In this document: positions 1 to 64,000 of the stretch, piece after piece
How the letters are laid out: each line of letters begins with the position of its first letter
Position numbering within the stretch: the first letter of the stretch is position 1
DNA from: Candidatus Heimdallarchaeota archaeon
Lineage (GTDB): Archaea > Asgardarchaeota > Heimdallarchaeia > Heimdallarchaeales > Heimdallarchaeaceae
Length of the DNA: 64,000 nt
Reading direction: 5' to 3'
NCBI GenBank assembly: GCA_016840095.1
Contig: JAEOSZ010000055.1
Location: 1-64,000 of the forward strand
Program-made: the position numbers and the translations under genes
Notes under the pieces: generated by a model
The model's input: only the letters and a program-made list of their open reading frames with translations
What the model was told of the DNA's origin: nothing
Database searches by the model: none

Positions 1-1099
1 CTCCTACATCTGGAATAATACTGTTTCCGATAGTTTTCGAGGTATATATGCCAAAAACAGTTACCATATGTATGTATACTACAACCACCTATTTAACAAT
101 CAAGAACAAGGAATTCTAGCTGAGGATTCAGATGAAATAGTCATCCAATATAATATCTGTGAAGGTGGTTATACCGGAATTGAAGTCTACTCTTCATATG
201 ATCCCTTCATAGGTAATAATGATGTTTTTGATTGCATTAACCATGGAATATATTCTAGATATTCTGATTACTCACGAATTGGTGGAAATGACTTTATAGA
301 CTGTGGTCTCGGAGTTTATGATGTGAATGTTGCGGATCTATTAACCTATCAAGTAACTAGTAATTATATTGATGGACAACTAATATACTACGGAGAGAAT
401 GTTACAGATACCAATATCTGGGTAAGATATAGCCAATTCATTCTAGTAAATTGTTCTAATGTCCAGATCAGTTCTCAAGATCAACTAGCATCCAGTCTTG
501 CCATAGTAGTTGACCTATTGTTCTGTAAGAATATAGATATTAGGTATAGTTATATCAACAATGCAGGATATGGGATTGGTATCCAATATTGTGAGGAAAT
601 TAATATCTACAACAATACACTCCATGATAATACAATGTGCATAATTAGCGCTGAATCCACAGGAGGAGAAATAAAAGATAATGATTTTTTCAATGGCAAT
701 ATTGGAATTTATTTCATCGACATGGTGGATAATTTTTCTATTTATGCAAATGACTTTCAAAACTTTCTTGGCTTTGGTATAGCTTTGGAAAATTCTAACT
801 ATAATGAAATTTATCACAACAATCTAATCAACTGTGCAATGGGCTCTAGCTATGGCTATGATTCAGGCTCAGAGAATTACTGGTATAACACAACTCTAAA
901 TGAAGGCAACTACTGGTCAAATTGGGTATCAGGAACTTATGCAATTGATGGTCCCTCTGGATCATTTGATTTATATCCTTTATCAAGTCCCTATATTCCT
1001 CCCCCAATAGTATCTGAATACACCTTTCTAAGTTGGTTTGTAATAATTTTCCTATCTATAATCCCATCCTTGATACTTTATGTTAAGAAAAGGAAATAA
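1..1099 (+). CDS. Right-handed parallel beta-helix (NosD/PbH1-like) surface protein, C-terminal TM anchor; 5' end truncated by the window
   Basis: Frame is open from base 2 (SYIWNNTVSDSFRGIYAKNSYHM...) so the ATG at 68 is not the real start; repeated N/D-x-G/I beta-helix rungs, EGNYWSNW..YAIDGPSGSFDLYPL ending, then TM helix and KKRK tail. Confidence 0.8.
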   Translation, partial: SYIWNNTVSDSFRGIYAKNSYHMYVYYNHLFNNQEQGILAEDSDEIVIQYNICEGGYTGIEVYSSYDPFIGNNDVFDCINHGIYSRYSDYSRIGGNDFIDCGLGVYDVNVADLLTYQVTSNYIDGQLIYYGENVTDTNIWVRYSQFILVNCSNVQISSQDQLASSLAIVVDLLFCKNIDIRYSYINNAGYGIGIQYCEEINIYNNTLHDNTMCIISAESTGGEIKDNDFFNGNIGIYFIDMVDNFSIYANDFQNFLGFGIALENSNYNEIYHNNLINCAMGSSYGYDSGSENYWYNTTLNEGNYWSNWVSGTYAIDGPSGSFDLYPLSSPYIPPPIVSEYTFLSWFVIIFLSIIPSLILYVKKRK

Positions 1100-1219
1100 T
1101 TTCCTTTTTCTCTTTCTTTCATTTTCTTCTTTTTAATCATTTTAGGAGAATATTTAAGAGTTAAAATTGAATATGACTATTTTAGGTGTTTTTACATCAA
1201 AAAATGAGTTGAACAAAAA

Positions 1220-1774
1220 ATGGCAGCAAAAGATATAATTGCTAGTGTAGTAATTGCAATATTGATTCTAGCTCCTACTACTTACTTTGTTTTACCTATA
1301 CTATATCCAAATATGAAGACTGGAGTAATCAACTCAGTTTATGAGGAGTTTGACGATTTAGCATATATAGCGGATAGTGTTACTACTTATGAACTGGTTA
1401 ATCAAACACAATTGGTTTTTGCAACAAAAGGTGGATCCTCTCTGAATATATTATTTGTGATGCAAACTGCAATAGTAATAGATGGAACGATGCTAGGAGC
1501 TTTACAAATTGATGTAGCCTTAGTAGTACAAGGTGAAGGAAATAGAACATTAAGAGTAGCATATTATGCAGGAGTACCTTCTGGTATTTATACAGAAATT
1601 CCAGCAGATGTTACTATAAACTACCAAACATCAGCTCTAGTTGCGGGAACATATACAATTGGAGTCTATTGGAAATTTAATGTCGACGCAGTTGGAACAA
1701 ATTATATGATAGCTTACAATCCACCGAACTATGAGTTTACACGATCTTTACTGATTCAAGAAATCAAGAACTGA
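1220..1774 (+). CDS. N-terminally membrane-anchored extracellular protein, unknown family (paralog of 3451-4020)
   Basis: N-terminal TM IIASVVIAILILAPTTYFVLPILYP; matches 3451-4020 at both ends. Confidence 0.7.
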   Translation: MAAKDIIASVVIAILILAPTTYFVLPILYPNMKTGVINSVYEEFDDLAYIADSVTTYELVNQTQLVFATKGGSSLNILFVMQTAIVIDGTMLGALQIDVALVVQGEGNRTLRVAYYAGVPSGIYTEIPADVTINYQTSALVAGTYTIGVYWKFNVDAVGTNYMIAYNPPNYEFTRSLLIQEIKN

Positions 1775-1781
1775 TTTCTTT

Positions 1782-2675
1782 CTATTTTTTACTTAATCTT
1801 TTTAGATCAGCTTCTGCAGCTATATAGCCGAAAGTTGCCCAGTTTTCTAAAGATGTAATCTCCTCAAGAAGAGTCTTTGCTTCTTCTACTCTATTGTTGT
1901 AATAATGCCAATTTGCTATTGCATAAGCTATTGCAGCATTCCCCAACTCTCCTTCAACTCTAGCTTTTGCCATCATTTCTTCAGCTGTAAACATTCCTTT
2001 GTACATTAGTAATTGTTTGAAATAATAGTGATTTTCAATAATGTCCATTTCTTGGTGAACTTTTTCTAGAACTCTTTCAGCTTCTTGGTCTCTTTCCAGC
2101 AACTTTAGAATCATATATATCCAATGTGCACAAGCAACATAGTTGTCCTCAAGAGCTAGAGAATCTAATCCATTGATGTATGCTGTTAATGAATCTTCAT
2201 ATTTTCCTTGAAGATAATAGGTTAACCCTAAGTGATACCAAATGTTTGAATGTAATGAGCTAACAGGAATCCCCCTATCATTAGGTATACCATCAGGTTC
2301 TATCTCATCTGGTTTTCCTTCAATTAACAGTGATGCTTTAAGTAAATCCTCAACAGCTAAATCAAATAATCTAAGTGTGATGAATCTGTGACCCCTATGA
2401 CGATACATTCGAGCATCTTCAGGAAATTGATTAATTCCTTCAGTGAAAATAACTATAGCTTCTCTCATCCTACCAAGATATGCAGTTCTTCTACCAAGCC
2501 AGATGATATTATCAGCATTTTTGGGATTCTTCCTGTAATCCATGAGAGCTTTTTGGTAGTACTTTTGTTGCATATTAAGAATCTCTGAAACAAGAGGTAT
2601 TCTAAAAAGGGGTTCACCAAACAAACTAAATCCTTCAATATCTCTGAAAAGCTTCGAACCGATCATAGTACTCAC
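1782..2675 (-). CDS. TPR-repeat protein
   Basis: Repeating ~34-aa helical pattern (DNIIWLGRRTAYLGRMREAIVIFTEGINQFPEDARMYRHRGH..., IWYHLGLTYYLQGKYEDSLTAYINGL). Confidence 0.75.
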   Translation of the reverse strand: MSTMIGSKLFRDIEGFSLFGEPLFRIPLVSEILNMQQKYYQKALMDYRKNPKNADNIIWLGRRTAYLGRMREAIVIFTEGINQFPEDARMYRHRGHRFITLRLFDLAVEDLLKASLLIEGKPDEIEPDGIPNDRGIPVSSLHSNIWYHLGLTYYLQGKYEDSLTAYINGLDSLALEDNYVACAHWIYMILKLLERDQEAERVLEKVHQEMDIIENHYYFKQLLMYKGMFTAEEMMAKARVEGELGNAAIAYAIANWHYYNNRVEEAKTLLEEITSLENWATFGYIAAEADLKRLSKK

Positions 2676-2756
2676 TAGATAACACTTCTTATGAATTTAT
2701 TTAATGTTCAAAACAAGATACTAACATTCCACAAAAATAAAAAGTTGAAAGAAAGA

Positions 2757-3311
2757 CTAAATCTTTCTTTTTTTGCTTGCTAGATATGCTAGACTTAAAA
2801 CTGCTATAATCGGAAGTATAATCCCTAAACTTGCTTCTTTAACTCTTACAAAGCCAGGTATCCAGAGGAAACTATAATCTGGGTCTTCTCCTTGTGTATT
2901 ATTCCCTTTGAAGCTATAGAGAGTAGCAACAGCAAATTGTTCAAATGGTATACCTGACAGATTATACGATAAAGCAGTATTACTACTTCCACCTTCTACA
3001 TTGATATCTGAGAGAGTTGTATTATCTGTGAGAAAGACTGATTCTCCTGAGATTGAAATGTCTACTACAATATCATAGAAACCCACAATAACTCCTTCTA
3101 AAGTTCCAAAAGTAACAGCTTCCAATTCTAAACTAAGATCGAATAGAGAACCGTTTACATAAGTGTATTTGAAATTAGCTGTTACCTTATATACTGTTCC
3201 ATCAGTTTCAGTTTCTGCGATCGATATGGCAGAAGTTTGTGTTGGAATAAGTAAAATGATGAAAGTAAGGCAAAGAATACTAATGTGTTTTTTCTTCATG
3301 AAATGCACCAA
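2757..3311 (-). CDS. Secreted surface protein with signal peptide and C-terminal TM anchor
   Basis: N-terminal hydrophobic signal ending TSAISIAE; C-terminal LGIILPIIAVLSLAYLASKKRKI. Confidence 0.65.
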   Translation of the reverse strand: MVHFMKKKHISILCLTFIILLIPTQTSAISIAETETDGTVYKVTANFKYTYVNGSLFDLSLELEAVTFGTLEGVIVGFYDIVVDISISGESVFLTDNTTLSDINVEGGSSNTALSYNLSGIPFEQFAVATLYSFKGNNTQGEDPDYSFLWIPGFVRVKEASLGIILPIIAVLSLAYLASKKRKI

Positions 3312-3450
3312 TTAACAATAAAAAGAGAAGTTAAAAAGTTTCTGTAGACTTAAAAACTATATCTAAAACCATTTCAGAATAACACTTAATAGAGAAAAAG
3401 TGCATGAATCATTATTTGATATTTAAAAATCAAAAAATGAGGTTACAAAC

Positions 3451-4020
3451 ATGTCAGTAAAAGTTTTTGTTGGAAGTGTACTTGTATCTATTTTGATTTT
3501 AGCTCCTGCTACTTATTTCCTCATGCCAGTTCTTTATCCAAGTATGATTGATGATACAGAAGGCGTCTTGCTTCAATCTGAGTATTTCCTATTTGATTCA
3601 GAAGCTAGAATCAGTGATAATGATTTAACATACCAGATGATGAATGGAACTTCCTGTCTTATAACTACACAAGGAAATTCAAGATTATCAGTTCTGTTCA
3701 CAGCTACAGGATATATGACTCTTAATGGTGCATGGACTGAAAAATCTGAATACTTGATAGATCTAGTAGTTGATTCTTCTGCCAATAGAGCAATTCTTCT
3801 TGGGTTCTATGACTATGGTCCAGTTCATGGTGCGTCTAGAATATTATTTTTTGACATTACTATCAATTTAGTTACAGATGTACTAATAGCTGGAACACAT
3901 AACATAACAGTTTTCTGGAGATCATTAATTGACGCAGTAGGAATAAATACATTTTATATCTATGATCCTAGCAATAACTATCTTCGATCATTATGGATAC
4001 AAGAAACATCTCAGAATTGA
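3451..4020 (+). CDS. N-terminally membrane-anchored extracellular protein, paralog of 1220-1774
   Basis: FVGSVLVSILILAPATYFLMPVLYPSM and ...RSLWIQETSQN match 1220-1774. Confidence 0.7.
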   Translation: MSVKVFVGSVLVSILILAPATYFLMPVLYPSMIDDTEGVLLQSEYFLFDSEARISDNDLTYQMMNGTSCLITTQGNSRLSVLFTATGYMTLNGAWTEKSEYLIDLVVDSSANRAILLGFYDYGPVHGASRILFFDITINLVTDVLIAGTHNITVFWRSLIDAVGINTFYIYDPSNNYLRSLWIQETSQN

Positions 4021-4159
4021 GATAAGCATCATGTATCCATATTGCTCATTCTTTTCTTTGTTTCAACATAATTGCAGATACAGTTAATGATATCATTGAT
4101 GACTTCATTTACATTACATTTCCAAAATATTTATCTTCTAATCCTTTTATTCCTCAATA

Positions 4160-5008
4160 ATGAAAGAAAAAAAAGTCATGAAAAAGTCAAAATATGGACA
4201 ATATTATACCATACCTTTTACTCGAAATCGTGATATTGTTGTGGATTTCATATCTATGGGCAAGAAAACTATGAAGGTTTATGCTATTGGAGAGATTGAT
4301 GTTACTCTACCTCTTAAGAAAATAGCTGAATATAAAGAAGAAGGTACAAAAATCTCTTTTACAGGTTACATAGCCTATGTTTTAATTCAAACCATAATAG
4401 ATCATCCGCATATGCAAGCAATAAAATGGAGAAAAAGAAAGATGGTAGTGTTTGAGGATGTTGATCTTTTTAGTGTTGTAGAAAAAGAAGTCAAAGGACA
4501 GAAAGTTCCATCACAAGTTATAATCAGAAAAGCGAATGAGAAATCAATCTTAGAAATAACTTACGCTTTATGGTCTCAGAAGAAGAGGAAGGATGACAGC
4601 ATGGCTGATAAAGAGGATGACTCTGGAACTGACTTACTTCTAAAAATGCCAGGTTTCTTAAGACGTTTCTTAATGAATCGTATTTTTAAGAATCCATTCT
4701 TACGAAGACAATTTCTAGGAACTGTTGGTGTCACATCTGTTGGAATGTATACTAAAGGTGGAGGTACATCTATACCTATTGCAGTAGAGAATCTCTCTAT
4801 CAATATAGGTGGTATTGATAAGAAACCAGGATATGAAATTAAAGATGATGGAACACTTAATCTAAATAGAATAGTACCTCGAGAGTATCTGTGGTTAACT
4901 TTCAACATAGATCACACTACAGTAGATGGAGCTCCAACAGCAAGATTTATTGCAGACTTTCGAGAGAGATTGAAGATAGCATATGGTCTAGATAATATGT
5001 TAGACTAA
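4160..5008 (+). CDS. Stand-alone 2-oxoacid dehydrogenase acyltransferase (E2) catalytic-domain-like protein
   Basis: C-terminal YLWLTFNIDHTTVDGAPTARFIADFRERL resembles E2 DHRxVDGA motif; no lipoyl or E1-binding domain. Confidence 0.65.
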   Translation: MKEKKVMKKSKYGQYYTIPFTRNRDIVVDFISMGKKTMKVYAIGEIDVTLPLKKIAEYKEEGTKISFTGYIAYVLIQTIIDHPHMQAIKWRKRKMVVFEDVDLFSVVEKEVKGQKVPSQVIIRKANEKSILEITYALWSQKKRKDDSMADKEDDSGTDLLLKMPGFLRRFLMNRIFKNPFLRRQFLGTVGVTSVGMYTKGGGTSIPIAVENLSINIGGIDKKPGYEIKDDGTLNLNRIVPREYLWLTFNIDHTTVDGAPTARFIADFRERLKIAYGLDNMLD

Positions 5009-5150
5009 ATGAGTATAATTCTCCAAATCTATTATACTCTAAGACATTTTATCTTATCTTGGTTGGTTAAATGTTTTAATAAATTTTAACAATGTTGGCA
5101 TCAGCTTTCTCAGAACTCTTTTAAACAGATAAGAGATTGAACTCATTGAT

Positions 5151-5537
5151 ATGAAAGAAATTAACTGCTTCAAATGTGGAAGACTTAATTCTTCTGAAGC
5201 AAAATCTTGCTTCTTCTGTGATACTAATTTAGAAGAACATATCCATAAAAATAACGGAGAAATTCTAAAGAATAATTTTAACAAAGAACCATCTAAAGAA
5301 ATTAAACGTCAAGTTGTAACACCAGCTGAATGGGAAGCACATGGAAAACCATTGAAACGAAACAGAGAAAATCTACATTCAAGAGAATTGATACGTGTAG
5401 AGAGAAAACTATCTTATCTAACGAAACAGAATATCAAAAGTAATTTAAAACTCATTTTCATATTACTACCAATCTGTGGGTTAATTACATTAATCGTTTT
5501 ATTTATTCTATTTTTAAATTACATCGGTAGATTGTGA
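5151..5537 (+). CDS. Zinc-ribbon protein with C-terminal TM helix
   Basis: CFKCGRLNSSEAKSCFFC N-terminal double CxxC; C-terminal hydrophobic helix. Confidence 0.6.
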   Translation: MKEINCFKCGRLNSSEAKSCFFCDTNLEEHIHKNNGEILKNNFNKEPSKEIKRQVVTPAEWEAHGKPLKRNRENLHSRELIRVERKLSYLTKQNIKSNLKLIFILLPICGLITLIVLFILFLNYIGRL

Positions 5538-5676
5538 TTGATTTCTTGTTCCTGTTTAGCAACCTTGTTGTCAACATAACTCCCAATCCTTGACTTACAA
5601 TAAATTCTATAATTATTTTCACGGTATATTTATTATCTTATAAATCACTGTAATCAAGTATGTACTTGAAAGGAAT

Positions 5677-7323
5677 ATGGGTGTAAAATTAATGAAAGTC
5701 TTCAACTTAACTAAAAAGAAAATTGTTGTAATCAGTCTAGGTATACTAATTTCTCTCTCAGTGATTTCTACAGTGTTAGTTATTGTACTAAAAGATCCTA
5801 AGGATACAGTAACTTTTGTTGAGGGCTCTTTAAATAAAGATACTACATGGTCAGGTTTAATTCATGTCTCAGGCTCAGTCTTTATCCCTATTAATATTAC
5901 TTTGACAATTCTGCCAGGTACAACTATTGAGTTTGAGCATTATCGTGGATATAAAGAACTAGCAACATTAGGATTAAACATTGTAGGGGGTACAATTCTT
6001 GCTATTGGAACTCCTGATCAGCAAATTTGGTTTACTTCAGATGCTGATAATCCTATAAATGGTGATTGGGCTGGGATCAGTTGTACTCATGCAAATGATT
6101 CAATATTCAGATATGTAATTATTGAATTTTCAACTATTGGAATAGAACAAATAAAATCTTCTATTGAAATTTCACATTCTATTATACGTTGGGTAAATAC
6201 GGAAGGATTGTATGCTGAAGAATCCAGTCCTTTAATCGAGTATAATTTGATTTATGCTAATGCTTATCATGATATTGCTTTAGAACAACACAATTATGAC
6301 GTAAATATTAGAAACAATATCTTCAACGGAGGTCATTTTAGTATACATGCAGAAGCGACGAATGTGACAATTGAGAATAATTATTTCGTAGGATACTCTA
6401 AAAGTGCAATAACAGGAGGTCAATATTCTAACATATCAGTTGTTAGCAACAAATTTACAAATATTACTGAAACTGCAATACTTTATGATCCAACAACAAC
6501 AGTCAGTACTCTGAATAACGACTTTGGTAATGCAAGTGTACCTATACCTCAACTTGATTTTCCTGATAGCAAAAGATCTGATCTTGGCTATACACCAGGT
6601 GATCCAGAAGATAAGTATCTTTATGTTTATCCAGAAATCGATGAAACTCGAAAAATCATTAAAAGATTAGAAAATGAAAAAACTATAGGTTCTGCTTTAA
6701 CATATGTGAATGGGAGTTTATGGCGATTCAATCTTGGAATATACGATAAGGGATCTTTACAATCCTTGGTTGAAATTGATCCAAATACTGGCAACTTCAC
6801 AACATATGGAAATAATGTTATAATAAATCCAAGAGGTTTAGCACATGATGGTCAATACTTCTGGGTTAATGATTTTACATTAAGAAAAATATTCAAATTT
6901 AAAGTAAACTCAAGTGATATCATAGAAATCCTAGACTCCTTTGATGTTCCTTTTTCTAGTGAAGGAGGGTTAGTGTCTCTTGCATGTGATGGAACCTTTT
7001 TGTATTCATTGAGTAGAAATGGTGCTTCTATGTATAAAATTGATTTAAATGGAACACTCATATCAGAGATTGCATTCCAAGGATCTCCAATTCATGGTTC
7101 AATTGTCTGGACAGGAACACATTTTTGGGCTAATTCAGAACCATATCTGACTCGATGGTACTCAAATTGGACATTAGCTGGTAAAATATATCCTGCTGCA
7201 TGGGGAACTGATGCACTTGCTTGGGATGGTTCTTACTTGTGGTCATTATCAAAAACTTGTGAAATATGGGCAGATGGGAAAATATTCCAAATTGAGATAG
7301 TGGATGATCAAATTGCTTTGTAA
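5677..7323 (+). CDS. Membrane-anchored or secreted beta-helix protein with beta-propeller-like C-terminal half
   Basis: N-terminal TM/signal, beta-helix rungs (residues ~50-290), then repeated blades with W/G motifs (GLAHDGQYFWVNDFTLRKIFKF; SLACDGTFLYSLSRNGASMYKID; IVWTGTHFWANSEPYLTRW; ALAWDGSYLWSLSK). Confidence 0.7.
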   Translation: MGVKLMKVFNLTKKKIVVISLGILISLSVISTVLVIVLKDPKDTVTFVEGSLNKDTTWSGLIHVSGSVFIPINITLTILPGTTIEFEHYRGYKELATLGLNIVGGTILAIGTPDQQIWFTSDADNPINGDWAGISCTHANDSIFRYVIIEFSTIGIEQIKSSIEISHSIIRWVNTEGLYAEESSPLIEYNLIYANAYHDIALEQHNYDVNIRNNIFNGGHFSIHAEATNVTIENNYFVGYSKSAITGGQYSNISVVSNKFTNITETAILYDPTTTVSTLNNDFGNASVPIPQLDFPDSKRSDLGYTPGDPEDKYLYVYPEIDETRKIIKRLENEKTIGSALTYVNGSLWRFNLGIYDKGSLQSLVEIDPNTGNFTTYGNNVIINPRGLAHDGQYFWVNDFTLRKIFKFKVNSSDIIEILDSFDVPFSSEGGLVSLACDGTFLYSLSRNGASMYKIDLNGTLISEIAFQGSPIHGSIVWTGTHFWANSEPYLTRWYSNWTLAGKIYPAAWGTDALAWDGSYLWSLSKTCEIWADGKIFQIEIVDDQIAL

Positions 7324-7388
7324 TTATGTTGATTCTCAGATTCAATTCCTTTTTCCACATTTCTATGAGTCTAAATAACCTTAACGTT

Positions 7389-7463
7389 AACCCACCTTCT
7401 TATGAAAGTCCTCTTGATAAGAAGGTTGGGTTCTGTAGACTGTTATAACCTTGTAGCAAGGTT
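7389..7463. other. Two adjacent intergenic hairpins
   Basis: AACCCACCTTCTTAT (7389-7403) pairs with ATAAGAAGGTTGGGTT (7417-7432, one-base bulge); AACCTTG (7447-7453) pairs with CAAGGTT (7457-7463). Confidence 0.6.
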
Positions 7464-7573
7464 TAAAACTCTGTTTCTGGCCTTCTAATTACTCTTTTCA
7501 TGTATCAAACAATAAATAAAAATTACTAAGTATAATCAAAAAAGCTTAAATTTCCAACATTTATGATGACAAA

Positions 7574-8107
7574 GTGAAAACAATGCCAAAGAAAAATTTT
7601 GATTTTGCGTTTATCGAGAATGAAATTAGAAAGAAAACATTTGGAATTTTAAACACCATTAATCCAAATAACAGCCCTCAATCATCGGGAATCCTCTTTG
7701 GAGTGTCCAAACCTGGAGATCCGTTTTGTATTTATCTAAAGACATTCAAGTCCTTCAGAAAAACAAAGAATATTCAAAGCAATCCGAATGTTACATTTGT
7801 AATTCCTGTCCCTCACCATATTCTGCGGTTTATACCAACTAGTACAATAACGATAAAAGGTCAAGCGGAACTAGTTTCAACTGACTCTGAAGAAGTTATA
7901 GAAGCATTTAATGAAAAAAGAATGCTAAGAATGATTCTAAAAGATCTCAATGACCCTGAAGTTAAGAAAAAGACGACATTCATCAGAATTAAACCAAAGC
8001 CTAAAATTCTATGTTATGGTGTTGGATATAACGTTATAGAATTAGGAAGATCACATACGTCAGTTAGTTATTCTGTTATGATCCCAGAAGAGAGACTGAA
8101 CAAATAA
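7574..8107 (+). CDS. Pyridoxamine 5'-phosphate oxidase-like flavin-binding split-barrel protein
   Basis: FGILNTINPNNSPQSSGILFGV...IYLKTFKSFRKTKNIQSNPNVTFVI...TITIKGQAELV, typical PNPOx-fold pattern. Confidence 0.65.
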   Translation: MKTMPKKNFDFAFIENEIRKKTFGILNTINPNNSPQSSGILFGVSKPGDPFCIYLKTFKSFRKTKNIQSNPNVTFVIPVPHHILRFIPTSTITIKGQAELVSTDSEEVIEAFNEKRMLRMILKDLNDPEVKKKTTFIRIKPKPKILCYGVGYNVIELGRSHTSVSYSVMIPEERLNK

Positions 8108-8221
8108 TCTCTCCAATTTGAGTAAGGAGTTACTCCTCATTGATTTTTTCTGCGAGATTTTGGCAAAACTGGAGATCTTCTTTCTGAGATAAGACTTGTT
8201 CAAAAAGACGAATATCTAGAA

Positions 8222-8407
8222 ATGTGCGCTTATCCTGAAGAAAAAATACCTGCAATTTATGCTAATTTCACAGTAGAAGGTTTAACTAATAGAATTAAAA
8301 CTAAAGGAGTGCATAGTTCTTGGTCCGTCGTAGCAAATATAAGTGATCATAAAACAATGATTGCTCTAGCATTTCTAAGAAAATATGAAAAAGAGAATAT
8401 TAAATAG
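8222..8407 (+). CDS. Small ORF of uncertain status, possibly the 3' end of a decayed gene
   Basis: Frame remains open and protein-like upstream of the ATG (FFLRDFGKTGDLLSEIRLVQKDEYLEM...). Confidence 0.3.
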   Translation: MCAYPEEKIPAIYANFTVEGLTNRIKTKGVHSSWSVVANISDHKTMIALAFLRKYEKENIK

Positions 8408-8421
8408 TATCCAAAAAATAA

Positions 8422-8622
8422 TCAGAAAATAGATGTTACATTAACCGCTTGAAATCCTTTGTCTGTTTTTTCTATGTCAAATTCTACTTCATCTCCCTCT
8501 TTGAGATAATAAAAATCATCAAGTGTAGTTGACCAGTGAAAATAGATATCTCTCTTCTCATCTGTTTTGTTGATGAATCCAAATCCTTTGATAGGTAGTA
8601 TCCTCTTTATTGTTCCTTTCAT
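8422..8622 (-). CDS. Cold-shock-domain protein (CspA-like)
   Basis: MKGTIKRILPIKGFGFINKTDEKRDIYFHWSTT...GDEVEFDIEKTDKGFQAVNV matches CSD RNP-1 (KGFGFI) and RNP-2 (DIYFHWS) motifs. Confidence 0.9.
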   Translation of the reverse strand: MKGTIKRILPIKGFGFINKTDEKRDIYFHWSTTLDDFYYLKEGDEVEFDIEKTDKGFQAVNVTSIF

Positions 8623-8890
8623 AATGTACCTCCTTAAGTAAATTCACTTTTTGAAATCAGGAGTGCTAATCCGTGTATGCTAAAAAATAATCCAAATAAA
8701 TCAGCTGTTAGTAAGTAATTCAGCCAAAATTCTATCTATTTTCCTTTTCATGTTGTTTAATCTTCAGCTTTTATAAACAATGTGTTGTTTCTGTTTTGGT
8801 ATTTGTGATATTTTCAAATTGTTTCTAAATTCAGCGTTTAAATCACGAAAAATATATAATTCTATTCAGTTCAGTACTTTATTGTTACTT

Positions 8891-9901
8891 ATGAAAGAAC
8901 TATCTAGTAAATTACAGAAATATCTATCAGATAAAAGTGGGAAAGACAATATCACAGTTGAGAATTTCGAGAAACTCAATTTAGGTTTTGAAACAGAAAA
9001 ATATTCTTTCACTGAGCTTTCTTATGTTGATAAAGAACCAGTTGTAAACAAATTCGTTTTGAGAATGCTTCCTGATATTGATGAATGTTATGGCGCTAAG
9101 AATGAGTTTACTACCATGGATAGACTCTACAAAGAAGGTTTTCCAGTTCCAAGAGTTATTTTGCATGAGGAAGATGAATCTATTTTAGGAAAACCATTCT
9201 TGTTGATGGAATATATTGAGAATAGATGGTTCCCAACAGTAATACTAAAGGCTAGTTCAGATCAACAGATGTATTGGCTGAAGAAATTTACCGAACTATT
9301 AGTTAAACTGCATCAAATAGATTGGAAGAAAATAATAACAGATAAAGCACCAAAAAACATAGATGATCCATTTTTCACAATTGATGTATATCTCACCAAT
9401 TATATCACTGATTGGAAAAAACACGGATTTTCTCTATACAAAACCACACTTGCTTGGCTTAAAGAACAGAGAGAAAATTATCCTGCTAAAAGAGTGGGAT
9501 TTAATCATGGAGATTTTCATTTTGCTAATGTTATTGTCGCAGAGGATGATACATTGTTTCTAATTGATTGGAGCTACTCTAATGTGAGAGATATTCGCAT
9601 GGATATAGCATATTCCTTTTGCGTTTTCCATATGGAAAAACAAGGGGAACTTGGAAAATTGTTCTTAGACTATTATGAAGAACTTTCCGGAGAACCAATG
9701 GGTGATTTAGCCTTCTATGAGGTTCTATCTGCAATTCAACTTATTTTCTTTTGCATAATTTCAATTGAAAAATTAAAGAAAGAAAGCGAGAATTATTTGA
9801 AAGGATTGAAGCACTTCAAATTTTGGTTAGAGAATTTGTACAAATTTCTAGTAGAGAGAACAGAGGTAAGAATCCCAGAAATTGAAGAAATGTTAGGTTA
9901 A
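8891..9901 (+). CDS. Aminoglycoside phosphotransferase/choline kinase-family (APH) protein
   Basis: VGFNHGDFHFANVIVAEDDTLFLIDWSYSNVRDIRMDIAY (Brenner HGDxxxxN and IDW motifs); ATG at 8891 preferred over track start 8780. Confidence 0.85.
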   Translation: MKELSSKLQKYLSDKSGKDNITVENFEKLNLGFETEKYSFTELSYVDKEPVVNKFVLRMLPDIDECYGAKNEFTTMDRLYKEGFPVPRVILHEEDESILGKPFLLMEYIENRWFPTVILKASSDQQMYWLKKFTELLVKLHQIDWKKIITDKAPKNIDDPFFTIDVYLTNYITDWKKHGFSLYKTTLAWLKEQRENYPAKRVGFNHGDFHFANVIVAEDDTLFLIDWSYSNVRDIRMDIAYSFCVFHMEKQGELGKLFLDYYEELSGEPMGDLAFYEVLSAIQLIFFCIISIEKLKKESENYLKGLKHFKFWLENLYKFLVERTEVRIPEIEEMLG

Positions 9902-9949
9902 TCTAGAAATATAGTAAAGTAAAGAAAGAGAAGTACAACCTCTCTTTGA

Positions 9950-10699
9950 TTATCTCTTGATGGATGCTAGACCCTCTTTTACACCCGCAGTAGCCCATTT
10001 ATTCCAAGGCAAGGTAAAAAACTTGAAACCTCTATCAATGAAATCATTTGGGTTCTGTCCCCCAGGGATAAAGTACATGCCCGGAACTACTCCAGCATCC
10101 TCACATGCACTAGCAATCTTATCCAAGGTACTCTGATACTTTGGATTAAGATAATCTAAAGGGATACCCAGATTGATCGATAGATCGGATGGTCCAACCA
10201 AGAGAACATCGATTCCGGGGACGCTAAGAATCTCCTCCATGTTTCCCAGAGATTCCATGGTCTCGATCATAGGTATAACTACAAGCTCCTCGTTCACTAT
10301 ATCCATGTACTCTCGATAATTCTCAAAATCTCCCCAATCTCCCCGTTGACCAGCAGAGCTTCTCTTCCCAACGGGTGGATAATTGCACCATTGGACCATA
10401 TCCTCAGCCTCTTTCTTGGTATTAACCATAGGAACGATGATGCCCCTTGCGCCAATGTCTAGTGCATAACAGATTTGATCTTGCCTATTTTCCCCAACCC
10501 GGATAATTGGACTAGCCTTCTTTCCCCTCATATCTTGAAGCAGATGCTGTAGTTCCTTGATTTCAACAGCTGTATGTTGTGTATCAAAGAGGAGGAAATC
10601 AAAACCCACATCTGACAAGAAATCGATTGGAATCTTCAGGGAAGCACTGGTACCTATGGCTGCTTTACCTTTTTTTAATGCGTCTTTGACAGTATTCAT
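9950..10699 (-). CDS. HpcH/HpaI aldolase/citrate lyase family protein
   Basis: FDFLLFDTQHTAVEIKELQHLL...IIRVGENRQDQICYALDIGARGIIVPMVNTKKEAE...IPMIETMESLGNMEEILSVPGIDVLLVGPSDLSINLG. Confidence 0.9.
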   Translation of the reverse strand: MNTVKDALKKGKAAIGTSASLKIPIDFLSDVGFDFLLFDTQHTAVEIKELQHLLQDMRGKKASPIIRVGENRQDQICYALDIGARGIIVPMVNTKKEAEDMVQWCNYPPVGKRSSAGQRGDWGDFENYREYMDIVNEELVVIPMIETMESLGNMEEILSVPGIDVLLVGPSDLSINLGIPLDYLNPKYQSTLDKIASACEDAGVVPGMYFIPGGQNPNDFIDRGFKFFTLPWNKWATAGVKEGLASIKR

Positions 10700-10786
10700 T
10701 TAATATACCTTAAAGGCCTAGTCATGATTTATGTATTATATTCTTTTTCATTATACCTGTTAATATATAACTTTCAATCGTATCTC

Positions 10787-10834
10787 CTAAGTAAGTGAAT
10801 TTTTTTTCACTTAGTTGAATTCAACTTACTTTAG
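10787..10834. promoter_or_regulatory. Nested inverted repeats, candidate operator
   Basis: CTAAGTAAGTGAAT ... ATTCAACTTACTTTAG outer arms, with perfect palindrome AGTTGAATTCAACT (10813-10826) inside. Confidence 0.4.
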
Positions 10835-10960
10835 TCCTTAAATACATGAGGTTTTAGTGTATATTAGGTTTAATAAATAAACCTACTTGAAATACTAAAC
10901 TTGGTGGAAAAAATGACACAAAATTCAAGTATAACAAAATTAAAGGAAAGTGAATAAGAA

Positions 10961-11875
10961 ATGGTAAGTATATTTGCAAAAATGTTAATGAAGATGCTAG
11001 CAAAAAATAAAGATCACGTTTTTGTTTTAGATGAAGTTGATGAAACCAGAGATGTCTTTGATAATATGGGGTCGAAGGCTAAACCTGCAAAAGGTGTTAA
11101 TTATGAAGAAATCCAAATAGGGAATATTGCTGCTGAAAAATACTCAAGAAATTCCAAAGAATCAATTTCACGAGTGATATTATATCTACACGGTGGAGGT
11201 TATTTGTTCGGATCTTATGTATCTCATAGAGCATTAGTATCTAAACTTTGTAGGAAATTGAATTCTAATGCATACAGTATAAACTACAGACTTGCTCCTG
11301 AACATCCTTATCCTGCTGGTTTAGATGATGCTTTTTATGCATATAAATGGCTTTTAGAAGAGAAATCCATTCTCCCTGAAAATATAATAATTGCAGGTGA
11401 CTCTGCTGGAGGAGGTTTAGCTTTTGCATTGCTTGTTCGAATTGGGAAACAAAATTTACCTCAACCTAAAGCAGCTATAACTTTGTCTCCCTGGACTGAT
11501 CTAACATTAACAAGTGATTCTTTTAAGACAAAAAGGGAAGAAGATCCATTCTTCAATTATAAGAACATAGAAACTGGTGCTTTAGTATATCTAGGATCCG
11601 AGTCTCCAGAAAATCCCGAGATTTCACCTTTATATGCTGATTACAAAGGATGGCCTAGTATATTTATACAAGTAGGAACTAGAGAGTTATGTTTAGACGA
11701 TTCTCTAAATATAGCAGAGAAAATGAAAAAACAAGGGGTAGCTGTAACTCTGGATGTTTGGGAAGGAATGTTTCATGCATTTCTATTCTTAAGTACAATA
11801 CCCATTATTGGTAAATTGATTCCAGAATTTAAACGAGCTATGAAAAATATACAGACTTTTGTAGATAGTCTTTGA
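10961..11875 (+). CDS. Alpha/beta hydrolase, HSL-family esterase/lipase
   Basis: YLHGGGYLFGS oxyanion motif, IIAGDSAGGGLA nucleophile elbow, DxxxH triad region (DVWEGMFHAFLF). Confidence 0.92.
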   Translation: MVSIFAKMLMKMLAKNKDHVFVLDEVDETRDVFDNMGSKAKPAKGVNYEEIQIGNIAAEKYSRNSKESISRVILYLHGGGYLFGSYVSHRALVSKLCRKLNSNAYSINYRLAPEHPYPAGLDDAFYAYKWLLEEKSILPENIIIAGDSAGGGLAFALLVRIGKQNLPQPKAAITLSPWTDLTLTSDSFKTKREEDPFFNYKNIETGALVYLGSESPENPEISPLYADYKGWPSIFIQVGTRELCLDDSLNIAEKMKKQGVAVTLDVWEGMFHAFLFLSTIPIIGKLIPEFKRAMKNIQTFVDSL

Positions 11876-11917
11876 AAAGAGGAAGATAATTAAATAACAA
11901 AATCGAGTTGAGACAAT

Positions 11918-12382
11918 ATGGAAGAGGAATTTAGCACTATCTGGAAAGAAGTGAATGAACTCATACCTAAGATGCGTGAAGCAGTTAGGAAAGGATTAGA
12001 GAAGGATTTTGAGACTTTTGTACATGATGATGCTCATATACAAAAAGAGCTCCTCTTTCTTAACAATGCATTGAGTTTCCTACAGAAGAAATGGACAATG
12101 GATTTAATATATATCATCAGGATGAAAGGCAAACCATTTTTCAATGACATTCGACGAGCTATTCCTGATTTAAATTCTCGTACTTTAACAACTCGTTTGA
12201 AAGAGTTTGAAAATAATCACATAGTTATTCGAACAGTGAATAGTACTCAACCAATTCGAGTTAGTTATGAATTGACAGATACAGGAAATGGCATTTACGA
12301 ATTATTATTGCCATTACTCTTTTTCTTTTCTGGTGCAAAATATCAATTAGAACAAAAAGAGAATCAGACTGAATCTAAATAG
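11918..12382 (+). CDS. HxlR-family winged-helix transcriptional regulator
   Basis: KKWTMDLIYIIRMKGKPFFNDIRRAIPDLNSRTLTTRLKEFENNHIVIRTVNSTQPIRVSYELTDTG. Confidence 0.85.
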   Translation: MEEEFSTIWKEVNELIPKMREAVRKGLEKDFETFVHDDAHIQKELLFLNNALSFLQKKWTMDLIYIIRMKGKPFFNDIRRAIPDLNSRTLTTRLKEFENNHIVIRTVNSTQPIRVSYELTDTGNGIYELLLPLLFFFSGAKYQLEQKENQTESK

Positions 12383-12392
12383 ATTCTATAGC

Positions 12393-12710
12393 TTATTCTA
12401 ATCTAGATGCTTTAACTTCATAATGTTGGGATTTTTCATCAAAGCGTGAAAGTAATGCTCTTGCTTTTAGAGGAACAACGGCTACCTCATAATCTTCTCC
12501 GGCAAATGTTTGAACATCTTCTATTGAATCAAACCACATTATTGTAATGAATTCCTCCTCATCACCAATCTTTCGACGTAAAAGATGAATTCCTTTAAAA
12601 CCTTCAATTTTGAGGTTTTCAATACCTAAGAATATTTCACTTCTGAGAAGTGATTCGTAATCATCAGCATTATTAAGTGTAGTCCACCCATGCCATATTC
12701 TACTAATCAT
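12393..12710 (-). CDS. Antibiotic biosynthesis monooxygenase (ABM)-like dimeric alpha/beta-barrel protein
   Basis: MISRIWHGWTTLNNADDYESLL...GDEEEFITIMWFDSIEDVQTFAGEDYEVAVVP. Confidence 0.75.
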   Translation of the reverse strand: MISRIWHGWTTLNNADDYESLLRSEIFLGIENLKIEGFKGIHLLRRKIGDEEEFITIMWFDSIEDVQTFAGEDYEVAVVPLKARALLSRFDEKSQHYEVKASRLE

Positions 12711-12815
12711 TGTTAGTTCCTTCTTATCGTGTTCTAATCTGTAACATCTTTATATTTTTTCATAAACTATAACATCTCAAATAATCTTAAGAATTAAATC
12801 AACGTTAACATCCTA

Positions 12816-13340
12816 ATGAACATAAAGATTTCAGATACAGAGAAACAACAAACCATATTGATAACCTATTATACACGGACAGGTAATACTGAGAAATTTG
12901 CAGACCAGATTAAACAACTAGTTGGAGGAGATCTTTTCAGAATTGAAGAAGTTGATAAATATCCTCCTAGTTATCAGGATGTACTTAAAGTAAGTAAAGT
13001 AGAGATTCAAAATCAATACAAACCACCTATTAGACGTTCAGTTGAAAATATAGATCAATATGATATTATCTTTGTTGGCACACCTAATTGGTATGGAACT
13101 ATAGCTCCACCTGTTTTAACATTTCTATCAATACATGATTTAACAAACAAGACCATTATTCCTTTTGCAACTCATGGAGGTGGAGGAGAGCAGCGATGTT
13201 TATCAGATATCAGTAAAAACAGCTCTCAATCAAAAGTCTTAGATGGAATTGTACTCTATGGTTCACAAGCTGAGTCTTTTAACAATAAGATATTTGAGTG
13301 GTTAAAAGAATTACAAATATTCGATAACACACTTATCTAA
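12816..13340 (+). CDS. Flavodoxin family protein
   Basis: ILITYYTRTGNTEKFADQI FMN-binding loop; YDIIFVGTPNWYGTIAPPVLTFL; FATHGGGGEQRC. Confidence 0.9.
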   Translation: MNIKISDTEKQQTILITYYTRTGNTEKFADQIKQLVGGDLFRIEEVDKYPPSYQDVLKVSKVEIQNQYKPPIRRSVENIDQYDIIFVGTPNWYGTIAPPVLTFLSIHDLTNKTIIPFATHGGGGEQRCLSDISKNSSQSKVLDGIVLYGSQAESFNNKIFEWLKELQIFDNTLI

Positions 13341-13395
13341 TATACAGAAGCCCTTTTGCCGTTTTGAGGATTTAATAACGTGAATACTTCTATTC

Positions 13396-13626
13396 TTAAC
13401 TATTTCTCAAAATTTCAACTTCCTCAGCTCCAATTAATAACATGAATCCAAAGAGAAGTCCTTCAGTAACTTCGAAAAAAGTTGTGACATCTGTATTATG
13501 GAATCTAGCTCCAATTGCTATTATAACTGCAGTAACAATCATTAGTGATAGAGTAACTAAAAATAGCTTCAGAATCCATTTTTGTTCAGTTTTGATATCT
13601 GCGAAACCTACTGGCATAATAATCAA
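13396..13626 (-). CDS. Small two-TM membrane protein
   Basis: Two hydrophobic helices (LFLVTLSLMIVTAVIIAIGARF; GLLFGFMLLIGA); overlapping + strand ORF is less protein-like. Confidence 0.5.
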   Translation of the reverse strand: MIIMPVGFADIKTEQKWILKLFLVTLSLMIVTAVIIAIGARFHNTDVTTFFEVTEGLLFGFMLLIGAEEVEILRNS

Positions 13627-13885
13627 TCAAAAATTGATTAGTTATTTTTAATTTTATCTGTAAGTTAATCTAAATAATTATAATTTTACGTTTATACTTA
13701 TAAGAATAACTAAATAATAATACCTTTATATTGATACTTATAGATTCTTCTTAATAATTATAGATTAGAGCTGATAAGTATAGGTATATTACTATTTATA
13801 CCAGATAATATAGAATGGTTGTTAAGTTCAAGAAGTGACTTAGTTTTCACATAAGATTAATAAAGCATATAGTTTTCGAATATTC

Positions 13886-15001
13886 ATGCTTGAAGATTTT
13901 CTCTCTTCTCATTCATCACAAGAAAAAATAGTTGAAATTTTGATTGAACCTGAAATAATCCACCTTGTAGAAGAGAAGGATTCATTGTTTCTAAATTTTG
14001 ATTTTATGATCCAAGGTCTCGCTGAAAGAAATCTTATAATCAGATTCATCAAAGTAGCTGTTTATGATAAACAAGACAAGCTGATTACTTTCAAACATTT
14101 GAATCATAATGGTGTAGGTAACCCTAGTATGCATACTCTTGGAGAATATACATTAGAGGGTAAAAAAACATTGGATGTTTTCAATCCATTTTATCGTTTT
14201 CCAAAGGATACCCCAATAGAGTATTTACGCTATATGTTTACTTTCATAGACCAAAACAGTGAAGAAGAGTTTTACTACGGGAATGTAATAGTTAAACCAG
14301 TGAGATATGAACAAAAAGTGAAGCTCTCCTTACCTCTAAGAGGTAAACTTGTAATTCTAGATGGTTTTGATTTCTACTCTCATCACAGAAGAATTGCTAT
14401 TAGTTTACTTAGAGAATTTACTAAAGGAGCTTTCAAAACCAATTTCAACAGATATGGTATGGATTTCTCAGTTCTAGGTGAAGATAACAATTTGAGAAGT
14501 ATGACTGAGGATGAGAAAGACAATAACTATGATTTCCATTTTACTGATATTAAGAAGTTCTATACTCATGAAGCTATAGTCTATGCTCCTGCTCCAGGAG
14601 AGATAGTAGAAGTTGTTGATGATTTGGAAGATTTATATGATGAACCATTCGATTTTACTACTGCAATGGGAGAAAAGAGAGTCAAAGAAGTAGCTGGAAA
14701 TTACATCGTGATTAAACATAATGAAAGAGAATACAGTCATCTATATCATCTACTTAAAGGAAGCTGCAAGGTCAAAGTAGGTGATCATGTAAAAAGAGAA
14801 CAAGAGATAGCAAAAGTAGGTTTTTCAGGTGCCTCTAATGTATATTCACACTTACATTATCAATTTCTAAATGGAAGTGATATGTTAACTGCTAAGGAAC
14901 TACCTGTTAAATTCTCAAATGTTTTACTTTGGCAAGGTTCTGAAAAGAAATTGTATGAAGAACTTGTCATCAATACAGGAGATATATTTCAAAATGGATA
15001 A
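13886..15001 (+). CDS. M23-family (LytM-like) metallopeptidase-domain protein
   Basis: NRYGMDFSVLG ... APGEIVEVVDD ... NYIVIKHNEREYSHLYHLLKGSCKVKVGDHVKREQEIAKVGFSGASNVYSHLHYQF. Confidence 0.8.
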   Translation: MLEDFLSSHSSQEKIVEILIEPEIIHLVEEKDSLFLNFDFMIQGLAERNLIIRFIKVAVYDKQDKLITFKHLNHNGVGNPSMHTLGEYTLEGKKTLDVFNPFYRFPKDTPIEYLRYMFTFIDQNSEEEFYYGNVIVKPVRYEQKVKLSLPLRGKLVILDGFDFYSHHRRIAISLLREFTKGAFKTNFNRYGMDFSVLGEDNNLRSMTEDEKDNNYDFHFTDIKKFYTHEAIVYAPAPGEIVEVVDDLEDLYDEPFDFTTAMGEKRVKEVAGNYIVIKHNEREYSHLYHLLKGSCKVKVGDHVKREQEIAKVGFSGASNVYSHLHYQFLNGSDMLTAKELPVKFSNVLLWQGSEKKLYEELVINTGDIFQNG

Positions 15002-15025
15002 AAAAAATGTAATAGCAAAGTTCAA

Positions 15026-16282
15026 CTAGACCATTTTGATATTTTCAAATTTCTCCTCATCTTTCAAACTTGTAATATGATTATAATCCCAATAAGGAGA
15101 TTGATTGCAAAAGTCTTCTATCCACTTTTCATCAAAAGATTCATTGATTTCAACTTTTCTTTGCTTTTTATCGATTAATGTTAATCTTTTTGCATGTTTG
15201 AGATTTCCTATTTCAGTGACAGCAATTAGAATATTTGCTAAACATATTGTCCAAATTCCTAGACCTATGAGAATTACTACTACAGCTAAAATCCAATAAC
15301 CCCAACTTGAAGTAATAGCAAACCACAATGAAAGTGCAACTACACCTCCCATTAGAATAAAATTAAATATGTTTCTTATAATTTTTATATTCGATTTCCT
15401 TTTACTAAACTTACCATATTGAAAAATTAATGCATGAATTAAATGTTTAAGTAAAGATGGATGGACATGTTTACTTTCTATAAGATTAAGGAAATTACTC
15501 TCCCTAAGTTGTTCATAGTCCTGTATTTCTTGTTTCGTATATTCATAGAAAATTTTTATTCTCTGACCTTTAATGTTTACTTGACTTTGATCTGTAGTTG
15601 TACCAGCTGCAGTTTTAAGAGTCTTTTCAATTCCTACTAGAAGAAGTAAGAAGGTCTTAGAATGCTCTTTATCCCCTGTAACACTTTCATGAGAAACATT
15701 ATATTCCTCAACAAGCTTTTGCAATGCCTTCGAATCTTCTAAATCTTGAATGTGTCTTTGGAGACCTCTCTGAGTTTCTAAATCATTTCCTATATATGCA
15801 GTTATTGTACTTAATTTATTATAATGTAAAATTAGAGAAACTGATTCTTCTTCAGGATAAAATCCTTCTCTATTCCAATCAGCATATATCTTGATTGTTC
15901 TTCCTTCAAGTTCTTGATTCTGACAGAGAACTAGAAACTTGAGCGCAATAGCATTTGACCTAAGTTTATCACTTATTGGAATGATTGCTAACCTGATATC
16001 CTCAAAATCTATCCATACAAATTTGTCCATTGTTTTTTGATTGAATTCTGCATCTTGTTCATATACTCTGTTTACAAGAAAATCGTTTACAATTAAGAAT
16101 TCATTAGTTTGATCCTTTAACTCAGAATTAAGAACAACTCTCAATTGTTCATCTAAGTGTATAGCTACAACAGGGAGAATCTTAATCTTATTTTCTCCTT
16201 CTATTCTTTTTCTCTCCTCTAGTTCTCTAGTTCTCTCTTTTCTTTCTTGTCTCCTTATCATCCATCTAGAAGTTGCGGCCAT
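15026..16282 (-). CDS. Membrane protein of unknown family, soluble N-terminal region and two TM helices
   Basis: Hydrophobic pair FNFILMGGVVALSLWFAITSSWGYWILAVVVILIGLGIWTICLANILI; ATG at 16282 preferred over track start 16336. Confidence 0.6.
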   Translation of the reverse strand: MAATSRWMIRRQERKERTRELEERKRIEGENKIKILPVVAIHLDEQLRVVLNSELKDQTNEFLIVNDFLVNRVYEQDAEFNQKTMDKFVWIDFEDIRLAIIPISDKLRSNAIALKFLVLCQNQELEGRTIKIYADWNREGFYPEEESVSLILHYNKLSTITAYIGNDLETQRGLQRHIQDLEDSKALQKLVEEYNVSHESVTGDKEHSKTFLLLLVGIEKTLKTAAGTTTDQSQVNIKGQRIKIFYEYTKQEIQDYEQLRESNFLNLIESKHVHPSLLKHLIHALIFQYGKFSKRKSNIKIIRNIFNFILMGGVVALSLWFAITSSWGYWILAVVVILIGLGIWTICLANILIAVTEIGNLKHAKRLTLIDKKQRKVEINESFDEKWIEDFCNQSPYWDYNHITSLKDEEKFENIKMV

Positions 16283-16409
16283 TTTGTTATCAACTAACTG
16301 GAGAATATTTAAGTATTCTTTAAGATATTTTATCAACTCACTTCATTTAGAGAGACATTTAGTTACAAACAAGAAGGAGTGGTTATTTCTATCTTTAAAT
16401 TGAAAGAAA

Positions 16410-17726
16410 TTATTCAAGCTTAATCCAGTCTTTTTGGAGTTCTAACATTTCATCTAAAAATTGATTTATTAAATGCTTTCTTGGAAAGTTTGAATCAGCT
16501 TGAAGTGCTTGTACAGCGTAATCTCTTGAATTATTGAGTATGGCTTTAACAACAAGATCTTGTACATTAGCTTCTTCTCTAAGCAGATCAACTAGAGGTT
16601 CTGGATACTCTCCAAGGGGGATACCTCTTAAACCTGATTTATTAACAATTGCTGGACATTCTATTATAAGATCTTCAGGTAAATTAGTAATTATTCCTTT
16701 ATTTGGTAAATTAACTGATATCTCTTGATGGTTACTATCTGAAATTATACCTTCTATAATAGGAACTGCACGTTCATGATCAGGTTTCACTAGTTTGTAG
16801 CTCTTGTTTCTCCTAATCAATCTTTTAATTCTTCTCCAATTGAAGTTGATATACATTCTATAAATATTGAAGAAATTCTTTACACCTCTCATATTAGAGA
16901 CTTCTCTAGCCCAACCTATATACTCACCATAATGAGAATCATTAGTATAGGGAAGATAACCAAAGTGTTCTAGAATATAAAGAGTTAAGCCAACAGGATG
17001 TAAGAGTCTTGATGGTATACTCCATCTCCATCTTCTTAGGAACTTAACACCTCTTTGATGAATCTTAGGAATTAAATCTTCATTTGTGTCTTTGTGCCTT
17101 GCTTTAATAATTGCTCCCATATGATTTAATCCTCCACACCATAAATCTAGTTTTTCAAAAGGAACTTTCAGTATTTTTGGAAGAAGATGTTCAGCTAAAG
17201 CTATCTCATGACAAAGACCAATAATTTTGAGATTGGGGAATTTTCTATTCACTGCTAAAAGGATTCTATGCATAGGATTTGAATAATTAATGAATGTAGC
17301 ATCAGGACAGATTTCGTTGATATCTTCACAGATATCTAGAATTGGAGGTACTACTCTAAGTGAATGAAACATCCCTCCAGGTCCTCCATTTTCTCCAAAC
17401 ACTTGAGGACTATGATATTTCCATGGAATTTTCTTATCTAAATCCCACCAATAAAACCTTGGACCTACTTCTATTGAGTTCACAATGAAGTTTGCATCTT
17501 TCAAAGCTTCTTTGCGATCTGTAGTAGCTTCTACAGTGAAATTTAGATTATTTCGATCAATTTTAGCTTGACAAGCTTCTTGTGCATATTCTAGGTTTAT
17601 AGCGTTGATATCATGTAAACTTACTGTTGCACCTTCTAATACTTTCGAAGCAAAAATACTTCCGCAGGTACCTAATCCGAATTGTAAGCTTCCAGCACCA
17701 ATGATTACAATCTTTGTAGATGCCAT
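16410..17726 (-). CDS. Glycoside hydrolase family 4 (NAD-dependent) protein
   Basis: MASTKIVIIGAGSLQFG Rossmann start; GGPGGMFHSLRVVPPILDI, FINYSNPMHRI, GLCHEI, GGLNHMGAI; start at 17726 rather than track 17942. Confidence 0.88.
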   Translation of the reverse strand: MASTKIVIIGAGSLQFGLGTCGSIFASKVLEGATVSLHDINAINLEYAQEACQAKIDRNNLNFTVEATTDRKEALKDANFIVNSIEVGPRFYWWDLDKKIPWKYHSPQVFGENGGPGGMFHSLRVVPPILDICEDINEICPDATFINYSNPMHRILLAVNRKFPNLKIIGLCHEIALAEHLLPKILKVPFEKLDLWCGGLNHMGAIIKARHKDTNEDLIPKIHQRGVKFLRRWRWSIPSRLLHPVGLTLYILEHFGYLPYTNDSHYGEYIGWAREVSNMRGVKNFFNIYRMYINFNWRRIKRLIRRNKSYKLVKPDHERAVPIIEGIISDSNHQEISVNLPNKGIITNLPEDLIIECPAIVNKSGLRGIPLGEYPEPLVDLLREEANVQDLVVKAILNNSRDYAVQALQADSNFPRKHLINQFLDEMLELQKDWIKLE

Positions 17727-17850
17727 TTTGTGTTTCAAATATTTATAATAATAAAATCTTGTGCAATATACTCTCATAGAAGATTTATTGAACTCTCTTC
17801 TCACTTCCTTTCTTGGGGAAAAAATTATATTTGAGTACAGTTTATCATCA

Positions 17851-19821
17851 ATGCTTATGGTAAGAGCAAGATTTGTAAAGCCGATTCTAGTTTTACTCTT
17901 TACTACTTTGTTTCTCTTAAGTGTAGTAAATACTAGTATCAATGTTAATTCAAAGGAACCTATTGCTAATCTTGTAATTAAAACCAGTGGAGGAGGAGTA
18001 AGACCTAATTACTGTCTTTACATAGCTCAATATTTACGAGAGGTTGGAATTGAAGTAGAAATTAAAACTGAAGAGTGGGTTGTCTTTCTAGGACAAATAC
18101 TATTTACGCATAATTATGATTTAGCTGTAGTAGGTTGGTCACTCAATCTTTTCTCTCCTGATATGAGAGGGGTTTACACTGAAACCAGTCCTGAGAATAT
18201 TTGTGGCATTACTAACGATATTCCTTACATCAATCAGAGTGAAGAGATGTTACAAGAAGGAATTACTATTCTTGAACTAACTGAAAGGCAACAGCTTTAC
18301 TTTGACTGGCAAAAATTGATAATGGATCGAATTCTTCCTATTCTACCTCTTTATACTACAATGAATTATTGGGCTCTGTGGTCAAATACTAAGGGTTATG
18401 ATTCCAGATGGGGATTATACGATAATTTACCTTATATGAGCTGGGAAGATTACCATTTTGGTCAAAAATCTTTAGATGAACTTAATCTTGATGAAGGATA
18501 TTGGTTATCATTAAATCCTCTTAATGCTCCTGATGCAGCAAGTTATAGATTTATTAGTTTGATAATGGACAAATTAATAATTTGGAGTCCGGATAATCAA
18601 CCTCTAAGATCAGGACCTATCTACGATTGGGAGAAGTTTGATGATTTTCATTATAAATTCTTTTTACGAGAAAATATGTTTTGGAATCCTTCTTATAATG
18701 TTTCACTAAGAAATGAAAATTCTCCTGAACTTTCATCTATACCTTCACCAGAACTAATGTTTGGATTAAAAAATGATGAATTTAGTGATGGAACTAATCA
18801 AAATATCAAAGCTAAAGACGCAGTTTTTAGTATATTAGCTCTAGCAAATGAAGAAGTAAGTGATTTTTCCTATTATTTCAATTGGATTTCAGATTTATAT
18901 GTGGATGAGGAGGATGAGTATGCTTTTCATCTAATTATTGATGGTAATCCGGAAACTCCTGAGAAAGAAGTTTATGTTGACTTTTGGTATGATTTATCTT
19001 TAATCAGTTTAATTCCTGAATTCTTTCTGAATTCTACAGACATAACTATTACTCAGACTTCTGGGGGAGTAGAATGTAGTGGTTTTTATCCAGGGATTCT
19101 TTCAACCCCTCAATGGAAAGCCTTTGATCATACTCCATTTGGTAGTGGAATGTATCAGCTTGATTACTATTTCAAAAATGTATTAACTGTCATGACGAGA
19201 AGTCCATATTGGTTTGGTGTAGGTAGATTAAACAACCAAGAAAATATGGTGCCTTTTGTGGAAACACTCAACCTTAGAGTTATTCCTGATTCTACTTCAA
19301 GCATTACAGAATTCAGAGCAGGAAAACTTGATCTTGTTTGGCTCACAGGTTTTACATCTGAAAGAAGGCAGATGGAAATTGATGACAGAATGACTGTTTA
19401 TAGTACTCTTTCAAGTGGCTACACGTTTATGATTTTCAATCTTGCTAGACCCTTTATTGGCGGAACAAATAATTATGAATGGTTGACATCAGAAGGAAAA
19501 GAAGTATATACTAAAGGAGTAGCAATTAGGAAAGCAATTAGTTATTCAATTGATAGAGAAGAAATGAATGATGTGCTACATAATGGAGAGTACATCATAT
19601 GTCACAGTCCAATTGTTCCAGGATTGACTTATTATTATTATAACGATGTCATTAAATATAACAAAGATTTGAAAAAAGCTGAGGAATGGCTTATAGCAGC
19701 AGGATATGACATAGAGGTAGATGGAACTACATTTGAATTATTCACCACAATAATAGGTATATCATCAATTCTAGTTATTCAAGGATATATACAAAGAAGA
19801 AAGAAGATTACTAAGAGCTGA
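17851..19821 (+). CDS. ABC-type family-5 (DppA/OppA-like) solute-binding protein, circularly permuted domain order, C-terminal TM anchor
   Basis: N-terminal YLREVGIEVEIKTEEWVVF...YDLAVVGWS...ERQQLYFDWQKLIMDRILPILPLY is normally C-terminal; then LNPLN...YDWEKFDDFHYKFFLRENMFW...AKDAVFS (normally N-terminal); ends RKAISYSIDREEM...KKAEEWLIAAGY then TM. Confidence 0.85.
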   Translation: MLMVRARFVKPILVLLFTTLFLLSVVNTSINVNSKEPIANLVIKTSGGGVRPNYCLYIAQYLREVGIEVEIKTEEWVVFLGQILFTHNYDLAVVGWSLNLFSPDMRGVYTETSPENICGITNDIPYINQSEEMLQEGITILELTERQQLYFDWQKLIMDRILPILPLYTTMNYWALWSNTKGYDSRWGLYDNLPYMSWEDYHFGQKSLDELNLDEGYWLSLNPLNAPDAASYRFISLIMDKLIIWSPDNQPLRSGPIYDWEKFDDFHYKFFLRENMFWNPSYNVSLRNENSPELSSIPSPELMFGLKNDEFSDGTNQNIKAKDAVFSILALANEEVSDFSYYFNWISDLYVDEEDEYAFHLIIDGNPETPEKEVYVDFWYDLSLISLIPEFFLNSTDITITQTSGGVECSGFYPGILSTPQWKAFDHTPFGSGMYQLDYYFKNVLTVMTRSPYWFGVGRLNNQENMVPFVETLNLRVIPDSTSSITEFRAGKLDLVWLTGFTSERRQMEIDDRMTVYSTLSSGYTFMIFNLARPFIGGTNNYEWLTSEGKEVYTKGVAIRKAISYSIDREEMNDVLHNGEYIICHSPIVPGLTYYYYNDVIKYNKDLKKAEEWLIAAGYDIEVDGTTFELFTTIIGISSILVIQGYIQRRKKITKS

Positions 19822-19897
19822 TATGTTGATTAAATGATGTAAAAATCATCTGCAATATACTTATTAGAGTTTGAACTTTAAAAACAGTGATTTTGAA

Positions 19898-20809
19898 ATG
19901 ACATTTGTACAAACAGGAACATCAAGAGAGGATTATTTAGATGAACCTTCAACACTAAATCTTAGTGAAAATATTGGTTCAATTCTTTTGGATAAACTGA
20001 ACTTTTTTCTAGGATTTTTAGCTAATGAGAAAAAAGAGATTGTATCTGGTTTTGCTAAGAATTATATAAATAAATTTCGAAGACTAATAGATAATGATTT
20101 CTTTACAAGAAATCTCGAAAAATATCAAAATTATACAACCGATTATAAGAATCTAAATCAGTTCCCAGAGTTGACAAATGCTTCGATTAATTATCTGATT
20201 TTTCTTCTAGAATTGAAAGATGAAAGTGAATTAGAAAAAGATGAAATAGAAATTACTAGGAGAGCTCTGATAAAAGCATGGATTTTTCCTTCCTATTATC
20301 TTCTAGAAGTATTAACAGAAACTATTGATAGACAAGAAGCAATAAAATTGCATAAAAGATATATAACAAATTATTACATTGATCATCCTCATCCTAATAG
20401 AGAAGAATCTTTCAATCTCGAAAAACTGTTTGAGAATCGTACAACAGGTGATACAACATCATCAGAATGGATTCTAGTACATACTATGCTAGAAGAAGGT
20501 AAATATGCTTTCAAGAACAAGAATTGTCCAACTTGTGTAGATGCAATGAAGGATCTTCCAGATGTGGAGCTAAAGTATCTTGCTTGCTGTTACCCAGATT
20601 ATGAAAAATTCAGATCTTACTATAGTGACCACATTATTCTAACAATGGAGCACACTTTAATGGAAGGAGATTCATATTGTTCTAGAGTGTTGCACGATAC
20701 TAGAATCAACTATGATTTACGACATCCTACTAAAGAATTTTGGGATAACTTTGAACCTGGAAAAGAAAAGGAAGCTATGAAATACTACAAAAATCATAAA
20801 ACCATCTAG
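19898..20809 (+). CDS. L-2-amino-thiazoline-4-carboxylic acid hydrolase-family-like protein
   Basis: Cys-rich C-terminal region KNCPTCVDAM...LKYLACCYPDYEKFRSYYSDHIILTMEHTLMEGDSYCSRVLHD resembles ATC hydrolase family signature. Confidence 0.6.
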   Translation: MTFVQTGTSREDYLDEPSTLNLSENIGSILLDKLNFFLGFLANEKKEIVSGFAKNYINKFRRLIDNDFFTRNLEKYQNYTTDYKNLNQFPELTNASINYLIFLLELKDESELEKDEIEITRRALIKAWIFPSYYLLEVLTETIDRQEAIKLHKRYITNYYIDHPHPNREESFNLEKLFENRTTGDTTSSEWILVHTMLEEGKYAFKNKNCPTCVDAMKDLPDVELKYLACCYPDYEKFRSYYSDHIILTMEHTLMEGDSYCSRVLHDTRINYDLRHPTKEFWDNFEPGKEKEAMKYYKNHKTI

Positions 20810-20915
20810 AGTACTTAAAAACTCATTTAATTTTACCAATTTAGAATTTCATTTCTTAAACTGTTTAAAACTTTAGTGAACACAATTTATATAGTGAAGA
20901 AAAAAAATTACCAGC

Positions 20916-21581
20916 ATGACAGTTGAAGATTCACTTCATGAATTAGAAACTGCCTCTTATTTTGGTGTATTAGGTTTTGGTAGAAGTTATGGTAATCTGA
21001 TATATACATTTCTTACTTTCCCAATAGGATTAACGCTTTTCATCTATACTTGGGTTTGTTTACCTTTATTTATTGGATTATCAGTTATAATCGTAGTTCT
21101 ACCAATTCTATATGCTTTTCTCTGGACTATGCCTAGAATAATACTGCTAGTTGGATATTTAACAGAGTTATTTGTAGGTCTTCCAGTACCAATTAGAGAA
21201 GATATACCAAAAAGAATAGAAGGTAGTTTCTTCACAAAGGCATTGAATGCTTTAAGGGACAAAAGAATAGGTAAATCTTTGGTTTATTCTATGGTTTTAG
21301 CTCTCCCATATGGAATATTTGTTTTTTCAATTATGACTGCACTAATTTCATTGGTAGGTGGATTAATAGCAGCACCTGTTGCGTATATTGTTCAGTTCTA
21401 CCTTGGAACAGGAGATCAGTGGGTAAATTGGATTATTACTCATCTTCCTCAATGGGCTATAATTGTTCTCCTAATTGTATCAGTATTTGTAGGTTTAGCT
21501 ATGATTCCTGCGGTTTTACAACTCAACAACAAATTGGCAATTATGCATGCAAGGATGGTTCAGAAAGCTTTAACAAGATAA
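20916..21581 (+). CDS. Multi-TM 'putative sensor' domain (PF13796-like) membrane protein
   Basis: GRSYGNLIYTFLTFPIGLTLFIYTWVCLPLFIGLSVIIVVLPILYAFLWTM...PRIILLVGYLTELFVGLPVP; several TM helices. Confidence 0.6.
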   Translation: MTVEDSLHELETASYFGVLGFGRSYGNLIYTFLTFPIGLTLFIYTWVCLPLFIGLSVIIVVLPILYAFLWTMPRIILLVGYLTELFVGLPVPIREDIPKRIEGSFFTKALNALRDKRIGKSLVYSMVLALPYGIFVFSIMTALISLVGGLIAAPVAYIVQFYLGTGDQWVNWIITHLPQWAIIVLLIVSVFVGLAMIPAVLQLNNKLAIMHARMVQKALTR

Positions 21582-21734
21582 TCCTTTGGTTTTCTTTTTT
21601 TCTTTTAAATACAGTAAGATTCGATTTTTTATTATTTTTACAAATTTGTTTCATATCTTTTGAGTACTACGTGTTTATTAACAATCTTTTAATTTCATCA
21701 ATTTCTATTATCATAAATACCTTGAGGGTTAGAT

Positions 21735-22871
21735 ATGAAAGTTGTTGTTTTAGGAGCAGGATATGTAGGAAGTGTAATGGCAAGAGATTTAGCAGAAGAT
21801 CTCTCAATTGAGGTTTCGATAGTTGATATCAACCAAGAGGTTTTAGATAAACTGAAACATGACTATGATCTTCATGGAATATGTGCAGATTTATCCAATC
21901 CTGATATCATCAAAGATATTGTGAAGGATTTTGATTTAGTAATTGGTGCTCTTCCTTATTTCATAGGCTATAAGGCTCTTAAGGCTGTAATTGAAGCAGG
22001 AAAGAACATGGTTGATATCACTTATCTCGAGGAAGATCCATTTTCTTTAGATGAACTAGCAAAAGAGAAAGGAGTAACAGTTGTTGTAGACTGTGGAGTA
22101 GCACCAGGGTCAAGTAACATCATACTTGGTTATATTGATTCAATATTAGATAAAACAGAAAGTTTCCTATATTATGTTGGGGGATTACCAGTAGAAAGAA
22201 ACTGGCTTTTTGATTATAGATCTCCTTATCCCCCAATTGAGGTTCTCGAGGAATATGTCCTTCTAGCAAGATGCGTTGAGAATAGTGAGATAGTTGTTAA
22301 ACCAGCTTTATCTGAACTTAAATTAATAGAATTTCCAGAAGTGGGAACTCTAGTAGCCATCAATACTGATGGTCTTAGAACTCTCATCAAGACAATGGAT
22401 ATCCCTTTTATGGAAGAAAAAACACTTCGATATCCTTCTCATATAGAAATGATGCAGATGCTTATAGAAGCTGGATTCCTCAATACAGAAGAAATAGAAG
22501 TGAAAGGAAAGAAAATTAAGCCAATTGAATTAACTCATAAACTGTTACTTGATCATTGGATGTTTGTAGAGGGAGACGAAGATCATACTATTATGAAGAT
22601 AGTTATTGAAGGAATGAAAGATGACAAGAAACTAAGATATACTTATGATATGTTTGATAAGTACGATAGAGAAAAGAGTATTTTATCTATAGCAAGAACT
22701 ACAGGATATACTTGTACAGCTGTAGCTCAAACTATACTTGAAGGAAAATTCAAAGAAAAAGGAATCATTCCTCCAGAACTTTTAGGAAAACATTCAGAAG
22801 TTTATCACCAAGTTATTGAATATTTAAGGAAAAGAAATGTGATATTTAAGGAGACAATCAAAGAACTATAA
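21735..22871 (+). CDS. Saccharopine dehydrogenase / lysine 6-dehydrogenase family protein
   Basis: MKVVVLGAGYVGSVMARDLAED; CADLSNPDIIKDIVKDFDLVIGALPYFIGYKALKAVIEAGKNMVDITYLEED; DCGVAPGSSNIILGY. Confidence 0.9.
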   Translation: MKVVVLGAGYVGSVMARDLAEDLSIEVSIVDINQEVLDKLKHDYDLHGICADLSNPDIIKDIVKDFDLVIGALPYFIGYKALKAVIEAGKNMVDITYLEEDPFSLDELAKEKGVTVVVDCGVAPGSSNIILGYIDSILDKTESFLYYVGGLPVERNWLFDYRSPYPPIEVLEEYVLLARCVENSEIVVKPALSELKLIEFPEVGTLVAINTDGLRTLIKTMDIPFMEEKTLRYPSHIEMMQMLIEAGFLNTEEIEVKGKKIKPIELTHKLLLDHWMFVEGDEDHTIMKIVIEGMKDDKKLRYTYDMFDKYDREKSILSIARTTGYTCTAVAQTILEGKFKEKGIIPPELLGKHSEVYHQVIEYLRKRNVIFKETIKEL

Positions 22872-23028
22872 GACGAAAATTGGTGTCCAGAGTAGTTGCT
22901 ATAGTAAACAAATTAGATGTAACTATTCTCTTTTTGAAGGTAAAGAAACGAAATAAAATAGATAAGAAAGAATAAGAGACTAAAGGATTACTATTTATTA
23001 GTTCTGAATAATCTTTTTAAATAACAGC

Positions 23029-24351
23029 ATGTTTCCAACTTATATGAAAAGGCTTCGTACATTCGATATAATGAGAGGTTTAGCTATATTATTTGTTGTA
23101 CTAGGTCACAGAATATATTGGGACTATTATAGACAAAATGCTGATGCTTTAAACACAATTACTCCAGCTCTTGTAATATTCACAATGGTACTTACTATGG
23201 CAGGTATCTTTTTCTGTATTAGTGGAGCAGTTAATACTTATGTGAACTTCAGTAGATTAAAAGAAGGAAAGCTGACACCAAAGCAAGTTTTAGTTAAAAG
23301 TTTGATTACTGGTTTCATGTTAGTTCTAATTAGTGTTTTCTTCAGATTTGTCCTTCTAAGGACAACTGATGATGTTGTAAGTATTATTCAAGGAACAACT
23401 ATGATTCAGTGGTGGAATGAAACTGGAATAGTACCCTATTCTATCCTTTATGGAGTATTTCCTACCAAATTTAATTTCATCATTTTATTCTACATGGGTA
23501 CTCTTTCGATGATTGGATATTCAATTATATCAGTAACAATTATTCTTGTACTTTATCATAAGTATAAGGGACTAGATAACACACAAAGTCTTCGCAGACT
23601 TTTTCTTATCCTAGGAATTATTATTTTTCTAACGAGTGCATTAACGTACCAATTTCTGTGGGGACCTGTAAAAAGTATGTGTGATAGCGGGAATATTGTT
23701 GCTGCAATATTTTTGGCACCTCTGTTTTATGCAAAGTTTTCAGTTTTTCCATATTTAGCATTTGGCTTCTTTGGAGCATTTTTTGGAGTAGCTTTTGCAT
23801 CAAAAGAATATGAACCTAGAAAAGTTTTAAGACAAATGTTGTTGTTTTGGACAATTCTCCTTAGTCTTGGTATAATTGTTCTAGGAATTTGTATTTATAT
23901 AGGAACTACAAATTTATCCATTTACGGTAGTTGGTATTACGCTTGGGGACAGATGTTTCTTCAACTAGGATTGTACTTCCTCTTGTTCTGGCTGGGACTG
24001 AAATTCATTGATTATCAACCTGAAGAAAAAACACAAAAACGTATGAAATGGTTTAGTTGGTTAGATATATTGGGTAGAATTACATTAACTGTGTTTATTT
24101 ATGAAGGTGTTCTTGCAGTAATTTTACAAAGGCTCTTTGCACCTATATGGCCTAATTGGAACGCAACTTTTGGCAATATTACGCTATTTGGACTACTCAA
24201 TTTAGCTGTGTGGATGATAATTGTTCTTGTCTGGAAACAAGTCAAGTTCATAGGTTCGGTAGAATGGACAACTACATGGTTGATTCAGAAAACTTCAGGT
24301 CAAAAATCCACTAAAATGGCACACATCAAATCTGAAACGGCTGAAGAGTAG
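23029..24351 (+). CDS. DUF1624/acyltransferase-like multi-TM protein
   Basis: RLRTFDIMRGLAILFVVLGHRIYWDYY signature followed by ~10 TM helices. Confidence 0.75.
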   Translation: MFPTYMKRLRTFDIMRGLAILFVVLGHRIYWDYYRQNADALNTITPALVIFTMVLTMAGIFFCISGAVNTYVNFSRLKEGKLTPKQVLVKSLITGFMLVLISVFFRFVLLRTTDDVVSIIQGTTMIQWWNETGIVPYSILYGVFPTKFNFIILFYMGTLSMIGYSIISVTIILVLYHKYKGLDNTQSLRRLFLILGIIIFLTSALTYQFLWGPVKSMCDSGNIVAAIFLAPLFYAKFSVFPYLAFGFFGAFFGVAFASKEYEPRKVLRQMLLFWTILLSLGIIVLGICIYIGTTNLSIYGSWYYAWGQMFLQLGLYFLLFWLGLKFIDYQPEEKTQKRMKWFSWLDILGRITLTVFIYEGVLAVILQRLFAPIWPNWNATFGNITLFGLLNLAVWMIIVLVWKQVKFIGSVEWTTTWLIQKTSGQKSTKMAHIKSETAEE

Positions 24352-24522
24352 TCTTTTTTCTACTTATTTTTTCATTCTCCTAAATTTATCTGTGAATTGT
24401 TCCAAAAAGAAATAATGCCTTAGATATTGCTTTAACCTTTTGATAGATATTCTTCAAATCTTTGCTCTCCTTTCTAATCCCGAGTTTTACGAAGAAGAAT
24501 GGGATAAATGTTTTATTGGCTG

Positions 24523-24555
24523 ATAGATCACCCAACGAGGTTGATCTATTTTTTA
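24523..24555 (+). terminator. Hairpin followed by T-tract, terminator-like
   Basis: ATAGATCA (24523-24530) / TGATCTAT (24542-24549) followed by TTTTTT. Confidence 0.35.
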
Positions 24556-24768
24556 TATTTTAGATAGTTAAATTCTAGCAGTTTATAATATTGTTCAAAT
24601 TGCTAGATTATGCTATAGAGCAAATTGATACTAAAACTGTTCAAAAAATTAAGGAAGTTGCTTTACAACTCTTACTTGATGCTGATTCAATCTAATTTGT
24701 CTGAAAACTTTAAAATGTAGTTTATGAAAGATTATTTAACCTAAATTTGTAATGAAATGGTGAATTAA

Positions 24769-24945
24769 ATGGAAAAGAACAATTTGCTTTATATTGCCTT
24801 AATTGTATTAGGTTTTCTAGCTACAGGAGTACTAGTAATTATTCTAGCACCTTCTGTGTGGTGGGTAGGTTTAATTGCAATATCAGTAGCTACTATCGTT
24901 ACCTTGTGGGCATTGTCAATTTATCTGATTCCAAAAAAAGCATAA
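24769..24945 (+). CDS. Small (58 aa) two-TM membrane protein, absent from the ORF track
   Basis: ATG..TAA: MEKNNLLYIALIVLGFLATGVLVIILAPSVWWVGLIAISVATIVTLWALSIYLIPKKA. Confidence 0.55.
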   Translation: MEKNNLLYIALIVLGFLATGVLVIILAPSVWWVGLIAISVATIVTLWALSIYLIPKKA

Positions 24946-24975
24946 TAAAGACTAACAAAGGTTCCAATTAACTTC

Positions 24976-26007
24976 TTAGGAGTCCTTCTTTTCTTCTTTT
25001 TCTATTCCCATAGTTTCTATTAATCCCTGTTTTCTACCTAATAAGAATCCTGCGACTAGCAGAACTATGATTCCAACAAGAAGTAGGTAGATTGAATAAT
25101 TTTGTGGGGAACTCTTCAAATAAATACCATAGAAAAGAATTACTGGAGCAAATTGTTGTGGAACTCCGCTTAATGGATATACAATACTTGCATTACCATA
25201 TTTGAATGCTTCTTGCATATGTGCAATTCCGAGAATATTTACTGCTCCTACAATCAAAATTGAGCATAAGAATAAAACAATACTTAATGGAGTATAGTTG
25301 CCCTTAATGAGCTCTCTAAATAAATATATGAACGGTTGTAGCCAAGCATTAGAAAGTGCAAATGGAAAACCCGCTCCTAATGCTAGATATATTGTTTTTC
25401 CCTTTTCCAACCTTTTACCTAGCTGTCTGCTTGTAATCCATAGGATAAGAAACACAGCTGAGTAGATTGTCAGTCGAATCACGAAATTTGTATCAGCTAA
25501 GTTAATCATATCATCATCAGTAATTTCAAGAGCACTCAATCCAACCATTACAATTCCAGCAATCATCGATACAATACCGATATATTCTGATAGATTGAGT
25601 TTTTCTCCAAGGAGCTTAACTGCTCCTACTGTAAGAACTATTAAACCGACTGCAGACAGACCTGGAATTAATGCCCCTCCAATGAAAACATGAGCTAAAG
25701 TGAATAAAGCACCACTTGCACCTAATATCAGTAGTAATCCTAAGAGCCAGTATGGATTTTTGATCAATTTCTTAAAGAATCCTTTGTCTCTCTCTTCTAT
25801 AGGTATTTTATTGATTGCATATTTCTGTAGGAGTGCTCCAATGTTATTTGCTATTCCTCCAGAAAGTGCAAATATGATTCCTAAAGTAAGATTAGCTGAC
25901 AAAGTATTCTTCTCTCTTCTGTTCTTCTGAAGTTCTTCAAGCTTAAATAAAAGGATTACCTCAGTTTTCAAAATGCTGATTACTGAGTAATAACGGAAAG
26001 CCTTCAA
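24976..26007 (-). CDS. DMT-superfamily (NIPA/EamA-like) transporter
   Basis: ~10 TM helices; LGIIFALSGGIANNIGALLQKYAINK; start may be internal to the listed ORF. Confidence 0.7.
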   Translation of the reverse strand: MKAFRYYSVISILKTEVILLFKLEELQKNRREKNTLSANLTLGIIFALSGGIANNIGALLQKYAINKIPIEERDKGFFKKLIKNPYWLLGLLLILGASGALFTLAHVFIGGALIPGLSAVGLIVLTVGAVKLLGEKLNLSEYIGIVSMIAGIVMVGLSALEITDDDMINLADTNFVIRLTIYSAVFLILWITSRQLGKRLEKGKTIYLALGAGFPFALSNAWLQPFIYLFRELIKGNYTPLSIVLFLCSILIVGAVNILGIAHMQEAFKYGNASIVYPLSGVPQQFAPVILFYGIYLKSSPQNYSIYLLLVGIIVLLVAGFLLGRKQGLIETMGIEKEEKKDS

Positions 26008-26050
26008 ATATGTTTAAATAATGGAGTAAAAGCTTCAGTCAGTGAATTAA

Positions 26051-26575
26051 ATGGAAGATGAAAAGAAGAAGAAATACTTCTATTTAGGTTATATTCCTAG
26101 GTGTCCCTTGTATAAACCAACTCCACTATTGATTATTCTATCTATAACTGCACTAGGTACTTGGGGAATATATTATCTCAATTTCTGGGCAGCGATTGGA
26201 TACTTGATATATTCTCTATTATTCACCTTCGTGTTAATGCCATTTACGATGTGTAAACATTGTTATTTCAAGAAATTTGAAACCTCAACTGATGAAGAAA
26301 CTGGAGAAACTACAAGGAAACTTTTGCCTGTAGATAAATGGGGAAAAACACTTTTACATTTGCATGTTGGACAAAAAGGTTGGGCTTGGGGAATGTTCAT
26401 AACATGGTTTCTACCTATAATACTAATAATTGTGTCATTCTTTTTGAGTTTTAATTATTTAGCTATAATTGCCTTAGTAGCTTTTATAGCAGCAGTAGTT
26501 GGGAATTACTTCTATATGATAAAAATAAAATGTCCAAAATGTCCGATACAAAAGGAATGTCATTCCGCATTCTAA
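26051..26575 (+). CDS. Multi-TM protein with Cys motifs, unknown
   Basis: TM segments; MCKHCYF and KIKCPKCPIQKEC. Confidence 0.6.
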   Translation: MEDEKKKKYFYLGYIPRCPLYKPTPLLIILSITALGTWGIYYLNFWAAIGYLIYSLLFTFVLMPFTMCKHCYFKKFETSTDEETGETTRKLLPVDKWGKTLLHLHVGQKGWAWGMFITWFLPIILIIVSFFLSFNYLAIIALVAFIAAVVGNYFYMIKIKCPKCPIQKECHSAF

Positions 26576-26601
26576 AAAAATAGAAAAATAAGAGTAAAGA
26601 A

Positions 26602-27879
26602 TTACTCTTTCTTTGGTCTTAGTTTGAATACTGATATTAATACTAAACCTATTGCCAAGTAGATTATAGTCATTATTATCAAAGATACAAACTCAAAGCT
26701 TATCTCTGAAAATGTTTGACCATAAATCAAAATATCAGTTATTGCATTATTTGCAATATTTGTTGGAATCAGATCAAACACTCCGAAAGTATTACTTCCT
26801 ACTTGAAACATTGGTACTTGTGCAATTCCCCAAACTGGGAAGAATGTTATCATATACAAAGGTATAGCAACTACACTTCCTATAGAACTAGCCATCGTTG
26901 CTGTCTTCGCAAATGCTGCTATCATCATTCCAATTCCTAACATAGATAAGGACATAATCCATGTGATGAAACCTGCGAGAACAAATGATCCTACTGCATT
27001 ATATCCAAATGCAAGTGAGAGTGCAAATAAGACAACTATTTGAACTAGTGATACTAATAATTGTGCAAGTGACATTCCACCAATAAGATGAATTGCTCTT
27101 GTTGGAGTTAGTTGGAGTTTTTCTAGTGTTTTCAACTCGTATTCTTCAGTAAAAGTAGAAGCTACAAATACTATGTTCAGAACAATGCCAATAATCACAA
27201 TACCAGGAACCATTAAATCAAAAACTGAAGTATCGGTAATTCCAATGAAGTTCTGAACAATAATACTTTCACCTGTTGTATCACCTAGACTTAATCTTGT
27301 TGCATCTACAAATTCATTATAGACAGTTGTGAATGCTGAGAATGCACTTTGATATGTTCCCTTAACAGGATCTCCTACAACTGTTAAAGTAACATCATTA
27401 TCAAAGTTGAATATAACTTCACTGAAATTTGTTGGTATTATTAATGTCAAATGAACTTCATGTTCTTCGTTTATTAACCAATCTTCTAGGGATTGATTGT
27501 ATTCAGGGTAGTCAAAGACATAGAAGATATTTATAGGTTCTTGCCCTTCTTCCGCAGGATAAGTAATATTTCCCAATGTGTTCATTAGAGCTTCCCCAAA
27601 TTCATAAGTTGTAGTAGCGTTTGTATAGCCTATATCATCATTGATTACAAGAAGATTATAAGATTCTACTGTAGGTGTTGCTCCTCCAAAAGCTACTCCC
27701 ATAAATATCATAAGAATTGCTGGCATTGCTACAGCTATAATGATGAAGAGCTTTGAACGGAATATTTCTTTAATGTATTTTAATCCAATTTTATAAGTAG
27801 TTCTGAACTCAAATCCTAGCTTTTTAGTAAAAGCAATGAATTTACTTTGATTCTCACTCTTTTCTTCCATTCTAATCAC
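26602..27879 (-). CDS. ABC-2 type transporter permease
   Basis: N-terminal TM, extracellular domain, then DLMVPGIVIIGIVLNIVFVASTFTEEYELKTLEKLQLTPTRAIHLIGG and TM bundle; overlaps its ATPase gene by 8 nt. Confidence 0.9.
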   Translation of the reverse strand: MIRMEEKSENQSKFIAFTKKLGFEFRTTYKIGLKYIKEIFRSKLFIIIAVAMPAILMIFMGVAFGGATPTVESYNLLVINDDIGYTNATTTYEFGEALMNTLGNITYPAEEGQEPINIFYVFDYPEYNQSLEDWLINEEHEVHLTLIIPTNFSEVIFNFDNDVTLTVVGDPVKGTYQSAFSAFTTVYNEFVDATRLSLGDTTGESIIVQNFIGITDTSVFDLMVPGIVIIGIVLNIVFVASTFTEEYELKTLEKLQLTPTRAIHLIGGMSLAQLLVSLVQIVVLFALSLAFGYNAVGSFVLAGFITWIMSLSMLGIGMMIAAFAKTATMASSIGSVVAIPLYMITFFPVWGIAQVPMFQVGSNTFGVFDLIPTNIANNAITDILIYGQTFSEISFEFVSLIIMTIIYLAIGLVLISVFKLRPKKE

Positions 27880-28834
27880 CTCGCAACTCCTTTCCTGTAA
27901 GACTTATGAAAACAGTCTCCAAAGATTGCTTTGTCAGCTTTACATCAACTGCAGTAAATCCTTCATCTTCAATTGCGTTCAAGATTTCAGGTATTTTTGC
28001 TATTGCATTTAATGTTTTTACAATTATAAATTGCTCATTCTTTTCCACTACTAAATCCTTTGCTGATTTCTCAACCTTTGTAATCAAATTCTTATCATAT
28101 TCCTTATCAACTTCTATTTCAAGAATGTCTCCTTTACCATGAGTATTCTTGAGATTTTCAGGTGTGTCTACAGCAAGCATCTTGCCTAAGTCAAGAATAC
28201 CTACTCTATCAGAAAGTGCATCAACTATCTCCATTAGATGACTAGTTATAATGATAGTTTTATTGTCTTTAGATGCGAAATCTCTCAAGTAATCGTAGAG
28301 ATAATTCCTAGTTTGTGGATCTAGACCAACAAAGACCTCATCAAGCATTAGAATTTGAGGATCATGAACCATCCCCATTGCAAGATTGAGTCTTCTTTGC
28401 ATACCACCAGAGAGCTTAGATGCCAATTTCTTCTTGTGTTCTACAAGATATAAACCTTCTAAAATATGGTTAATTCTCTCTTTTAGCTCCTTATTAGGAA
28501 TATTATATGTGGTTCCAATAACATTGAGATTTTCATATACAGTTAAATTCTTCCAGAAAGCTGCTTCTTGAGGTACGTAACCTATATGATATTTCCATTT
28601 AGTAGAATTGACACTGAGTTCCTCTCCATCAAACAAAATATGACCTGAAGTTGATTTTAATAATCCTACAATCATTCGAATCAGAGTCGTTTTTCCCGCC
28701 CCATTTGGACCAAGTAGTCCAAAAATCTCTCCTTTATAGATTTCTAGATCTAACGAATCTACAGCTCTGACATTGTTTGAGCTATAGATTTTCGTTATAT
28801 CTTGAATCTGTATAGCTAAATCATTCATAAGCAA
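27872..28834 (-). CDS. ABC transporter ATP-binding protein
   Basis: GLLGPNGAGKTTLIRMI Walker A; LSGGMQRRLNLAMGMVHDPQILMLDEV signature and Walker B. Confidence 0.97.
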   Translation of the reverse strand: MLMNDLAIQIQDITKIYSSNNVRAVDSLDLEIYKGEIFGLLGPNGAGKTTLIRMIVGLLKSTSGHILFDGEELSVNSTKWKYHIGYVPQEAAFWKNLTVYENLNVIGTTYNIPNKELKERINHILEGLYLVEHKKKLASKLSGGMQRRLNLAMGMVHDPQILMLDEVFVGLDPQTRNYLYDYLRDFASKDNKTIIITSHLMEIVDALSDRVGILDLGKMLAVDTPENLKNTHGKGDILEIEVDKEYDKNLITKVEKSAKDLVVEKNEQFIIVKTLNAIAKIPEILNAIEDEGFTAVDVKLTKQSLETVFISLTGKELRGD

Positions 28835-28904
28835 ATGTTTGAATAGTGTTCTTTAATCTTTCTTGAAAAATTTATAAAGGCTTAATTGTTCTCAAACAAC
28901 ATAT

Positions 28905-30113
28905 GTGACATTTATGTCAGAGATGAAAGGAGCCAAAAACCACTTTGAAAGACGTTATGATTTAGATTGGCTGAGAATTTGCTCAATCTTTCTTGTTTTT
29001 ATCTATCACTCTACTCTGTTTTTTAGCAACACATGGTATATGACTAATGCTGAGACAAGTCGTTATTTATCAGGCGTTATGTCATTTGGAACTGCGTTTG
29101 TTTTACCTTTATTTTTTGTAATATCAGGTATGTCGACTTTCTATGCATTGAATTTCGTTTCCCCAGGAAAATTCACAGCTTTGAGAGCAATTAGACTACT
29201 AGTTCCATTTGTTATAGGTATTTTCACCCACATTCCTTTACAAATATATCTTGCCTCTAGTCTTACTGAATCTATTTCTACTAGTTTCTTTCAATTTTAT
29301 AGAGGTCAGTTGTTTGACGGAATATACGAATTTGGAACTGGCTACTTCCCAGTATTTGGTACTCACTTGTGGTTCTTAATCATCCTATTTCTTTGCTCAT
29401 TACTTCTTATCATTCCTTTTGTTCTATTAAGAAAAGAGGAAGCTCAGAAAGGCTTACAAAAAACAACTTCTTTCCTAAGAAAACCAGGAGTGATTTTTAC
29501 TTTAGTTATTCCAGTCATTCTGTTTGAATATCTGAATCTAGCAATCGGAAGTATTATTCCTAGAGTGGGTGGTTATACTATGTATACCTTCATCCTCTTC
29601 TACCTCTTTGGTTACATCATCGCGACTGATAATAAATTCAAGGAATCTATTGAAAAACAGATTATACCTGCTTTAATCTTAGTTATTACTACAGCAGCAG
29701 TCTTAGCTCCAATTCTATTTCTGAATTATGATATCTATGAAATGGCAGGTTATCATCCTTTGAAGAATGTATATTTTATTTTGAACCCTCTTTTTGGTTG
29801 GAGCGTAGTAATTTTACTATTAGGATTAGGTAGCAAGTACTTCAACAAAGACAATAAGGCTAGAAAATTCTTGAACGAACTAGTTTTACCATTTTATATT
29901 TTGCACCAAACTGTTTTACTAATTGTTGGATACTATGTTATTCCTTTATCTTTATCCACAGGTATAAAATATCTCATAATCCTCTCTGGATCCTCTGCTA
30001 TAATTGTTACATTGTTGATGATTATTAAGTACATTAACCTTTTGAGATTCTTGTTTGGAATGCGCTGGAAAAAGGGATTGTGGTCTAGAAATAAGAGCGA
30101 GAAGGTTGCTTAA
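28905..30113 (+). CDS. Acyltransferase family 3 (PF01757-like) membrane protein, copy 1 of 3
   Basis: RRYDLDWLRICSIFLVFIYHSTLFF; NKARKFLNELVLPFYILHQT; likely start 28914. Confidence 0.85.
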   Translation: MTFMSEMKGAKNHFERRYDLDWLRICSIFLVFIYHSTLFFSNTWYMTNAETSRYLSGVMSFGTAFVLPLFFVISGMSTFYALNFVSPGKFTALRAIRLLVPFVIGIFTHIPLQIYLASSLTESISTSFFQFYRGQLFDGIYEFGTGYFPVFGTHLWFLIILFLCSLLLIIPFVLLRKEEAQKGLQKTTSFLRKPGVIFTLVIPVILFEYLNLAIGSIIPRVGGYTMYTFILFYLFGYIIATDNKFKESIEKQIIPALILVITTAAVLAPILFLNYDIYEMAGYHPLKNVYFILNPLFGWSVVILLLGLGSKYFNKDNKARKFLNELVLPFYILHQTVLLIVGYYVIPLSLSTGIKYLIILSGSSAIIVTLLMIIKYINLLRFLFGMRWKKGLWSRNKSEKVA

Positions 30114-30180
30114 ACATTGGTTTCCTTACTCTATGTTTTGTGCCCAAAATACTTAAATTCATTGAACTCTGCTTACACAA

Positions 30181-31380
30181 ATGGTAGATGTATCTACTTC
30201 ACAAGAAGTAAACCGTTCTTTTGATAGAAGATATGACATTGATTGGTTAAGAATTATTGCAATATTACTCGTATTTCTTTTTCATTGTATAAGACCTTTT
30301 GATCTCATGGATTGGCATATCAATAACTTAGTTCAGAGTGAAGGAATGACAATAATCATGTATTTTCTTGGAGGAGCTGGAATGCCAATATTTTTCATTA
30401 TTGCTGGTATGGCTACTTTCTATGCTTTAAGAAAAGTCAAAGGTGGGCAATTTGCCTTATTTAGAATAATTAGATTACTTGTTCCATTCGCTATTGGTTT
30501 ATTTACACATATACCTCTTCAAGTTTATTTAGAGAGAGTTAATCATGGGGATTTTATTGGTTCTTTCTCCCAATTCTATCCAACTTATTACAATGGAACA
30601 TATGCATACGGTGGGAATTTTGATTTTTTTGGATTACATTTGTGGTTTTTAGCACTACTTCTTGTTCTCTCATTAGTCACCTTACCTTTGGCTGTATATT
30701 ATAGTAAAGATAAAAATCTAGATAAACTCGATAAATTCACAAATTTCTTAACTAAACCAGGAATGCTATTTCTTTTTCCAATACCAATCATCTTAATAGA
30801 AGTAGGAAATTTCTTAACAGGTTCTTATATCTATAATCTAGGCGGTTGGAATATCTTTTCACACCTGTTGTTTTTTGTTTATGGTTATATTTTTGCTTCA
30901 AATATTAAGTTTCGAAAAACCATTCAAAAGCATGCTATTCCAGTTCTTATAGTAGTAGTTGGATGCACAGTCCCTTTGATTTTACAGGATAGCTTCAATC
31001 TTAGTCCAACTATGGCTCAAGTAGTTTTCTGGATACTTGGAACAATTTATAGCTGGTGTATGTTATTACTGCTCTTAGCTTTTGGTAGTAAATTTCTAGA
31101 CCGCAATAATAAAGCTAGAAAGTTCCTAAATGAACTCGTCTTGCCTTTTTATGTTATGCATCAAACTATAATTGTAGTAGCGGCATTCTTCATTGTTCAA
31201 TTAAATATACACTTCCTTGCTAAATTCGTTATTCTTTTATTAACAGCATTTGTAGCATGTGTTGTTCTTTTAATTCCTATCAAATACATCAATCCACTGA
31301 GATTTATCTTTGGGATGAGGTGGAAAAAAGGAATACTGAGGTTTAACAAGAAAGAAAAAGGAAATAATCAAAATGTCTGA
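30181..31380 (+). CDS. Acyltransferase family 3 membrane protein, copy 2 of 3
   Basis: RRYDIDWLRIIAILLVFLFHCIRPF; NKARKFLNELVLPFYVMHQT. Confidence 0.85.
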   Translation: MVDVSTSQEVNRSFDRRYDIDWLRIIAILLVFLFHCIRPFDLMDWHINNLVQSEGMTIIMYFLGGAGMPIFFIIAGMATFYALRKVKGGQFALFRIIRLLVPFAIGLFTHIPLQVYLERVNHGDFIGSFSQFYPTYYNGTYAYGGNFDFFGLHLWFLALLLVLSLVTLPLAVYYSKDKNLDKLDKFTNFLTKPGMLFLFPIPIILIEVGNFLTGSYIYNLGGWNIFSHLLFFVYGYIFASNIKFRKTIQKHAIPVLIVVVGCTVPLILQDSFNLSPTMAQVVFWILGTIYSWCMLLLLLAFGSKFLDRNNKARKFLNELVLPFYVMHQTIIVVAAFFIVQLNIHFLAKFVILLLTAFVACVVLLIPIKYINPLRFIFGMRWKKGILRFNKKEKGNNQNV

Positions 31381-32647
31381 TAATCCTACTTCAAAGAGAA
31401 GTTCAACCTTTACTGAGTTAGAAAGACGTTATGATTTAGATTGGTTCAGAGTTATTACAATCTTTCTGGTTTTTATTTATCATTGTACAAAATTCTTTGA
31501 TGCTGATCCAATTAATATTAAGAATGATCCTCTTAACTTTGTAGAACCTTTTTCAATACCAATTGCAAATCATAAATTATCTGCAAATACTTCATTTCTA
31601 ACAGCTATAGGCCTTCCTCTCTTTTTTATCATCGCAGGGATGAGTATGTTTTATGCACTAGGGTATATGGAAAAAAGAGAAATCAAACTGAGAAAATATG
31701 TTCTTTTAAGATTCGTGAGATTAATCATTCCATACTTAATTGGAATGTTTACCTATGTATCAGTTCTTGTGTATTTAGAATGGACTAATAAAGAACTAAT
31801 TTCCTTATCCTTTGCTCAATTCTATCCTCGTTACTTCGATGGAATCTATGGTTTTGATGGAGGAGCTTTCTCAGTTTTTGGACATCACCTTTGGTTCTTA
31901 GTGATTTTATTCATTTTCAGTTTAATAACAGTCAATTTATTTTCACATTTAAGAAAAGATAAATACAGAACAGGATTTGCTAAATTTGCTTCGTTCTTCA
32001 CAAAACCAGGAACAATATACCTATTCATAATACCAGTTTATTTAATGGAAATAGTACATAGTCTTTTTCTTTATGAAATCCCAAGATTTGGAGGTTGGGA
32101 TTTCTTTACATACATTTTCTATTTGTTCTTCGGATATATCCTTGCATATGATCAACAATTTAGAAAAGCAGTAAAAAAGAATCGAATAATTGCTTTATCT
32201 GCGGGAGTACTCTCAACAATAGCTCTTATTCTAATGAACCATTACTATTTTGATGAAATCTGGTTAACTTTAGGACTTACAACTGTTAAGATTCCATTCC
32301 TTTTAGCAAGAGTGATTTTTGCTTGGAGTTGGTTAATAGTTATTCTTTATCTAGGTAATAAATATCTGAACAAGGAGAGTAAAGCTGTGAAAAAACTGAA
32401 CGAACTAGTTTTACCTTTCTACATTATTCACTTTGTTGTTCTAGGAATAGTTGGATTCTATGTTGTTCAATTTGAATTTCTAGTTATCAGTGAGTTACTT
32501 ATTATCTTCATAATTTCTCTTGCTGCAATTGTAATTCTGCTTCTCATAATTAGAGAGTTTAACCTTTTTAGATTCATTTTTGGTATGAGTGTTACGAAGA
32601 AAAAAAGTATTTCAAGATTTTTCAAGAAGAATAAGGGAGAAAATTAA
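31373..32647 (+). CDS. Acyltransferase family 3 membrane protein, copy 3 of 3
   Basis: RRYDLDWFRVITIFLVFIYHCTKFF; KKLNELVLPFYIIHFV; overlaps copy 2 by 8 nt. Confidence 0.85.
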   Translation: MSDNPTSKRSSTFTELERRYDLDWFRVITIFLVFIYHCTKFFDADPINIKNDPLNFVEPFSIPIANHKLSANTSFLTAIGLPLFFIIAGMSMFYALGYMEKREIKLRKYVLLRFVRLIIPYLIGMFTYVSVLVYLEWTNKELISLSFAQFYPRYFDGIYGFDGGAFSVFGHHLWFLVILFIFSLITVNLFSHLRKDKYRTGFAKFASFFTKPGTIYLFIIPVYLMEIVHSLFLYEIPRFGGWDFFTYIFYLFFGYILAYDQQFRKAVKKNRIIALSAGVLSTIALILMNHYYFDEIWLTLGLTTVKIPFLLARVIFAWSWLIVILYLGNKYLNKESKAVKKLNELVLPFYIIHFVVLGIVGFYVVQFEFLVISELLIIFIISLAAIVILLLIIREFNLFRFIFGMSVTKKKSISRFFKKNKGEN

Positions 32648-32703
32648 TAAATTCTGCAAAAATCTACAAGAAAAAGGGTATTATTAGAGTGTTATAATAC
32701 TAA

Positions 32704-33906
32704 TTGACTCCTAAAAACTGGGAAATTCTTTTAAGACAGTTTAAGCAATGTTTTTTGTTGAAACAACGAACTAAGTTAATTAGACTTATATTCTTCACTC
32801 TAATTATCTCATCAATTTGTCTGTGCAATTCTAGTGGAGATTACAGTGTTATTAAATCTAGTAAAAACTTAGTTAATACAGATAGACCATTTCTTTCTCT
32901 TGGTGATTTTACCGTAACTAATCATGAAACACTGATTGATATTGAATCTATTGATAACATAACAATTGATGAAACAATTACCTTGCGTAACAATCAAAAT
33001 GATACTGATTCACTAAATATAACATTTAGTCAACCTAATCCTCAGAACTTAACATATGAAAGTCTTATTATTTCCAATTATGTTGAAGGGTATCAACTTC
33101 CTTTTGTGTTTGTTAATGATACGAATTTGATAAGTATTGATTTATTATCTCAATTGAATACAAGTGAAGAAATTACTATCCTACTGAGTTATAATTTGCC
33201 TATAGAACTTCCTGAAGTTTCTGGAAAACCATCTTATTTTATCTTCCAATTCAAGCAGAATTTCAGCTATTATACTGAGTATCATTCCACTTTCCTAAGA
33301 TTACCAATTGGATGTTTTATACATGAGGACATACTCATTCCTGTAACGCCAGAGGATTATGACCATGAGGTATCTGGGAAGCGTTTGCATCTTTACTGGG
33401 AACGTGAGAATCTACTGGCACAAACTACCTTAGAATTCATCATCTTTTTTGATGAACCTTTTTATCCTTCTAATTACATCTGGGCATATTTTGTTGGACC
33501 AATACTTGGTATGCTTCTAGGTGGATGTATTGTTTATTTCTGGATGAAAAGAGGTACACAGATTCTGGAGGAAGAAATAGAAAAAATATACCTTACAAAG
33601 AATCAAGAATTATTATTAAGATTGATAGATGAAAGCAAAGGTAAAATTACTCAACAACAATTAATTGCCATAACTGATTTTACAAAATCTAAAGTTTCAA
33701 GGAATCTTACACCTTTAGAGGAGAATGGTTTAATCGCAAAAGAGAAATGGGGAAGAGAATTCAAAGTGAGTTTAACCAAAAAAGGTCAGAAAGTAGCAGA
33801 AAAATTAGTTGCTGAAAAGTTGCAATTTTCTGAAAAATTTTCTCAACCCGATTTCTCAAAAGAGTCAAAAAACAATATGGAGATGAAGAAAAGTGAAGAT
33901 AAATAG
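32704..33906 (+). CDS. Membrane-anchored one-component regulator: extracellular domain, TM, cytoplasmic winged HTH
   Basis: N-terminal TM, extracellular beta-rich region, TM AYFVGPILGMLLGGCIVYFWM, then LTKNQELLLRLIDESKGKITQQQLIAITDFTKSKVSRNLTPLEENGLIAKEKWGREFKVSLTKKGQ; TTG start uncertain. Confidence 0.75.
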   Translation: MTPKNWEILLRQFKQCFLLKQRTKLIRLIFFTLIISSICLCNSSGDYSVIKSSKNLVNTDRPFLSLGDFTVTNHETLIDIESIDNITIDETITLRNNQNDTDSLNITFSQPNPQNLTYESLIISNYVEGYQLPFVFVNDTNLISIDLLSQLNTSEEITILLSYNLPIELPEVSGKPSYFIFQFKQNFSYYTEYHSTFLRLPIGCFIHEDILIPVTPEDYDHEVSGKRLHLYWERENLLAQTTLEFIIFFDEPFYPSNYIWAYFVGPILGMLLGGCIVYFWMKRGTQILEEEIEKIYLTKNQELLLRLIDESKGKITQQQLIAITDFTKSKVSRNLTPLEENGLIAKEKWGREFKVSLTKKGQKVAEKLVAEKLQFSEKFSQPDFSKESKNNMEMKKSEDK

Positions 33907-35518
33907 GAAAACAGTACTTACTATTAGTGTAGTGATTCTTATATTCCTATCTACATTTATTCCTATTTATATTGTTTTCAAACCCAAAGATCAACGAATC
34001 AAGCATGAGCCAATAATAATTTGGAAAGATGACGATTTCAAGAATTTTGAATTCTCAGGGGATGGAAGCCAAGAGAATCCATATCTTATAGAAAATCTTG
34101 AGATTATTACTGATTTCAAGTATAGTATCTATATCAGAAACACATTCAAACATTTTGTCATTAAGAATTGTTATCTAGCCTCAAATGAATATGGTATCTA
34201 TATAGATAACATAGCTGATGGAACAGCTGTAATTACAGAAAATATCTGTGAAAACAATGAAGTTGGAATATGGATATCAAATTCAGAGAATTTAATTGTT
34301 TTCAATAACAGCTGCTCTAATAATGGTGAAACCTCAGGAGGAGGAATAATTGTAACAGATTCTTCTTTCTGTAACATATCGAATAATTATTGTTATAAAA
34401 ATAATTTCTATGGCATTAAAGTAGAAAACACAGAAGCTTGCAATATAATCAATAATACTTGTATTAAAAACGAAAATCAGATTCAAGGTGCTGGAATTTA
34501 TGTTTTTCAATCTTCCCTAACGCTGATAGAGAATAATAATTGTAGTTCAAACAGAAGAAATGGAATTCAAGTAACTGCATCAAGTTCAACCAATATCTCA
34601 AGCAATCTTTGCGAAGATAATTATCACATTGGAATTTTAGCAACAGGTTGTCCTAATTCAATCATTTCAAATAATTTTTGCTTAAGAAATAGGAATTGGT
34701 ATAAGAGAGAGAGTCATGGGATTGTACTTCAATATTCTTCACACTGTAATATAACGAACAATTTAGTTGACTCCAATATAGGTAATGGAATCTTTCTAGA
34801 AAGTGATTCTAATAGCTTTATCTCAGATAATTTAATCTATAATCACACTGGATATTACGAAGCTCTCTATTCTCCAAATAGTCTTTTCTTTGGTTACTCA
34901 ATATATTGTTACAGCTCGGAAAATATCTCTGTTCTTCGAAATGAAGGTATAAGTAATTATGGAGGGTGTTGGATTGAAAGTTCCCATAATATGAATATTT
35001 CCTCAAACCTGTTTTCATATAGCTCAAGTTATGCAATAGAAATTCATGAAGGTTCAAATTGTACAATCAAGAAGAATGTTTTGAGTGAAAACGATATAGG
35101 TATTGGTTTTAGTAATACTGAGTTGTCTATTTTATCAAATAATTTGGTCCAAAACTCTGATGGATATGGTCTCATATTAAATGGATCATCAATCAATAAT
35201 TCTATTCATCATAATAGCTTCATTGGAAATAATCTTGCAGGAACTAGTCAAGGTTATGACGAAGGAAATGATAATTTATGGTATGACAATGTAACTAAAG
35301 AGGGGAATTTCTGGAGTGATAGAATCAGTGGGAATTATTCTATTGATGGACCTTCCAGTTCTGAGGATTTATACTGTCTAGAAGAAGATCCTTTCAACTA
35401 TTTACTAAATACATCTATTAACAGAAGTATTGCATTTACACAATCTTCAATCTTTAATGATCTTACTAATACAATCAAACTAAAAGCTGTTAGATGGATA
35501 AAAAAAGAAGAATTATAG
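33893..35518 (+). CDS. Parallel beta-helix (NosD-like) surface protein
   Basis: N-terminal TM; GSQENPYLIENLEI; repeated NNxxxxNxxGIxV rungs; EGNFWSDRISGNYSIDGPSSSEDLY; GTG start overlaps the upstream gene by 14 nt. Confidence 0.85.
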   Translation: MKINRKTVLTISVVILIFLSTFIPIYIVFKPKDQRIKHEPIIIWKDDDFKNFEFSGDGSQENPYLIENLEIITDFKYSIYIRNTFKHFVIKNCYLASNEYGIYIDNIADGTAVITENICENNEVGIWISNSENLIVFNNSCSNNGETSGGGIIVTDSSFCNISNNYCYKNNFYGIKVENTEACNIINNTCIKNENQIQGAGIYVFQSSLTLIENNNCSSNRRNGIQVTASSSTNISSNLCEDNYHIGILATGCPNSIISNNFCLRNRNWYKRESHGIVLQYSSHCNITNNLVDSNIGNGIFLESDSNSFISDNLIYNHTGYYEALYSPNSLFFGYSIYCYSSENISVLRNEGISNYGGCWIESSHNMNISSNLFSYSSSYAIEIHEGSNCTIKKNVLSENDIGIGFSNTELSILSNNLVQNSDGYGLILNGSSINNSIHHNSFIGNNLAGTSQGYDEGNDNLWYDNVTKEGNFWSDRISGNYSIDGPSSSEDLYCLEEDPFNYLLNTSINRSIAFTQSSIFNDLTNTIKLKAVRWIKKEEL

Positions 35519-37780
35519 ATTTCTGTCTACAATTCTACGTTTTCTAATTCTTCCAAGAACTAAAGCAATTAGTAACAATGAGCTAAAGATAGCTGTTGAC
35601 TTCTGGAATGAAGTCTTCAGGATAGGATTTTCAGTTCCTACAATGAAAGAATAGTTTTGACTGTTGTAAGTTAAACCATTCGAGTTCTGTAATTGCATGA
35701 AAAATTTGACAGAATCTCCTTCATCAAAGTCCTTTCCTATGTTATATTCATACGTATTTTCTGCTTCATTTGTCATTGTTTCATTTGACCACAGAGCATC
35801 ATTAACTTGGTAATTCAACATTGAGGAAACGATATTTTGATTTTTGTATTCAGCTGTTACAATTATATCCTTACCTAGTTTATCATGATTTTTTGCTGTA
35901 ACTGTAATATCTGGAAAATAATCCTTTTTTGGTAACCAATCATTAGCTAGACATAGATCTCTAGGATACTTTACTACATCATCACAGTAATAGTAGGAAG
36001 TGAAAGGATACATCGTACTATTAGCTAAAAGATTTTCTCCGTAATAAAGATCATCATTTATTTCTACACTATCAATGGCATAGCTGATTGCTTTTCTAAG
36101 AGAACAAGCAAGTGTATAATCTTTCTTTCCTTCTTCTTGATTAAAGACATAGTTTGAAGCTCCTCCAATAAATGGTCTTCTAAGATTAAAACCTACAAAA
36201 TGAATATTGTCTCCTAGTACCTTTACAACATTGTATCGCGGATCTTCCTCCATAACTCTTCTATCTTCAGGGAATTTGTTAAGAACAGCGAAATCCAAAC
36301 TACCGTTTTTAAATAATGCAAATTCGATAGATTCATCTGAAATAGCATGGACATTCAAAGTTTGCACAAAAGGTTCGAGATCTGTTGCTCCGTCAATTGC
36401 CCCAACTCCAAACCAGTATGGACTTCTCTGAAAAACTGTAATGTTCCCAGGATCATGATAGTCAAGCATAAACTTGCCACAACTAAATGCAGAAGTTAGA
36501 TAGATTAACCATTGAGGTGTATCTAACATTTCTGGGTATAATCCAACTGTTTGAACTCCTCCTAGTGTTTCTGAAACCATCGGATTTGTAGAATTCAGAA
36601 AGAATTCAGGCATAATTCTTTCAGTAAGTCTTCTCCAAACCTCGGCATTAGTTTCTAATTCTGGGGTTTCAGGATTATTATCTATATGAATGTGAAAAGC
36701 TAATTCATCACTAGGGTCTACATAAATATCAGAGATAAATTGCATAAAACCAGGAATATAACTTATCAGTGGATTCCCTATTGCTAGTAAAGTAAAGACA
36801 GCATCTTTTGCTGTCACTTTCTGATTAGTACCATTACTAAATTCACCATTCTTTAAACCAAGCATCAATTCTCCTTCAGGAATTGATGATAACGGTGGAG
36901 AAAGATAATCTCTACTAGTACAATCATAGCTTGGATTCCAATAAACATTATCTCGAATAAAAAACTTAAAGTGATTATCATCTATCTTTATCCAATCATT
37001 AATCAATCCTGTTTTAACTTGTATTTGATCAGGACTCCACTGAATCATTGATTCATGTAGTAATTCTAGAATGAACTTGTTGTCACCAGAAAGAAGATGA
37101 TAGTATAAAGGATTCAAAAAATCCCAGTAAGCTGCTATATTGAATTCACTTGTTGATGTTTGACCTTCGTGTAACCCATCAAAACTCATGTAAGGTAGGC
37201 TATCTAGAAATCCCCATCTTTCATTGAATCCCTGAGTATTTGACCATGTTGTCAAATAGGAATAGGCGGCAAACAATGGCACAATTGGAATAATCTTGTC
37301 ATTCATTAACTTCTGCCAATCATAGTAAAGCTGCTGTCTTTCTTCTGGATCCATTATCTTTATTCCTTCTAGAAGCATTTCTTCATTTATATCCCCGTAT
37401 GGAATATCGTTTCTTATTCCAAAGTAATTCGCTAAACCATTTCCTGAGAATACATGATAGAAATCAGGAGTTTCCCCCAATCCAGTTATACTAGCTATAG
37501 CTAAATCAAAATCATGTGTATATCTTATAGTATGATCAAAAACTGACCATTCCTCTATAACTATTGTAACATCTATTCCTATGTCTTCAAGATATTCTGA
37601 TACATAGAGAGCTACATCAGGTCTAATACCTCCTCCATTTGTTTTCAAAACTAGATTTAGCCATATTACACTATCTGCTTTCGCAACATCTTGAGCATTA
37701 ACTGTTGATGAAAAAATAACAACTGATAACAGAAATGAAATGATTATTTGTTTTCTCCTATTTGAAGCCATAATAGTCAA
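35513..37780 (-). CDS. ABC-type family-5 solute-binding protein, circularly permuted, with C-terminal Ig-like segment and TM anchor
   Basis: Paralog of 17851-19821: YLEDIGIDVTIVIEEWSVF...ERQQLYYDWQKLMNDKIIPIVPLF at the N-terminus; SLRKAISYAIDSVEIN near the C-terminus; then beta-rich extension and TM/RKRR. Confidence 0.85.
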   Translation of the reverse strand: MTIMASNRRKQIIISFLLSVVIFSSTVNAQDVAKADSVIWLNLVLKTNGGGIRPDVALYVSEYLEDIGIDVTIVIEEWSVFDHTIRYTHDFDLAIASITGLGETPDFYHVFSGNGLANYFGIRNDIPYGDINEEMLLEGIKIMDPEERQQLYYDWQKLMNDKIIPIVPLFAAYSYLTTWSNTQGFNERWGFLDSLPYMSFDGLHEGQTSTSEFNIAAYWDFLNPLYYHLLSGDNKFILELLHESMIQWSPDQIQVKTGLINDWIKIDDNHFKFFIRDNVYWNPSYDCTSRDYLSPPLSSIPEGELMLGLKNGEFSNGTNQKVTAKDAVFTLLAIGNPLISYIPGFMQFISDIYVDPSDELAFHIHIDNNPETPELETNAEVWRRLTERIMPEFFLNSTNPMVSETLGGVQTVGLYPEMLDTPQWLIYLTSAFSCGKFMLDYHDPGNITVFQRSPYWFGVGAIDGATDLEPFVQTLNVHAISDESIEFALFKNGSLDFAVLNKFPEDRRVMEEDPRYNVVKVLGDNIHFVGFNLRRPFIGGASNYVFNQEEGKKDYTLACSLRKAISYAIDSVEINDDLYYGENLLANSTMYPFTSYYYCDDVVKYPRDLCLANDWLPKKDYFPDITVTAKNHDKLGKDIIVTAEYKNQNIVSSMLNYQVNDALWSNETMTNEAENTYEYNIGKDFDEGDSVKFFMQLQNSNGLTYNSQNYSFIVGTENPILKTSFQKSTAIFSSLLLIALVLGRIRKRRIVDRNL

Positions 37781-38089
37781 CTTAAATCCTACTTGTGTTT
37801 GAAAAATATAAAAATCTTCTGCATACTTAATGAAATTAGATATTTTGGAAAAATATCTTAGAATTTCAGAGAGCAGTTAGGAGTTTTTCAAGCAATTATG
37901 TAATGCATTTAATCTGTTTTCCAGATTTACAGAACATGATAAATTCTAGATAAAAGAGTTTGAAGGCTTTTCAAATTTAAGTTTCACATAGTTGCATTTT
38001 GGTTTTACTATTTAATTTCACGTATATGATTTATGCAATGAATTTCTCCTTCATTCAATGGAATCCTTGTGGTTCCAAAGGTGAAAAAA

Positions 38090-38860
38090 ATGAACAAAAA
38101 ACTAGTAATTGGTTTGGTTTTAATCAGCTTAGTTGGTATTACTATGATACCTGTAGGCTATATTGCTTCTGCAGGTGACTGTACTGAAGTTGATTTTGTT
38201 ATATGGCTCGAGACTCCTGAAAAACAAGTTGTAATTGATGAAATGATCACTAAAACTGAAAGCTTAGGATTAACAGTAAATCCTATTTATGTAACTTTTG
38301 AAGAATGGATTGGATATGCTCATGGTTCAAAAGATTATGATATGCTTTATGGCCCCTATATGACTCTCCCTAAAAATCTAAATATTCTTGATCTTGCTCA
38401 ATTAAGCTTGATACTGAACTATTTTGCTTTGACTCATACAGATAAAAAACTAATGACATGTACAGACATTATGTGGAGTATGTTTTGGGAAGCAATAGAA
38501 GATCCTACTTTGATGATGGATGAAGAATTTATAGATAAAATGGTAGATTTGTTCCACATAACTGAAAAACGATATTACATTAAGCAATACTTCTCTGTCT
38601 TTGTTCAATTTGAAACCCCTAGTTCTGATGAATGGGGACCAGTTCCTTCAATGAGAACAGAAGCATTAACCTTCAATTGCTTAAAAGGTCGAGTTTTCAA
38701 AGATGCAGACTTAAGAAAAGAATGGAATTCAATCATAGATAGAACAGTCTTTCTAGATTATCATGCACTTTATACTCCATATCCAGTTTATGAAGTTCAT
38801 CACATATTCCAATATTCTAACTTCCATGATATAACATTACCAAATAACTACTTGTATTGA
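38090..38860 (+). CDS. Secreted protein resembling only the relocated N-terminal module of the permuted solute-binding proteins
   Basis: Signal peptide; TESLGLTVNPIYVTFEEWIGYAHGSKDYDMLYG and MDEEFIDKMVDLFHITEKRYYIKQYFSVFVQFETPS parallel the paralog N-terminal pattern; no TM anchor. Confidence 0.5.
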   Translation: MNKKLVIGLVLISLVGITMIPVGYIASAGDCTEVDFVIWLETPEKQVVIDEMITKTESLGLTVNPIYVTFEEWIGYAHGSKDYDMLYGPYMTLPKNLNILDLAQLSLILNYFALTHTDKKLMTCTDIMWSMFWEAIEDPTLMMDEEFIDKMVDLFHITEKRYYIKQYFSVFVQFETPSSDEWGPVPSMRTEALTFNCLKGRVFKDADLRKEWNSIIDRTVFLDYHALYTPYPVYEVHHIFQYSNFHDITLPNNYLY

Positions 38861-38906
38861 TCCTTTCCTATTCTTTTTTTTTTTTCTTTTCCTTCATTTA
38901 AAGTAA

Positions 38907-39026
38907 AAGTATAAGTTAGAGCTGTCTCCTCCTGAAGGAGCTGAATATGATTGTTATGAGAGACCAACTAATCAAGATGCTCTGGATTATGAGATTTCAA
39001 TGATAGAGAAGACAATTGAAGATTAA
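38907..39026 (+). pseudogene. Possible gene remnant (40 codons without a start)
   Basis: Open protein-like frame KYKLELSPPEGAEYDCYERPTNQDALDYEISMIEKTIED* between two stops. Confidence 0.3.
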
Positions 39027-39107
39027 CTTTAAAATTTGCACAAAACGTTTTTAAATTTCCCTATGATACCTATTCTTTGATATATCACTTTACTGTTGTG
39101 GTGAAGG

Positions 39108-40151
39108 GTGTTGAGAAATCAAGAACAAAGGATTAGAATCGGAATTCCAAGAGCTTTGCTTTTCTATAAATTTTCTGATTTATGGATAACCTACTTTGAA
39201 GAACTTGGAGCTGAAGTTATCATCTCCCCGGAAACAACAAAAAAAATAAAAGCTGAAGCATTAAGTCTTGCACCTGACGAGGATTGCTATTCAACAAAAC
39301 TATACTTCGGTCATGCCATAGCATTAAAAGATAAGGTCGATTACTTATTTGTTCCTAGATTCGGTGGTCGTAAGAAGAACCTTGTTGGATGTCCAAAATT
39401 CATAGGCTTAGCAGAAGTCCTTAGATCAATGGTTCCTGAATTACCTGAGATATTAATGCCACATTATAACAGAGGTATGGATAAAAATACCAGAATAGGC
39501 CTTTTGTATAAATCCTTTAAATTAGGGAAAATTATAACAAAGAATCCTTTTGTAAGAATAAGAGCTATTAGACGAGCTTTCAAAGCTCAGAAACTTCATG
39601 ATAAATTAGTTGTTATAGATGAGGAAACTCTAAGCAAATGGGAAAAATCTGAAGTAATTTTGAATGATTTTCCAATTTACGCTGAAAATGAAAAACAATT
39701 GAAAATTGCTTTGGTTGGTCATTCTTACGTTTTGAATGATCCTTACTCATCATTAAACATTCGATCAATTCTTCAAGGTTATGGGGTAGATATAATTACT
39801 TCTGAACAAATGCCTAGAAAATTGATAGAGAAACAAATGGCTAAGCTAGAATATGATCTTTACTTTGATTTTGAAAGAGAAATACTAGGTACAATAATGC
39901 ATTTTCTTGAAAGTAAAACTGTAGATGGAATTGTTCATCTTCTAATTTTTAGTTGCGGTCCAGATTCCATAGCCGGAGAAATAGCTGCTAGATTTTCAAA
40001 AAGAGATTCTGCAATTCCTCTTTTACAACTTGTTTTTGATGAGTTGACAGCAGAAGCTGGAATGAGGACTAGAATAGAAGCATTTGTTGACATGTTACGA
40101 AGAAGTATTGATGATCAAGCGATTCTTCTAACGATGAAAGCACACATTTAG
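39108..40151 (+). CDS. DUF2229-like / HgdB-related acyl-CoA dehydratase activase-associated protein
   Basis: RIGIPRALLFYKFSDLWITYFEELGAEVIISPETTKKI...APDEDCYSTKLYFGHAIALKDKVDYLFVPR. Confidence 0.8.
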   Translation: MLRNQEQRIRIGIPRALLFYKFSDLWITYFEELGAEVIISPETTKKIKAEALSLAPDEDCYSTKLYFGHAIALKDKVDYLFVPRFGGRKKNLVGCPKFIGLAEVLRSMVPELPEILMPHYNRGMDKNTRIGLLYKSFKLGKIITKNPFVRIRAIRRAFKAQKLHDKLVVIDEETLSKWEKSEVILNDFPIYAENEKQLKIALVGHSYVLNDPYSSLNIRSILQGYGVDIITSEQMPRKLIEKQMAKLEYDLYFDFEREILGTIMHFLESKTVDGIVHLLIFSCGPDSIAGEIAARFSKRDSAIPLLQLVFDELTAEAGMRTRIEAFVDMLRRSIDDQAILLTMKAHI

Positions 40152-40165
40152 GAGGAGAAAAAGAA

Positions 40166-41257
40166 ATGCCATTATCTTTCCCATATGTTGGAACCTTTAC
40201 TTATGTGTTTGAATCAATTGCAAAAGGAATGAAAAGAGATGATGTTATAGTTCCTAATGAACCGACATATAGAACAAAACAGCTTGGCTCTCAACATTCT
40301 TCAGAATTTGTTTGTACTCCCTTCAAAATGCTACTTGGTTCTATAATTGAAGTTATTGAACAAGGAGCTTATGAGATTGTATCAACAGTCTTTGTTGATT
40401 ATTGTAGACTTGGTTACTATTCACCTCTTTATCAAATTATTCTCGATGATTTAGGATATGAGTTTGATTTAATTGTACTTGATTGGTATAATAAAGTTGA
40501 ATTCTTTACTAGTTTCAAAAAACTAGCAAGTAATGTCAATGCTGTTCAGGCTTTTCAAGCATTCAGAGTTGGATGGATTAAGAATAGATATATTGACCAA
40601 ATAGATAAAACACTTTATACTTATGGAGCTGTTGAAATAGAAAAAGGAGTTGCATACAAAGTTGCTCATAAACTTTACAGACAAGTTGTTGAGACTGACG
40701 GAATGAAGAATATTCGAAAGCTACCTGAGATTATTAAAAAGACTTTTGCTGATGAAGTTGAAATTGATGAGGAACTTAGACCTTTGAAGGTAGGTGTTGT
40801 TGGTGAATTATACGCAGTTGTTGAACCTGCTATCAATCTTGATATAATGAGAAGATTAAACGATATAGGTGTTATCACTGAAACACCAATTACATTCACA
40901 AGATGGATTGATTTAGGTCAAAGAATGAATCCTTTCAAGAAATGGCATTATAAGGCTTGTATAAAGCATGCAAAACCTTATGTGAGATATCCCCTTGGAG
41001 GGAAAACCAGAGAATCTCTGGGAGCTGTTGTTGAGTACAAAGAAAAAGGATGGGATGGAGTTATTCACTTGTATCCTTTTACTTGTATGCCTGAGATAAT
41101 CTCAAGAAGCATTTTACCACAAGTAAGCAAAGAACACGATATGCCTGTTCTATCTCTTGTTCTAGATGAACATACAGGAGAAGCAGGTATTCAAACTAGA
41201 CTAGAAGCATTTGTTGATCTTCTAGAACGTAAAAGGAATGATGTAAATGGTTTTTAG
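40166..41257 (+). CDS. HgdB-related (2-hydroxyglutaryl-CoA dehydratase D-component-like) protein
   Basis: SEFVCTPFKMLLGSIIEVIEQGAYEIVSTVFVDYCRLGYY...HLYPFTCMPEIISRSILPQVSKEHDMPVLSLVLDEHTGEAGIQTRLEAFVDLL. Confidence 0.8.
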   Translation: MPLSFPYVGTFTYVFESIAKGMKRDDVIVPNEPTYRTKQLGSQHSSEFVCTPFKMLLGSIIEVIEQGAYEIVSTVFVDYCRLGYYSPLYQIILDDLGYEFDLIVLDWYNKVEFFTSFKKLASNVNAVQAFQAFRVGWIKNRYIDQIDKTLYTYGAVEIEKGVAYKVAHKLYRQVVETDGMKNIRKLPEIIKKTFADEVEIDEELRPLKVGVVGELYAVVEPAINLDIMRRLNDIGVITETPITFTRWIDLGQRMNPFKKWHYKACIKHAKPYVRYPLGGKTRESLGAVVEYKEKGWDGVIHLYPFTCMPEIISRSILPQVSKEHDMPVLSLVLDEHTGEAGIQTRLEAFVDLLERKRNDVNGF

Positions 41258-41275
41258 AAATAAGGAGTTGAATGA

Positions 41276-42250
41276 ATGACTATCAGTAAAGAGAAGTATT
41301 TTCTTGGTGTTGATGTAGGTTCAATAAGTACTAATTTAGCAGTAATAGACAATGAAAAAGAATTAAAAGAATCTGTTTATATCCGAACAGAAGGTAAGCC
41401 AGTAAATTCTGTTCAAAAAGGAATTAAGTTAATGAGAGAAAAGCTTGGAGAAGATCTTGACATATCTGGTGCAGGATCAACTGGAAGTGCGAGAAGATTA
41501 ACTGGAGTTTTAATTGGTGCTGATATTGTCAAAAACGAAATTACAGCTCATGCATTGGCTTCCCTGCACTATAATCCTGAAGTTCAAACAGTAATTGAAA
41601 TTGGAGGACAAGATAGTAAGATCATCATAATTCGTAATGGTATAGTTGTTGATTTTGCAATGAATACTGTTTGCGCTGCTGGAACTGGTTCTTTTCTTGA
41701 TATGCAAGCAAGTAGACTAGAAATACCTATAGAAGATTTTGGGGACTTAGCTTTACAATCTGATAATGCTGTTTCCATTGCTGGAAGATGTACAGTTTTT
41801 GCAGAGAGTGATATGATCCATAAACAACAATTAGGACATCCAACTAAAGATATAATCAAAGGTCTTTGTGAAGCTTTAGGCAGAAATTATCTGAACAATG
41901 TTGGGAAAGGCAAAGATATTAGATCCCCGATAATGTTCCAGGGAGGAGTAGCTGCTAACATTGGTATGCGTGAAACCTTTGAAAAGTATCTAGAACAAGA
42001 GATTATAGTACCAGAACATTATGATGTAATGGGAGCTATTGGTTCTGCTATTCTTGCTCAAGAAGACCATATTAAACGTCCTAAGAAATCTAATTTCCAA
42101 AGTTGGGATATATCTGAAATGGATTTCAAAACTTCCGGTTTTGAATGTGATGGCTGTCCTAATATCTGTGAAATAGTTGAAATTAGACGCAATGATACTT
42201 TGATAGCTCGATGGGGTAGCAGATGTAGAAAGTGGGATTTGATCGATTAA
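41276..42250 (+). CDS. CoA-substrate-specific enzyme activase (BadF/BadG/HgdC ATPase family)
   Basis: FLGVDVGSISTNLAVID phosphate loop; VCAAGTGSFLDMQASRL and GRCTVFAESDMIHKQQLG cluster cysteines; IEIGGQDSKII; C-terminal CDGCPNICEIVEI...SRCRKWD. Confidence 0.92.
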   Translation: MTISKEKYFLGVDVGSISTNLAVIDNEKELKESVYIRTEGKPVNSVQKGIKLMREKLGEDLDISGAGSTGSARRLTGVLIGADIVKNEITAHALASLHYNPEVQTVIEIGGQDSKIIIIRNGIVVDFAMNTVCAAGTGSFLDMQASRLEIPIEDFGDLALQSDNAVSIAGRCTVFAESDMIHKQQLGHPTKDIIKGLCEALGRNYLNNVGKGKDIRSPIMFQGGVAANIGMRETFEKYLEQEIIVPEHYDVMGAIGSAILAQEDHIKRPKKSNFQSWDISEMDFKTSGFECDGCPNICEIVEIRRNDTLIARWGSRCRKWDLID

Positions 42251-42288
42251 TCACTTTCAACTTTCTATGATTTACTCCATTAATCCTT

Positions 42289-42522
42289 TCATATTTTAAG
42301 TATTGAATAATGTCTTAATCCTTTAAGATATCCAGTTTTGGAAGATCCATTAAATAATTCATCAATATTATCTCTCTTCTCTGAATCACAACTTGGACAC
42401 CAAGCATTACAGTAATAACCTAAATTCATGGTTGTTTCTAAATTTGAAAATTCAGAATTAAATGGAAAATCACATTCCCATTCTTCATAGCAGCTAGGGC
42501 ATTCATGTTTGCATTTCATCAT
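42289..42522 (-). CDS. Small Cys-rich putative zinc-binding protein, paralog A
   Basis: CKHECPSCYEEWEC ... LGYYCNAWCPSCDSE. Confidence 0.6.
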   Translation of the reverse strand: MMKCKHECPSCYEEWECDFPFNSEFSNLETTMNLGYYCNAWCPSCDSEKRDNIDELFNGSSKTGYLKGLRHYSILKI

Positions 42523-42937
42523 TTTATTAACTTCCTTCTAATGTTTGAATTTACTTCAGGTGTAGAATATGCCGTAAATTTTTGTGTGTAGTATTCGATA
42601 TGTTTAGATTTTCAAGACTTTACAAACCACTCTAAGTTTTTAAGAGTTTAATCTCTGAAGTTTTTAAGTAGCTTCAGCAAAATCTTGCAAAACAAATCAC
42701 ATTATTTGTTATTTGTTATTAAATCTAACATTCGAATTGATTTCAATTCTACATATGCATAATTATTTAAATATCTTTTCATTGAAAAGAATTAATGTTT
42801 ATATATGTTTTATAAATGAATTTAATATCTATTCGAGAATTAGCAAATTTTATAGAAAACAAGCAAATATAAACTGGTGTAAATATAAAACTTCTCTTAG
42901 AACAGGTTCGCACTGGATTGATTCATGAATTGCTGGT

Positions 42938-43147
42938 TTATTTCTTTTTTACATATCCTGTAACTTGGAGTTTATCAAAAATGTCCTCTGTATCTTGACG
43001 TTCTTCAGAATCGCATTTAGGACAAAATGAGTTACAATAATAACCTAGCTCCACAACTTCTTCATAGTGCTGATGTTCAGAGTAAGTCGGGAAATTACAT
43101 CCCCATTTTTCTCCACATTTATCGCATTCATGCTTACACTCTGACAT
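42938..43147 (-). CDS. Small Cys-rich putative zinc-binding protein, paralog B
   Basis: CKHECDKCGEKWGC ... LGYYCNSFCPKCDSE; same Cys spacing as 42289-42522. Confidence 0.6.
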   Translation of the reverse strand: MSECKHECDKCGEKWGCNFPTYSEHQHYEEVVELGYYCNSFCPKCDSEERQDTEDIFDKLQVTGYVKKK

Positions 43148-43321
43148 AATCACTACTTCCATTCAATAGTGTTAATTCTCTAATCGAAACGCAAAAAAAA
43201 TTAATCTACTTTATTATACATTTGAATCCTAATATAGTTATCTCTCAAGTAGAACGAGAAGTAAAATTTGTGTATTTGCCTTCTTCATTAGGAAAAAAGT
43301 GAAAGCATGATTATAAATTGA

Positions 43322-43744
43322 TTATAAAATCATTCCAAATCTCAATAAAAATGCCTTGATCAGTAATCCAAGAAGAATTGATAAAGTTAAATTGACTATA
43401 GTACCTACTAAATAATATCCTGGTTTCTTTTCTATATCCTCTCTCCTGACTAAACCTTTGATACCTATAATTACAACAAGTGCAGTTACTTGGTTGAGTA
43501 GCATAAAGGTGAGAATCAGAATATTTTCACATCGTCCAACTATGAAACCAATTTTGCTTCTTTTACGTTTCTTTGCGGGAGTTTCTTCTTCTTCTTCTTC
43601 TTCTTCGTCTTTTTTCTCAGGTTTTGGACTTGATTTATCTACATACCAAATAGTTAGTTGAACAAGATAATTAGTTATAATCATAGTCAAAAGAAAGCCT
43701 ATCAAGATAATTAAAGCATCTACCCAATAATCGATTAGTGCCAT
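43322..43744 (-). CDS. Membrane protein resembling the C-terminal part of DUF3307 proteins, with poly-Glu linker
   Basis: IGFIVGRCENILILTFMLLNQVTALVVIIGIKGLVRREDIEKKPGYYLVGTIVNLTLSILLGLL; adjacent to SatD-like gene. Confidence 0.55.
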   Translation of the reverse strand: MALIDYWVDALIILIGFLLTMIITNYLVQLTIWYVDKSSPKPEKKDEEEEEEEETPAKKRKRSKIGFIVGRCENILILTFMLLNQVTALVVIIGIKGLVRREDIEKKPGYYLVGTIVNLTLSILLGLLIKAFLLRFGMIL

Positions 43745-43765
43745 ACAAGATTATTATCTAAAGGT

Positions 43766-44410
43766 CTATAAAAAATCTACTAGTACTTTTTCAGCTTCTC
43801 GGATAATTTTGTGTTTAGATCTTCTTAATCCATCTGAAACTGATTGTTGAGTTGTTTTAAGCTCATCTGCGACCTTTTCTTGGTTGTTATGAGTTTCATA
43901 TAATCTAATAATCTCTTTTTCTGTCTCAGTCCACTGATATTTGAGTTCTGTAATTAAATCCGCCATACTACTTGCCATGGGGTTCTTCTCTCTATTCTTT
44001 AAGGAGAATCTAATGAATCTCTTAGACTTCTTTAAATCTTGAAGTGTCTGAGAAGCATTCCAGAATACTTCACCATCTTTCTCATTCAACTTATCGGTTT
44101 TTCTTTGAGAATCAATCTCTCCCTCAGAGATAACTAACCTTATTTTGATAGGAGAGAGATATTCGAACATCTTTGAAGCTATCTTATATGCGATCTTTAC
44201 AGGGTCCTCATCTCCCTTTTTTCTTGGATTCTTAACCATAGCAGTTATTTCATCCCCCTTGAAGATTTCAATATCATATTCAAGATATTGCTTAAACTCC
44301 TCATTCACATCCTTTATTACATTATCCAACTTATTCCAAAAATCACCTTTGTTAGGTATTTTTTTTGAACCTATGATATCTCCTCTAATTATCACAGCTG
44401 TTTCGTTCAT
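43766..44410 (-). CDS. SatD-family-like protein with C-terminal HTH
   Basis: AVIIRGDIIGSKKIPNKGDFWNKLDNVI...DIEIFKGDEITAMV; C-terminal WTETEKEIIRLYETHNNQEKVADELKTTQQSVSDGLRRSKHKII. Confidence 0.7.
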   Translation of the reverse strand: MNETAVIIRGDIIGSKKIPNKGDFWNKLDNVIKDVNEEFKQYLEYDIEIFKGDEITAMVKNPRKKGDEDPVKIAYKIASKMFEYLSPIKIRLVISEGEIDSQRKTDKLNEKDGEVFWNASQTLQDLKKSKRFIRFSLKNREKNPMASSMADLITELKYQWTETEKEIIRLYETHNNQEKVADELKTTQQSVSDGLRRSKHKIIREAEKVLVDFL

Positions 44411-44543
44411 AATGAACGTTAAGTATGAAAAATTATAAAAACATATCTATTAATTTGTAATTTAAAATACAAACCATTTGATATGTTATCTTGTTTCAGT
44501 AGTTTTAAAGAGCTGTATGTGAGATGAGAATTGGGAAAGTTCC

Positions 44544-44918
44544 ATGTTTGGTAAAAGAAAGAGAGCTATTCTAGAGAAGATGAAGTATAGAAATATCATT
44601 TTAGGTCCTACTCCTGCTAACAATTTTGGTCAAGAATCCAAAGGTCGAGGTCAAGTAAGAGGACTTGGTTTATTATATTTGACCGATGAAGAGATTTTTT
44701 TTGGAATGTATGTACCAAAAAAAGATTTTCACATACTATTAGATCACATTCATGGGATTAGTACACCAAAATGGCATCTAGGAAAAACAAAGAATAAACC
44801 TTTGTTAAAAATTGAGTTTACTAATAATGTAGGCGAAGTTGATTCTATCGCCTGGCAAGTTAAAGATCTAGATTTGTGGAAAAATTCGCTTGAAGACAGC
44901 TTGAAAAAACTCTCCTAG
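44544..44918 (+). CDS. PH/GRAM-like domain small protein
   Basis: GLGLLYLTDEEIFFGMYVPKKDFHILLDHIHGISTPKWHLGKTKNKPLLKIEF, PH-like beta pattern; weak. Confidence 0.45.
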   Translation: MFGKRKRAILEKMKYRNIILGPTPANNFGQESKGRGQVRGLGLLYLTDEEIFFGMYVPKKDFHILLDHIHGISTPKWHLGKTKNKPLLKIEFTNNVGEVDSIAWQVKDLDLWKNSLEDSLKKLS

Positions 44919-44971
44919 GAGATATATTTTTCCTTCAATACTAGGGATAACTATAAGAATGTAATCTTCAC

Positions 44972-46663
44972 TTGTCATTGTTAGAACATATTATTGTGAA
45001 ATCTATGGATGAGGAACGAAGTGTCGAAGATCTTGAAGATGAAGAATATGAAGATCTTGACAAAATGGATGAATTCAGTTTAGAAATGGAAGTCATGTCT
45101 GATCTTGAAGGATTAGAGGAACTCCCTGATGATCAGAATGCAGGTCTTGCTGAATCCGATGTTATCATCACTTATGGTGACAAAATTATTGATGAGACCA
45201 AAGAATTAGAGAAAAAATTTGAAGCTCTGCTAGCAAAAGTTCGCGAAGGAAACATTTCTGATGCACTTAATGAAGCAGCTAATTTACTTAATGAAGGAAG
45301 GCGTTTAGATGCCCATTACATTACTTCTAAGATCGCTTCTCTCATTGCTTCTCTTCTTACCTCTCAATCAAAGCATAAAGATGCAACTGAGTATTTTCTT
45401 CTATCTGTGAGTGAGGCTAGAAAATCAGAAGATAAAAAGCTACACTTGTTAAGTCTTTCTAGATTTGGTGACAATCTAATTCATTTTGATTTTAAAGATG
45501 CAGCTGTTGTCTTCAACCAAGCTAGAGAATTAGCCGAAGAGCTTGGAGAGGATGAATATTATGCAGAAAATTCCTATTCACTAGCCAACTGTATGTTTAA
45601 ATCTGAGATTGATAATGCTTACAATCTCTATACAGAAAGTTTAGCTTACTTTGAAAAAACAGATGATAAAAAGTCTCAAGGTTTGATCAAATATAGAATA
45701 GGTTTGATCAACTATATCAAAGAAGATTATCAAACTGCATTTCAGAATCTATCAGATGCAAGAAAATTATTACAAGAGTTTTCTGATTTACCTGAGATTA
45801 AAGAAATTGAAAAAGCAATAAAACAGGTTCTAGTAATACTTAAACAAGGACTTGCAACTACTTACTTCCTTAATCTACCTAAAATTGAACCTCTTGTTGA
45901 TACACCAGGAACTAAGAAGATTTTCGAGATATATACTTCTACAGGAATAACTGATATAGTTCGACGGATAAAGAAAGATCAACTCAAATATGTTACTAAA
46001 GATTTAGTGGAAGTTGATGTAGCCAAATCACTTCTTGATATTGAGAAACTTTCTATGTTAAATGAATTTGAACTCTTAGAAAACTCAAAGCATTATGAAT
46101 CTATAGGTGATTATTACCAGAAGGAATTGAATTATGGAAATGCTTTCTATAACTATCTAGGTTCTCAAATTCTTGCACTACAAGGAAAGAACGACAAGAG
46201 ATATGAAAAACTTGAAAAGAAACTTGAAAAGTATATCCAGTTTCTAACACAGCAAGAGGAGGATGCATCCTTTTATTATAATGTGCAAATTTATATGCAT
46301 TATCAGTTAGCAATAGGAGCAATTCCTAATAATGTAAAAGCTGCTCAAAAACAAGCAAGTAGAGGAATCGAGCTCGCATCTAAAAGAAACAATCCATATT
46401 TTGAAGGCTTAATTAAAGAAATTACAGCTGATATTAAAGCAATGAATGATACTAATAAGGCTCTTACTGATTATCAGGCTATCATTTCAATTTTTGAAGA
46501 ATTAAACAATCAGTTTGATTCTATGCGTATTTATGAGAAAATAGGAAATATCTTAATTGCAACTCAAACAGATAAAGGAAAAGAATATTTCACTAAAGCT
46601 ATTGAAATAGCTAAAGAACTTGAGGATCAAGAGATGATTCAGAATCTTGAATCAAAACTTTAG
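44972..46663 (+). CDS. TPR-repeat protein with acidic N-terminus
   Basis: DLEDEEYEDLDKMDEF acidic start; multiple TPR-like repeats; ATG at 45005 may be the true start. Confidence 0.75.
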   Translation: MSLLEHIIVKSMDEERSVEDLEDEEYEDLDKMDEFSLEMEVMSDLEGLEELPDDQNAGLAESDVIITYGDKIIDETKELEKKFEALLAKVREGNISDALNEAANLLNEGRRLDAHYITSKIASLIASLLTSQSKHKDATEYFLLSVSEARKSEDKKLHLLSLSRFGDNLIHFDFKDAAVVFNQARELAEELGEDEYYAENSYSLANCMFKSEIDNAYNLYTESLAYFEKTDDKKSQGLIKYRIGLINYIKEDYQTAFQNLSDARKLLQEFSDLPEIKEIEKAIKQVLVILKQGLATTYFLNLPKIEPLVDTPGTKKIFEIYTSTGITDIVRRIKKDQLKYVTKDLVEVDVAKSLLDIEKLSMLNEFELLENSKHYESIGDYYQKELNYGNAFYNYLGSQILALQGKNDKRYEKLEKKLEKYIQFLTQQEEDASFYYNVQIYMHYQLAIGAIPNNVKAAQKQASRGIELASKRNNPYFEGLIKEITADIKAMNDTNKALTDYQAIISIFEELNNQFDSMRIYEKIGNILIATQTDKGKEYFTKAIEIAKELEDQEMIQNLESKL

Positions 46664-46761
46664 ATAACCTCAATTTCGTGTTTTTTTCTCTAAAAACAAA
46701 AAGGACGAATAGGCAAAGTTTAAAAAAACCTATGCAGTAGGTATTTCATCCGTTAAAAACA

Positions 46762-47436
46762 ATGGTGAAATATTTGAAGAAAGTACTAAAACTAAGCTTA
46801 GTTGTTTTAATGATGTCTGCATTTTTGGCTTCCACCATTTCTGCCCAAGATTCAGATCTACTTTATTATTCAGATAAAATGATTAAAAATGGTACTTTTA
46901 CATGGAATGTTACTAGTTCTGTAGATTACTACGAAGATATTCCAGAAGGTGCTAATTTTACTGTCAAACTGAAAGATGATTTATATCCAGGACCCTTATC
47001 TGAAGAAGAATTGCAAAAAGTATACGCTAGTGTCAAAGTTGATGGTAATAAGTACACTGGAGAAGGATTTCCTCTCTTCTGGCATATTGAAAGAAACAAT
47101 GGAACTCACACAATTTCTATCAGAGAAGAGTTTGAAGATAATCCAACCTTGTTTAATGTTACAGATGGAACAGGATCTTGGTTCTATGTTAATTTTACAG
47201 TTGAAGAAGGAGATTATACTCTATTTGTAGAATTTGAAATAGATCCAGCAGATGGAATAACCAAAAAGTACTACGAACATTTCGTTAGTGTTGAAGTAGG
47301 AAATGAAATTGATAGTGAAATAGAATTAGAATTTCTAGGTTATATAGTTGAAACTCCTATTCAATTCAGTTGGATTATAGTAGGTTTGTTATCTATTGGT
47401 GTAATAGCATTCATTCGTAAAAGAAGACAAAAGTAA
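46762..47436 (+). CDS. Surface protein with signal peptide and C-terminal TM/RKRRQK anchor
   Basis: LSLVVLMMSAFLASTISAQD signal; several N-x-S/T; FSWIIVGLLSIGVIAFIRKRRQK. Confidence 0.65.
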   Translation: MVKYLKKVLKLSLVVLMMSAFLASTISAQDSDLLYYSDKMIKNGTFTWNVTSSVDYYEDIPEGANFTVKLKDDLYPGPLSEEELQKVYASVKVDGNKYTGEGFPLFWHIERNNGTHTISIREEFEDNPTLFNVTDGTGSWFYVNFTVEEGDYTLFVEFEIDPADGITKKYYEHFVSVEVGNEIDSEIELEFLGYIVETPIQFSWIIVGLLSIGVIAFIRKRRQK

Positions 47437-47558
47437 ATTAGACTAGGTTCTTCTTTTAACTAGTTTTTTTTCGTTTTTCAAAATATTTATACTTTTAAGA
47501 TTGTAATATATAAAAGAAGGTTTATAACAAACTCCTAAAAATCATAATTGGTGTGACA

Positions 47559-48503
47559 ATGGTCAAGAATGGTGATAACAATTTCATGTCCATAGATGTT
47601 GATACATCAGACAGAAGAATAATGACTGTTTTTTCTGTTAATTGGATTGAGTTAGAAATTTTAAAAATTTTAGATAAATCATTAGAACCTGTCTATAAGG
47701 GAGAAATGATCTCTCTTCTTAGAAATAAGCATGAAAGTATTTCTAACAAACCTGAAAGTTCCTTTTATGCCATATTTGACAAATTAGAGAAGACTGAGAT
47801 GATACTGACTAATTCTATTCCTGGGCAAGGATACAAAACATTTCTTGAGATAACAGAACTTGGACAAATTCAACTTAGAAGAGCATTATTCTGGGGAATT
47901 AGTTCAATATTTGAAGGTATGGCAGGACCATTAATGGGAATGCTCAACGAGGTATGTGTGAAAAACATGGGATGTCTTCGGGAGATGAATTTTGCTGTTG
48001 TAAGTCCTAATAATCCTGAATTTCTAGTACCTGAAATGTGCAATCAGTGTGTACAATCAACAGATGAAGATACACAAAGCAGATTTAACATACTTCTCCC
48101 ATTTGCAAAAGATCTTGTTGTACCATACTATCAAAATATTAAATCAAATCCAGATGATATTCCACTAAAGATGGATTTGTTAGATAGAGTAATGTCTGTT
48201 CTAGCATTAGGATTTCTCAAAGAAAGAGAATCCAAAGAATATTTAAAAGAAGTACACAGAATCCTAAAACCAGGTGGGAAAGCTGCATTTTTTGAATTAA
48301 TAGAATTTGAGAGTTATCTCTGGAATGCTCTTAGAGAACTAACTCATGGATTTCAAATATTCATACCGAAAACAGGTTCTGGAGAATTACTTCAATTCTT
48401 ACCAGATCAATTGAAATCCAAAGTGGCTGATGTTTTTGGAGAAGAGAATGTAAAATTGATATTCTTACATGAAATAGTTTGTGCAGTGGCAGTCAAAAAC
48501 TAG
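47559..48503 (+). CDS. PadR-like wHTH fused to a methyltransferase-like domain
   Basis: wHTH: WIELEILKILDKSLEPVYKGEMISLL...SSFYAIFDKLEKTEMILTNSIPGQGYKTFLEITELGQIQL; C-term: MSVLALGFLKERESKEYLKEVHRILKPGGKAAFFELI. Confidence 0.65.
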   Translation: MVKNGDNNFMSIDVDTSDRRIMTVFSVNWIELEILKILDKSLEPVYKGEMISLLRNKHESISNKPESSFYAIFDKLEKTEMILTNSIPGQGYKTFLEITELGQIQLRRALFWGISSIFEGMAGPLMGMLNEVCVKNMGCLREMNFAVVSPNNPEFLVPEMCNQCVQSTDEDTQSRFNILLPFAKDLVVPYYQNIKSNPDDIPLKMDLLDRVMSVLALGFLKERESKEYLKEVHRILKPGGKAAFFELIEFESYLWNALRELTHGFQIFIPKTGSGELLQFLPDQLKSKVADVFGEENVKLIFLHEIVCAVAVKN

Positions 48504-48590
48504 TCTTTCTATTTTTAATACTTTTTGAGAATTAAGGTAAAAAGATATAAATAGCTCAGCCAAATTTAGTTAGATAACTGTGTGATTGTA

Positions 48591-48953
48591 ATGAGTACTG
48601 TTCGCGATGAAAGATATGTTGATTTGAAACAATTATGTGATAAGATAGCACCAGAAATGTTTGATACTTTATCCTGGATATTAATTATGAATCTTGACTT
48701 AATCCCACAAGAAGATATTGAGATAAATCCCAATTTACGTTTTTCTTATTTGTTGATGAATAATAAGTATGATGAAGCAACTACATTGGGGAAGGAACTC
48801 GCTGCTTCAAATAACCCAATTTCAAAACATTACAAACAGATGTTTGAACAAGATCCTAAGTTAGAAAAGACAATAAAAGTAGCTGAAAACTTTTTTGCTT
48901 TAGCTAAACGTAGAATAGAAGTTACGGAGAAGTTAGGTATTCGTCAATTCTAA
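48591..48953 (+). CDS. Small helical protein of unknown function
   Basis: ORF with TATA-like GATATAAATA upstream; no motif recognised. Confidence 0.5.
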   Translation: MSTVRDERYVDLKQLCDKIAPEMFDTLSWILIMNLDLIPQEDIEINPNLRFSYLLMNNKYDEATTLGKELAASNNPISKHYKQMFEQDPKLEKTIKVAENFFALAKRRIEVTEKLGIRQF

Positions 48954-49029
48954 GAAACTGACAATAATTCTCTTTTTCAATTTTTCTTGAACATTAGCTT
49001 TATTAAGATTTAGACCATTTTTAATCAGC

Positions 49030-50259
49030 ATGTCAAAGACCCGTTCCACATTTTCAATCTTTGCTGGATTTACTCTATCAGTAGTGGGTGGAATGGTTTT
49101 TGACTTTGGTGGATTAGTTGCAGGAAGTGCTGCAACACTTTTACAATCTCTTTCTTCAGTTATTCCATGGATCTTTCTAATTTATCCTTTACTTCTGACT
49201 GTTAGAGGAGATATTAATGGAGTTCTTACAGGAAAACTTGGAACTGCTCTTCATCTGGGAACTATCAAACCAACTTTCAAGAATAATACTGAGAGGTTCA
49301 TTCATTTGATTGTCCTTATGCTGATATTAACATTATATGATTCCATCCTTATTAGTATCGTTACGTCACTTCTTGGTTTCCTTCTAAAACTTAATTTGAC
49401 CTTTCTTGATGTACTTAAGATATTCTCGATTACTTTTACAACTTTTGTATTTACAGCTGTTATTTCAATGGCTATTACTTTCTTTCTAACTTTCTTAATT
49501 TTCAGAAATAAAGGCGATCCAGATGTCTTAGCTTATCCAGTTACTTCTTCAATAAATGATATTCTAATTACACTTATCTTTGCAGCTGTATGTTGGCTAT
49601 ATCGACCATGGAATTCAACTGTAAAACTGCACTATTTCATTGGAATTCCGATTATTGTTATTGTCATTGCTTTGTTCATATTCTTATTGGTGAAATATGG
49701 AAAGAATAAATATGTTAAATCAGGAATTTTTCAGACACTACCGGTACTTACAGTAACAAATTTAATTGCAGCTGGAACAGGATCTGTTCTAGCTTTATTT
49801 TCTACTATTCTTTCGTCAGTACCAATACTAATAGTGTTCTATCCTGCTATAATAAGTACTGTTGGAAGTCAGAGTTCAATTTTAGCTAATACTAGCACAA
49901 CTAAACTACATCTTGGTACTATGAAACCATCATTAAGTTCACTAAAAACGCAAGAATTCTCTATTAGTTTATCTGGAATTTTAACTGCTTCTCTAATCAT
50001 CGTAACTATTATGAGTTTACTTGGAATAGCTATGTTTCCTGAAGGAATTACTTTCAGCCTTTATGGCTCAATATTAGGTTTATTGATTTTTGCTAATTTC
50101 TTCTCTTTTTTCATAGTTGGTTTAATTGCTATTTCTGCAACTTTCATTACTTTTAGATTAGGAATGGATCCTGATAATCTAGTTAATCCTTTGCTAAGTT
50201 CAAGTGCTGATTTGATAACTACTAGTATTTTAGTTCTATTCTTCTTTCTACTTTTCTAA
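49030..50259 (+). CDS. MgtE/SLC41-like divalent cation transporter (two TM repeats, no cytosolic domains)
   Basis: Internal duplication: YPLLLTVRGDINGVLTGKLGTALHLGTIKP and YPAIISTVGSQSSILANTSTTKLHLGTMKP. Confidence 0.88.
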   Translation: MSKTRSTFSIFAGFTLSVVGGMVFDFGGLVAGSAATLLQSLSSVIPWIFLIYPLLLTVRGDINGVLTGKLGTALHLGTIKPTFKNNTERFIHLIVLMLILTLYDSILISIVTSLLGFLLKLNLTFLDVLKIFSITFTTFVFTAVISMAITFFLTFLIFRNKGDPDVLAYPVTSSINDILITLIFAAVCWLYRPWNSTVKLHYFIGIPIIVIVIALFIFLLVKYGKNKYVKSGIFQTLPVLTVTNLIAAGTGSVLALFSTILSSVPILIVFYPAIISTVGSQSSILANTSTTKLHLGTMKPSLSSLKTQEFSISLSGILTASLIIVTIMSLLGIAMFPEGITFSLYGSILGLLIFANFFSFFIVGLIAISATFITFRLGMDPDNLVNPLLSSSADLITTSILVLFFFLLF

Positions 50260-50273
50260 AAATAGGGGCGAAT

Positions 50274-50594
50274 TCACTCTTCAATTTCTTTGTTAATCCA
50301 TTTACCATATTCATTGAGAAAGTCATCATTCTTAATTGAAGTAATCTGTGGCAGCTCATAGGAATGAATTTCCGCTAATCTATCTTTGATTTTCTCAAAT
50401 TTGTCTTTTGTTGCTTTTATGATAACTAAAAATTCATTTGCTTCTTCTACTTGTCCTTTCCAAGTATAGACACTTTGTATTGGATAAAATTGAATACAAA
50501 CAGAAAGTTTCTCTGTAATCATAGTTTTAGCTATTGATTTTGCTTCTTCTTCATTTAAAACAGTGGTTTGAATCTGTATCAAACTGTCTTTCAT
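50274..50594 (-). CDS. cutA: CutA1 divalent-ion tolerance protein
   Basis: IQIQTTVLNEEEAKSIAKTMITEKLSVCIQFYPIQSVYTWKGQVEEANEFLVIIKATKDKFEKIKDRLAEIHSYELPQI. Confidence 0.92.
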   Translation of the reverse strand: MKDSLIQIQTTVLNEEEAKSIAKTMITEKLSVCIQFYPIQSVYTWKGQVEEANEFLVIIKATKDKFEKIKDRLAEIHSYELPQITSIKNDDFLNEYGKWINKEIEE

Positions 50595-50650
50595 GCAGAT
50601 ACGATTCTTCAAACACTTTTTAATGATTCTCCTCTAAAAAATTAGAGCTT

Positions 50651-51463
50651 TTACTTCGTTTTTGAAATAAATTGGCTTTTGCTCTCTTTATTCACTAGAA
50701 TAGAGCCTTCTACTAATTCGGAAATAAGACTAACTTCTTCATTAGAGAGTTTTAGACTTGTCATATTATTAAGTAGGAAAAATATTTTGCTAACTTGTTC
50801 TGGAAAGTGGTCAAAGAAATAAACTACTGTAGTATAATCAAGAAAATTGCTCAATATGCTAAGTGTTTGTTGTACTTCTTTTTGAATAACATCTATTTGT
50901 GGTTTTAAGATAGTGTAAAATTCGTGAATAAGAAAACTAATGAAATTGTAATAGTCCTTACCATAAGGAAATCTTTTTTCTATCATTGATTTACAGAAGT
51001 AAAGATAAGAATTAATATAAAACTCGATCTTCAGTAAGATTGTAATCCTATTATCATATCTTGGAGAGTGTTGAGGAAGGTTTGCAGAAAAACTATTTAT
51101 GAATTTCAAGACTTCTTCCAAATCTGCTTGAGAATAGAGAGACACATTATCTTGTGTGAAATTTGGAAAGAGGAATTGAGGTATTCTAGCCAGCGTAAAA
51201 AGGATATTTCTTTCATCAGTTCTACTATTATCTGTCATATATTTTGCAGTAATTGTTAATGTTAAGAGTCTCTCTATTGGATCTGGAAGTTTCTTTTTTA
51301 TGTTTTTCTGGTTTCTAGATGTTGGGGAATCTATGATAATTGAGTCATATTTTCCTTCTTCGATTTCATCTTCTGTTTCTTTACTTAGAAGATTAAGGAA
51401 CTCGTGCATTGGAGCATATGTTTGTACTCTGTCGTTTGGATTAAATCTTTTCATACTCCTCAC
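50651..51463 (-). CDS. Helical protein of unknown function, directly abutting a TPR gene
   Basis: ORF; its start is 1 nt from the end of the upstream gene 51464-52777. Confidence 0.55.
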   Translation of the reverse strand: MRSMKRFNPNDRVQTYAPMHEFLNLLSKETEDEIEEGKYDSIIIDSPTSRNQKNIKKKLPDPIERLLTLTITAKYMTDNSRTDERNILFTLARIPQFLFPNFTQDNVSLYSQADLEEVLKFINSFSANLPQHSPRYDNRITILLKIEFYINSYLYFCKSMIEKRFPYGKDYYNFISFLIHEFYTILKPQIDVIQKEVQQTLSILSNFLDYTTVVYFFDHFPEQVSKIFFLLNNMTSLKLSNEEVSLISELVEGSILVNKESKSQFISKTK

Positions 51464-52777
51464 TTATCTAAATTGTTTTACTAATTCAAGAAACTGACCA
51501 ATCATCTCAGAGTAATGAAGTTCTCCCTTATCTAGCATCCATTGATAGATATCACTGATCTCATTTATTGAGCTCTTCAAATCAGTACCAACACCAATTG
51601 ATGATATCTTGTAAGATAGTTGAAAAAAAGAAGCCATTTTTGCTCTAACTTCATCATCGTATTTTTCAAAGATATCTTTGATTCTTTCAATTTCTATTGG
51701 AATATCTAACTTATCAAGTTTTGAAGAATCTTTTCCTCTTGGTCCACCAAGATACCCAGTTAAACCTAATAATCTTGCTGAGTGGAACTGTAGTAGAGCA
51801 GGTAAGTAAATAAATATCGTGACTGCTTCTTCATATTCTAATTTTTGATTTACAAAGTATTGTTTTGCTTGTTCAAAAGATTCGTAAGATTCAGTTGGTT
51901 TACCTGTGGATTGATAAAGACCAGCCATTAATCTTCTGATTTTTGCTGTTAATTCTAGGTGTTCAATACTTTCAGCTGTTAATATTAGTCTTTCTCCTTT
52001 TTCAACAGCTTCTTCTGGAGTGATTCTCTCTGATCGAAGTTCTAACTCCACACGTTGAGTGTTAAAGATTAACGGATGGAAATCATCGGGTTGATACCTT
52101 TCTAGATATTCATCCATCAAATCAATAGTTTCTTCTGGTTCAGAAACAAATTGAGAAAGGATAATTTTCTTCTCAAATGCTGATCTTTCAAAAGGAGAAT
52201 CTTTGAAGTATTTGAAAGCTTCATCTACACTAGAATAAGCTTTAAGGACATCTCCTTCTTCTGCATCTATTTGAGCTTCTAAAACTTGGAGTTCATAGAA
52301 ATAAGGTTCATTTCCTTTATCCTTTGCTTTCTTCATTAAGAAATGAACAATCTCTCTTGCATCTTCTAATTGGTGATAAACGATTTTGAGTTGAGCTTTA
52401 GTTTGCCAGTATCTAAAAAAGATCATAGGAGTCTCTTCTGAAATTTGGTCTTCTTCTAGTTCTTCTAACCATTTCTTACCTTGATCATAGTCTCCATAAG
52501 CAAACAAAGTTGCCGTTAATTCTAAAATAACTAGATAGTACTCCTCAACTAGAATTCTCTCTTTTGTTTGTTCTGCTAATTCTTCCAGAATATCAATGGA
52601 TTCTGCTTTTGATCCCAAAAGAGCACAACATCTAGCAATCTTGATTTCTATATCTCTCAGTTCGTCTTCCTTCCCTGATAGAAATAATACTTCTCGAGCC
52701 TTGAGGTACCATCGATAGGCTTCGAGAAACTTAAATTGTGTAAAAAACTCATCGCCTTTCTCTCTCTCAGTGCTCAT
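51464..52777 (-). CDS. TPR-repeat protein
   Basis: Repeated TPR-like helical pairs; MSTEREKGDEFFTQFKFLEAYRWYLKAREVLF. Confidence 0.75.
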   Translation of the reverse strand: MSTEREKGDEFFTQFKFLEAYRWYLKAREVLFLSGKEDELRDIEIKIARCCALLGSKAESIDILEELAEQTKERILVEEYYLVILELTATLFAYGDYDQGKKWLEELEEDQISEETPMIFFRYWQTKAQLKIVYHQLEDAREIVHFLMKKAKDKGNEPYFYELQVLEAQIDAEEGDVLKAYSSVDEAFKYFKDSPFERSAFEKKIILSQFVSEPEETIDLMDEYLERYQPDDFHPLIFNTQRVELELRSERITPEEAVEKGERLILTAESIEHLELTAKIRRLMAGLYQSTGKPTESYESFEQAKQYFVNQKLEYEEAVTIFIYLPALLQFHSARLLGLTGYLGGPRGKDSSKLDKLDIPIEIERIKDIFEKYDDEVRAKMASFFQLSYKISSIGVGTDLKSSINEISDIYQWMLDKGELHYSEMIGQFLELVKQFR

Positions 52778-52897
52778 TAAACAAACCCAAGTTATTAATA
52801 TAGAAAATAATATTTAAACATTTAAAAACATGCTTTTATCTCTATTTTTGTGGTTCTTCGAATAAAATATATAGTGTGAGTATTATTCATACTAACG

Positions 52898-53716
52898 ATG
52901 AGTGAATATTCTGAATATATGAAACAAGCTAGAAAGGAAGTTGAGCTCTGCTTAGAAACCTGGAAAGAGATTTTTGAAGAACATTATTCAGAAACAATAG
53001 AATATGCCTATAGTAAAGGTTCTGCTACAAAGAAATGGGAAAGCTTTATTGATTATGTTCCAATTTTAAGCGATGTTGATATTCACATAAAGGTTAAAGA
53101 TCACTCGAATTTTTTTGATGATGAAACTTCATTTTTTGAATCAGTAAACATCTCTGAAATGTACGAAACAAGGTTTACAGAAAAAAATCCTCAATATTTT
53201 CACATTCCTCGAACTCAAGTTATTAAACTGAATAAGATAATCAAGGAAATTAACTTCGTTCATCCAAGAGAAACTGAGATAATTTCTATAATTGGGAAAC
53301 CAATTTTAGAGACTAATCCTTCCAATGAAATTATAAAAAAACATGACCTAGAAAATTTGTTGGAATTAGGAGAATATCTACCTAAATTATCCATGTCTAT
53401 GATGGATAGAACAGGATTAGATCTCTGGTCAATGTTAAGAAGAATGACTTGGAGAGTATCTCCTTCACCTATAAGATTGCTAAGTCAGAAAAATGAAGAA
53501 CCTCTGGATTTATGGGGATTGAACAGAACAGAAATTGCAGAAGAACTAGAAGATAATGATTATTATCTCATTGCTGAAAGCTACAAAGATTACTATTATG
53601 AAGGTTGGATTGCATTCATGGAAGATTTTACAAATTCGCAAACACTTAGAAGATTAATTTCTGCAGGTTTTGAAGTGATGAAATTGTGTTTAGAGGAAGC
53701 CAGAAGATTAGTTTGA
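52898..53716 (+). CDS. Nucleotidyltransferase-fold (Pol-beta-like) protein
   Basis: YSKGSATKKWESFIDYVPILSDVDIHIKV (GS and DxD catalytic pattern). Confidence 0.65.
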   Translation: MSEYSEYMKQARKEVELCLETWKEIFEEHYSETIEYAYSKGSATKKWESFIDYVPILSDVDIHIKVKDHSNFFDDETSFFESVNISEMYETRFTEKNPQYFHIPRTQVIKLNKIIKEINFVHPRETEIISIIGKPILETNPSNEIIKKHDLENLLELGEYLPKLSMSMMDRTGLDLWSMLRRMTWRVSPSPIRLLSQKNEEPLDLWGLNRTEIAEELEDNDYYLIAESYKDYYYEGWIAFMEDFTNSQTLRRLISAGFEVMKLCLEEARRLV

Positions 53717-53717
53717 A

Positions 53718-54269
53718 TTACTTCTCTTCTTTCTTCAGAGGTTCTATTTGTAGAAACTCGATAATGTCTAGTATCTCTCTAAATTCTTCAGTTTCAAAAA
53801 CATCACCATGTTTCTTCTTATTATATCCAAAGATCATTTGAGCTTCATCCAACTCTTCAAAATAGAATCTTAGATGCTTATACTTCTCTTCAGCATCTGT
53901 GATTAGAATTCCTTTAACCTTTTTTCTCTTAAAACCCTTCTGGATTTTGAACTCGTTATTATTTTCTGCTAAGATGTTTTTTAACCAATGAGCTTTTTTT
54001 CCTCGTGCAATATAGAAGGTCAATTTATCCGTATAAAACCAAAGTGCTAACACTGGTGTAGTTCTCCTTTTTCCAGTTTTTCTTCCAACTGTGTGTACTA
54101 GAACAATTTTTCTACCCAAACCAAATAGTGGTAATAAATAAATTCTATAAAGAAAAATAAGAACTCCATTCATGATTTTGTTGAATATATGAAAAGATTT
54201 GGTCCTGTTTTTATGCCTTGCAACAATGGAACTTTGACCTAATTTAAATTTCTCCGACAACATTCTCAA
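53718..54269 (-). CDS. Ddn-like nitroreductase / F420H2-dependent oxidoreductase family
   Basis: VLVHTVGRKTGKRRTTPVLALWFYTDKLTFYIARGKKAHWLKNILAENNNEFKIQ. Confidence 0.8.
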   Translation of the reverse strand: MRMLSEKFKLGQSSIVARHKNRTKSFHIFNKIMNGVLIFLYRIYLLPLFGLGRKIVLVHTVGRKTGKRRTTPVLALWFYTDKLTFYIARGKKAHWLKNILAENNNEFKIQKGFKRKKVKGILITDAEEKYKHLRFYFEELDEAQMIFGYNKKKHGDVFETEEFREILDIIEFLQIEPLKKEEK

Positions 54270-54270
54270 C

Positions 54271-54924
54271 TCATTTAATTATTCTCTTTATGATGTCTTG
54301 TGAATTTTTCACGAATATGTCTTCAAACATGCTTCTAGGTATTCCAGAACCTAAAGCAGTTTTTTCTCTCAAGTTCTCACTTATGTAATCTCTTGGTTGG
54401 TGAGAGTCTGTATTAAGAATTAATTTAGCTCCTGTTTTCATTGCTAAATCAGCTACAAGTCCATTTCCAAGTGAGTGCCCTCCTCTTGTTGTTATCTCAA
54501 GGAATACTTCATTGTCTTTTGCTAATTGAGCATCCTTGAAAGTTATAATTCCTGGATGAGCTAATATATCCACATCTGGACACTTTAAAGCTGTTTTATT
54601 GGTCCCCTCAATAACTGGTTCAACTACAGTTTCACCATGAACAACAACTAGAAAATTTCTTTGCTTTGCTTTTCTTGCCAATTCTGGAATCTGCTTTGGA
54701 AGAACATGAGTTATCTCTACCCCAGGAAGGAAAGTGATGTATTCCTCAAAATCATATCTGATTTTGTCTAGGCTATTTAGAACATGATCAATATTAGAAG
54801 AATCAACATGATCTGTTATGGCAACTGCATCTAAACCTCTCACAATTACTCTTCTAAGGTGTTCAGCGGGAGTCAGAACTCCATCAGAAAGAAGAGTATG
54901 AGTGTGAAAATCAGTTAATTTCAT
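54271..54924 (-). CDS. PHP-domain phosphoesterase
   Basis: DFHTHTLLSDGVLTPAEHLRRVIVRGLDAVAITDHVD; LVVVHGE; ILAHPG; LILNTDSHQP. Confidence 0.92.
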   Translation of the reverse strand: MKLTDFHTHTLLSDGVLTPAEHLRRVIVRGLDAVAITDHVDSSNIDHVLNSLDKIRYDFEEYITFLPGVEITHVLPKQIPELARKAKQRNFLVVVHGETVVEPVIEGTNKTALKCPDVDILAHPGIITFKDAQLAKDNEVFLEITTRGGHSLGNGLVADLAMKTGAKLILNTDSHQPRDYISENLREKTALGSGIPRSMFEDIFVKNSQDIIKRIIK

Positions 54925-54979
54925 AGCTGATTAATTTCATGTTAATATTTGAAATTTGTGTTGAAAAAAGAAAAAAAAA

Positions 54980-56764
54980 TTAAGAGAGTAACTCTTCAAG
55001 CTCATTAACTTTGGTACTCAAATAGTTAATACCCTTATTCCAGAAATTTGGATCATCTAAATCTATACCAACTTCTCCAAGCATCTCTGCTGGAGTCTTA
55101 GAAGTACCTACTGAAAGGATTTTTGTAAGCTTTGGAACAAACTCCTGTCCTTCTTCTAAGTACATCTGGTAGAGAGCTATAACAAGTAAATTTGACAAAT
55201 TATATGCATAAACGTAGAAAGGCACATGGATGAAATGACTCACAACGCTCCAATAACTGGCATAATCTTCCTTGATATCGGTCATTGAATTCCCAAACAT
55301 CTTTTGCATTTCTTCAACGAAAGTTTCCTTATAATCATTTGCAGTAGGTAGTTTCTCCTTCATCAGTTCATGAATTCTGGATTCAAAATGATAGAAAGCA
55401 TTTTGTCTATGAGAGGTCGAAAAATTACCTTCAATATGATTTGCTAATAGTGAAATTCTGTCTTCTTTAGAAAGATCTTGTTTCATCAAATAATCAAAAG
55501 TAATCATTTCATTAAAAACTGAAGCAATCTCTGCTACAGCTAAAGATGAGTCAATGTTTGTGAATGTTTGATTTTGTTGTATGTAATAGTGGTGTATGGC
55601 ATGACCTAGTTCATGAGCTAAAGTTAGTACAGATTCAATGTCATTGGTATAATTGACAAATACAAAAGGATACATCTTTTGCTTTCCATAACTGCAGAAG
55701 GCTCCACCTTGCTTACCTTTTCTAGGTGTAACATCAATATGTTTTCTTTTATACATTTCATCTACGATATCAGCAAACTCAGGATTAAACTTACCATTGG
55801 CTATTTTGACTAATTCAATACCTTCTTTGTAAGTATATTTCTTTTCTACTTCACCGAATGGAGCATAAAGATCAGACATTCTTAATTTTTCTAAACCTAA
55901 TATCTTCTTCTTCAGATTGTAGTATTTCTCAACAATATAGTTGCTTTCTGAAGTAACCTTTCCTAGTGTTTCTACTGATTTGTCACTTACTTCATTTTCA
56001 ACATTTCTCAAAGAAATAGGTTTGTTATAATTTCTTCTTTTATTTTCAAGTCCCCAATCTTTCATAACATTATTGTAAATATGAGTAAAGACTAATTCAT
56101 TGTTCTCAAATTCAGAAACTAGGGTTTTGAGTGCTCTGTATCTAACTTCTGGGTCTTTGTTATACATGAAAGCAAATAGCTCAGAACCAGTATATTGTTT
56201 AACTTCTCCTTCAAATTCGAAGTCATAGATGAAACCACTCTCTATCTCATTGTATAATTTGATAAAACCACTTTTTCCAGAGATGTTCTTCATCAAGATG
56301 ATTTGTTCTTCTTTCTCTGATAACTGATGAGGTTTTTGTTTTCTATTGTATTCCAAATCATGTTTATAGTTAACTAATTCAGGAGATGCTAACAAATCAA
56401 TGAATTTTTCATCAGTAATTTCGTTGAGTTCTAGATAGAAAAATAGCGTTTCTTCATTTATTTTTGAACCAAATTCCTGCACTTGAGAGTACAGATTCTT
56501 TACCTCATCTTTAAGAGATTTAGTTGAATATTGTAAAGAAGAAAACAGGTAAATATAGAATTTCTTTTCATGAATCTCTTCAAACAGCTTATACCATTCT
56601 GCTAACTGTTGAGGTTTGAGATTAGGATTAGTTAAATTTCCTTTAACAGTTTTACTGAAATTTTCTGCAAGTTTTTCAATTTCTTTTTTATCTGCATCGA
56701 TTTTAGAATCATTAATATCTGAGTACAAATCAGATAAATCCCAAGCCAGTATTTCTTCTGTCAT
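54980..56764 (-). CDS. pepF: M3-family oligoendopeptidase F
   Basis: TLAHELGHAIHHYYIQQNQTFTNIDSSLAVAEIASVFNE; LRMSDLYAPF. Confidence 0.93.
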   Translation of the reverse strand: MTEEILAWDLSDLYSDINDSKIDADKKEIEKLAENFSKTVKGNLTNPNLKPQQLAEWYKLFEEIHEKKFYIYLFSSLQYSTKSLKDEVKNLYSQVQEFGSKINEETLFFYLELNEITDEKFIDLLASPELVNYKHDLEYNRKQKPHQLSEKEEQIILMKNISGKSGFIKLYNEIESGFIYDFEFEGEVKQYTGSELFAFMYNKDPEVRYRALKTLVSEFENNELVFTHIYNNVMKDWGLENKRRNYNKPISLRNVENEVSDKSVETLGKVTSESNYIVEKYYNLKKKILGLEKLRMSDLYAPFGEVEKKYTYKEGIELVKIANGKFNPEFADIVDEMYKRKHIDVTPRKGKQGGAFCSYGKQKMYPFVFVNYTNDIESVLTLAHELGHAIHHYYIQQNQTFTNIDSSLAVAEIASVFNEMITFDYLMKQDLSKEDRISLLANHIEGNFSTSHRQNAFYHFESRIHELMKEKLPTANDYKETFVEEMQKMFGNSMTDIKEDYASYWSVVSHFIHVPFYVYAYNLSNLLVIALYQMYLEEGQEFVPKLTKILSVGTSKTPAEMLGEVGIDLDDPNFWNKGINYLSTKVNELEELLS

Positions 56765-56901
56765 AAATTGCTTGAAATTTTAGTGTTTAAGAATTTTTGT
56801 AATTTGAAGAAATAATAACAACTCCTAGTTTTCAAAGAATAGAGCAATTTAATATAATTTGAATGAACAAAAATAGAAAAAAAAGAGATTTGACAGATGC
56901 A

Positions 56902-58260
56902 CTAATTTGTTGCAGCTGTAATATCTATATCATCTATTAGCACATGAGGTATAAAAGTTGGAACTTCAACTTCCCAGCTTTTAATTTGTTTAATTTCCTT
57001 TCCAAGAGCTGAGATATTTTTGAATATATTATGCATTGTATCACTGATTCTTAACTCTCTAACAGGTTTAGAGATTTCTCCATTTTCTACAAGAAACATA
57101 CCGTCTCTTGGAATAGAAGAGAATATTCCATCAGCATAGCTGGTAAACCTTGTATACCAGTTGTTAGTAATATATAGAGTTGGTTTTCCTTTAGTTAATT
57201 CTAGTAATTCATCAAAAGAATGCTCTCCTGGTTCGAAGAAAACATTGGTATTCTCTGGAGCAATAAGTCCTGCATTTCCAGTACTTGTAGTACCAGCTTT
57301 TTTAGCAGTTGATGTATTATGAATAAAACCTTTCAGTATACCTTTTTCAACAATAACATTTCGACCAGTTGGATGACCTTCGTCATCAAAGGATTTAGAT
57401 CCTAATCCATTTGGTAGAAGTGCATCATCATAAACAGAAACATTTTCTGGTCCTATTGATTCTCCAATTTTATCTTTTAGCCATGAAAATCCTATTTCTA
57501 CATTGAAAGGATTTGCTGCTCTGGGAGTGGCTGCAACAATATCTGCTGCAACTCTAGGTTCTAACAGAATACTATATCTTCCTGGTTTTCCATTGGTTCC
57601 ACTAGTAGACATCTTAGCTATTTCTCCTGCTCTTGCACCAGCTTTTTCGAAATCAACTTTGGATGAAAGCCTTCCCACATCGACATTCGCACCTGAACTG
57701 GTATCATCAATAAATGATCTGATACTAAATTCATAACTTGTAGAATTCTCCGAAATACTCGCTCCTTTTGAGGAAAGAAGATGATCTTCTCTTGCTTCCC
57801 AAACAAGTACACCAGCAGATCTCTTAGCACCTTCTGCTTCAGCTGCGTTTATTGCTTCTTGAACTCTATCAATTGATTGATCATGGAATTCAATAAAATC
57901 TGAATCAACTAAATATTCAATCGTTGGATAACTAAAAGGACCATCAGATATACCAAAATAGTTCTGATTTTGTGGTAAGGAGTTTGATAGTTTTTCTAAG
58001 GATTCAAGTGCAGCAACAATAGAATCATCAGAAAGATCCTCTATATCTACAGCTACAGTTTTAGACTTTTTAGCAGCAAAAACACTTAATTGAAGTGATG
58101 CCCAGTTTTTGGCAATTGTTATTTGACTATCAGCAAACCGTAACTGAGATCGATTCCCTCTAGTTGCTGATATAACAAAATCATCAAATTCTAATGAATT
58201 GAGCTTATTTGCTGTAAAATCTAGTATATTTTCGATATCAATTTTTCCCATAATCTTCAC
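56902..58260 (-). CDS. TldD/PmbA family protein (TldE/PmbA-like)
   Basis: GRYSILLEPRVAADIVAAT; HPTGRNVIVEKGILKGFIHNTSTAKKAGTTSTGNAG; overlaps TldD gene by 4 nt. Confidence 0.92.
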   Translation of the reverse strand: MKIMGKIDIENILDFTANKLNSLEFDDFVISATRGNRSQLRFADSQITIAKNWASLQLSVFAAKKSKTVAVDIEDLSDDSIVAALESLEKLSNSLPQNQNYFGISDGPFSYPTIEYLVDSDFIEFHDQSIDRVQEAINAAEAEGAKRSAGVLVWEAREDHLLSSKGASISENSTSYEFSIRSFIDDTSSGANVDVGRLSSKVDFEKAGARAGEIAKMSTSGTNGKPGRYSILLEPRVAADIVAATPRAANPFNVEIGFSWLKDKIGESIGPENVSVYDDALLPNGLGSKSFDDEGHPTGRNVIVEKGILKGFIHNTSTAKKAGTTSTGNAGLIAPENTNVFFEPGEHSFDELLELTKGKPTLYITNNWYTRFTSYADGIFSSIPRDGMFLVENGEISKPVRELRISDTMHNIFKNISALGKEIKQIKSWEVEVPTFIPHVLIDDIDITAATN

Positions 58261-59705
58261 CTGACCTCCACATCTCTTATCCTCATAAAGGAACCTCCAT
58301 GATAGACTGGAGCACCTTGCATAGGATCACCTTTTCCACATGTTGCAGCATCAAATTCAAGATATTTTTCTTTAGCTACTGCATCAACTGATCCCCACAA
58401 CTTAGGAGTAGTAGTTTCAAAAACTGGTCTTCGAACTAGATGTTTGATTTCACCATTTTCAATGAGGTATGCTTCTAATCCAACATATTTAGAATGATAT
58501 CTTCTGTCATCTATGTTCCATTCAGTGAAATTATTCATTAGAACACCAAGTTTAATGTCTTCGAATAATTCTTCATATTCGAATGTTCCCGGTGCTAAGT
58601 AAGTATTTGCCATTCTTGGAATTGGTTCTCTGTTAAATCCAATTGCTCTTGCAGCTGCTGTGCTGTTTGTATTCATCCACGCTGCACTTTCTCTGTTATG
58701 TAGCATTTCATCAAAAATACCTTTATTATGTAAATATCGAGGACCAGCTTTTACACCTTCATCATCGTACAGATAGTACCCATAAGATCCTTCCAAAGTA
58801 GGATCATCAATGATAGTTACATATTCAGAACCTATTTGCTGTCCAATCATGTCTTCCTTCAGATAACTTTCACCAGCTTGAGCTCCTTCTCTCCCTAGGA
58901 TACGATCTCCCTCAGTAGGATGACCTGTGTTCTCATGACACATAATACCTATTACATTCGGACCTACAACATAATCTATTATTCCCTTTGGAGCTTCCTT
59001 TGAATCAGTTACTATTTTACTTAAGGTAGTTGCTTCTTTGTTAGCATACTCTTCAATTTTCCAGAAATCCAAAGATTCTAAACCTCCAGTTTTTCCTTTT
59101 TGAATCATGAGTTGTTCTTTTGAACCAGTGGTAGGATTGACAGCTACTAATAATCCAAATAGCTCTATCCTATCTATCTCACTTTCAATCTTAGCTCCTT
59201 CATTTGTAACAATATACTTCTTTTCTGTGCTATCGAGCATTTGAAAGAATCTGAAAGGTATAACTGCATTTGTTTTAAGTTCAGCAAGTTGTTTGTCCAT
59301 TTCCATCAATCTGTTAATCTTTGATTCCGGATCAACTTGCAATGGTCGTTTACCAGTTTCACCAAGTGAATCATATTTCACTTCATGAACTTTTTCATCA
59401 CTAAAAATAATCTTTTTGGATCTTCTTTTACCAGTAGCTTCTGCCATTTTAGTTGCAAAAGCAACTGCAATATTCATCTCTTCCTTTGTCATTTCATTGA
59501 AACTAGCGAAACCCACTCCTCCATCTTTGAGTACTCTAATACCTATACCATTGAATCTTTGAAAGCCACCTAATTCAGGGATACCATTTTTAAGAATACT
59601 AACATTGGTAGAGTCTTTCACATATCTTGCTTCAATATACTTTGCACCAAGTTTTTCTCCTTCTTCTATAGCTTTATCTGCTAAATCATATGAGCTTGAA
59701 GGCAT
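58257..59705 (-). CDS. tldD: TldD-family metalloprotease
   Basis: NVIGIMCHENTGHPTEGDRILGREGAQAGESYL (HExxxH); YGYYLYDDEGVKA. Confidence 0.93.
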   Translation of the reverse strand: MPSSSYDLADKAIEEGEKLGAKYIEARYVKDSTNVSILKNGIPELGGFQRFNGIGIRVLKDGGVGFASFNEMTKEEMNIAVAFATKMAEATGKRRSKKIIFSDEKVHEVKYDSLGETGKRPLQVDPESKINRLMEMDKQLAELKTNAVIPFRFFQMLDSTEKKYIVTNEGAKIESEIDRIELFGLLVAVNPTTGSKEQLMIQKGKTGGLESLDFWKIEEYANKEATTLSKIVTDSKEAPKGIIDYVVGPNVIGIMCHENTGHPTEGDRILGREGAQAGESYLKEDMIGQQIGSEYVTIIDDPTLEGSYGYYLYDDEGVKAGPRYLHNKGIFDEMLHNRESAAWMNTNSTAAARAIGFNREPIPRMANTYLAPGTFEYEELFEDIKLGVLMNNFTEWNIDDRRYHSKYVGLEAYLIENGEIKHLVRRPVFETTTPKLWGSVDAVAKEKYLEFDAATCGKGDPMQGAPVYHGGSFMRIRDVEVR

Positions 59706-59827
59706 GTTCGGAAATTAAGAAAGGATATATTTAAAGCTATTCGAAAACTAATTGTGCAAAATAGGTGCTAAATATTTTTAATATACTCATTCTAATAACT
59801 GCCATTCATAACTGAAGGTTTGAATAG

Positions 59828-61507
59828 ATGTCTAAAATCGCCACAAAAAATTCTGTTGTTGAGGGAGTAGAATTAGCAGGTGCAAAGATTCAGAAAAGAA
59901 TAGTTTCTCTAGATTTTCAAAGAGGTTTAGCTATTTTTCTTATGGTTTTCTTTCATTCACTTCAACATTTGTATGATATAGGATGGGCAACAAATGTTGA
60001 TGAACTTTTCAAGATGAATATTCTTGTAATTCTCAGTGTCATTCTTATGGCTTTTTTTACTGGTTGGGCTGGTTACTTTCTAATAATTTCTGCAATTGTT
60101 AATGCTTTGGCTATGTCAAAAAGAGCATCAAGAGGTCACAAACCTGCTCAGATATTAGCTAAGCAAATTCTAACAGGTCTTGGTATTTTATTTGCTGCAA
60201 TGCTTACTGAAGGTTTGTTTGGATATTATGGCTATTTGGGAAGTGGATTGAGAACAGGAAATTGGACTTCTTCAAGGTTTCTTCAAACTTTCGTAGGTAG
60301 ATCATTCTTCATGATGGAAACTTTACAAACTATAGGGTGGTGTATGATGATCACTGGTGTAATTCATTTTCTACTTATAAGAAGTGGTGGTTTCAAAAAA
60401 ATTAAACGAAATATCATCATTTATGCAATTTTAACATTAGTAATTATTGTATTGAGTCCTGTAATGTGGAATTGGACAGATAACATGAATTGGGGAGGAT
60501 ATTATAATCTTAACTTCTTCTCTGAAATAAGTGTTGATAGTAGATATTATACTAGTTTTAGGTGGCCAAATGAGTTTGATCAGTATAAAATTGGTACTTT
60601 TAAAGCTAGTTTCTTCTCTTTACTAACAGGTGATCTCGAACCATTATTTCCATTTATGTCAACTTCCTTTCTAGGAGCACTAATTGGTACAATTTTAGCT
60701 AAAGAAGATCCCCCAGAAAGACTTCCATTTTATGGTGCAATGACAGCACTTGGATTTATTGCTACCGGTGCAATTCTTATAGCAGCAGGACTGCCCTTTG
60801 ATTTTACATGGTATAGACCAATGATGTCCTATTTCTTGATTTTAATGGGGACATGGGTAGGTGTCATATCATTACTGCTGTACAAAGTAGAATACAGAGG
60901 AAAGCCTAATAAATTTGCTAAAAGAAGAGTTGTTAGTTTGATGCGTCTTTGGGGAATTATCTCTTTAACAATTTTTTCACTACAAATATTTTCACTTTTT
61001 CCTAGATGGGTACTGAGTTTCTTGTTAAAAGATGTAAATTTAGTAAATCAAAGACTACCTTTTGGTCAGGAAGGATTTGTTTTGCTTATCTGCTTCTATA
61101 TTCTGTTTGCATACCATTTTCTAGTAAAACTTTGGAGCAAATTTAACTTCAATTATTCTTTTGAATGGTTCATAATAAGATTCTCAAGTATTGGTTCTGG
61201 ACAAGATGTTTCTCAGAGATTAAATGTTGACACTGTAATGAATAAAACAGAATGGTATAGTTTTAAGAGAGAAGAGGTTTATCGCGTTTCTGCAATTATC
61301 TTATGTATTCTACTAGGCTTCTTAGGGATGCACAGATTTTACATAAACAATACAGATTCTAATTTGTTAGGAATTCAGAAATTAAAATTAAAAAATAAGA
61401 AGATAGGTTTTGTTTATCTACTTACTGGAGGACTTCTGTTTGCTGGCGTAATTTATGATTTGTATCTTATTATTAATAGCAAAGAACCTTTCAATATGAA
61501 ATGGTAA
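59828..61507 (+). CDS. DUF1624/acyltransferase-like membrane protein fused to a C-terminal TM2-like domain
   Basis: RIVSLDFQRGLAIFLMVFFHSLQHLYD; C-terminal AIILCILLGFLGMHRFYINNTD...GFVYLLTGGLLFAGVIYDLYLI. Confidence 0.75.
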   Translation: MSKIATKNSVVEGVELAGAKIQKRIVSLDFQRGLAIFLMVFFHSLQHLYDIGWATNVDELFKMNILVILSVILMAFFTGWAGYFLIISAIVNALAMSKRASRGHKPAQILAKQILTGLGILFAAMLTEGLFGYYGYLGSGLRTGNWTSSRFLQTFVGRSFFMMETLQTIGWCMMITGVIHFLLIRSGGFKKIKRNIIIYAILTLVIIVLSPVMWNWTDNMNWGGYYNLNFFSEISVDSRYYTSFRWPNEFDQYKIGTFKASFFSLLTGDLEPLFPFMSTSFLGALIGTILAKEDPPERLPFYGAMTALGFIATGAILIAAGLPFDFTWYRPMMSYFLILMGTWVGVISLLLYKVEYRGKPNKFAKRRVVSLMRLWGIISLTIFSLQIFSLFPRWVLSFLLKDVNLVNQRLPFGQEGFVLLICFYILFAYHFLVKLWSKFNFNYSFEWFIIRFSSIGSGQDVSQRLNVDTVMNKTEWYSFKREEVYRVSAIILCILLGFLGMHRFYINNTDSNLLGIQKLKLKNKKIGFVYLLTGGLLFAGVIYDLYLIINSKEPFNMKW

Positions 61508-61598
61508 GAACTTCTTTCCTTCTTTCTTTTTTGGTTGAGCGATACTTTATTAAATTACAGACCAAATTAATTGAATTAGAACATATGGAGTAAGAACT

Positions 61599-62426
61599 AT
61601 GGTTTTAGCTACATGGCAGATCATATTGATAGGTACTGGTGCTTCTCTGTTTGCAGGTTTAGCAACAGCATTTGGAGCTATTCCTGTCTTTTTCAAGAAA
61701 GATATTAGTGATAAAACGTTAGATTTGTTACTTGGATTTGCTGCAGGGGTGATGCTTGCTGCTTCAGCTTTTAGTCTTTTAGTGCCAGCTCTAAACTTAG
61801 ATCCTGTTCCATTTGGACCCAAATTTGAGTTAGATACTATCTGGTTAGTTGTTATTGGTGTTGTAATAGGAGCGGTTTTCATAGACATCATAGACAAATG
61901 GGCTCCTCATGAACATTTTATTTCTGGTCCAGAAGGAAAGATGTCCAAACGGTTAGCTGCTACATGGTTGTTTATTATAGCAATTACTATTCATAATTTC
62001 CCAGAAGGTTTAGCAGTTGGTGTTAGTTTTGGAAATGGAGATGTTGCAGAAGGTTCAGTTGTTGCTATTGCTATTGGTTTACAAAATATCCCTGAAGGTA
62101 CGGCTGTTGCAATGCCACTCTTAAGAGAAGGTTATTCAAAGAAAAAAGCGTTCATGATAGCAGCACTATCTGGATTGGTTGAACCACTTGGAGCAATTCT
62201 AGGTGTTGCTGCAGTTTCTATTGCTCAATTTTTCCTTGCATTTGGAATGGCTTTTGCAGCTGGAGCAATGATTTTTGTAGTTATTGACGAGATTATACCT
62301 GAAACGCATGGAAAAGAATATGCTAGACTGGTTACTTTTGGAGTCATTGTTGGATTCGTAATAATGATGTTCTTGGATAATTTCATAGAACCCTTATTAG
62401 CTGACTTAATAGGTCCAATAACGTGA
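61599..62426 (+). CDS. ZIP-family metal transporter (ZupT-like)
   Basis: TIHNFPEGLAVGVSFG; IGLQNIPEGTAVAMPLLREGYSKKKAF; AGAMIFVVIDEIIPE. Confidence 0.93.
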   Translation: MVLATWQIILIGTGASLFAGLATAFGAIPVFFKKDISDKTLDLLLGFAAGVMLAASAFSLLVPALNLDPVPFGPKFELDTIWLVVIGVVIGAVFIDIIDKWAPHEHFISGPEGKMSKRLAATWLFIIAITIHNFPEGLAVGVSFGNGDVAEGSVVAIAIGLQNIPEGTAVAMPLLREGYSKKKAFMIAALSGLVEPLGAILGVAAVSIAQFFLAFGMAFAAGAMIFVVIDEIIPETHGKEYARLVTFGVIVGFVIMMFLDNFIEPLLADLIGPIT

Positions 62427-62457
62427 CACCCAACAAGGGAAAATTTAGAATAAAGAA

Positions 62458-63732
62458 TTAAGGATAAATTCCCCTTAATTCATATTGTTTAACTATTGTT
62501 TCTAGAGCAACTGTATAAGCTGATAATCTCATATCATTAATACAGCATTCATCAGCGTGATCAAAGATTTTATCAAAAGCTCTTACCATGATTTCTTCTA
62601 ACTTGCTATTTACTTCTTCTTCTGTCCAGAATAATGCATCATTTCCTTGAACCCATTCAAAGTAACTTACAGTAACACCACCTGCATTAGCTAGGATATC
62701 AGGTAAAACTAGAACATTATTATCTTTCAGAATTTCATCTGCTCCTGGTGTAGTTGGTCCATTTGCTCCTTCTGCAACAATCTTTGCTTTAACAGTGTGA
62801 GCATTATATTTAGTAATTACACTTTCAACTGCACACGGAGCTAGAACATCAACTTCCAAAGCAAATAACTCATCGTTTGTAATATCTTTAGTTGAGTGTT
62901 GATAACCAACAACTGAACGATCTGAATTGTCTGGATTTTCATATACATATTTGTACAAATCTTCTACATCGAATCCATTTTCGTTGTAGATACCACCTTT
63001 CCAATCAGAAACACCTACAACTTTAGCTCCATTTTCAGCAATTATTCTAGCAAACCATGAACCTACATTTCCAAATCCTTGAACTGCTACAGTAGCACCT
63101 TCCATCTCTATTCCTAATCTCTTCATAGCTTGACGAGTTACAAAATAGACTCCTCTTCCTGTTGCAGCAGCTCTGCCAAGAGAACCACCAAGCTCAACAG
63201 GTTTACCAGTAACTACTCCTAATGCAGAATGGCCACCCCACATCGAGTAGGTGTCATAAATCCAAGCCATTTCTCTAGCTGATGTGTTGATATCTGGAGC
63301 TGGAATGTCACTTCTAGGATTAAAGACATTGATCATCTGGTGAGTGTATCTTCTGGTTACTTTTTCAATTTCTTTTAGTGACATTTCTCTTGGGTTACAG
63401 ATAACTCCACCTTTTGCTCCGGAATATGGTAAACCTACAATTGCACATTTGAAAGTCATCCAAAAGGCAAGAGCCATAACTTCCTCTCTAGTTACATGAG
63501 GACTGAATCTTATTCCTCCTTTGTTTGGAAGATTTTCATTGTGATGTACTCGAAAACCTGTGAATATCTCAACTCGTCCATCATCCATAACTACTGGAAA
63601 ATTAGTTTCAACTATTCTAATTGGATGTTTTAGAATTTTCATGATATTCTCATCAATATCCAGAACTTCACCTACTTTTTCTAGCTGTTTAACAGCCATC
63701 CTCCATGGATCAATAGCATGCTCTTCTGTCAT
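62458..63732 (-). CDS. gdhA: Glutamate dehydrogenase (Glu/Leu/Phe/Val dehydrogenase family)
   Basis: HHNENLPNKGGIRFSPHVTREEVMALAFWMTFKCAIVGLPYSGAKGGVICNP; TGRGVYFVTRQAM; VAVQGFGNVGSWFA. Confidence 0.96.
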   Translation of the reverse strand: MTEEHAIDPWRMAVKQLEKVGEVLDIDENIMKILKHPIRIVETNFPVVMDDGRVEIFTGFRVHHNENLPNKGGIRFSPHVTREEVMALAFWMTFKCAIVGLPYSGAKGGVICNPREMSLKEIEKVTRRYTHQMINVFNPRSDIPAPDINTSAREMAWIYDTYSMWGGHSALGVVTGKPVELGGSLGRAAATGRGVYFVTRQAMKRLGIEMEGATVAVQGFGNVGSWFARIIAENGAKVVGVSDWKGGIYNENGFDVEDLYKYVYENPDNSDRSVVGYQHSTKDITNDELFALEVDVLAPCAVESVITKYNAHTVKAKIVAEGANGPTTPGADEILKDNNVLVLPDILANAGGVTVSYFEWVQGNDALFWTEEEVNSKLEEIMVRAFDKIFDHADECCINDMRLSAYTVALETIVKQYELRGIYP

Positions 63733-63806
63733 GAGTAACTCAAAAACTGTTCTTTTTTTAAATTTTCTTACTATACTAAGTTTGTTTGGTCCAAGTTAAG
63801 AAAAAT

Positions 63807-64000
63807 TCATACAGGTGGAAATTCTAATGGAAATTGATCGGTGGAGTTACTTGGTCCATCAATATAATAATCTCCAGATAACCATTCAGACCAGAAATTC
63901 CCCTCAGAAGAACTACTTGACCATTCACTAAAATTTCCTTCATCATATGCTTGAGATGTTCCTAATAAGTTATTGAAATAGAACGAATTAAGAAATATTT
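63807..64000 (-). CDS. C-terminal end of another beta-helix (NosD-like) protein, truncated by the window; absent from the ORF track
   Basis: Minus-strand frame ...LLGTSQAYDEGNFSEWSSSSSEGNFWSEWLSGDYYIDGPSNSTDQFPLEFPPV* matches the C-terminal motif of 1-1099 and 33893-35518. Confidence 0.75.
   Translation of the reverse strand, partial: IFLNSFYFNNLLGTSQAYDEGNFSEWSSSSSEGNFWSEWLSGDYYIDGPSNSTDQFPLEFPPV

What the first reader, a model, noticed from the sequence alone, without database searches (positions are those of the whole stretch)
17851..19821. Circularly permuted family-5 solute-binding protein, membrane-anchored
Seen: the protein starts with NLVIKTSGGGVRPNYCLYIAQYLREVGIEVEIKTEEWVVF...YDLAVVGWSLNLFSPDM...ERQQLYFDWQKLIMDRILPILPLYTTMNYWALWSNTKGY. 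This corresponds to the C-terminal segment of DppA/OppA-type proteins (E. coli DppA: ...ADWAKVGVQAKIVTYEWGEY...VMMGWTGDNGDPDNF...RVELYKQAQVVMHDQAPALII...VKGY). Only afterwards comes the canonical N-terminal segment (LNPLNAPD...DWEKFDDFHYKFFLRENMFW...AKDAVFS). The chain then ends at the canonical hinge RKAISYSIDREEM...KKAEEWLIAAGY-dG and a TM helix. The break lies exactly between 'KAxxLLxxAGY' and the following C-terminal beta-strand. A fold-preserving permutation tethered at the new C-terminus is, to my knowledge, not a described arrangement for this family.
Basis: partly seen in the sequence, partly recalled or inferred. Interest (0 to 1): 0.87.

Follow-up and report, generated by a model that had tools for sequence, protein, structure and literature searches.

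The report
Circularly permuted archaeal nutrient-binding proteins
In Heimdall-type Asgard archaea the surface proteins that should catch peptides or similar nutrients for import are built in rotated order, back half first and front half second, and this has happened in the same protein family at several different cut points, which is not reported in any paper we could search.

Summary
Window 17851-19821 (+) encodes a 656-residue exported, membrane-anchored family-5 solute-binding protein (SBP_bac_5, DppA/OppA type). Its C-terminal segment (residues 38-185) precedes its N-terminal and middle segments (214-622). The cut falls just after the KAxxWLxxAGY motif and nothing is lost. AlphaFold2 gives one confident fold (pLDDT 91); a collinear match to DppA reaches only TM 0.41/0.52, against 0.82 for a canonical control. 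It is not an assembly chimera: the same genome has 14 permuted and 1 canonical family-5 genes, and all 24 genomes of the family, including the closed Heimdallarchaeum endolithica genome, carry the permuted form. Both halves are inherited together (r = 0.90), so this is permutation, not fusion of unrelated halves. In sister lineages permuted genes flank DppB/DppC-type permeases. Best reading: a tethered binding protein for Dpp/Opp-type ABC importers whose chain ends, hence tether point, have moved. The only precedent found is in another binding-protein class (Treponema Tp0684).

The parts
17851..19821 (+). circularly permuted family-5 solute-binding protein (656 aa), subject of the finding
17851..17955 (+). 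signal-like hydrophobic N-terminus (residues 1-35)
   Evidence: hydropathy maximum at residues 8-30; helix 6-29 in the model
17962..18405 (+). old C-terminal segment now placed first (residues 38-185), equivalent to AppA about 359-504
   Evidence: strand/helix order identical to the C-terminal part of the canonical control
18406..18489 (+). new linker joining old C-terminus to old N-terminus (residues 186-213); LPYMS..DxxHxGQ conserved in group A
   Evidence: alignments A1 and A4
18490..19716 (+). old N-terminal and middle segments now placed second (residues 214-622), ending in KKAEEWLIAAGYD
   Evidence: PF00496 profile 28-289; AppA 212-350
19717..19818 (+). short low-confidence stalk and C-terminal transmembrane helix (residues 623-656), the membrane anchor at the new C-terminus
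   Evidence: helix 629-655 and low pLDDT 625-633; hydropathy
35513..37780 (-). second permuted family-5 protein in the window (755 aa): signal sequence, C-part, N-part, extra domain of about 100 aa, transmembrane helix
   Evidence: full-length match to the permuted model
38069..38860 (+). possible single-lobe remnant (263 aa) with segments in permuted order; very weak
   Evidence: 3.3 and 0.5 bits only; no Pfam match

Best explanation
The gene encodes a circularly permuted, membrane-tethered solute-binding protein of the DppA/OppA (family 5, cluster C) class. The two-lobed fold is kept, but the chain now begins at the beta-strand after the KAxxWLxxAGY helix. It runs to the old C-terminus, crosses a new linker into the old N-terminus, and ends at AGY, followed by a short stalk and a transmembrane helix. 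It most likely works as an ordinary binding protein: exported, anchored on the outer face of the membrane, closing on a peptide or similar solute and handing it to a DppBC/OppBC-type permease driven by DppDF-type ATPases. Several such proteins probably share one or two permeases encoded elsewhere. The permutation moves the tether from the canonical C-terminus to a loop in the other lobe. Shown here: the order, completeness, predicted fold, anchor, spread, and linkage to permeases in sister lineages. Inferred: binding, transport, which permease is used, and the advantage of moving the tether.
For: Order and completeness. Fold: pLDDT 91.3 and pTM 0.85 for a monomer; top Foldseek matches are family-5 binding proteins, with collinear TM of at most 0.41/0.52 against 0.82 (1dpe) to 0.91 (5u4o) for a canonical control; secondary-structure elements correspond one-to-one after rotation. 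Spread: 14 of 15 family-5 genes in this genome, 24/24 genomes of the family, closed genome CP084167. Both halves inherited together: r = 0.90, 0/500 permutations. Function: permuted genes flank DppB and DppC genes in L137 and L139. The closed genome G028 has only permuted-type family-5 matches but two sets of Opp/Dpp permease and ATPase genes, at least one (L135) without a binding-protein gene. The window's own genome has a further cassette without a binding protein (C143, L130).
Against: In the window's genome and in G028 no permuted gene lies next to an Opp-type permease, so the partner is inferred. Some copies are broken: the L070 gene is split over two frames. No ligand or ligand pocket was tested.
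Confidence: 0.82

Rival explanations
1. The permuted proteins are surface receptors or scavengers that no longer deliver to an ABC permease; they sense or concentrate solutes, and the permutation was tolerated because permease docking was lost.
For: Most permuted genes in the window's family are not linked to permeases, and their number (14 here) far exceeds the Opp/Dpp permease pairs. Some carry extra domains before the anchor. Single-lobe relatives exist (L029 4842-5873, L189).
Against: Permuted genes flank DppB/DppC genes in f3 genomes. The closed genome has permease and ATPase genes but no canonical family-5 binding protein. The fold is fully conserved, including the lobe that contacts the permease.
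Confidence: 0.15
2. Not a permutation of one gene but a fusion of a C-terminal segment from one binding protein to the N-terminal part of an unrelated one.
For: For group A, the finding's own group, neither half has a single clear canonical source (20-28% identity to many).
Against: Within permuted proteins the two halves diverge in step (r = 0.90, the same as in canonical proteins), and both halves of group B, of L151 and of L160 point to the same canonical relatives.
Confidence: 0.05
3. The protein works as a domain-swapped oligomer in which the front block completes the lobe of a neighbouring chain, so the monomer is not a true fold-preserving permutation.
For: Swapped segments can in principle be exchanged between chains; no oligomer prediction was run.
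Against: The monomer model is confident with the front block well placed (pLDDT around or above 90 over 41-200, pTM 0.85), and the linker, about 26 residues, looks long enough.
Confidence: 0.06
4. Assembly chimera, frameshift or pseudogene.
For: The window's genome is a draft (165 contigs, contamination estimate 7.8%).
Against: Same order in 24/24 family genomes, in a closed chromosome, and twice in this window; open frames of 590-760 aa kept across species at 40-50% identity.
Confidence: 0.01

Closest known systems
Family-5 / cluster C solute-binding proteins (SBP_bac_5, PF00496: DppA, OppA, AppA, NikA)
   Same: Homologous over both segments, above the Pfam cut-off; same secondary-structure elements; exported; membrane anchor also seen in canonical Asgard members (L001, L100-L108).
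   Different: Segment order rotated: [325-475][2-327] of a 475-column model instead of [1-475]. All 27 bacterial hits examined, and the canonical Asgard proteins, have the usual order.
Tp0684 / TpMglB-2 of Treponema pallidum (PMC4990184), proposed 'cluster Bc' binding proteins
   Same: Natural circular permutation of a tethered ABC binding protein with function kept (D-glucose binding shown); the authors suggested the topology might be an adaptation to membrane tethering.
   Different: A different binding-protein class (MglB-like, cluster B). There the last 70-100 residues replace the usual N-terminal strands; here the cut lies before the C-terminal 150 residues, in an unrelated class and in archaea.
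Canonical family-5 proteins of sister Heimdall-class lineages (L100-L108, L112, L116, L125)
   Same: Close relatives of permuted group B: 28-40% identity over the N part and 32-52% over the C part; same signal sequence, stalk and anchor layout.
   Different: Usual N-to-C order; they nest inside the permuted clade in the tree.

Membership tests
SBP_bac_5 (PF00496) family-5 / cluster C binding proteins | Sequence homology above the curated cut-off | tested here: met
   131.8 bits against 32.4; all 49 solved chains matched are family-5 proteins
SBP_bac_5 (PF00496) family-5 / cluster C binding proteins | Family-5 two-lobed fold | tested here: met
   Confident model; nearest solved structures by Foldseek are family-5 proteins; element-by-element match to the canonical control after rotation. 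No permutation-aware superposition was possible.
SBP_bac_5 (PF00496) family-5 / cluster C binding proteins | Collinear order of segments, as in described members | tested here: not met
   Swapped order in all tests; collinear TM at most 0.52 against 0.82-0.91 for the control. Hence filed as a permuted variant, not an ordinary member.
SBP_bac_5 (PF00496) family-5 / cluster C binding proteins | Export signal and retention at the cell surface | tested here: met
   N-terminal hydrophobic helix 6-29 and C-terminal helix 629-655; predicted only
SBP_bac_5 (PF00496) family-5 / cluster C binding proteins | Genetic partnership with DppBCDF-type ABC transporter genes | tested here: inconclusive
   Present for permuted relatives in f3 genomes (L137, L139); absent around the permuted genes of the window's genome
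SBP_bac_5 (PF00496) family-5 / cluster C binding proteins | Binding of a solute | not testable with these tools
   Needs purified protein
TpMglB-2-like circularly permuted cluster B proteins (cluster Bc) | Homology to MglB-type sugar-binding proteins | tested here: not met
   PF00496 is the only Pfam family matched; no MglB-type chain among PDB sequence matches

The most novel reading that the evidence does not exclude
Asgard archaea have repeatedly re-cut the same binding-protein fold at two or three different loops (columns about 185, 255 and 325 of a 475-column model). Order at one of these loops has changed more than once, probably including a return to the canonical order. Each time the C-terminal stalk and anchor stay at the end of the chain, so circular permutation has acted as a recurrent way of changing where and in what orientation the binding protein is tethered to the membrane.
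Probability: 0.4. Interest if true: 0.86.

Novelty: new variant of a known kind. Interest (0 to 1): 0.76.

Why it matters
Natural circular permutations of this size are rare, and the one precedent found among ABC binding proteins is in another class. Here one protein family shows two well-supported cut points (a third from a single protein), and close relatives in both orders. That makes two open questions directly testable: how natural permutations arise and revert (tandem arrays of these genes are present), and whether the position of a membrane tether on a binding protein matters for docking to its permease. It also matters for annotation: Pfam-style tools report these proteins as partial or odd hits, and they are nearly the whole family-5 repertoire of Heimdall-type archaea, close relatives of the archaeal ancestor of eukaryotes.

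Tried and rejected
Assembly chimera: rejected by recurrence in other genomes and in a closed genome. Fusion of unrelated halves: rejected by matched divergence of both halves. A single origin of the cut-1 form excluding all canonical proteins: rejected by the AU test (p = 7e-39), but the direction of the changes and the number of gains were not resolved. Whether the finding's own group A and group B (10-20% identical) share one permutation event stayed open. I looked for a fused tandem (N-C-N-C) intermediate: the long open frames reported in G057 and G052 turned out to be separate neighbouring ORFs. Gene-neighbour clustering for group A gave one recurring secreted neighbour without a Pfam family, plus a Ras-family GTPase; not interpretable. 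The window gene 38069-38860 as a single-lobe relative: only about 3 bits, not claimed. Other archaeal phyla could not be reached with the genome search; 151 genomes of the phylum of locus L095 (a Chloroflexi bacterium) served as an outside control, and no listed match spanned the junction.

Full report
OBSERVATION. The ORF at window 17851-19821 (+) encodes 656 residues. Pfam-A finds one family, SBP_bac_5 (PF00496), 131.8 bits against a cut-off of 32.4, in two stretches. A whole-genome scan places profile 291-354 at 17971-18162 and profile 28-290 at 18778-19743 on the same strand and frame, i.e. in swapped order. Against solved structures, residues 42-184 match AppA (1xoc) 363-503 and residues 468-624 match AppA 212-350. 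The order, the new linker (186-213, LPYMS..DxxHxGQ in the group) and the new C-terminal anchor are direct readings of the sequence.

NOT AN ARTEFACT. The window's genome (3.44 Mb, 165 contigs) has 15 family-5 genes. Reading their frames shows 14 permuted and one canonical (L001, in a full dpp-type cluster on C35). A second permuted gene lies in this window (35513-37780, -). The permuted genes form two groups: A (8 proteins, including this one) and B (6 proteins, three of them in tandem on C56). A scan of one genome per species (85,462 species) with the group-A alignment gave about 50 permuted relatives. All are annotated as Heimdallarchaeota or Asgard group, and they include the closed chromosome of Candidatus Heimdallarchaeum endolithica (CP084167.1: L035, L043, L070). 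Below them the list drops to canonical bacterial proteins. In a phylum-wide search with a permuted model, matches running contiguously through the junction occur in all 24 genomes of the window's family and all 9 of family f7 in the same class. As an outside control, 151 genomes of the phylum of locus L095 (a Chloroflexi bacterium) were searched: 147 have matches, and none of the listed ones crosses the junction.

ORDER TEST. HMMs of the C part and N part gave C-then-N for all Heimdall relatives carrying both parts (apart from canonical L001) and N-then-C for all bacterial hits carrying both. An HMM built from canonical proteins, iterated to an order-independent model of 475 columns, gave the same and revealed three classes. 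Cut 1, as in this finding, is [about 325-475][2-about 328]. Cut 2 is [about 185-470][2-about 187]: 15 proteins in G052 (f5, single-contig genome), G069 (f11), G207 (f28) and G054 (f6). Cut 3 is [255-475][2-254]: one protein, L160 in G054. For cut 1 the front block starts at column 325 (median) and the back block ends at 327, with a linker of 26 residues, so nothing is lost. Group codes f1-f28 are the tool's; only f1 can be named, through CP084167.

FOLD. AlphaFold2 with 52 permuted sequences gave pLDDT 91.3 and pTM 0.85 for the monomer; only the signal, the stalk (625-633) and the ends are poor. A canonical control (Arcobacter, L073) gave pLDDT 88 and pTM 0.83. The element strings correspond after rotation. 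Permuted E39-46 H51-63 E67-74 H76-86 E91-97 H106-109 H127-137 H143-161 E164-177 equals canonical E346-352 H356-370 E375-381 H383-390 E398-404 H412-415 H433-443 H448-465 E468-481. Permuted H555-566, H569-577 and H607-616, the last elements before the anchor, equal canonical H278-287, H290-298 and H327-336. Foldseek finds family-5 proteins for both models. The collinear TM for the permuted model is 0.41/0.52 at best (1dpe, E 7.5e-13), against 0.82/0.82 for 1dpe and 0.86/0.91 for 5u4o with the control. That is what a collinear aligner should give for a permutation; a permutation-aware superposition could not be run.

PERMUTATION, NOT FUSION. Pairwise identities in the N part and C part rise and fall together among cut-1 proteins (r = 0.90, 820 pairs, 0 of 500 permutations as high), as in canonical proteins (r = 0.90). 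Both halves of group B, of L151 and of L160 point to the same canonical relatives. For group A the nearest canonical proteins are distant (20-28%), so its direct ancestor was not identified.

HISTORY. On a tree of 87 proteins aligned without regard to order, the four labels need 5 changes (shuffled mean 35). Cut 2 is one clade (SH-aLRT 100). L160 (cut 3) is sister to a canonical protein (99). L141, a cut-1 protein of f5, lies among canonical Asgard proteins (95). A clade of 12 canonical proteins from families f2-f4 nests among cut-1 proteins. Forcing the main cut-1 proteins to exclude those canonical ones costs 156 log-likelihood units (AU p = 7e-39). So cut-1 order changed at least twice inside that group: either several gains at the same loop, or gain and return. 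The tree used the quick search, some rows are long, and gain against loss is not resolved. Head-to-tail arrays of permuted genes (L055, L136, L138, L177) are the kind of material from which duplication and trimming could make either order; this is inference.

FUNCTION. In G016 (f3), three cut-1 genes flank a DppB-like and a DppC-like permease gene on C7; in G014 (f3), two do so on C95. A cut-2 gene in G052 lies about 1.2 kb downstream of a DppB-like permease on the same strand, and L141 lies about 1.1 kb from a permease pair. In the closed genome G028 = CP084167, none of the 13 or so family-5 genes has a canonical-type match end, yet there are two sets of permease pairs and DppDF-type ATPases. 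The first of them (L135) has no binding-protein gene, and no family-5 gene is listed within about 190 kb of either. In the window's genome the permuted genes are not next to Opp-type permeases, and cassette C143 lacks a binding-protein gene. The simplest reading is that permuted proteins supply these permeases, several to one. Binding and transport are inferred, not shown. The divergent neighbour is a GH4 glycosidase; whether the solute is a sugar or a peptide is unknown.

TETHER HYPOTHESIS. Cut-1 and cut-2 proteins and the canonical Asgard ones inspected end in a stalk (Thr/Pro-rich in several) and a transmembrane helix. From established knowledge of OppA, the canonical C-terminus is in domain I and the cut-1 loop is in domain III (not computed here). 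Permutation therefore moves the anchor to the other lobe. The authors of the one precedent found, Tp0684 of Treponema pallidum, suggested that its permuted topology might be an adaptation to tethering (PMC4990184). That protein is of another class.

NOVELTY. Open-access literature searches found no permuted family-5 protein and no Asgard report. No solved family-5 chain was found with permuted order by sequence. I file it as a new variant of a known kind, with unusual breadth.

Noticed in passing
L170, L171, L172, L174, L175, L186 (G052); L179, L180, L188 (G207); L181, L182 (G069); L183 (G054): A second natural permutation of the same family, cut at about column 185 of 475, monophyletic, in four Asgard lineages.
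   Followed up: partly
L160 (G054:C401): A single 720-aa protein with a third cut point (about column 255), sister to canonical L152.
   Followed up: partly
L029:4842-5873; L189:1945-2928 and 2913-3938: Single-lobe proteins that keep only the two segments of one lobe, in permuted order (model 326-461 then 256-323), as if the middle had been deleted.
   Followed up: no
window 35513-37780 (-), residues about 635-735; also L013: An extra domain of about 100 residues (weak CBM56-like match, E 0.006, below cut-off) lies between the end of the binding fold and the anchor.
   Followed up: no
window 16413-17723 (-): Family-4 glycosidase gene divergent from the permuted gene, about 130 bp away.
   Followed up: no
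L130 (G000:C143); L135 (G028): Opp/Dpp-type permease and ATPase cassettes with no binding-protein gene; the C143 region also holds a Ras-like GTPase gene (by its sequence) and two coiled-coil-like ORFs.
   Followed up: partly
L022:3723-4952 and similar in 9 other loci: A secreted protein of about 410 aa without a Pfam family recurs directly upstream of an orthologous permuted gene.
   Followed up: no

What the first reader, a model, noticed from the sequence alone, without database searches (positions are those of the whole stretch)
35513..37780. Second permuted solute-binding protein with an added Ig-like domain
Independent paralog on the opposite strand with the same swapped order (LYVSEYLEDIGIDVTIVIEEWSVF at the start, SLRKAISYAIDSVEIN and YPRDLCLANDWL near the end). 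That makes an assembly artefact unlikely. After the permutation point it carries a ~110-aa beta-rich extension (PDITVTAKNHDKLGKDIIVTAEYKNQNIVSSMLNYQ...) before the TM anchor, which could be a stalk lifting the binding lobes from the membrane.
Basis: partly seen in the sequence, partly recalled or inferred. Interest (0 to 1): 0.77.

Follow-up and report, generated by a model that had tools for sequence, protein, structure and literature searches.

The report
Circularly permuted peptide-binding protein on stalk
This archaeal gene (a relative of Heimdallarchaeum) encodes a peptide-importer binding protein whose two ends have been moved to a new place in the fold, with a stalk domain and membrane anchor attached there; it belongs to a large, apparently undescribed family in which such end-swapping has happened more than once and has probably been undone at least once.

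Summary
Window 35513-37780(-) encodes a 755-aa PF00496 (cluster C) solute-binding protein (SBP) in swapped order. Residues 43-192 match the C-terminal third of DppA/AppA-type proteins, and residues 202-617 match the N-terminal part. A separate ~95-residue beta-sandwich and a C-terminal membrane anchor follow, fused exactly at the permutation point. AlphaFold2 gives mean pLDDT 88, and the sandwich also folds alone.

It is not an artefact. This genome has 14 such proteins and one canonical SBP. Closed Ca. Heimdallarchaeum endolithica has 11 intact permuted copies and no canonical one. The order recurs across at least nine Asgard families. In two relatives permuted SBPs lie beside OppB/OppC genes, so receptor for an Opp/Dpp-type importer is the best functional reading. 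In the window's own family they are orphans while SBP-less Opp sets exist.

Beyond the finding: all three rotations of the fold occur. Seven canonical-order proteins nest inside the permuted clade, a probable reversal. Tandem-fused double SBPs, the expected intermediate, also occur. Natural SBP permutation was known in cluster B (TpMglB-2); I found no report for cluster C or archaea. The stalk role is likely, though the domain resembles CBM56.

The parts
35513..37780 (-). Circularly permuted cluster C SBP (755 aa, TTG start; an in-frame ATG three codons later is the likelier signal-peptide start)
37676..37771 (-). Signal-peptide-like hydrophobic N-terminus, residues ~4-35
   Evidence: sequence; helix 7-35 at low confidence in the model
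37205..37654 (-). Segment C (residues 43-192): equivalent of the C-terminal third of canonical SBPs
   Evidence: segment HMM E 2e-47; AppA 361-501
37178..37204 (-). Short linker (residues ~193-201) joining the native C and N termini
   Evidence: gap between segments C and N1
36407..37177 (-). Segment N1 (residues 202-458): N-terminal part of the canonical fold
   Evidence: segment HMM E 1e-54; PF00496 from position 27
35930..36403 (-). Segment N2 (residues 460-617), ending at the permutation point (helix ..ANDWL)
   Evidence: segment HMM E 1e-43; weak DppA 199-327 match
35642..35929 (-). Ig-like/FN3-like beta-sandwich extension (residues ~618-713)
   Evidence: folds alone, pLDDT 93-98 in the core; Foldseek CBM56, FN3; weak Pfam CBM_56 E 0.0064
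35516..35602 (-). C-terminal transmembrane anchor plus basic tail (residues 727-755)
   Evidence: helix 727-754; hydrophobic 19-mer in tail of 104 of 107 permuted relatives
17761..19821 (+). Paralogous permuted SBP without the Ig-like domain (686 aa; true start probably ~33 codons downstream)
33893..35518 (+). NosD-like beta-helix surface protein, tail-to-tail with the SBP; conserved neighbour
   Evidence: Pfam; same family next to Ig-SBPs in L063 and L010
32704..33906 (+). Winged-helix (DUF7343/MarR-like) membrane protein, conserved neighbour
38069..38860 (+). 263-aa secreted 'mini' protein, probable remnant of a permuted SBP lacking segment N1
   Evidence: 60% identical homolog in the same gene block of L063/G003; homolog L123 hits segment C at 9e-6; homolog at G003:C78 overlaps a PF00496 hit, positions 155-282

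Best explanation
The protein is a membrane-anchored, circularly permuted cluster C (OppA/DppA-like) solute-binding protein of a heimdallarchaeal archaeon. Shown from sequence and model: the native C- and N-termini are joined by a ~10-residue linker; new termini lie between the 'AxxWL' helix and the following strand of what is domain III in OppA/DppA; the signal peptide precedes the new N-terminus, and the new C-terminus runs through an Ig-like domain into a TM helix. Inferred: the two lobes close on a peptide-like solute as in canonical SBPs and deliver it to an OppBC(DF) importer. The permutation moves the membrane tether from lobe I (native termini) to lobe II, and the Ig-like domain acts as a spacer that lifts the receptor off the membrane. 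In this family many dispersed SBPs probably serve a few shared Opp permeases. The permutation arose by tandem duplication, fusion and truncation, before the window paralogs duplicated.
For: Order. Fold: (pLDDT 88.1, pTM 0.77); top PDB matches are cluster C SBPs. Clearest case: the relative L133 aligns with E. coli DppA 27-368 by residues 194-550 and with DppA 373-526 by residues 27-182 (193 and 116 bits). Transport link: operon with OppB and OppC flanked by three permuted SBPs in G022 (L131), and a permuted SBP between OppDF and OppCB in G051 (L133). In closed H. endolithica all 11 intact SBP_bac_5 proteins are permuted, two OppBC sets exist, and no SBP lies within 100 kb of them. Permutation before duplication: all-permuted clade, 100* and 97*, 99/96*. 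Intermediate: tandem N1-N2-C-N1-N2-C proteins L189, L190. Stalk: extension folds alone and recurs at the C-terminus of other surface proteins. Precedents: TpMglB-2 (PMC4990184); DppA1-A5 sharing one DppBCDF (PMC4206461).
Against: No ligand, binding or transport data. In the window's own family no permuted SBP is next to an Opp permease, so the pairing is inferred from other families. Peptide-contact residues were not checked. Foldseek is sequential, so no circular TM-score was obtained (best TM to target 0.48). One permuted SBP (L157) carries cytoplasmic zinc-ribbon/RING-like domains, which hints at non-transport roles for some members. Lobe assignment of the tether rests on general knowledge of OppA domain boundaries.
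Confidence: 0.78

Rival explanations
1. Permuted SBPs of this family are surface sensors or scavenging receptors that no longer feed an importer; the shifted anchor and stalk serve signalling or adhesion.
For: All 14 permuted SBPs of this genome and all 11 intact ones of closed H. endolithica are away from Opp permeases; L157 has cytoplasmic zinc-ribbon/RING-like domains; W35 sits with a NosD-like surface protein and a winged-helix membrane protein.
Against: Permuted relatives are in or beside Opp operons in other families; H. endolithica keeps two OppBC sets with no other SBP_bac_5 candidate; SBP sharing by one permease is documented (PMC4206461).
Confidence: 0.17
2. The Ig-like extension is a carbohydrate-binding module (CBM56-like) that holds the receptor to a polysaccharide, rather than a passive stalk.
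For: Best single-domain fold match is BhCBM56 (TM to target 0.81); the same module in a NosD-like protein scores CBM_56 at 3e-14.
Against: Match to W35 itself is below the Pfam cut-off (17.1 versus 27 bits); in the proteins examined the module sits next to the TM and occurs in tandem in other proteins, as stalk modules do; binding residues were not examined.
Confidence: 0.25
3. The swapped order is an assembly or gene-calling artefact, or a chance fusion of two unrelated SBP fragments.
For: Most genomes are draft MAGs.
Against: Full-length colinear matches in all 23 genomes of the family and in other families, including closed genomes; both segments give consistent trees where tested.
Confidence: 0.01
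4. The same permutation arose independently several times at a hot spot, and the nested canonical-order proteins are not reversals.
For: L133/L148 and L159 fall outside the main permuted clade on the quick tree; all permuted proteins as one clade without the canonical rows is rejected (p-AU 7e-164).
Against: Permuted plus the seven nested canonical rows as one clade is not rejected (p-AU 0.26); independent origins for the branches around those seven would need more steps than one reversal.
Confidence: 0.3

Closest known systems
Cluster C solute-binding proteins (SBP_bac_5, PF00496; OppA, DppA, AppA, NikA)
   Same: Homologous over all segments; same predicted fold; signal peptide; some permuted relatives adjacent to OppBCDF
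   Different: Segment order C-N1-N2 instead of N1-N2-C; termini and anchor in what is domain III; C-terminal TM and, here, an Ig-like domain at the permutation point
TpMglB-2 / 'Cluster Bc' (Treponema pallidum Tp0684, PMC4990184)
   Same: Naturally circularly permuted, membrane-tethered SBP; its authors suggested tethering as the reason
   Different: Cluster B (sugar), a different SBP fold class; bacterial; different cut point; one permutation described, no other rotations
Pseudomonas aeruginosa DppA1-A5 with DppBCDF (PMC4206461)
   Same: Several homologous SBPs serve one Dpp permease; one is encoded away from the others
   Different: Not reported as permuted; Gram-negative bacterium
CBM56 / FN3 / Ig-like beta-sandwich domains
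   Same: Fold of the extension
   Different: Low sequence identity; no tested sugar binding; juxtamembrane position

Membership tests
Cluster C SBP (PF00496 SBP_bac_5) | Score above the Pfam gathering cut-off | tested here: met
   98.2 versus 32.4 bits
Cluster C SBP (PF00496 SBP_bac_5) | Predicted fold matches cluster C SBPs | tested here: met
   Foldseek top hits 1dpe, NikA, AccA, OppA; sequential alignment covers only part
Cluster C SBP (PF00496 SBP_bac_5) | Canonical N1-N2-C segment order | tested here: not met
   C-N1-N2; hence filed as a permuted variant, not an ordinary member
Cluster C SBP (PF00496 SBP_bac_5) | Association with OppBC-type permease | tested here: inconclusive
   Not adjacent in this genome; adjacent for permuted relatives in G022 and G051
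Cluster C SBP (PF00496 SBP_bac_5) | Binds peptide or similar ligand between lobes | not testable with these tools
   Needs protein
Cluster Bc (TpMglB-2-like) | Cluster B sugar-binding protein homology | tested here: not met
   Pfam and PDB matches of the SBP core are cluster C only
CBM56 | Score above Pfam CBM_56 cut-off for the extension | tested here: not met
   17.1 versus 27 bits; fold similar
Heimdall-CTERM surface proteins (NF045529) | Heimdall-CTERM sorting domain | tested here: not met
   No hit for W35; hit in a class-2 permuted relative, L136

The most novel reading that the evidence does not exclude
In Asgard archaea the cluster C SBP fold is freely rotated during evolution: all three circular orders of its three segments exist. 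Permutation via still-extant tandem-fused intermediates has been reversed at least once (seven canonical-order proteins nested within the permuted clade). The choice of rotation decides which lobe is tethered to the membrane. It would be a natural system in which gain, alternative cut points and reversal of circular permutation can all be compared within one transporter family.
Probability: 0.5. Interest if true: 0.82.

Novelty: new variant of a known kind. Interest (0 to 1): 0.68.

Why it matters
Natural circular permutation of SBPs was documented for one cluster B family. Here it is a dominant, expanded architecture of peptide-type SBPs in heimdallarchaeal genomes and recurs across Asgard archaea, with close canonical relatives and apparent intermediates. 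That makes two questions testable: whether membrane tethering drives permutation, and whether circular permutation can revert. Practically, the swapped order splits profile matches in two, so these genes are easily mis-annotated as truncated, and the Asgard peptide-uptake repertoire may be undercounted.

Tried and rejected
Assembly artefact: rejected (closed genomes, many MAGs). Extension as part of the binding core: rejected (folds alone). One clean origin of the permuted order without reversal: rejected by AU test. Independent origin of L133/L148/L159: not established (p 0.26); two further AU tests did not finish in time. Ig-extended proteins as one clade: not supported (7 changes). Chimeric origin of the seven nested canonical proteins: rejected (both segments place them with group B). 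Dedicated database family for permuted SBPs: none in Pfam or NCBIfam. Literature searches for natural permutation in cluster C SBPs or Asgard SBPs found nothing, but only open-licence papers were searched.

Full report
What was checked. The own-genome Pfam search shows PF00496 positions 291-359 upstream of positions 27-276 in this frame, and the same in the + strand paralog at 17761-19821. Against the PDB, residues 42-184 match AppA 361-501, and residues 460-608 match DppA 199-327 more weakly. Three segment profiles (C, N1, N2), iterated over 1211 ORFs, give the order C-N1-N2 for both window proteins, with E-values between 1e-43 and 9e-56. The two proteins are 44% identical over both lobes.

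Structure. AlphaFold2 with 44 relatives gives mean pLDDT 88.1 and pTM 0.77: signal helix, one mixed alpha/beta core (41-620), an all-beta domain (624-713) and a TM helix (727-754). Foldseek's top PDB hits are cluster C SBPs, but it aligns sequentially and so covers only part of the permuted chain. The extension folds alone at pLDDT 93-98; its best matches are CBM56 and the Ig-like domain of PPAD, then FN3 domains.

Extent. This genome has 14 permuted SBPs and one canonical SBP; the canonical one heads an OppBCDF operon. The permuted profile matches in all 23 genomes of the family, with about 4 to 25 matches per genome where fully listed. The permuted order occurs in further Asgard families coded f2, f3, f5, f7, f8, f10, f11, f23 and f24. 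Named records show the family to be Heimdallarchaeota/Heimdallarchaeaceae.

Transport link. In this genome and in H. endolithica no permuted SBP lies beside an OppBC permease, and SBP-less OppBC(DF) sets exist. In G022 three permuted SBPs flank OppB and OppC on one strand (L131). In G051 a permuted SBP lies between OppDF and OppCB (L133). That protein is the clearest case: residues 194-550 align to E. coli DppA 27-368 and residues 27-182 to DppA 373-526. A shared permease with several SBPs has a precedent in P. aeruginosa DppA1-A5 (PMC4206461). Shown: adjacency in relatives. Inferred: that the window protein feeds such a permease.

Evolution. Sequences were returned to canonical order and segments aligned separately. 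Both window proteins fall in an all-permuted clade (100* for 18 rows; 97* for 29 rows; 99/96* in the careful tree), so permutation preceded their duplication. Seven canonical-order proteins of f2-f4 nest inside the permuted clade (100/100*, 95/89*, 100/99*), and both segments separately place them with the group B permuted proteins. A single permuted clade without them is rejected (p-AU 7e-164); with them it is not (0.26). The simplest reading is one permutation and one reversal; independent permutations at one spot remain possible. A second rotation, N2-C-N1, forms its own clade of six rows (99*) and one member sits beside Opp genes (L136). Single proteins with N1-N2-C-N1-N2-C, the expected intermediate of permutation by duplication, exist in G086 and G144.

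Extension. Nine sampled group A proteins carry it; the tree needs seven gains or losses. The same module ends NosD-like surface proteins before their TM. This supports a mobile juxtamembrane module; whether it also binds glucan is open.

Known or new. The only natural SBP permutation found in the library is TpMglB-2 in cluster B, whose authors proposed tethering as the cause (PMC4990184). Pfam and NCBIfam have no model for the permuted form. The searches cover open-licence papers only. Non-Asgard archaea were not surveyed.

Noticed in passing
L134:5329-7650, 7789-9837; L135:5424-7361, 7629-9569; L136:9728-11662; L142:4904-6814; L173:989-2833: Second rotation of the same fold (N2-C-N1), one clade; L136 lies next to Opp permease genes and ends in a Heimdall-CTERM domain.
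   Followed up: partly
L189:1783-6774(-), L190:992-6445(+), probably L191:3-3092(+): Single ORFs holding two complete SBPs in tandem (N1-N2-C-N1-N2-C), the expected intermediate of circular permutation.
   Followed up: partly
L024, L025, L027, L028, L030, L031, L032: Canonical-order SBPs of families f2-f4 nested in the permuted clade: probable reversal.
   Followed up: yes
L047:5416-6441; L153:1442-2413 and 2410-3414; window 38069-38860: Mini-proteins keeping only segments C and N2 (roughly one lobe); the window one is weakly supported.
   Followed up: partly
window 32704-38860; L063:2077-8190; L010:194-7833: Conserved block: winged-helix membrane protein, NosD-like beta-helix protein and Ig-extended permuted SBP; the mini-protein too in the window and L063.
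   Followed up: partly
L157:741-3119 (G030): Permuted SBP with a TM followed by zinc-ribbon and RING-like domains at the cytoplasmic C-terminus.
   Followed up: no
G036:C1:1681412-1683350 (L117, L077): Broken permuted SBP copy in H. endolithica, split over three frames.
   Followed up: no
L003:1644-6209; L118:5705-10218: A group B permuted SBP keeps the same place beside MacB/LolD-like ABC genes in this genome and in H. endolithica.
   Followed up: no
G000:C143 (L114), C145 (L115), C104 (L116): OppBCDF set without an SBP, plus lone OppB and lone OppC genes.
   Followed up: partly
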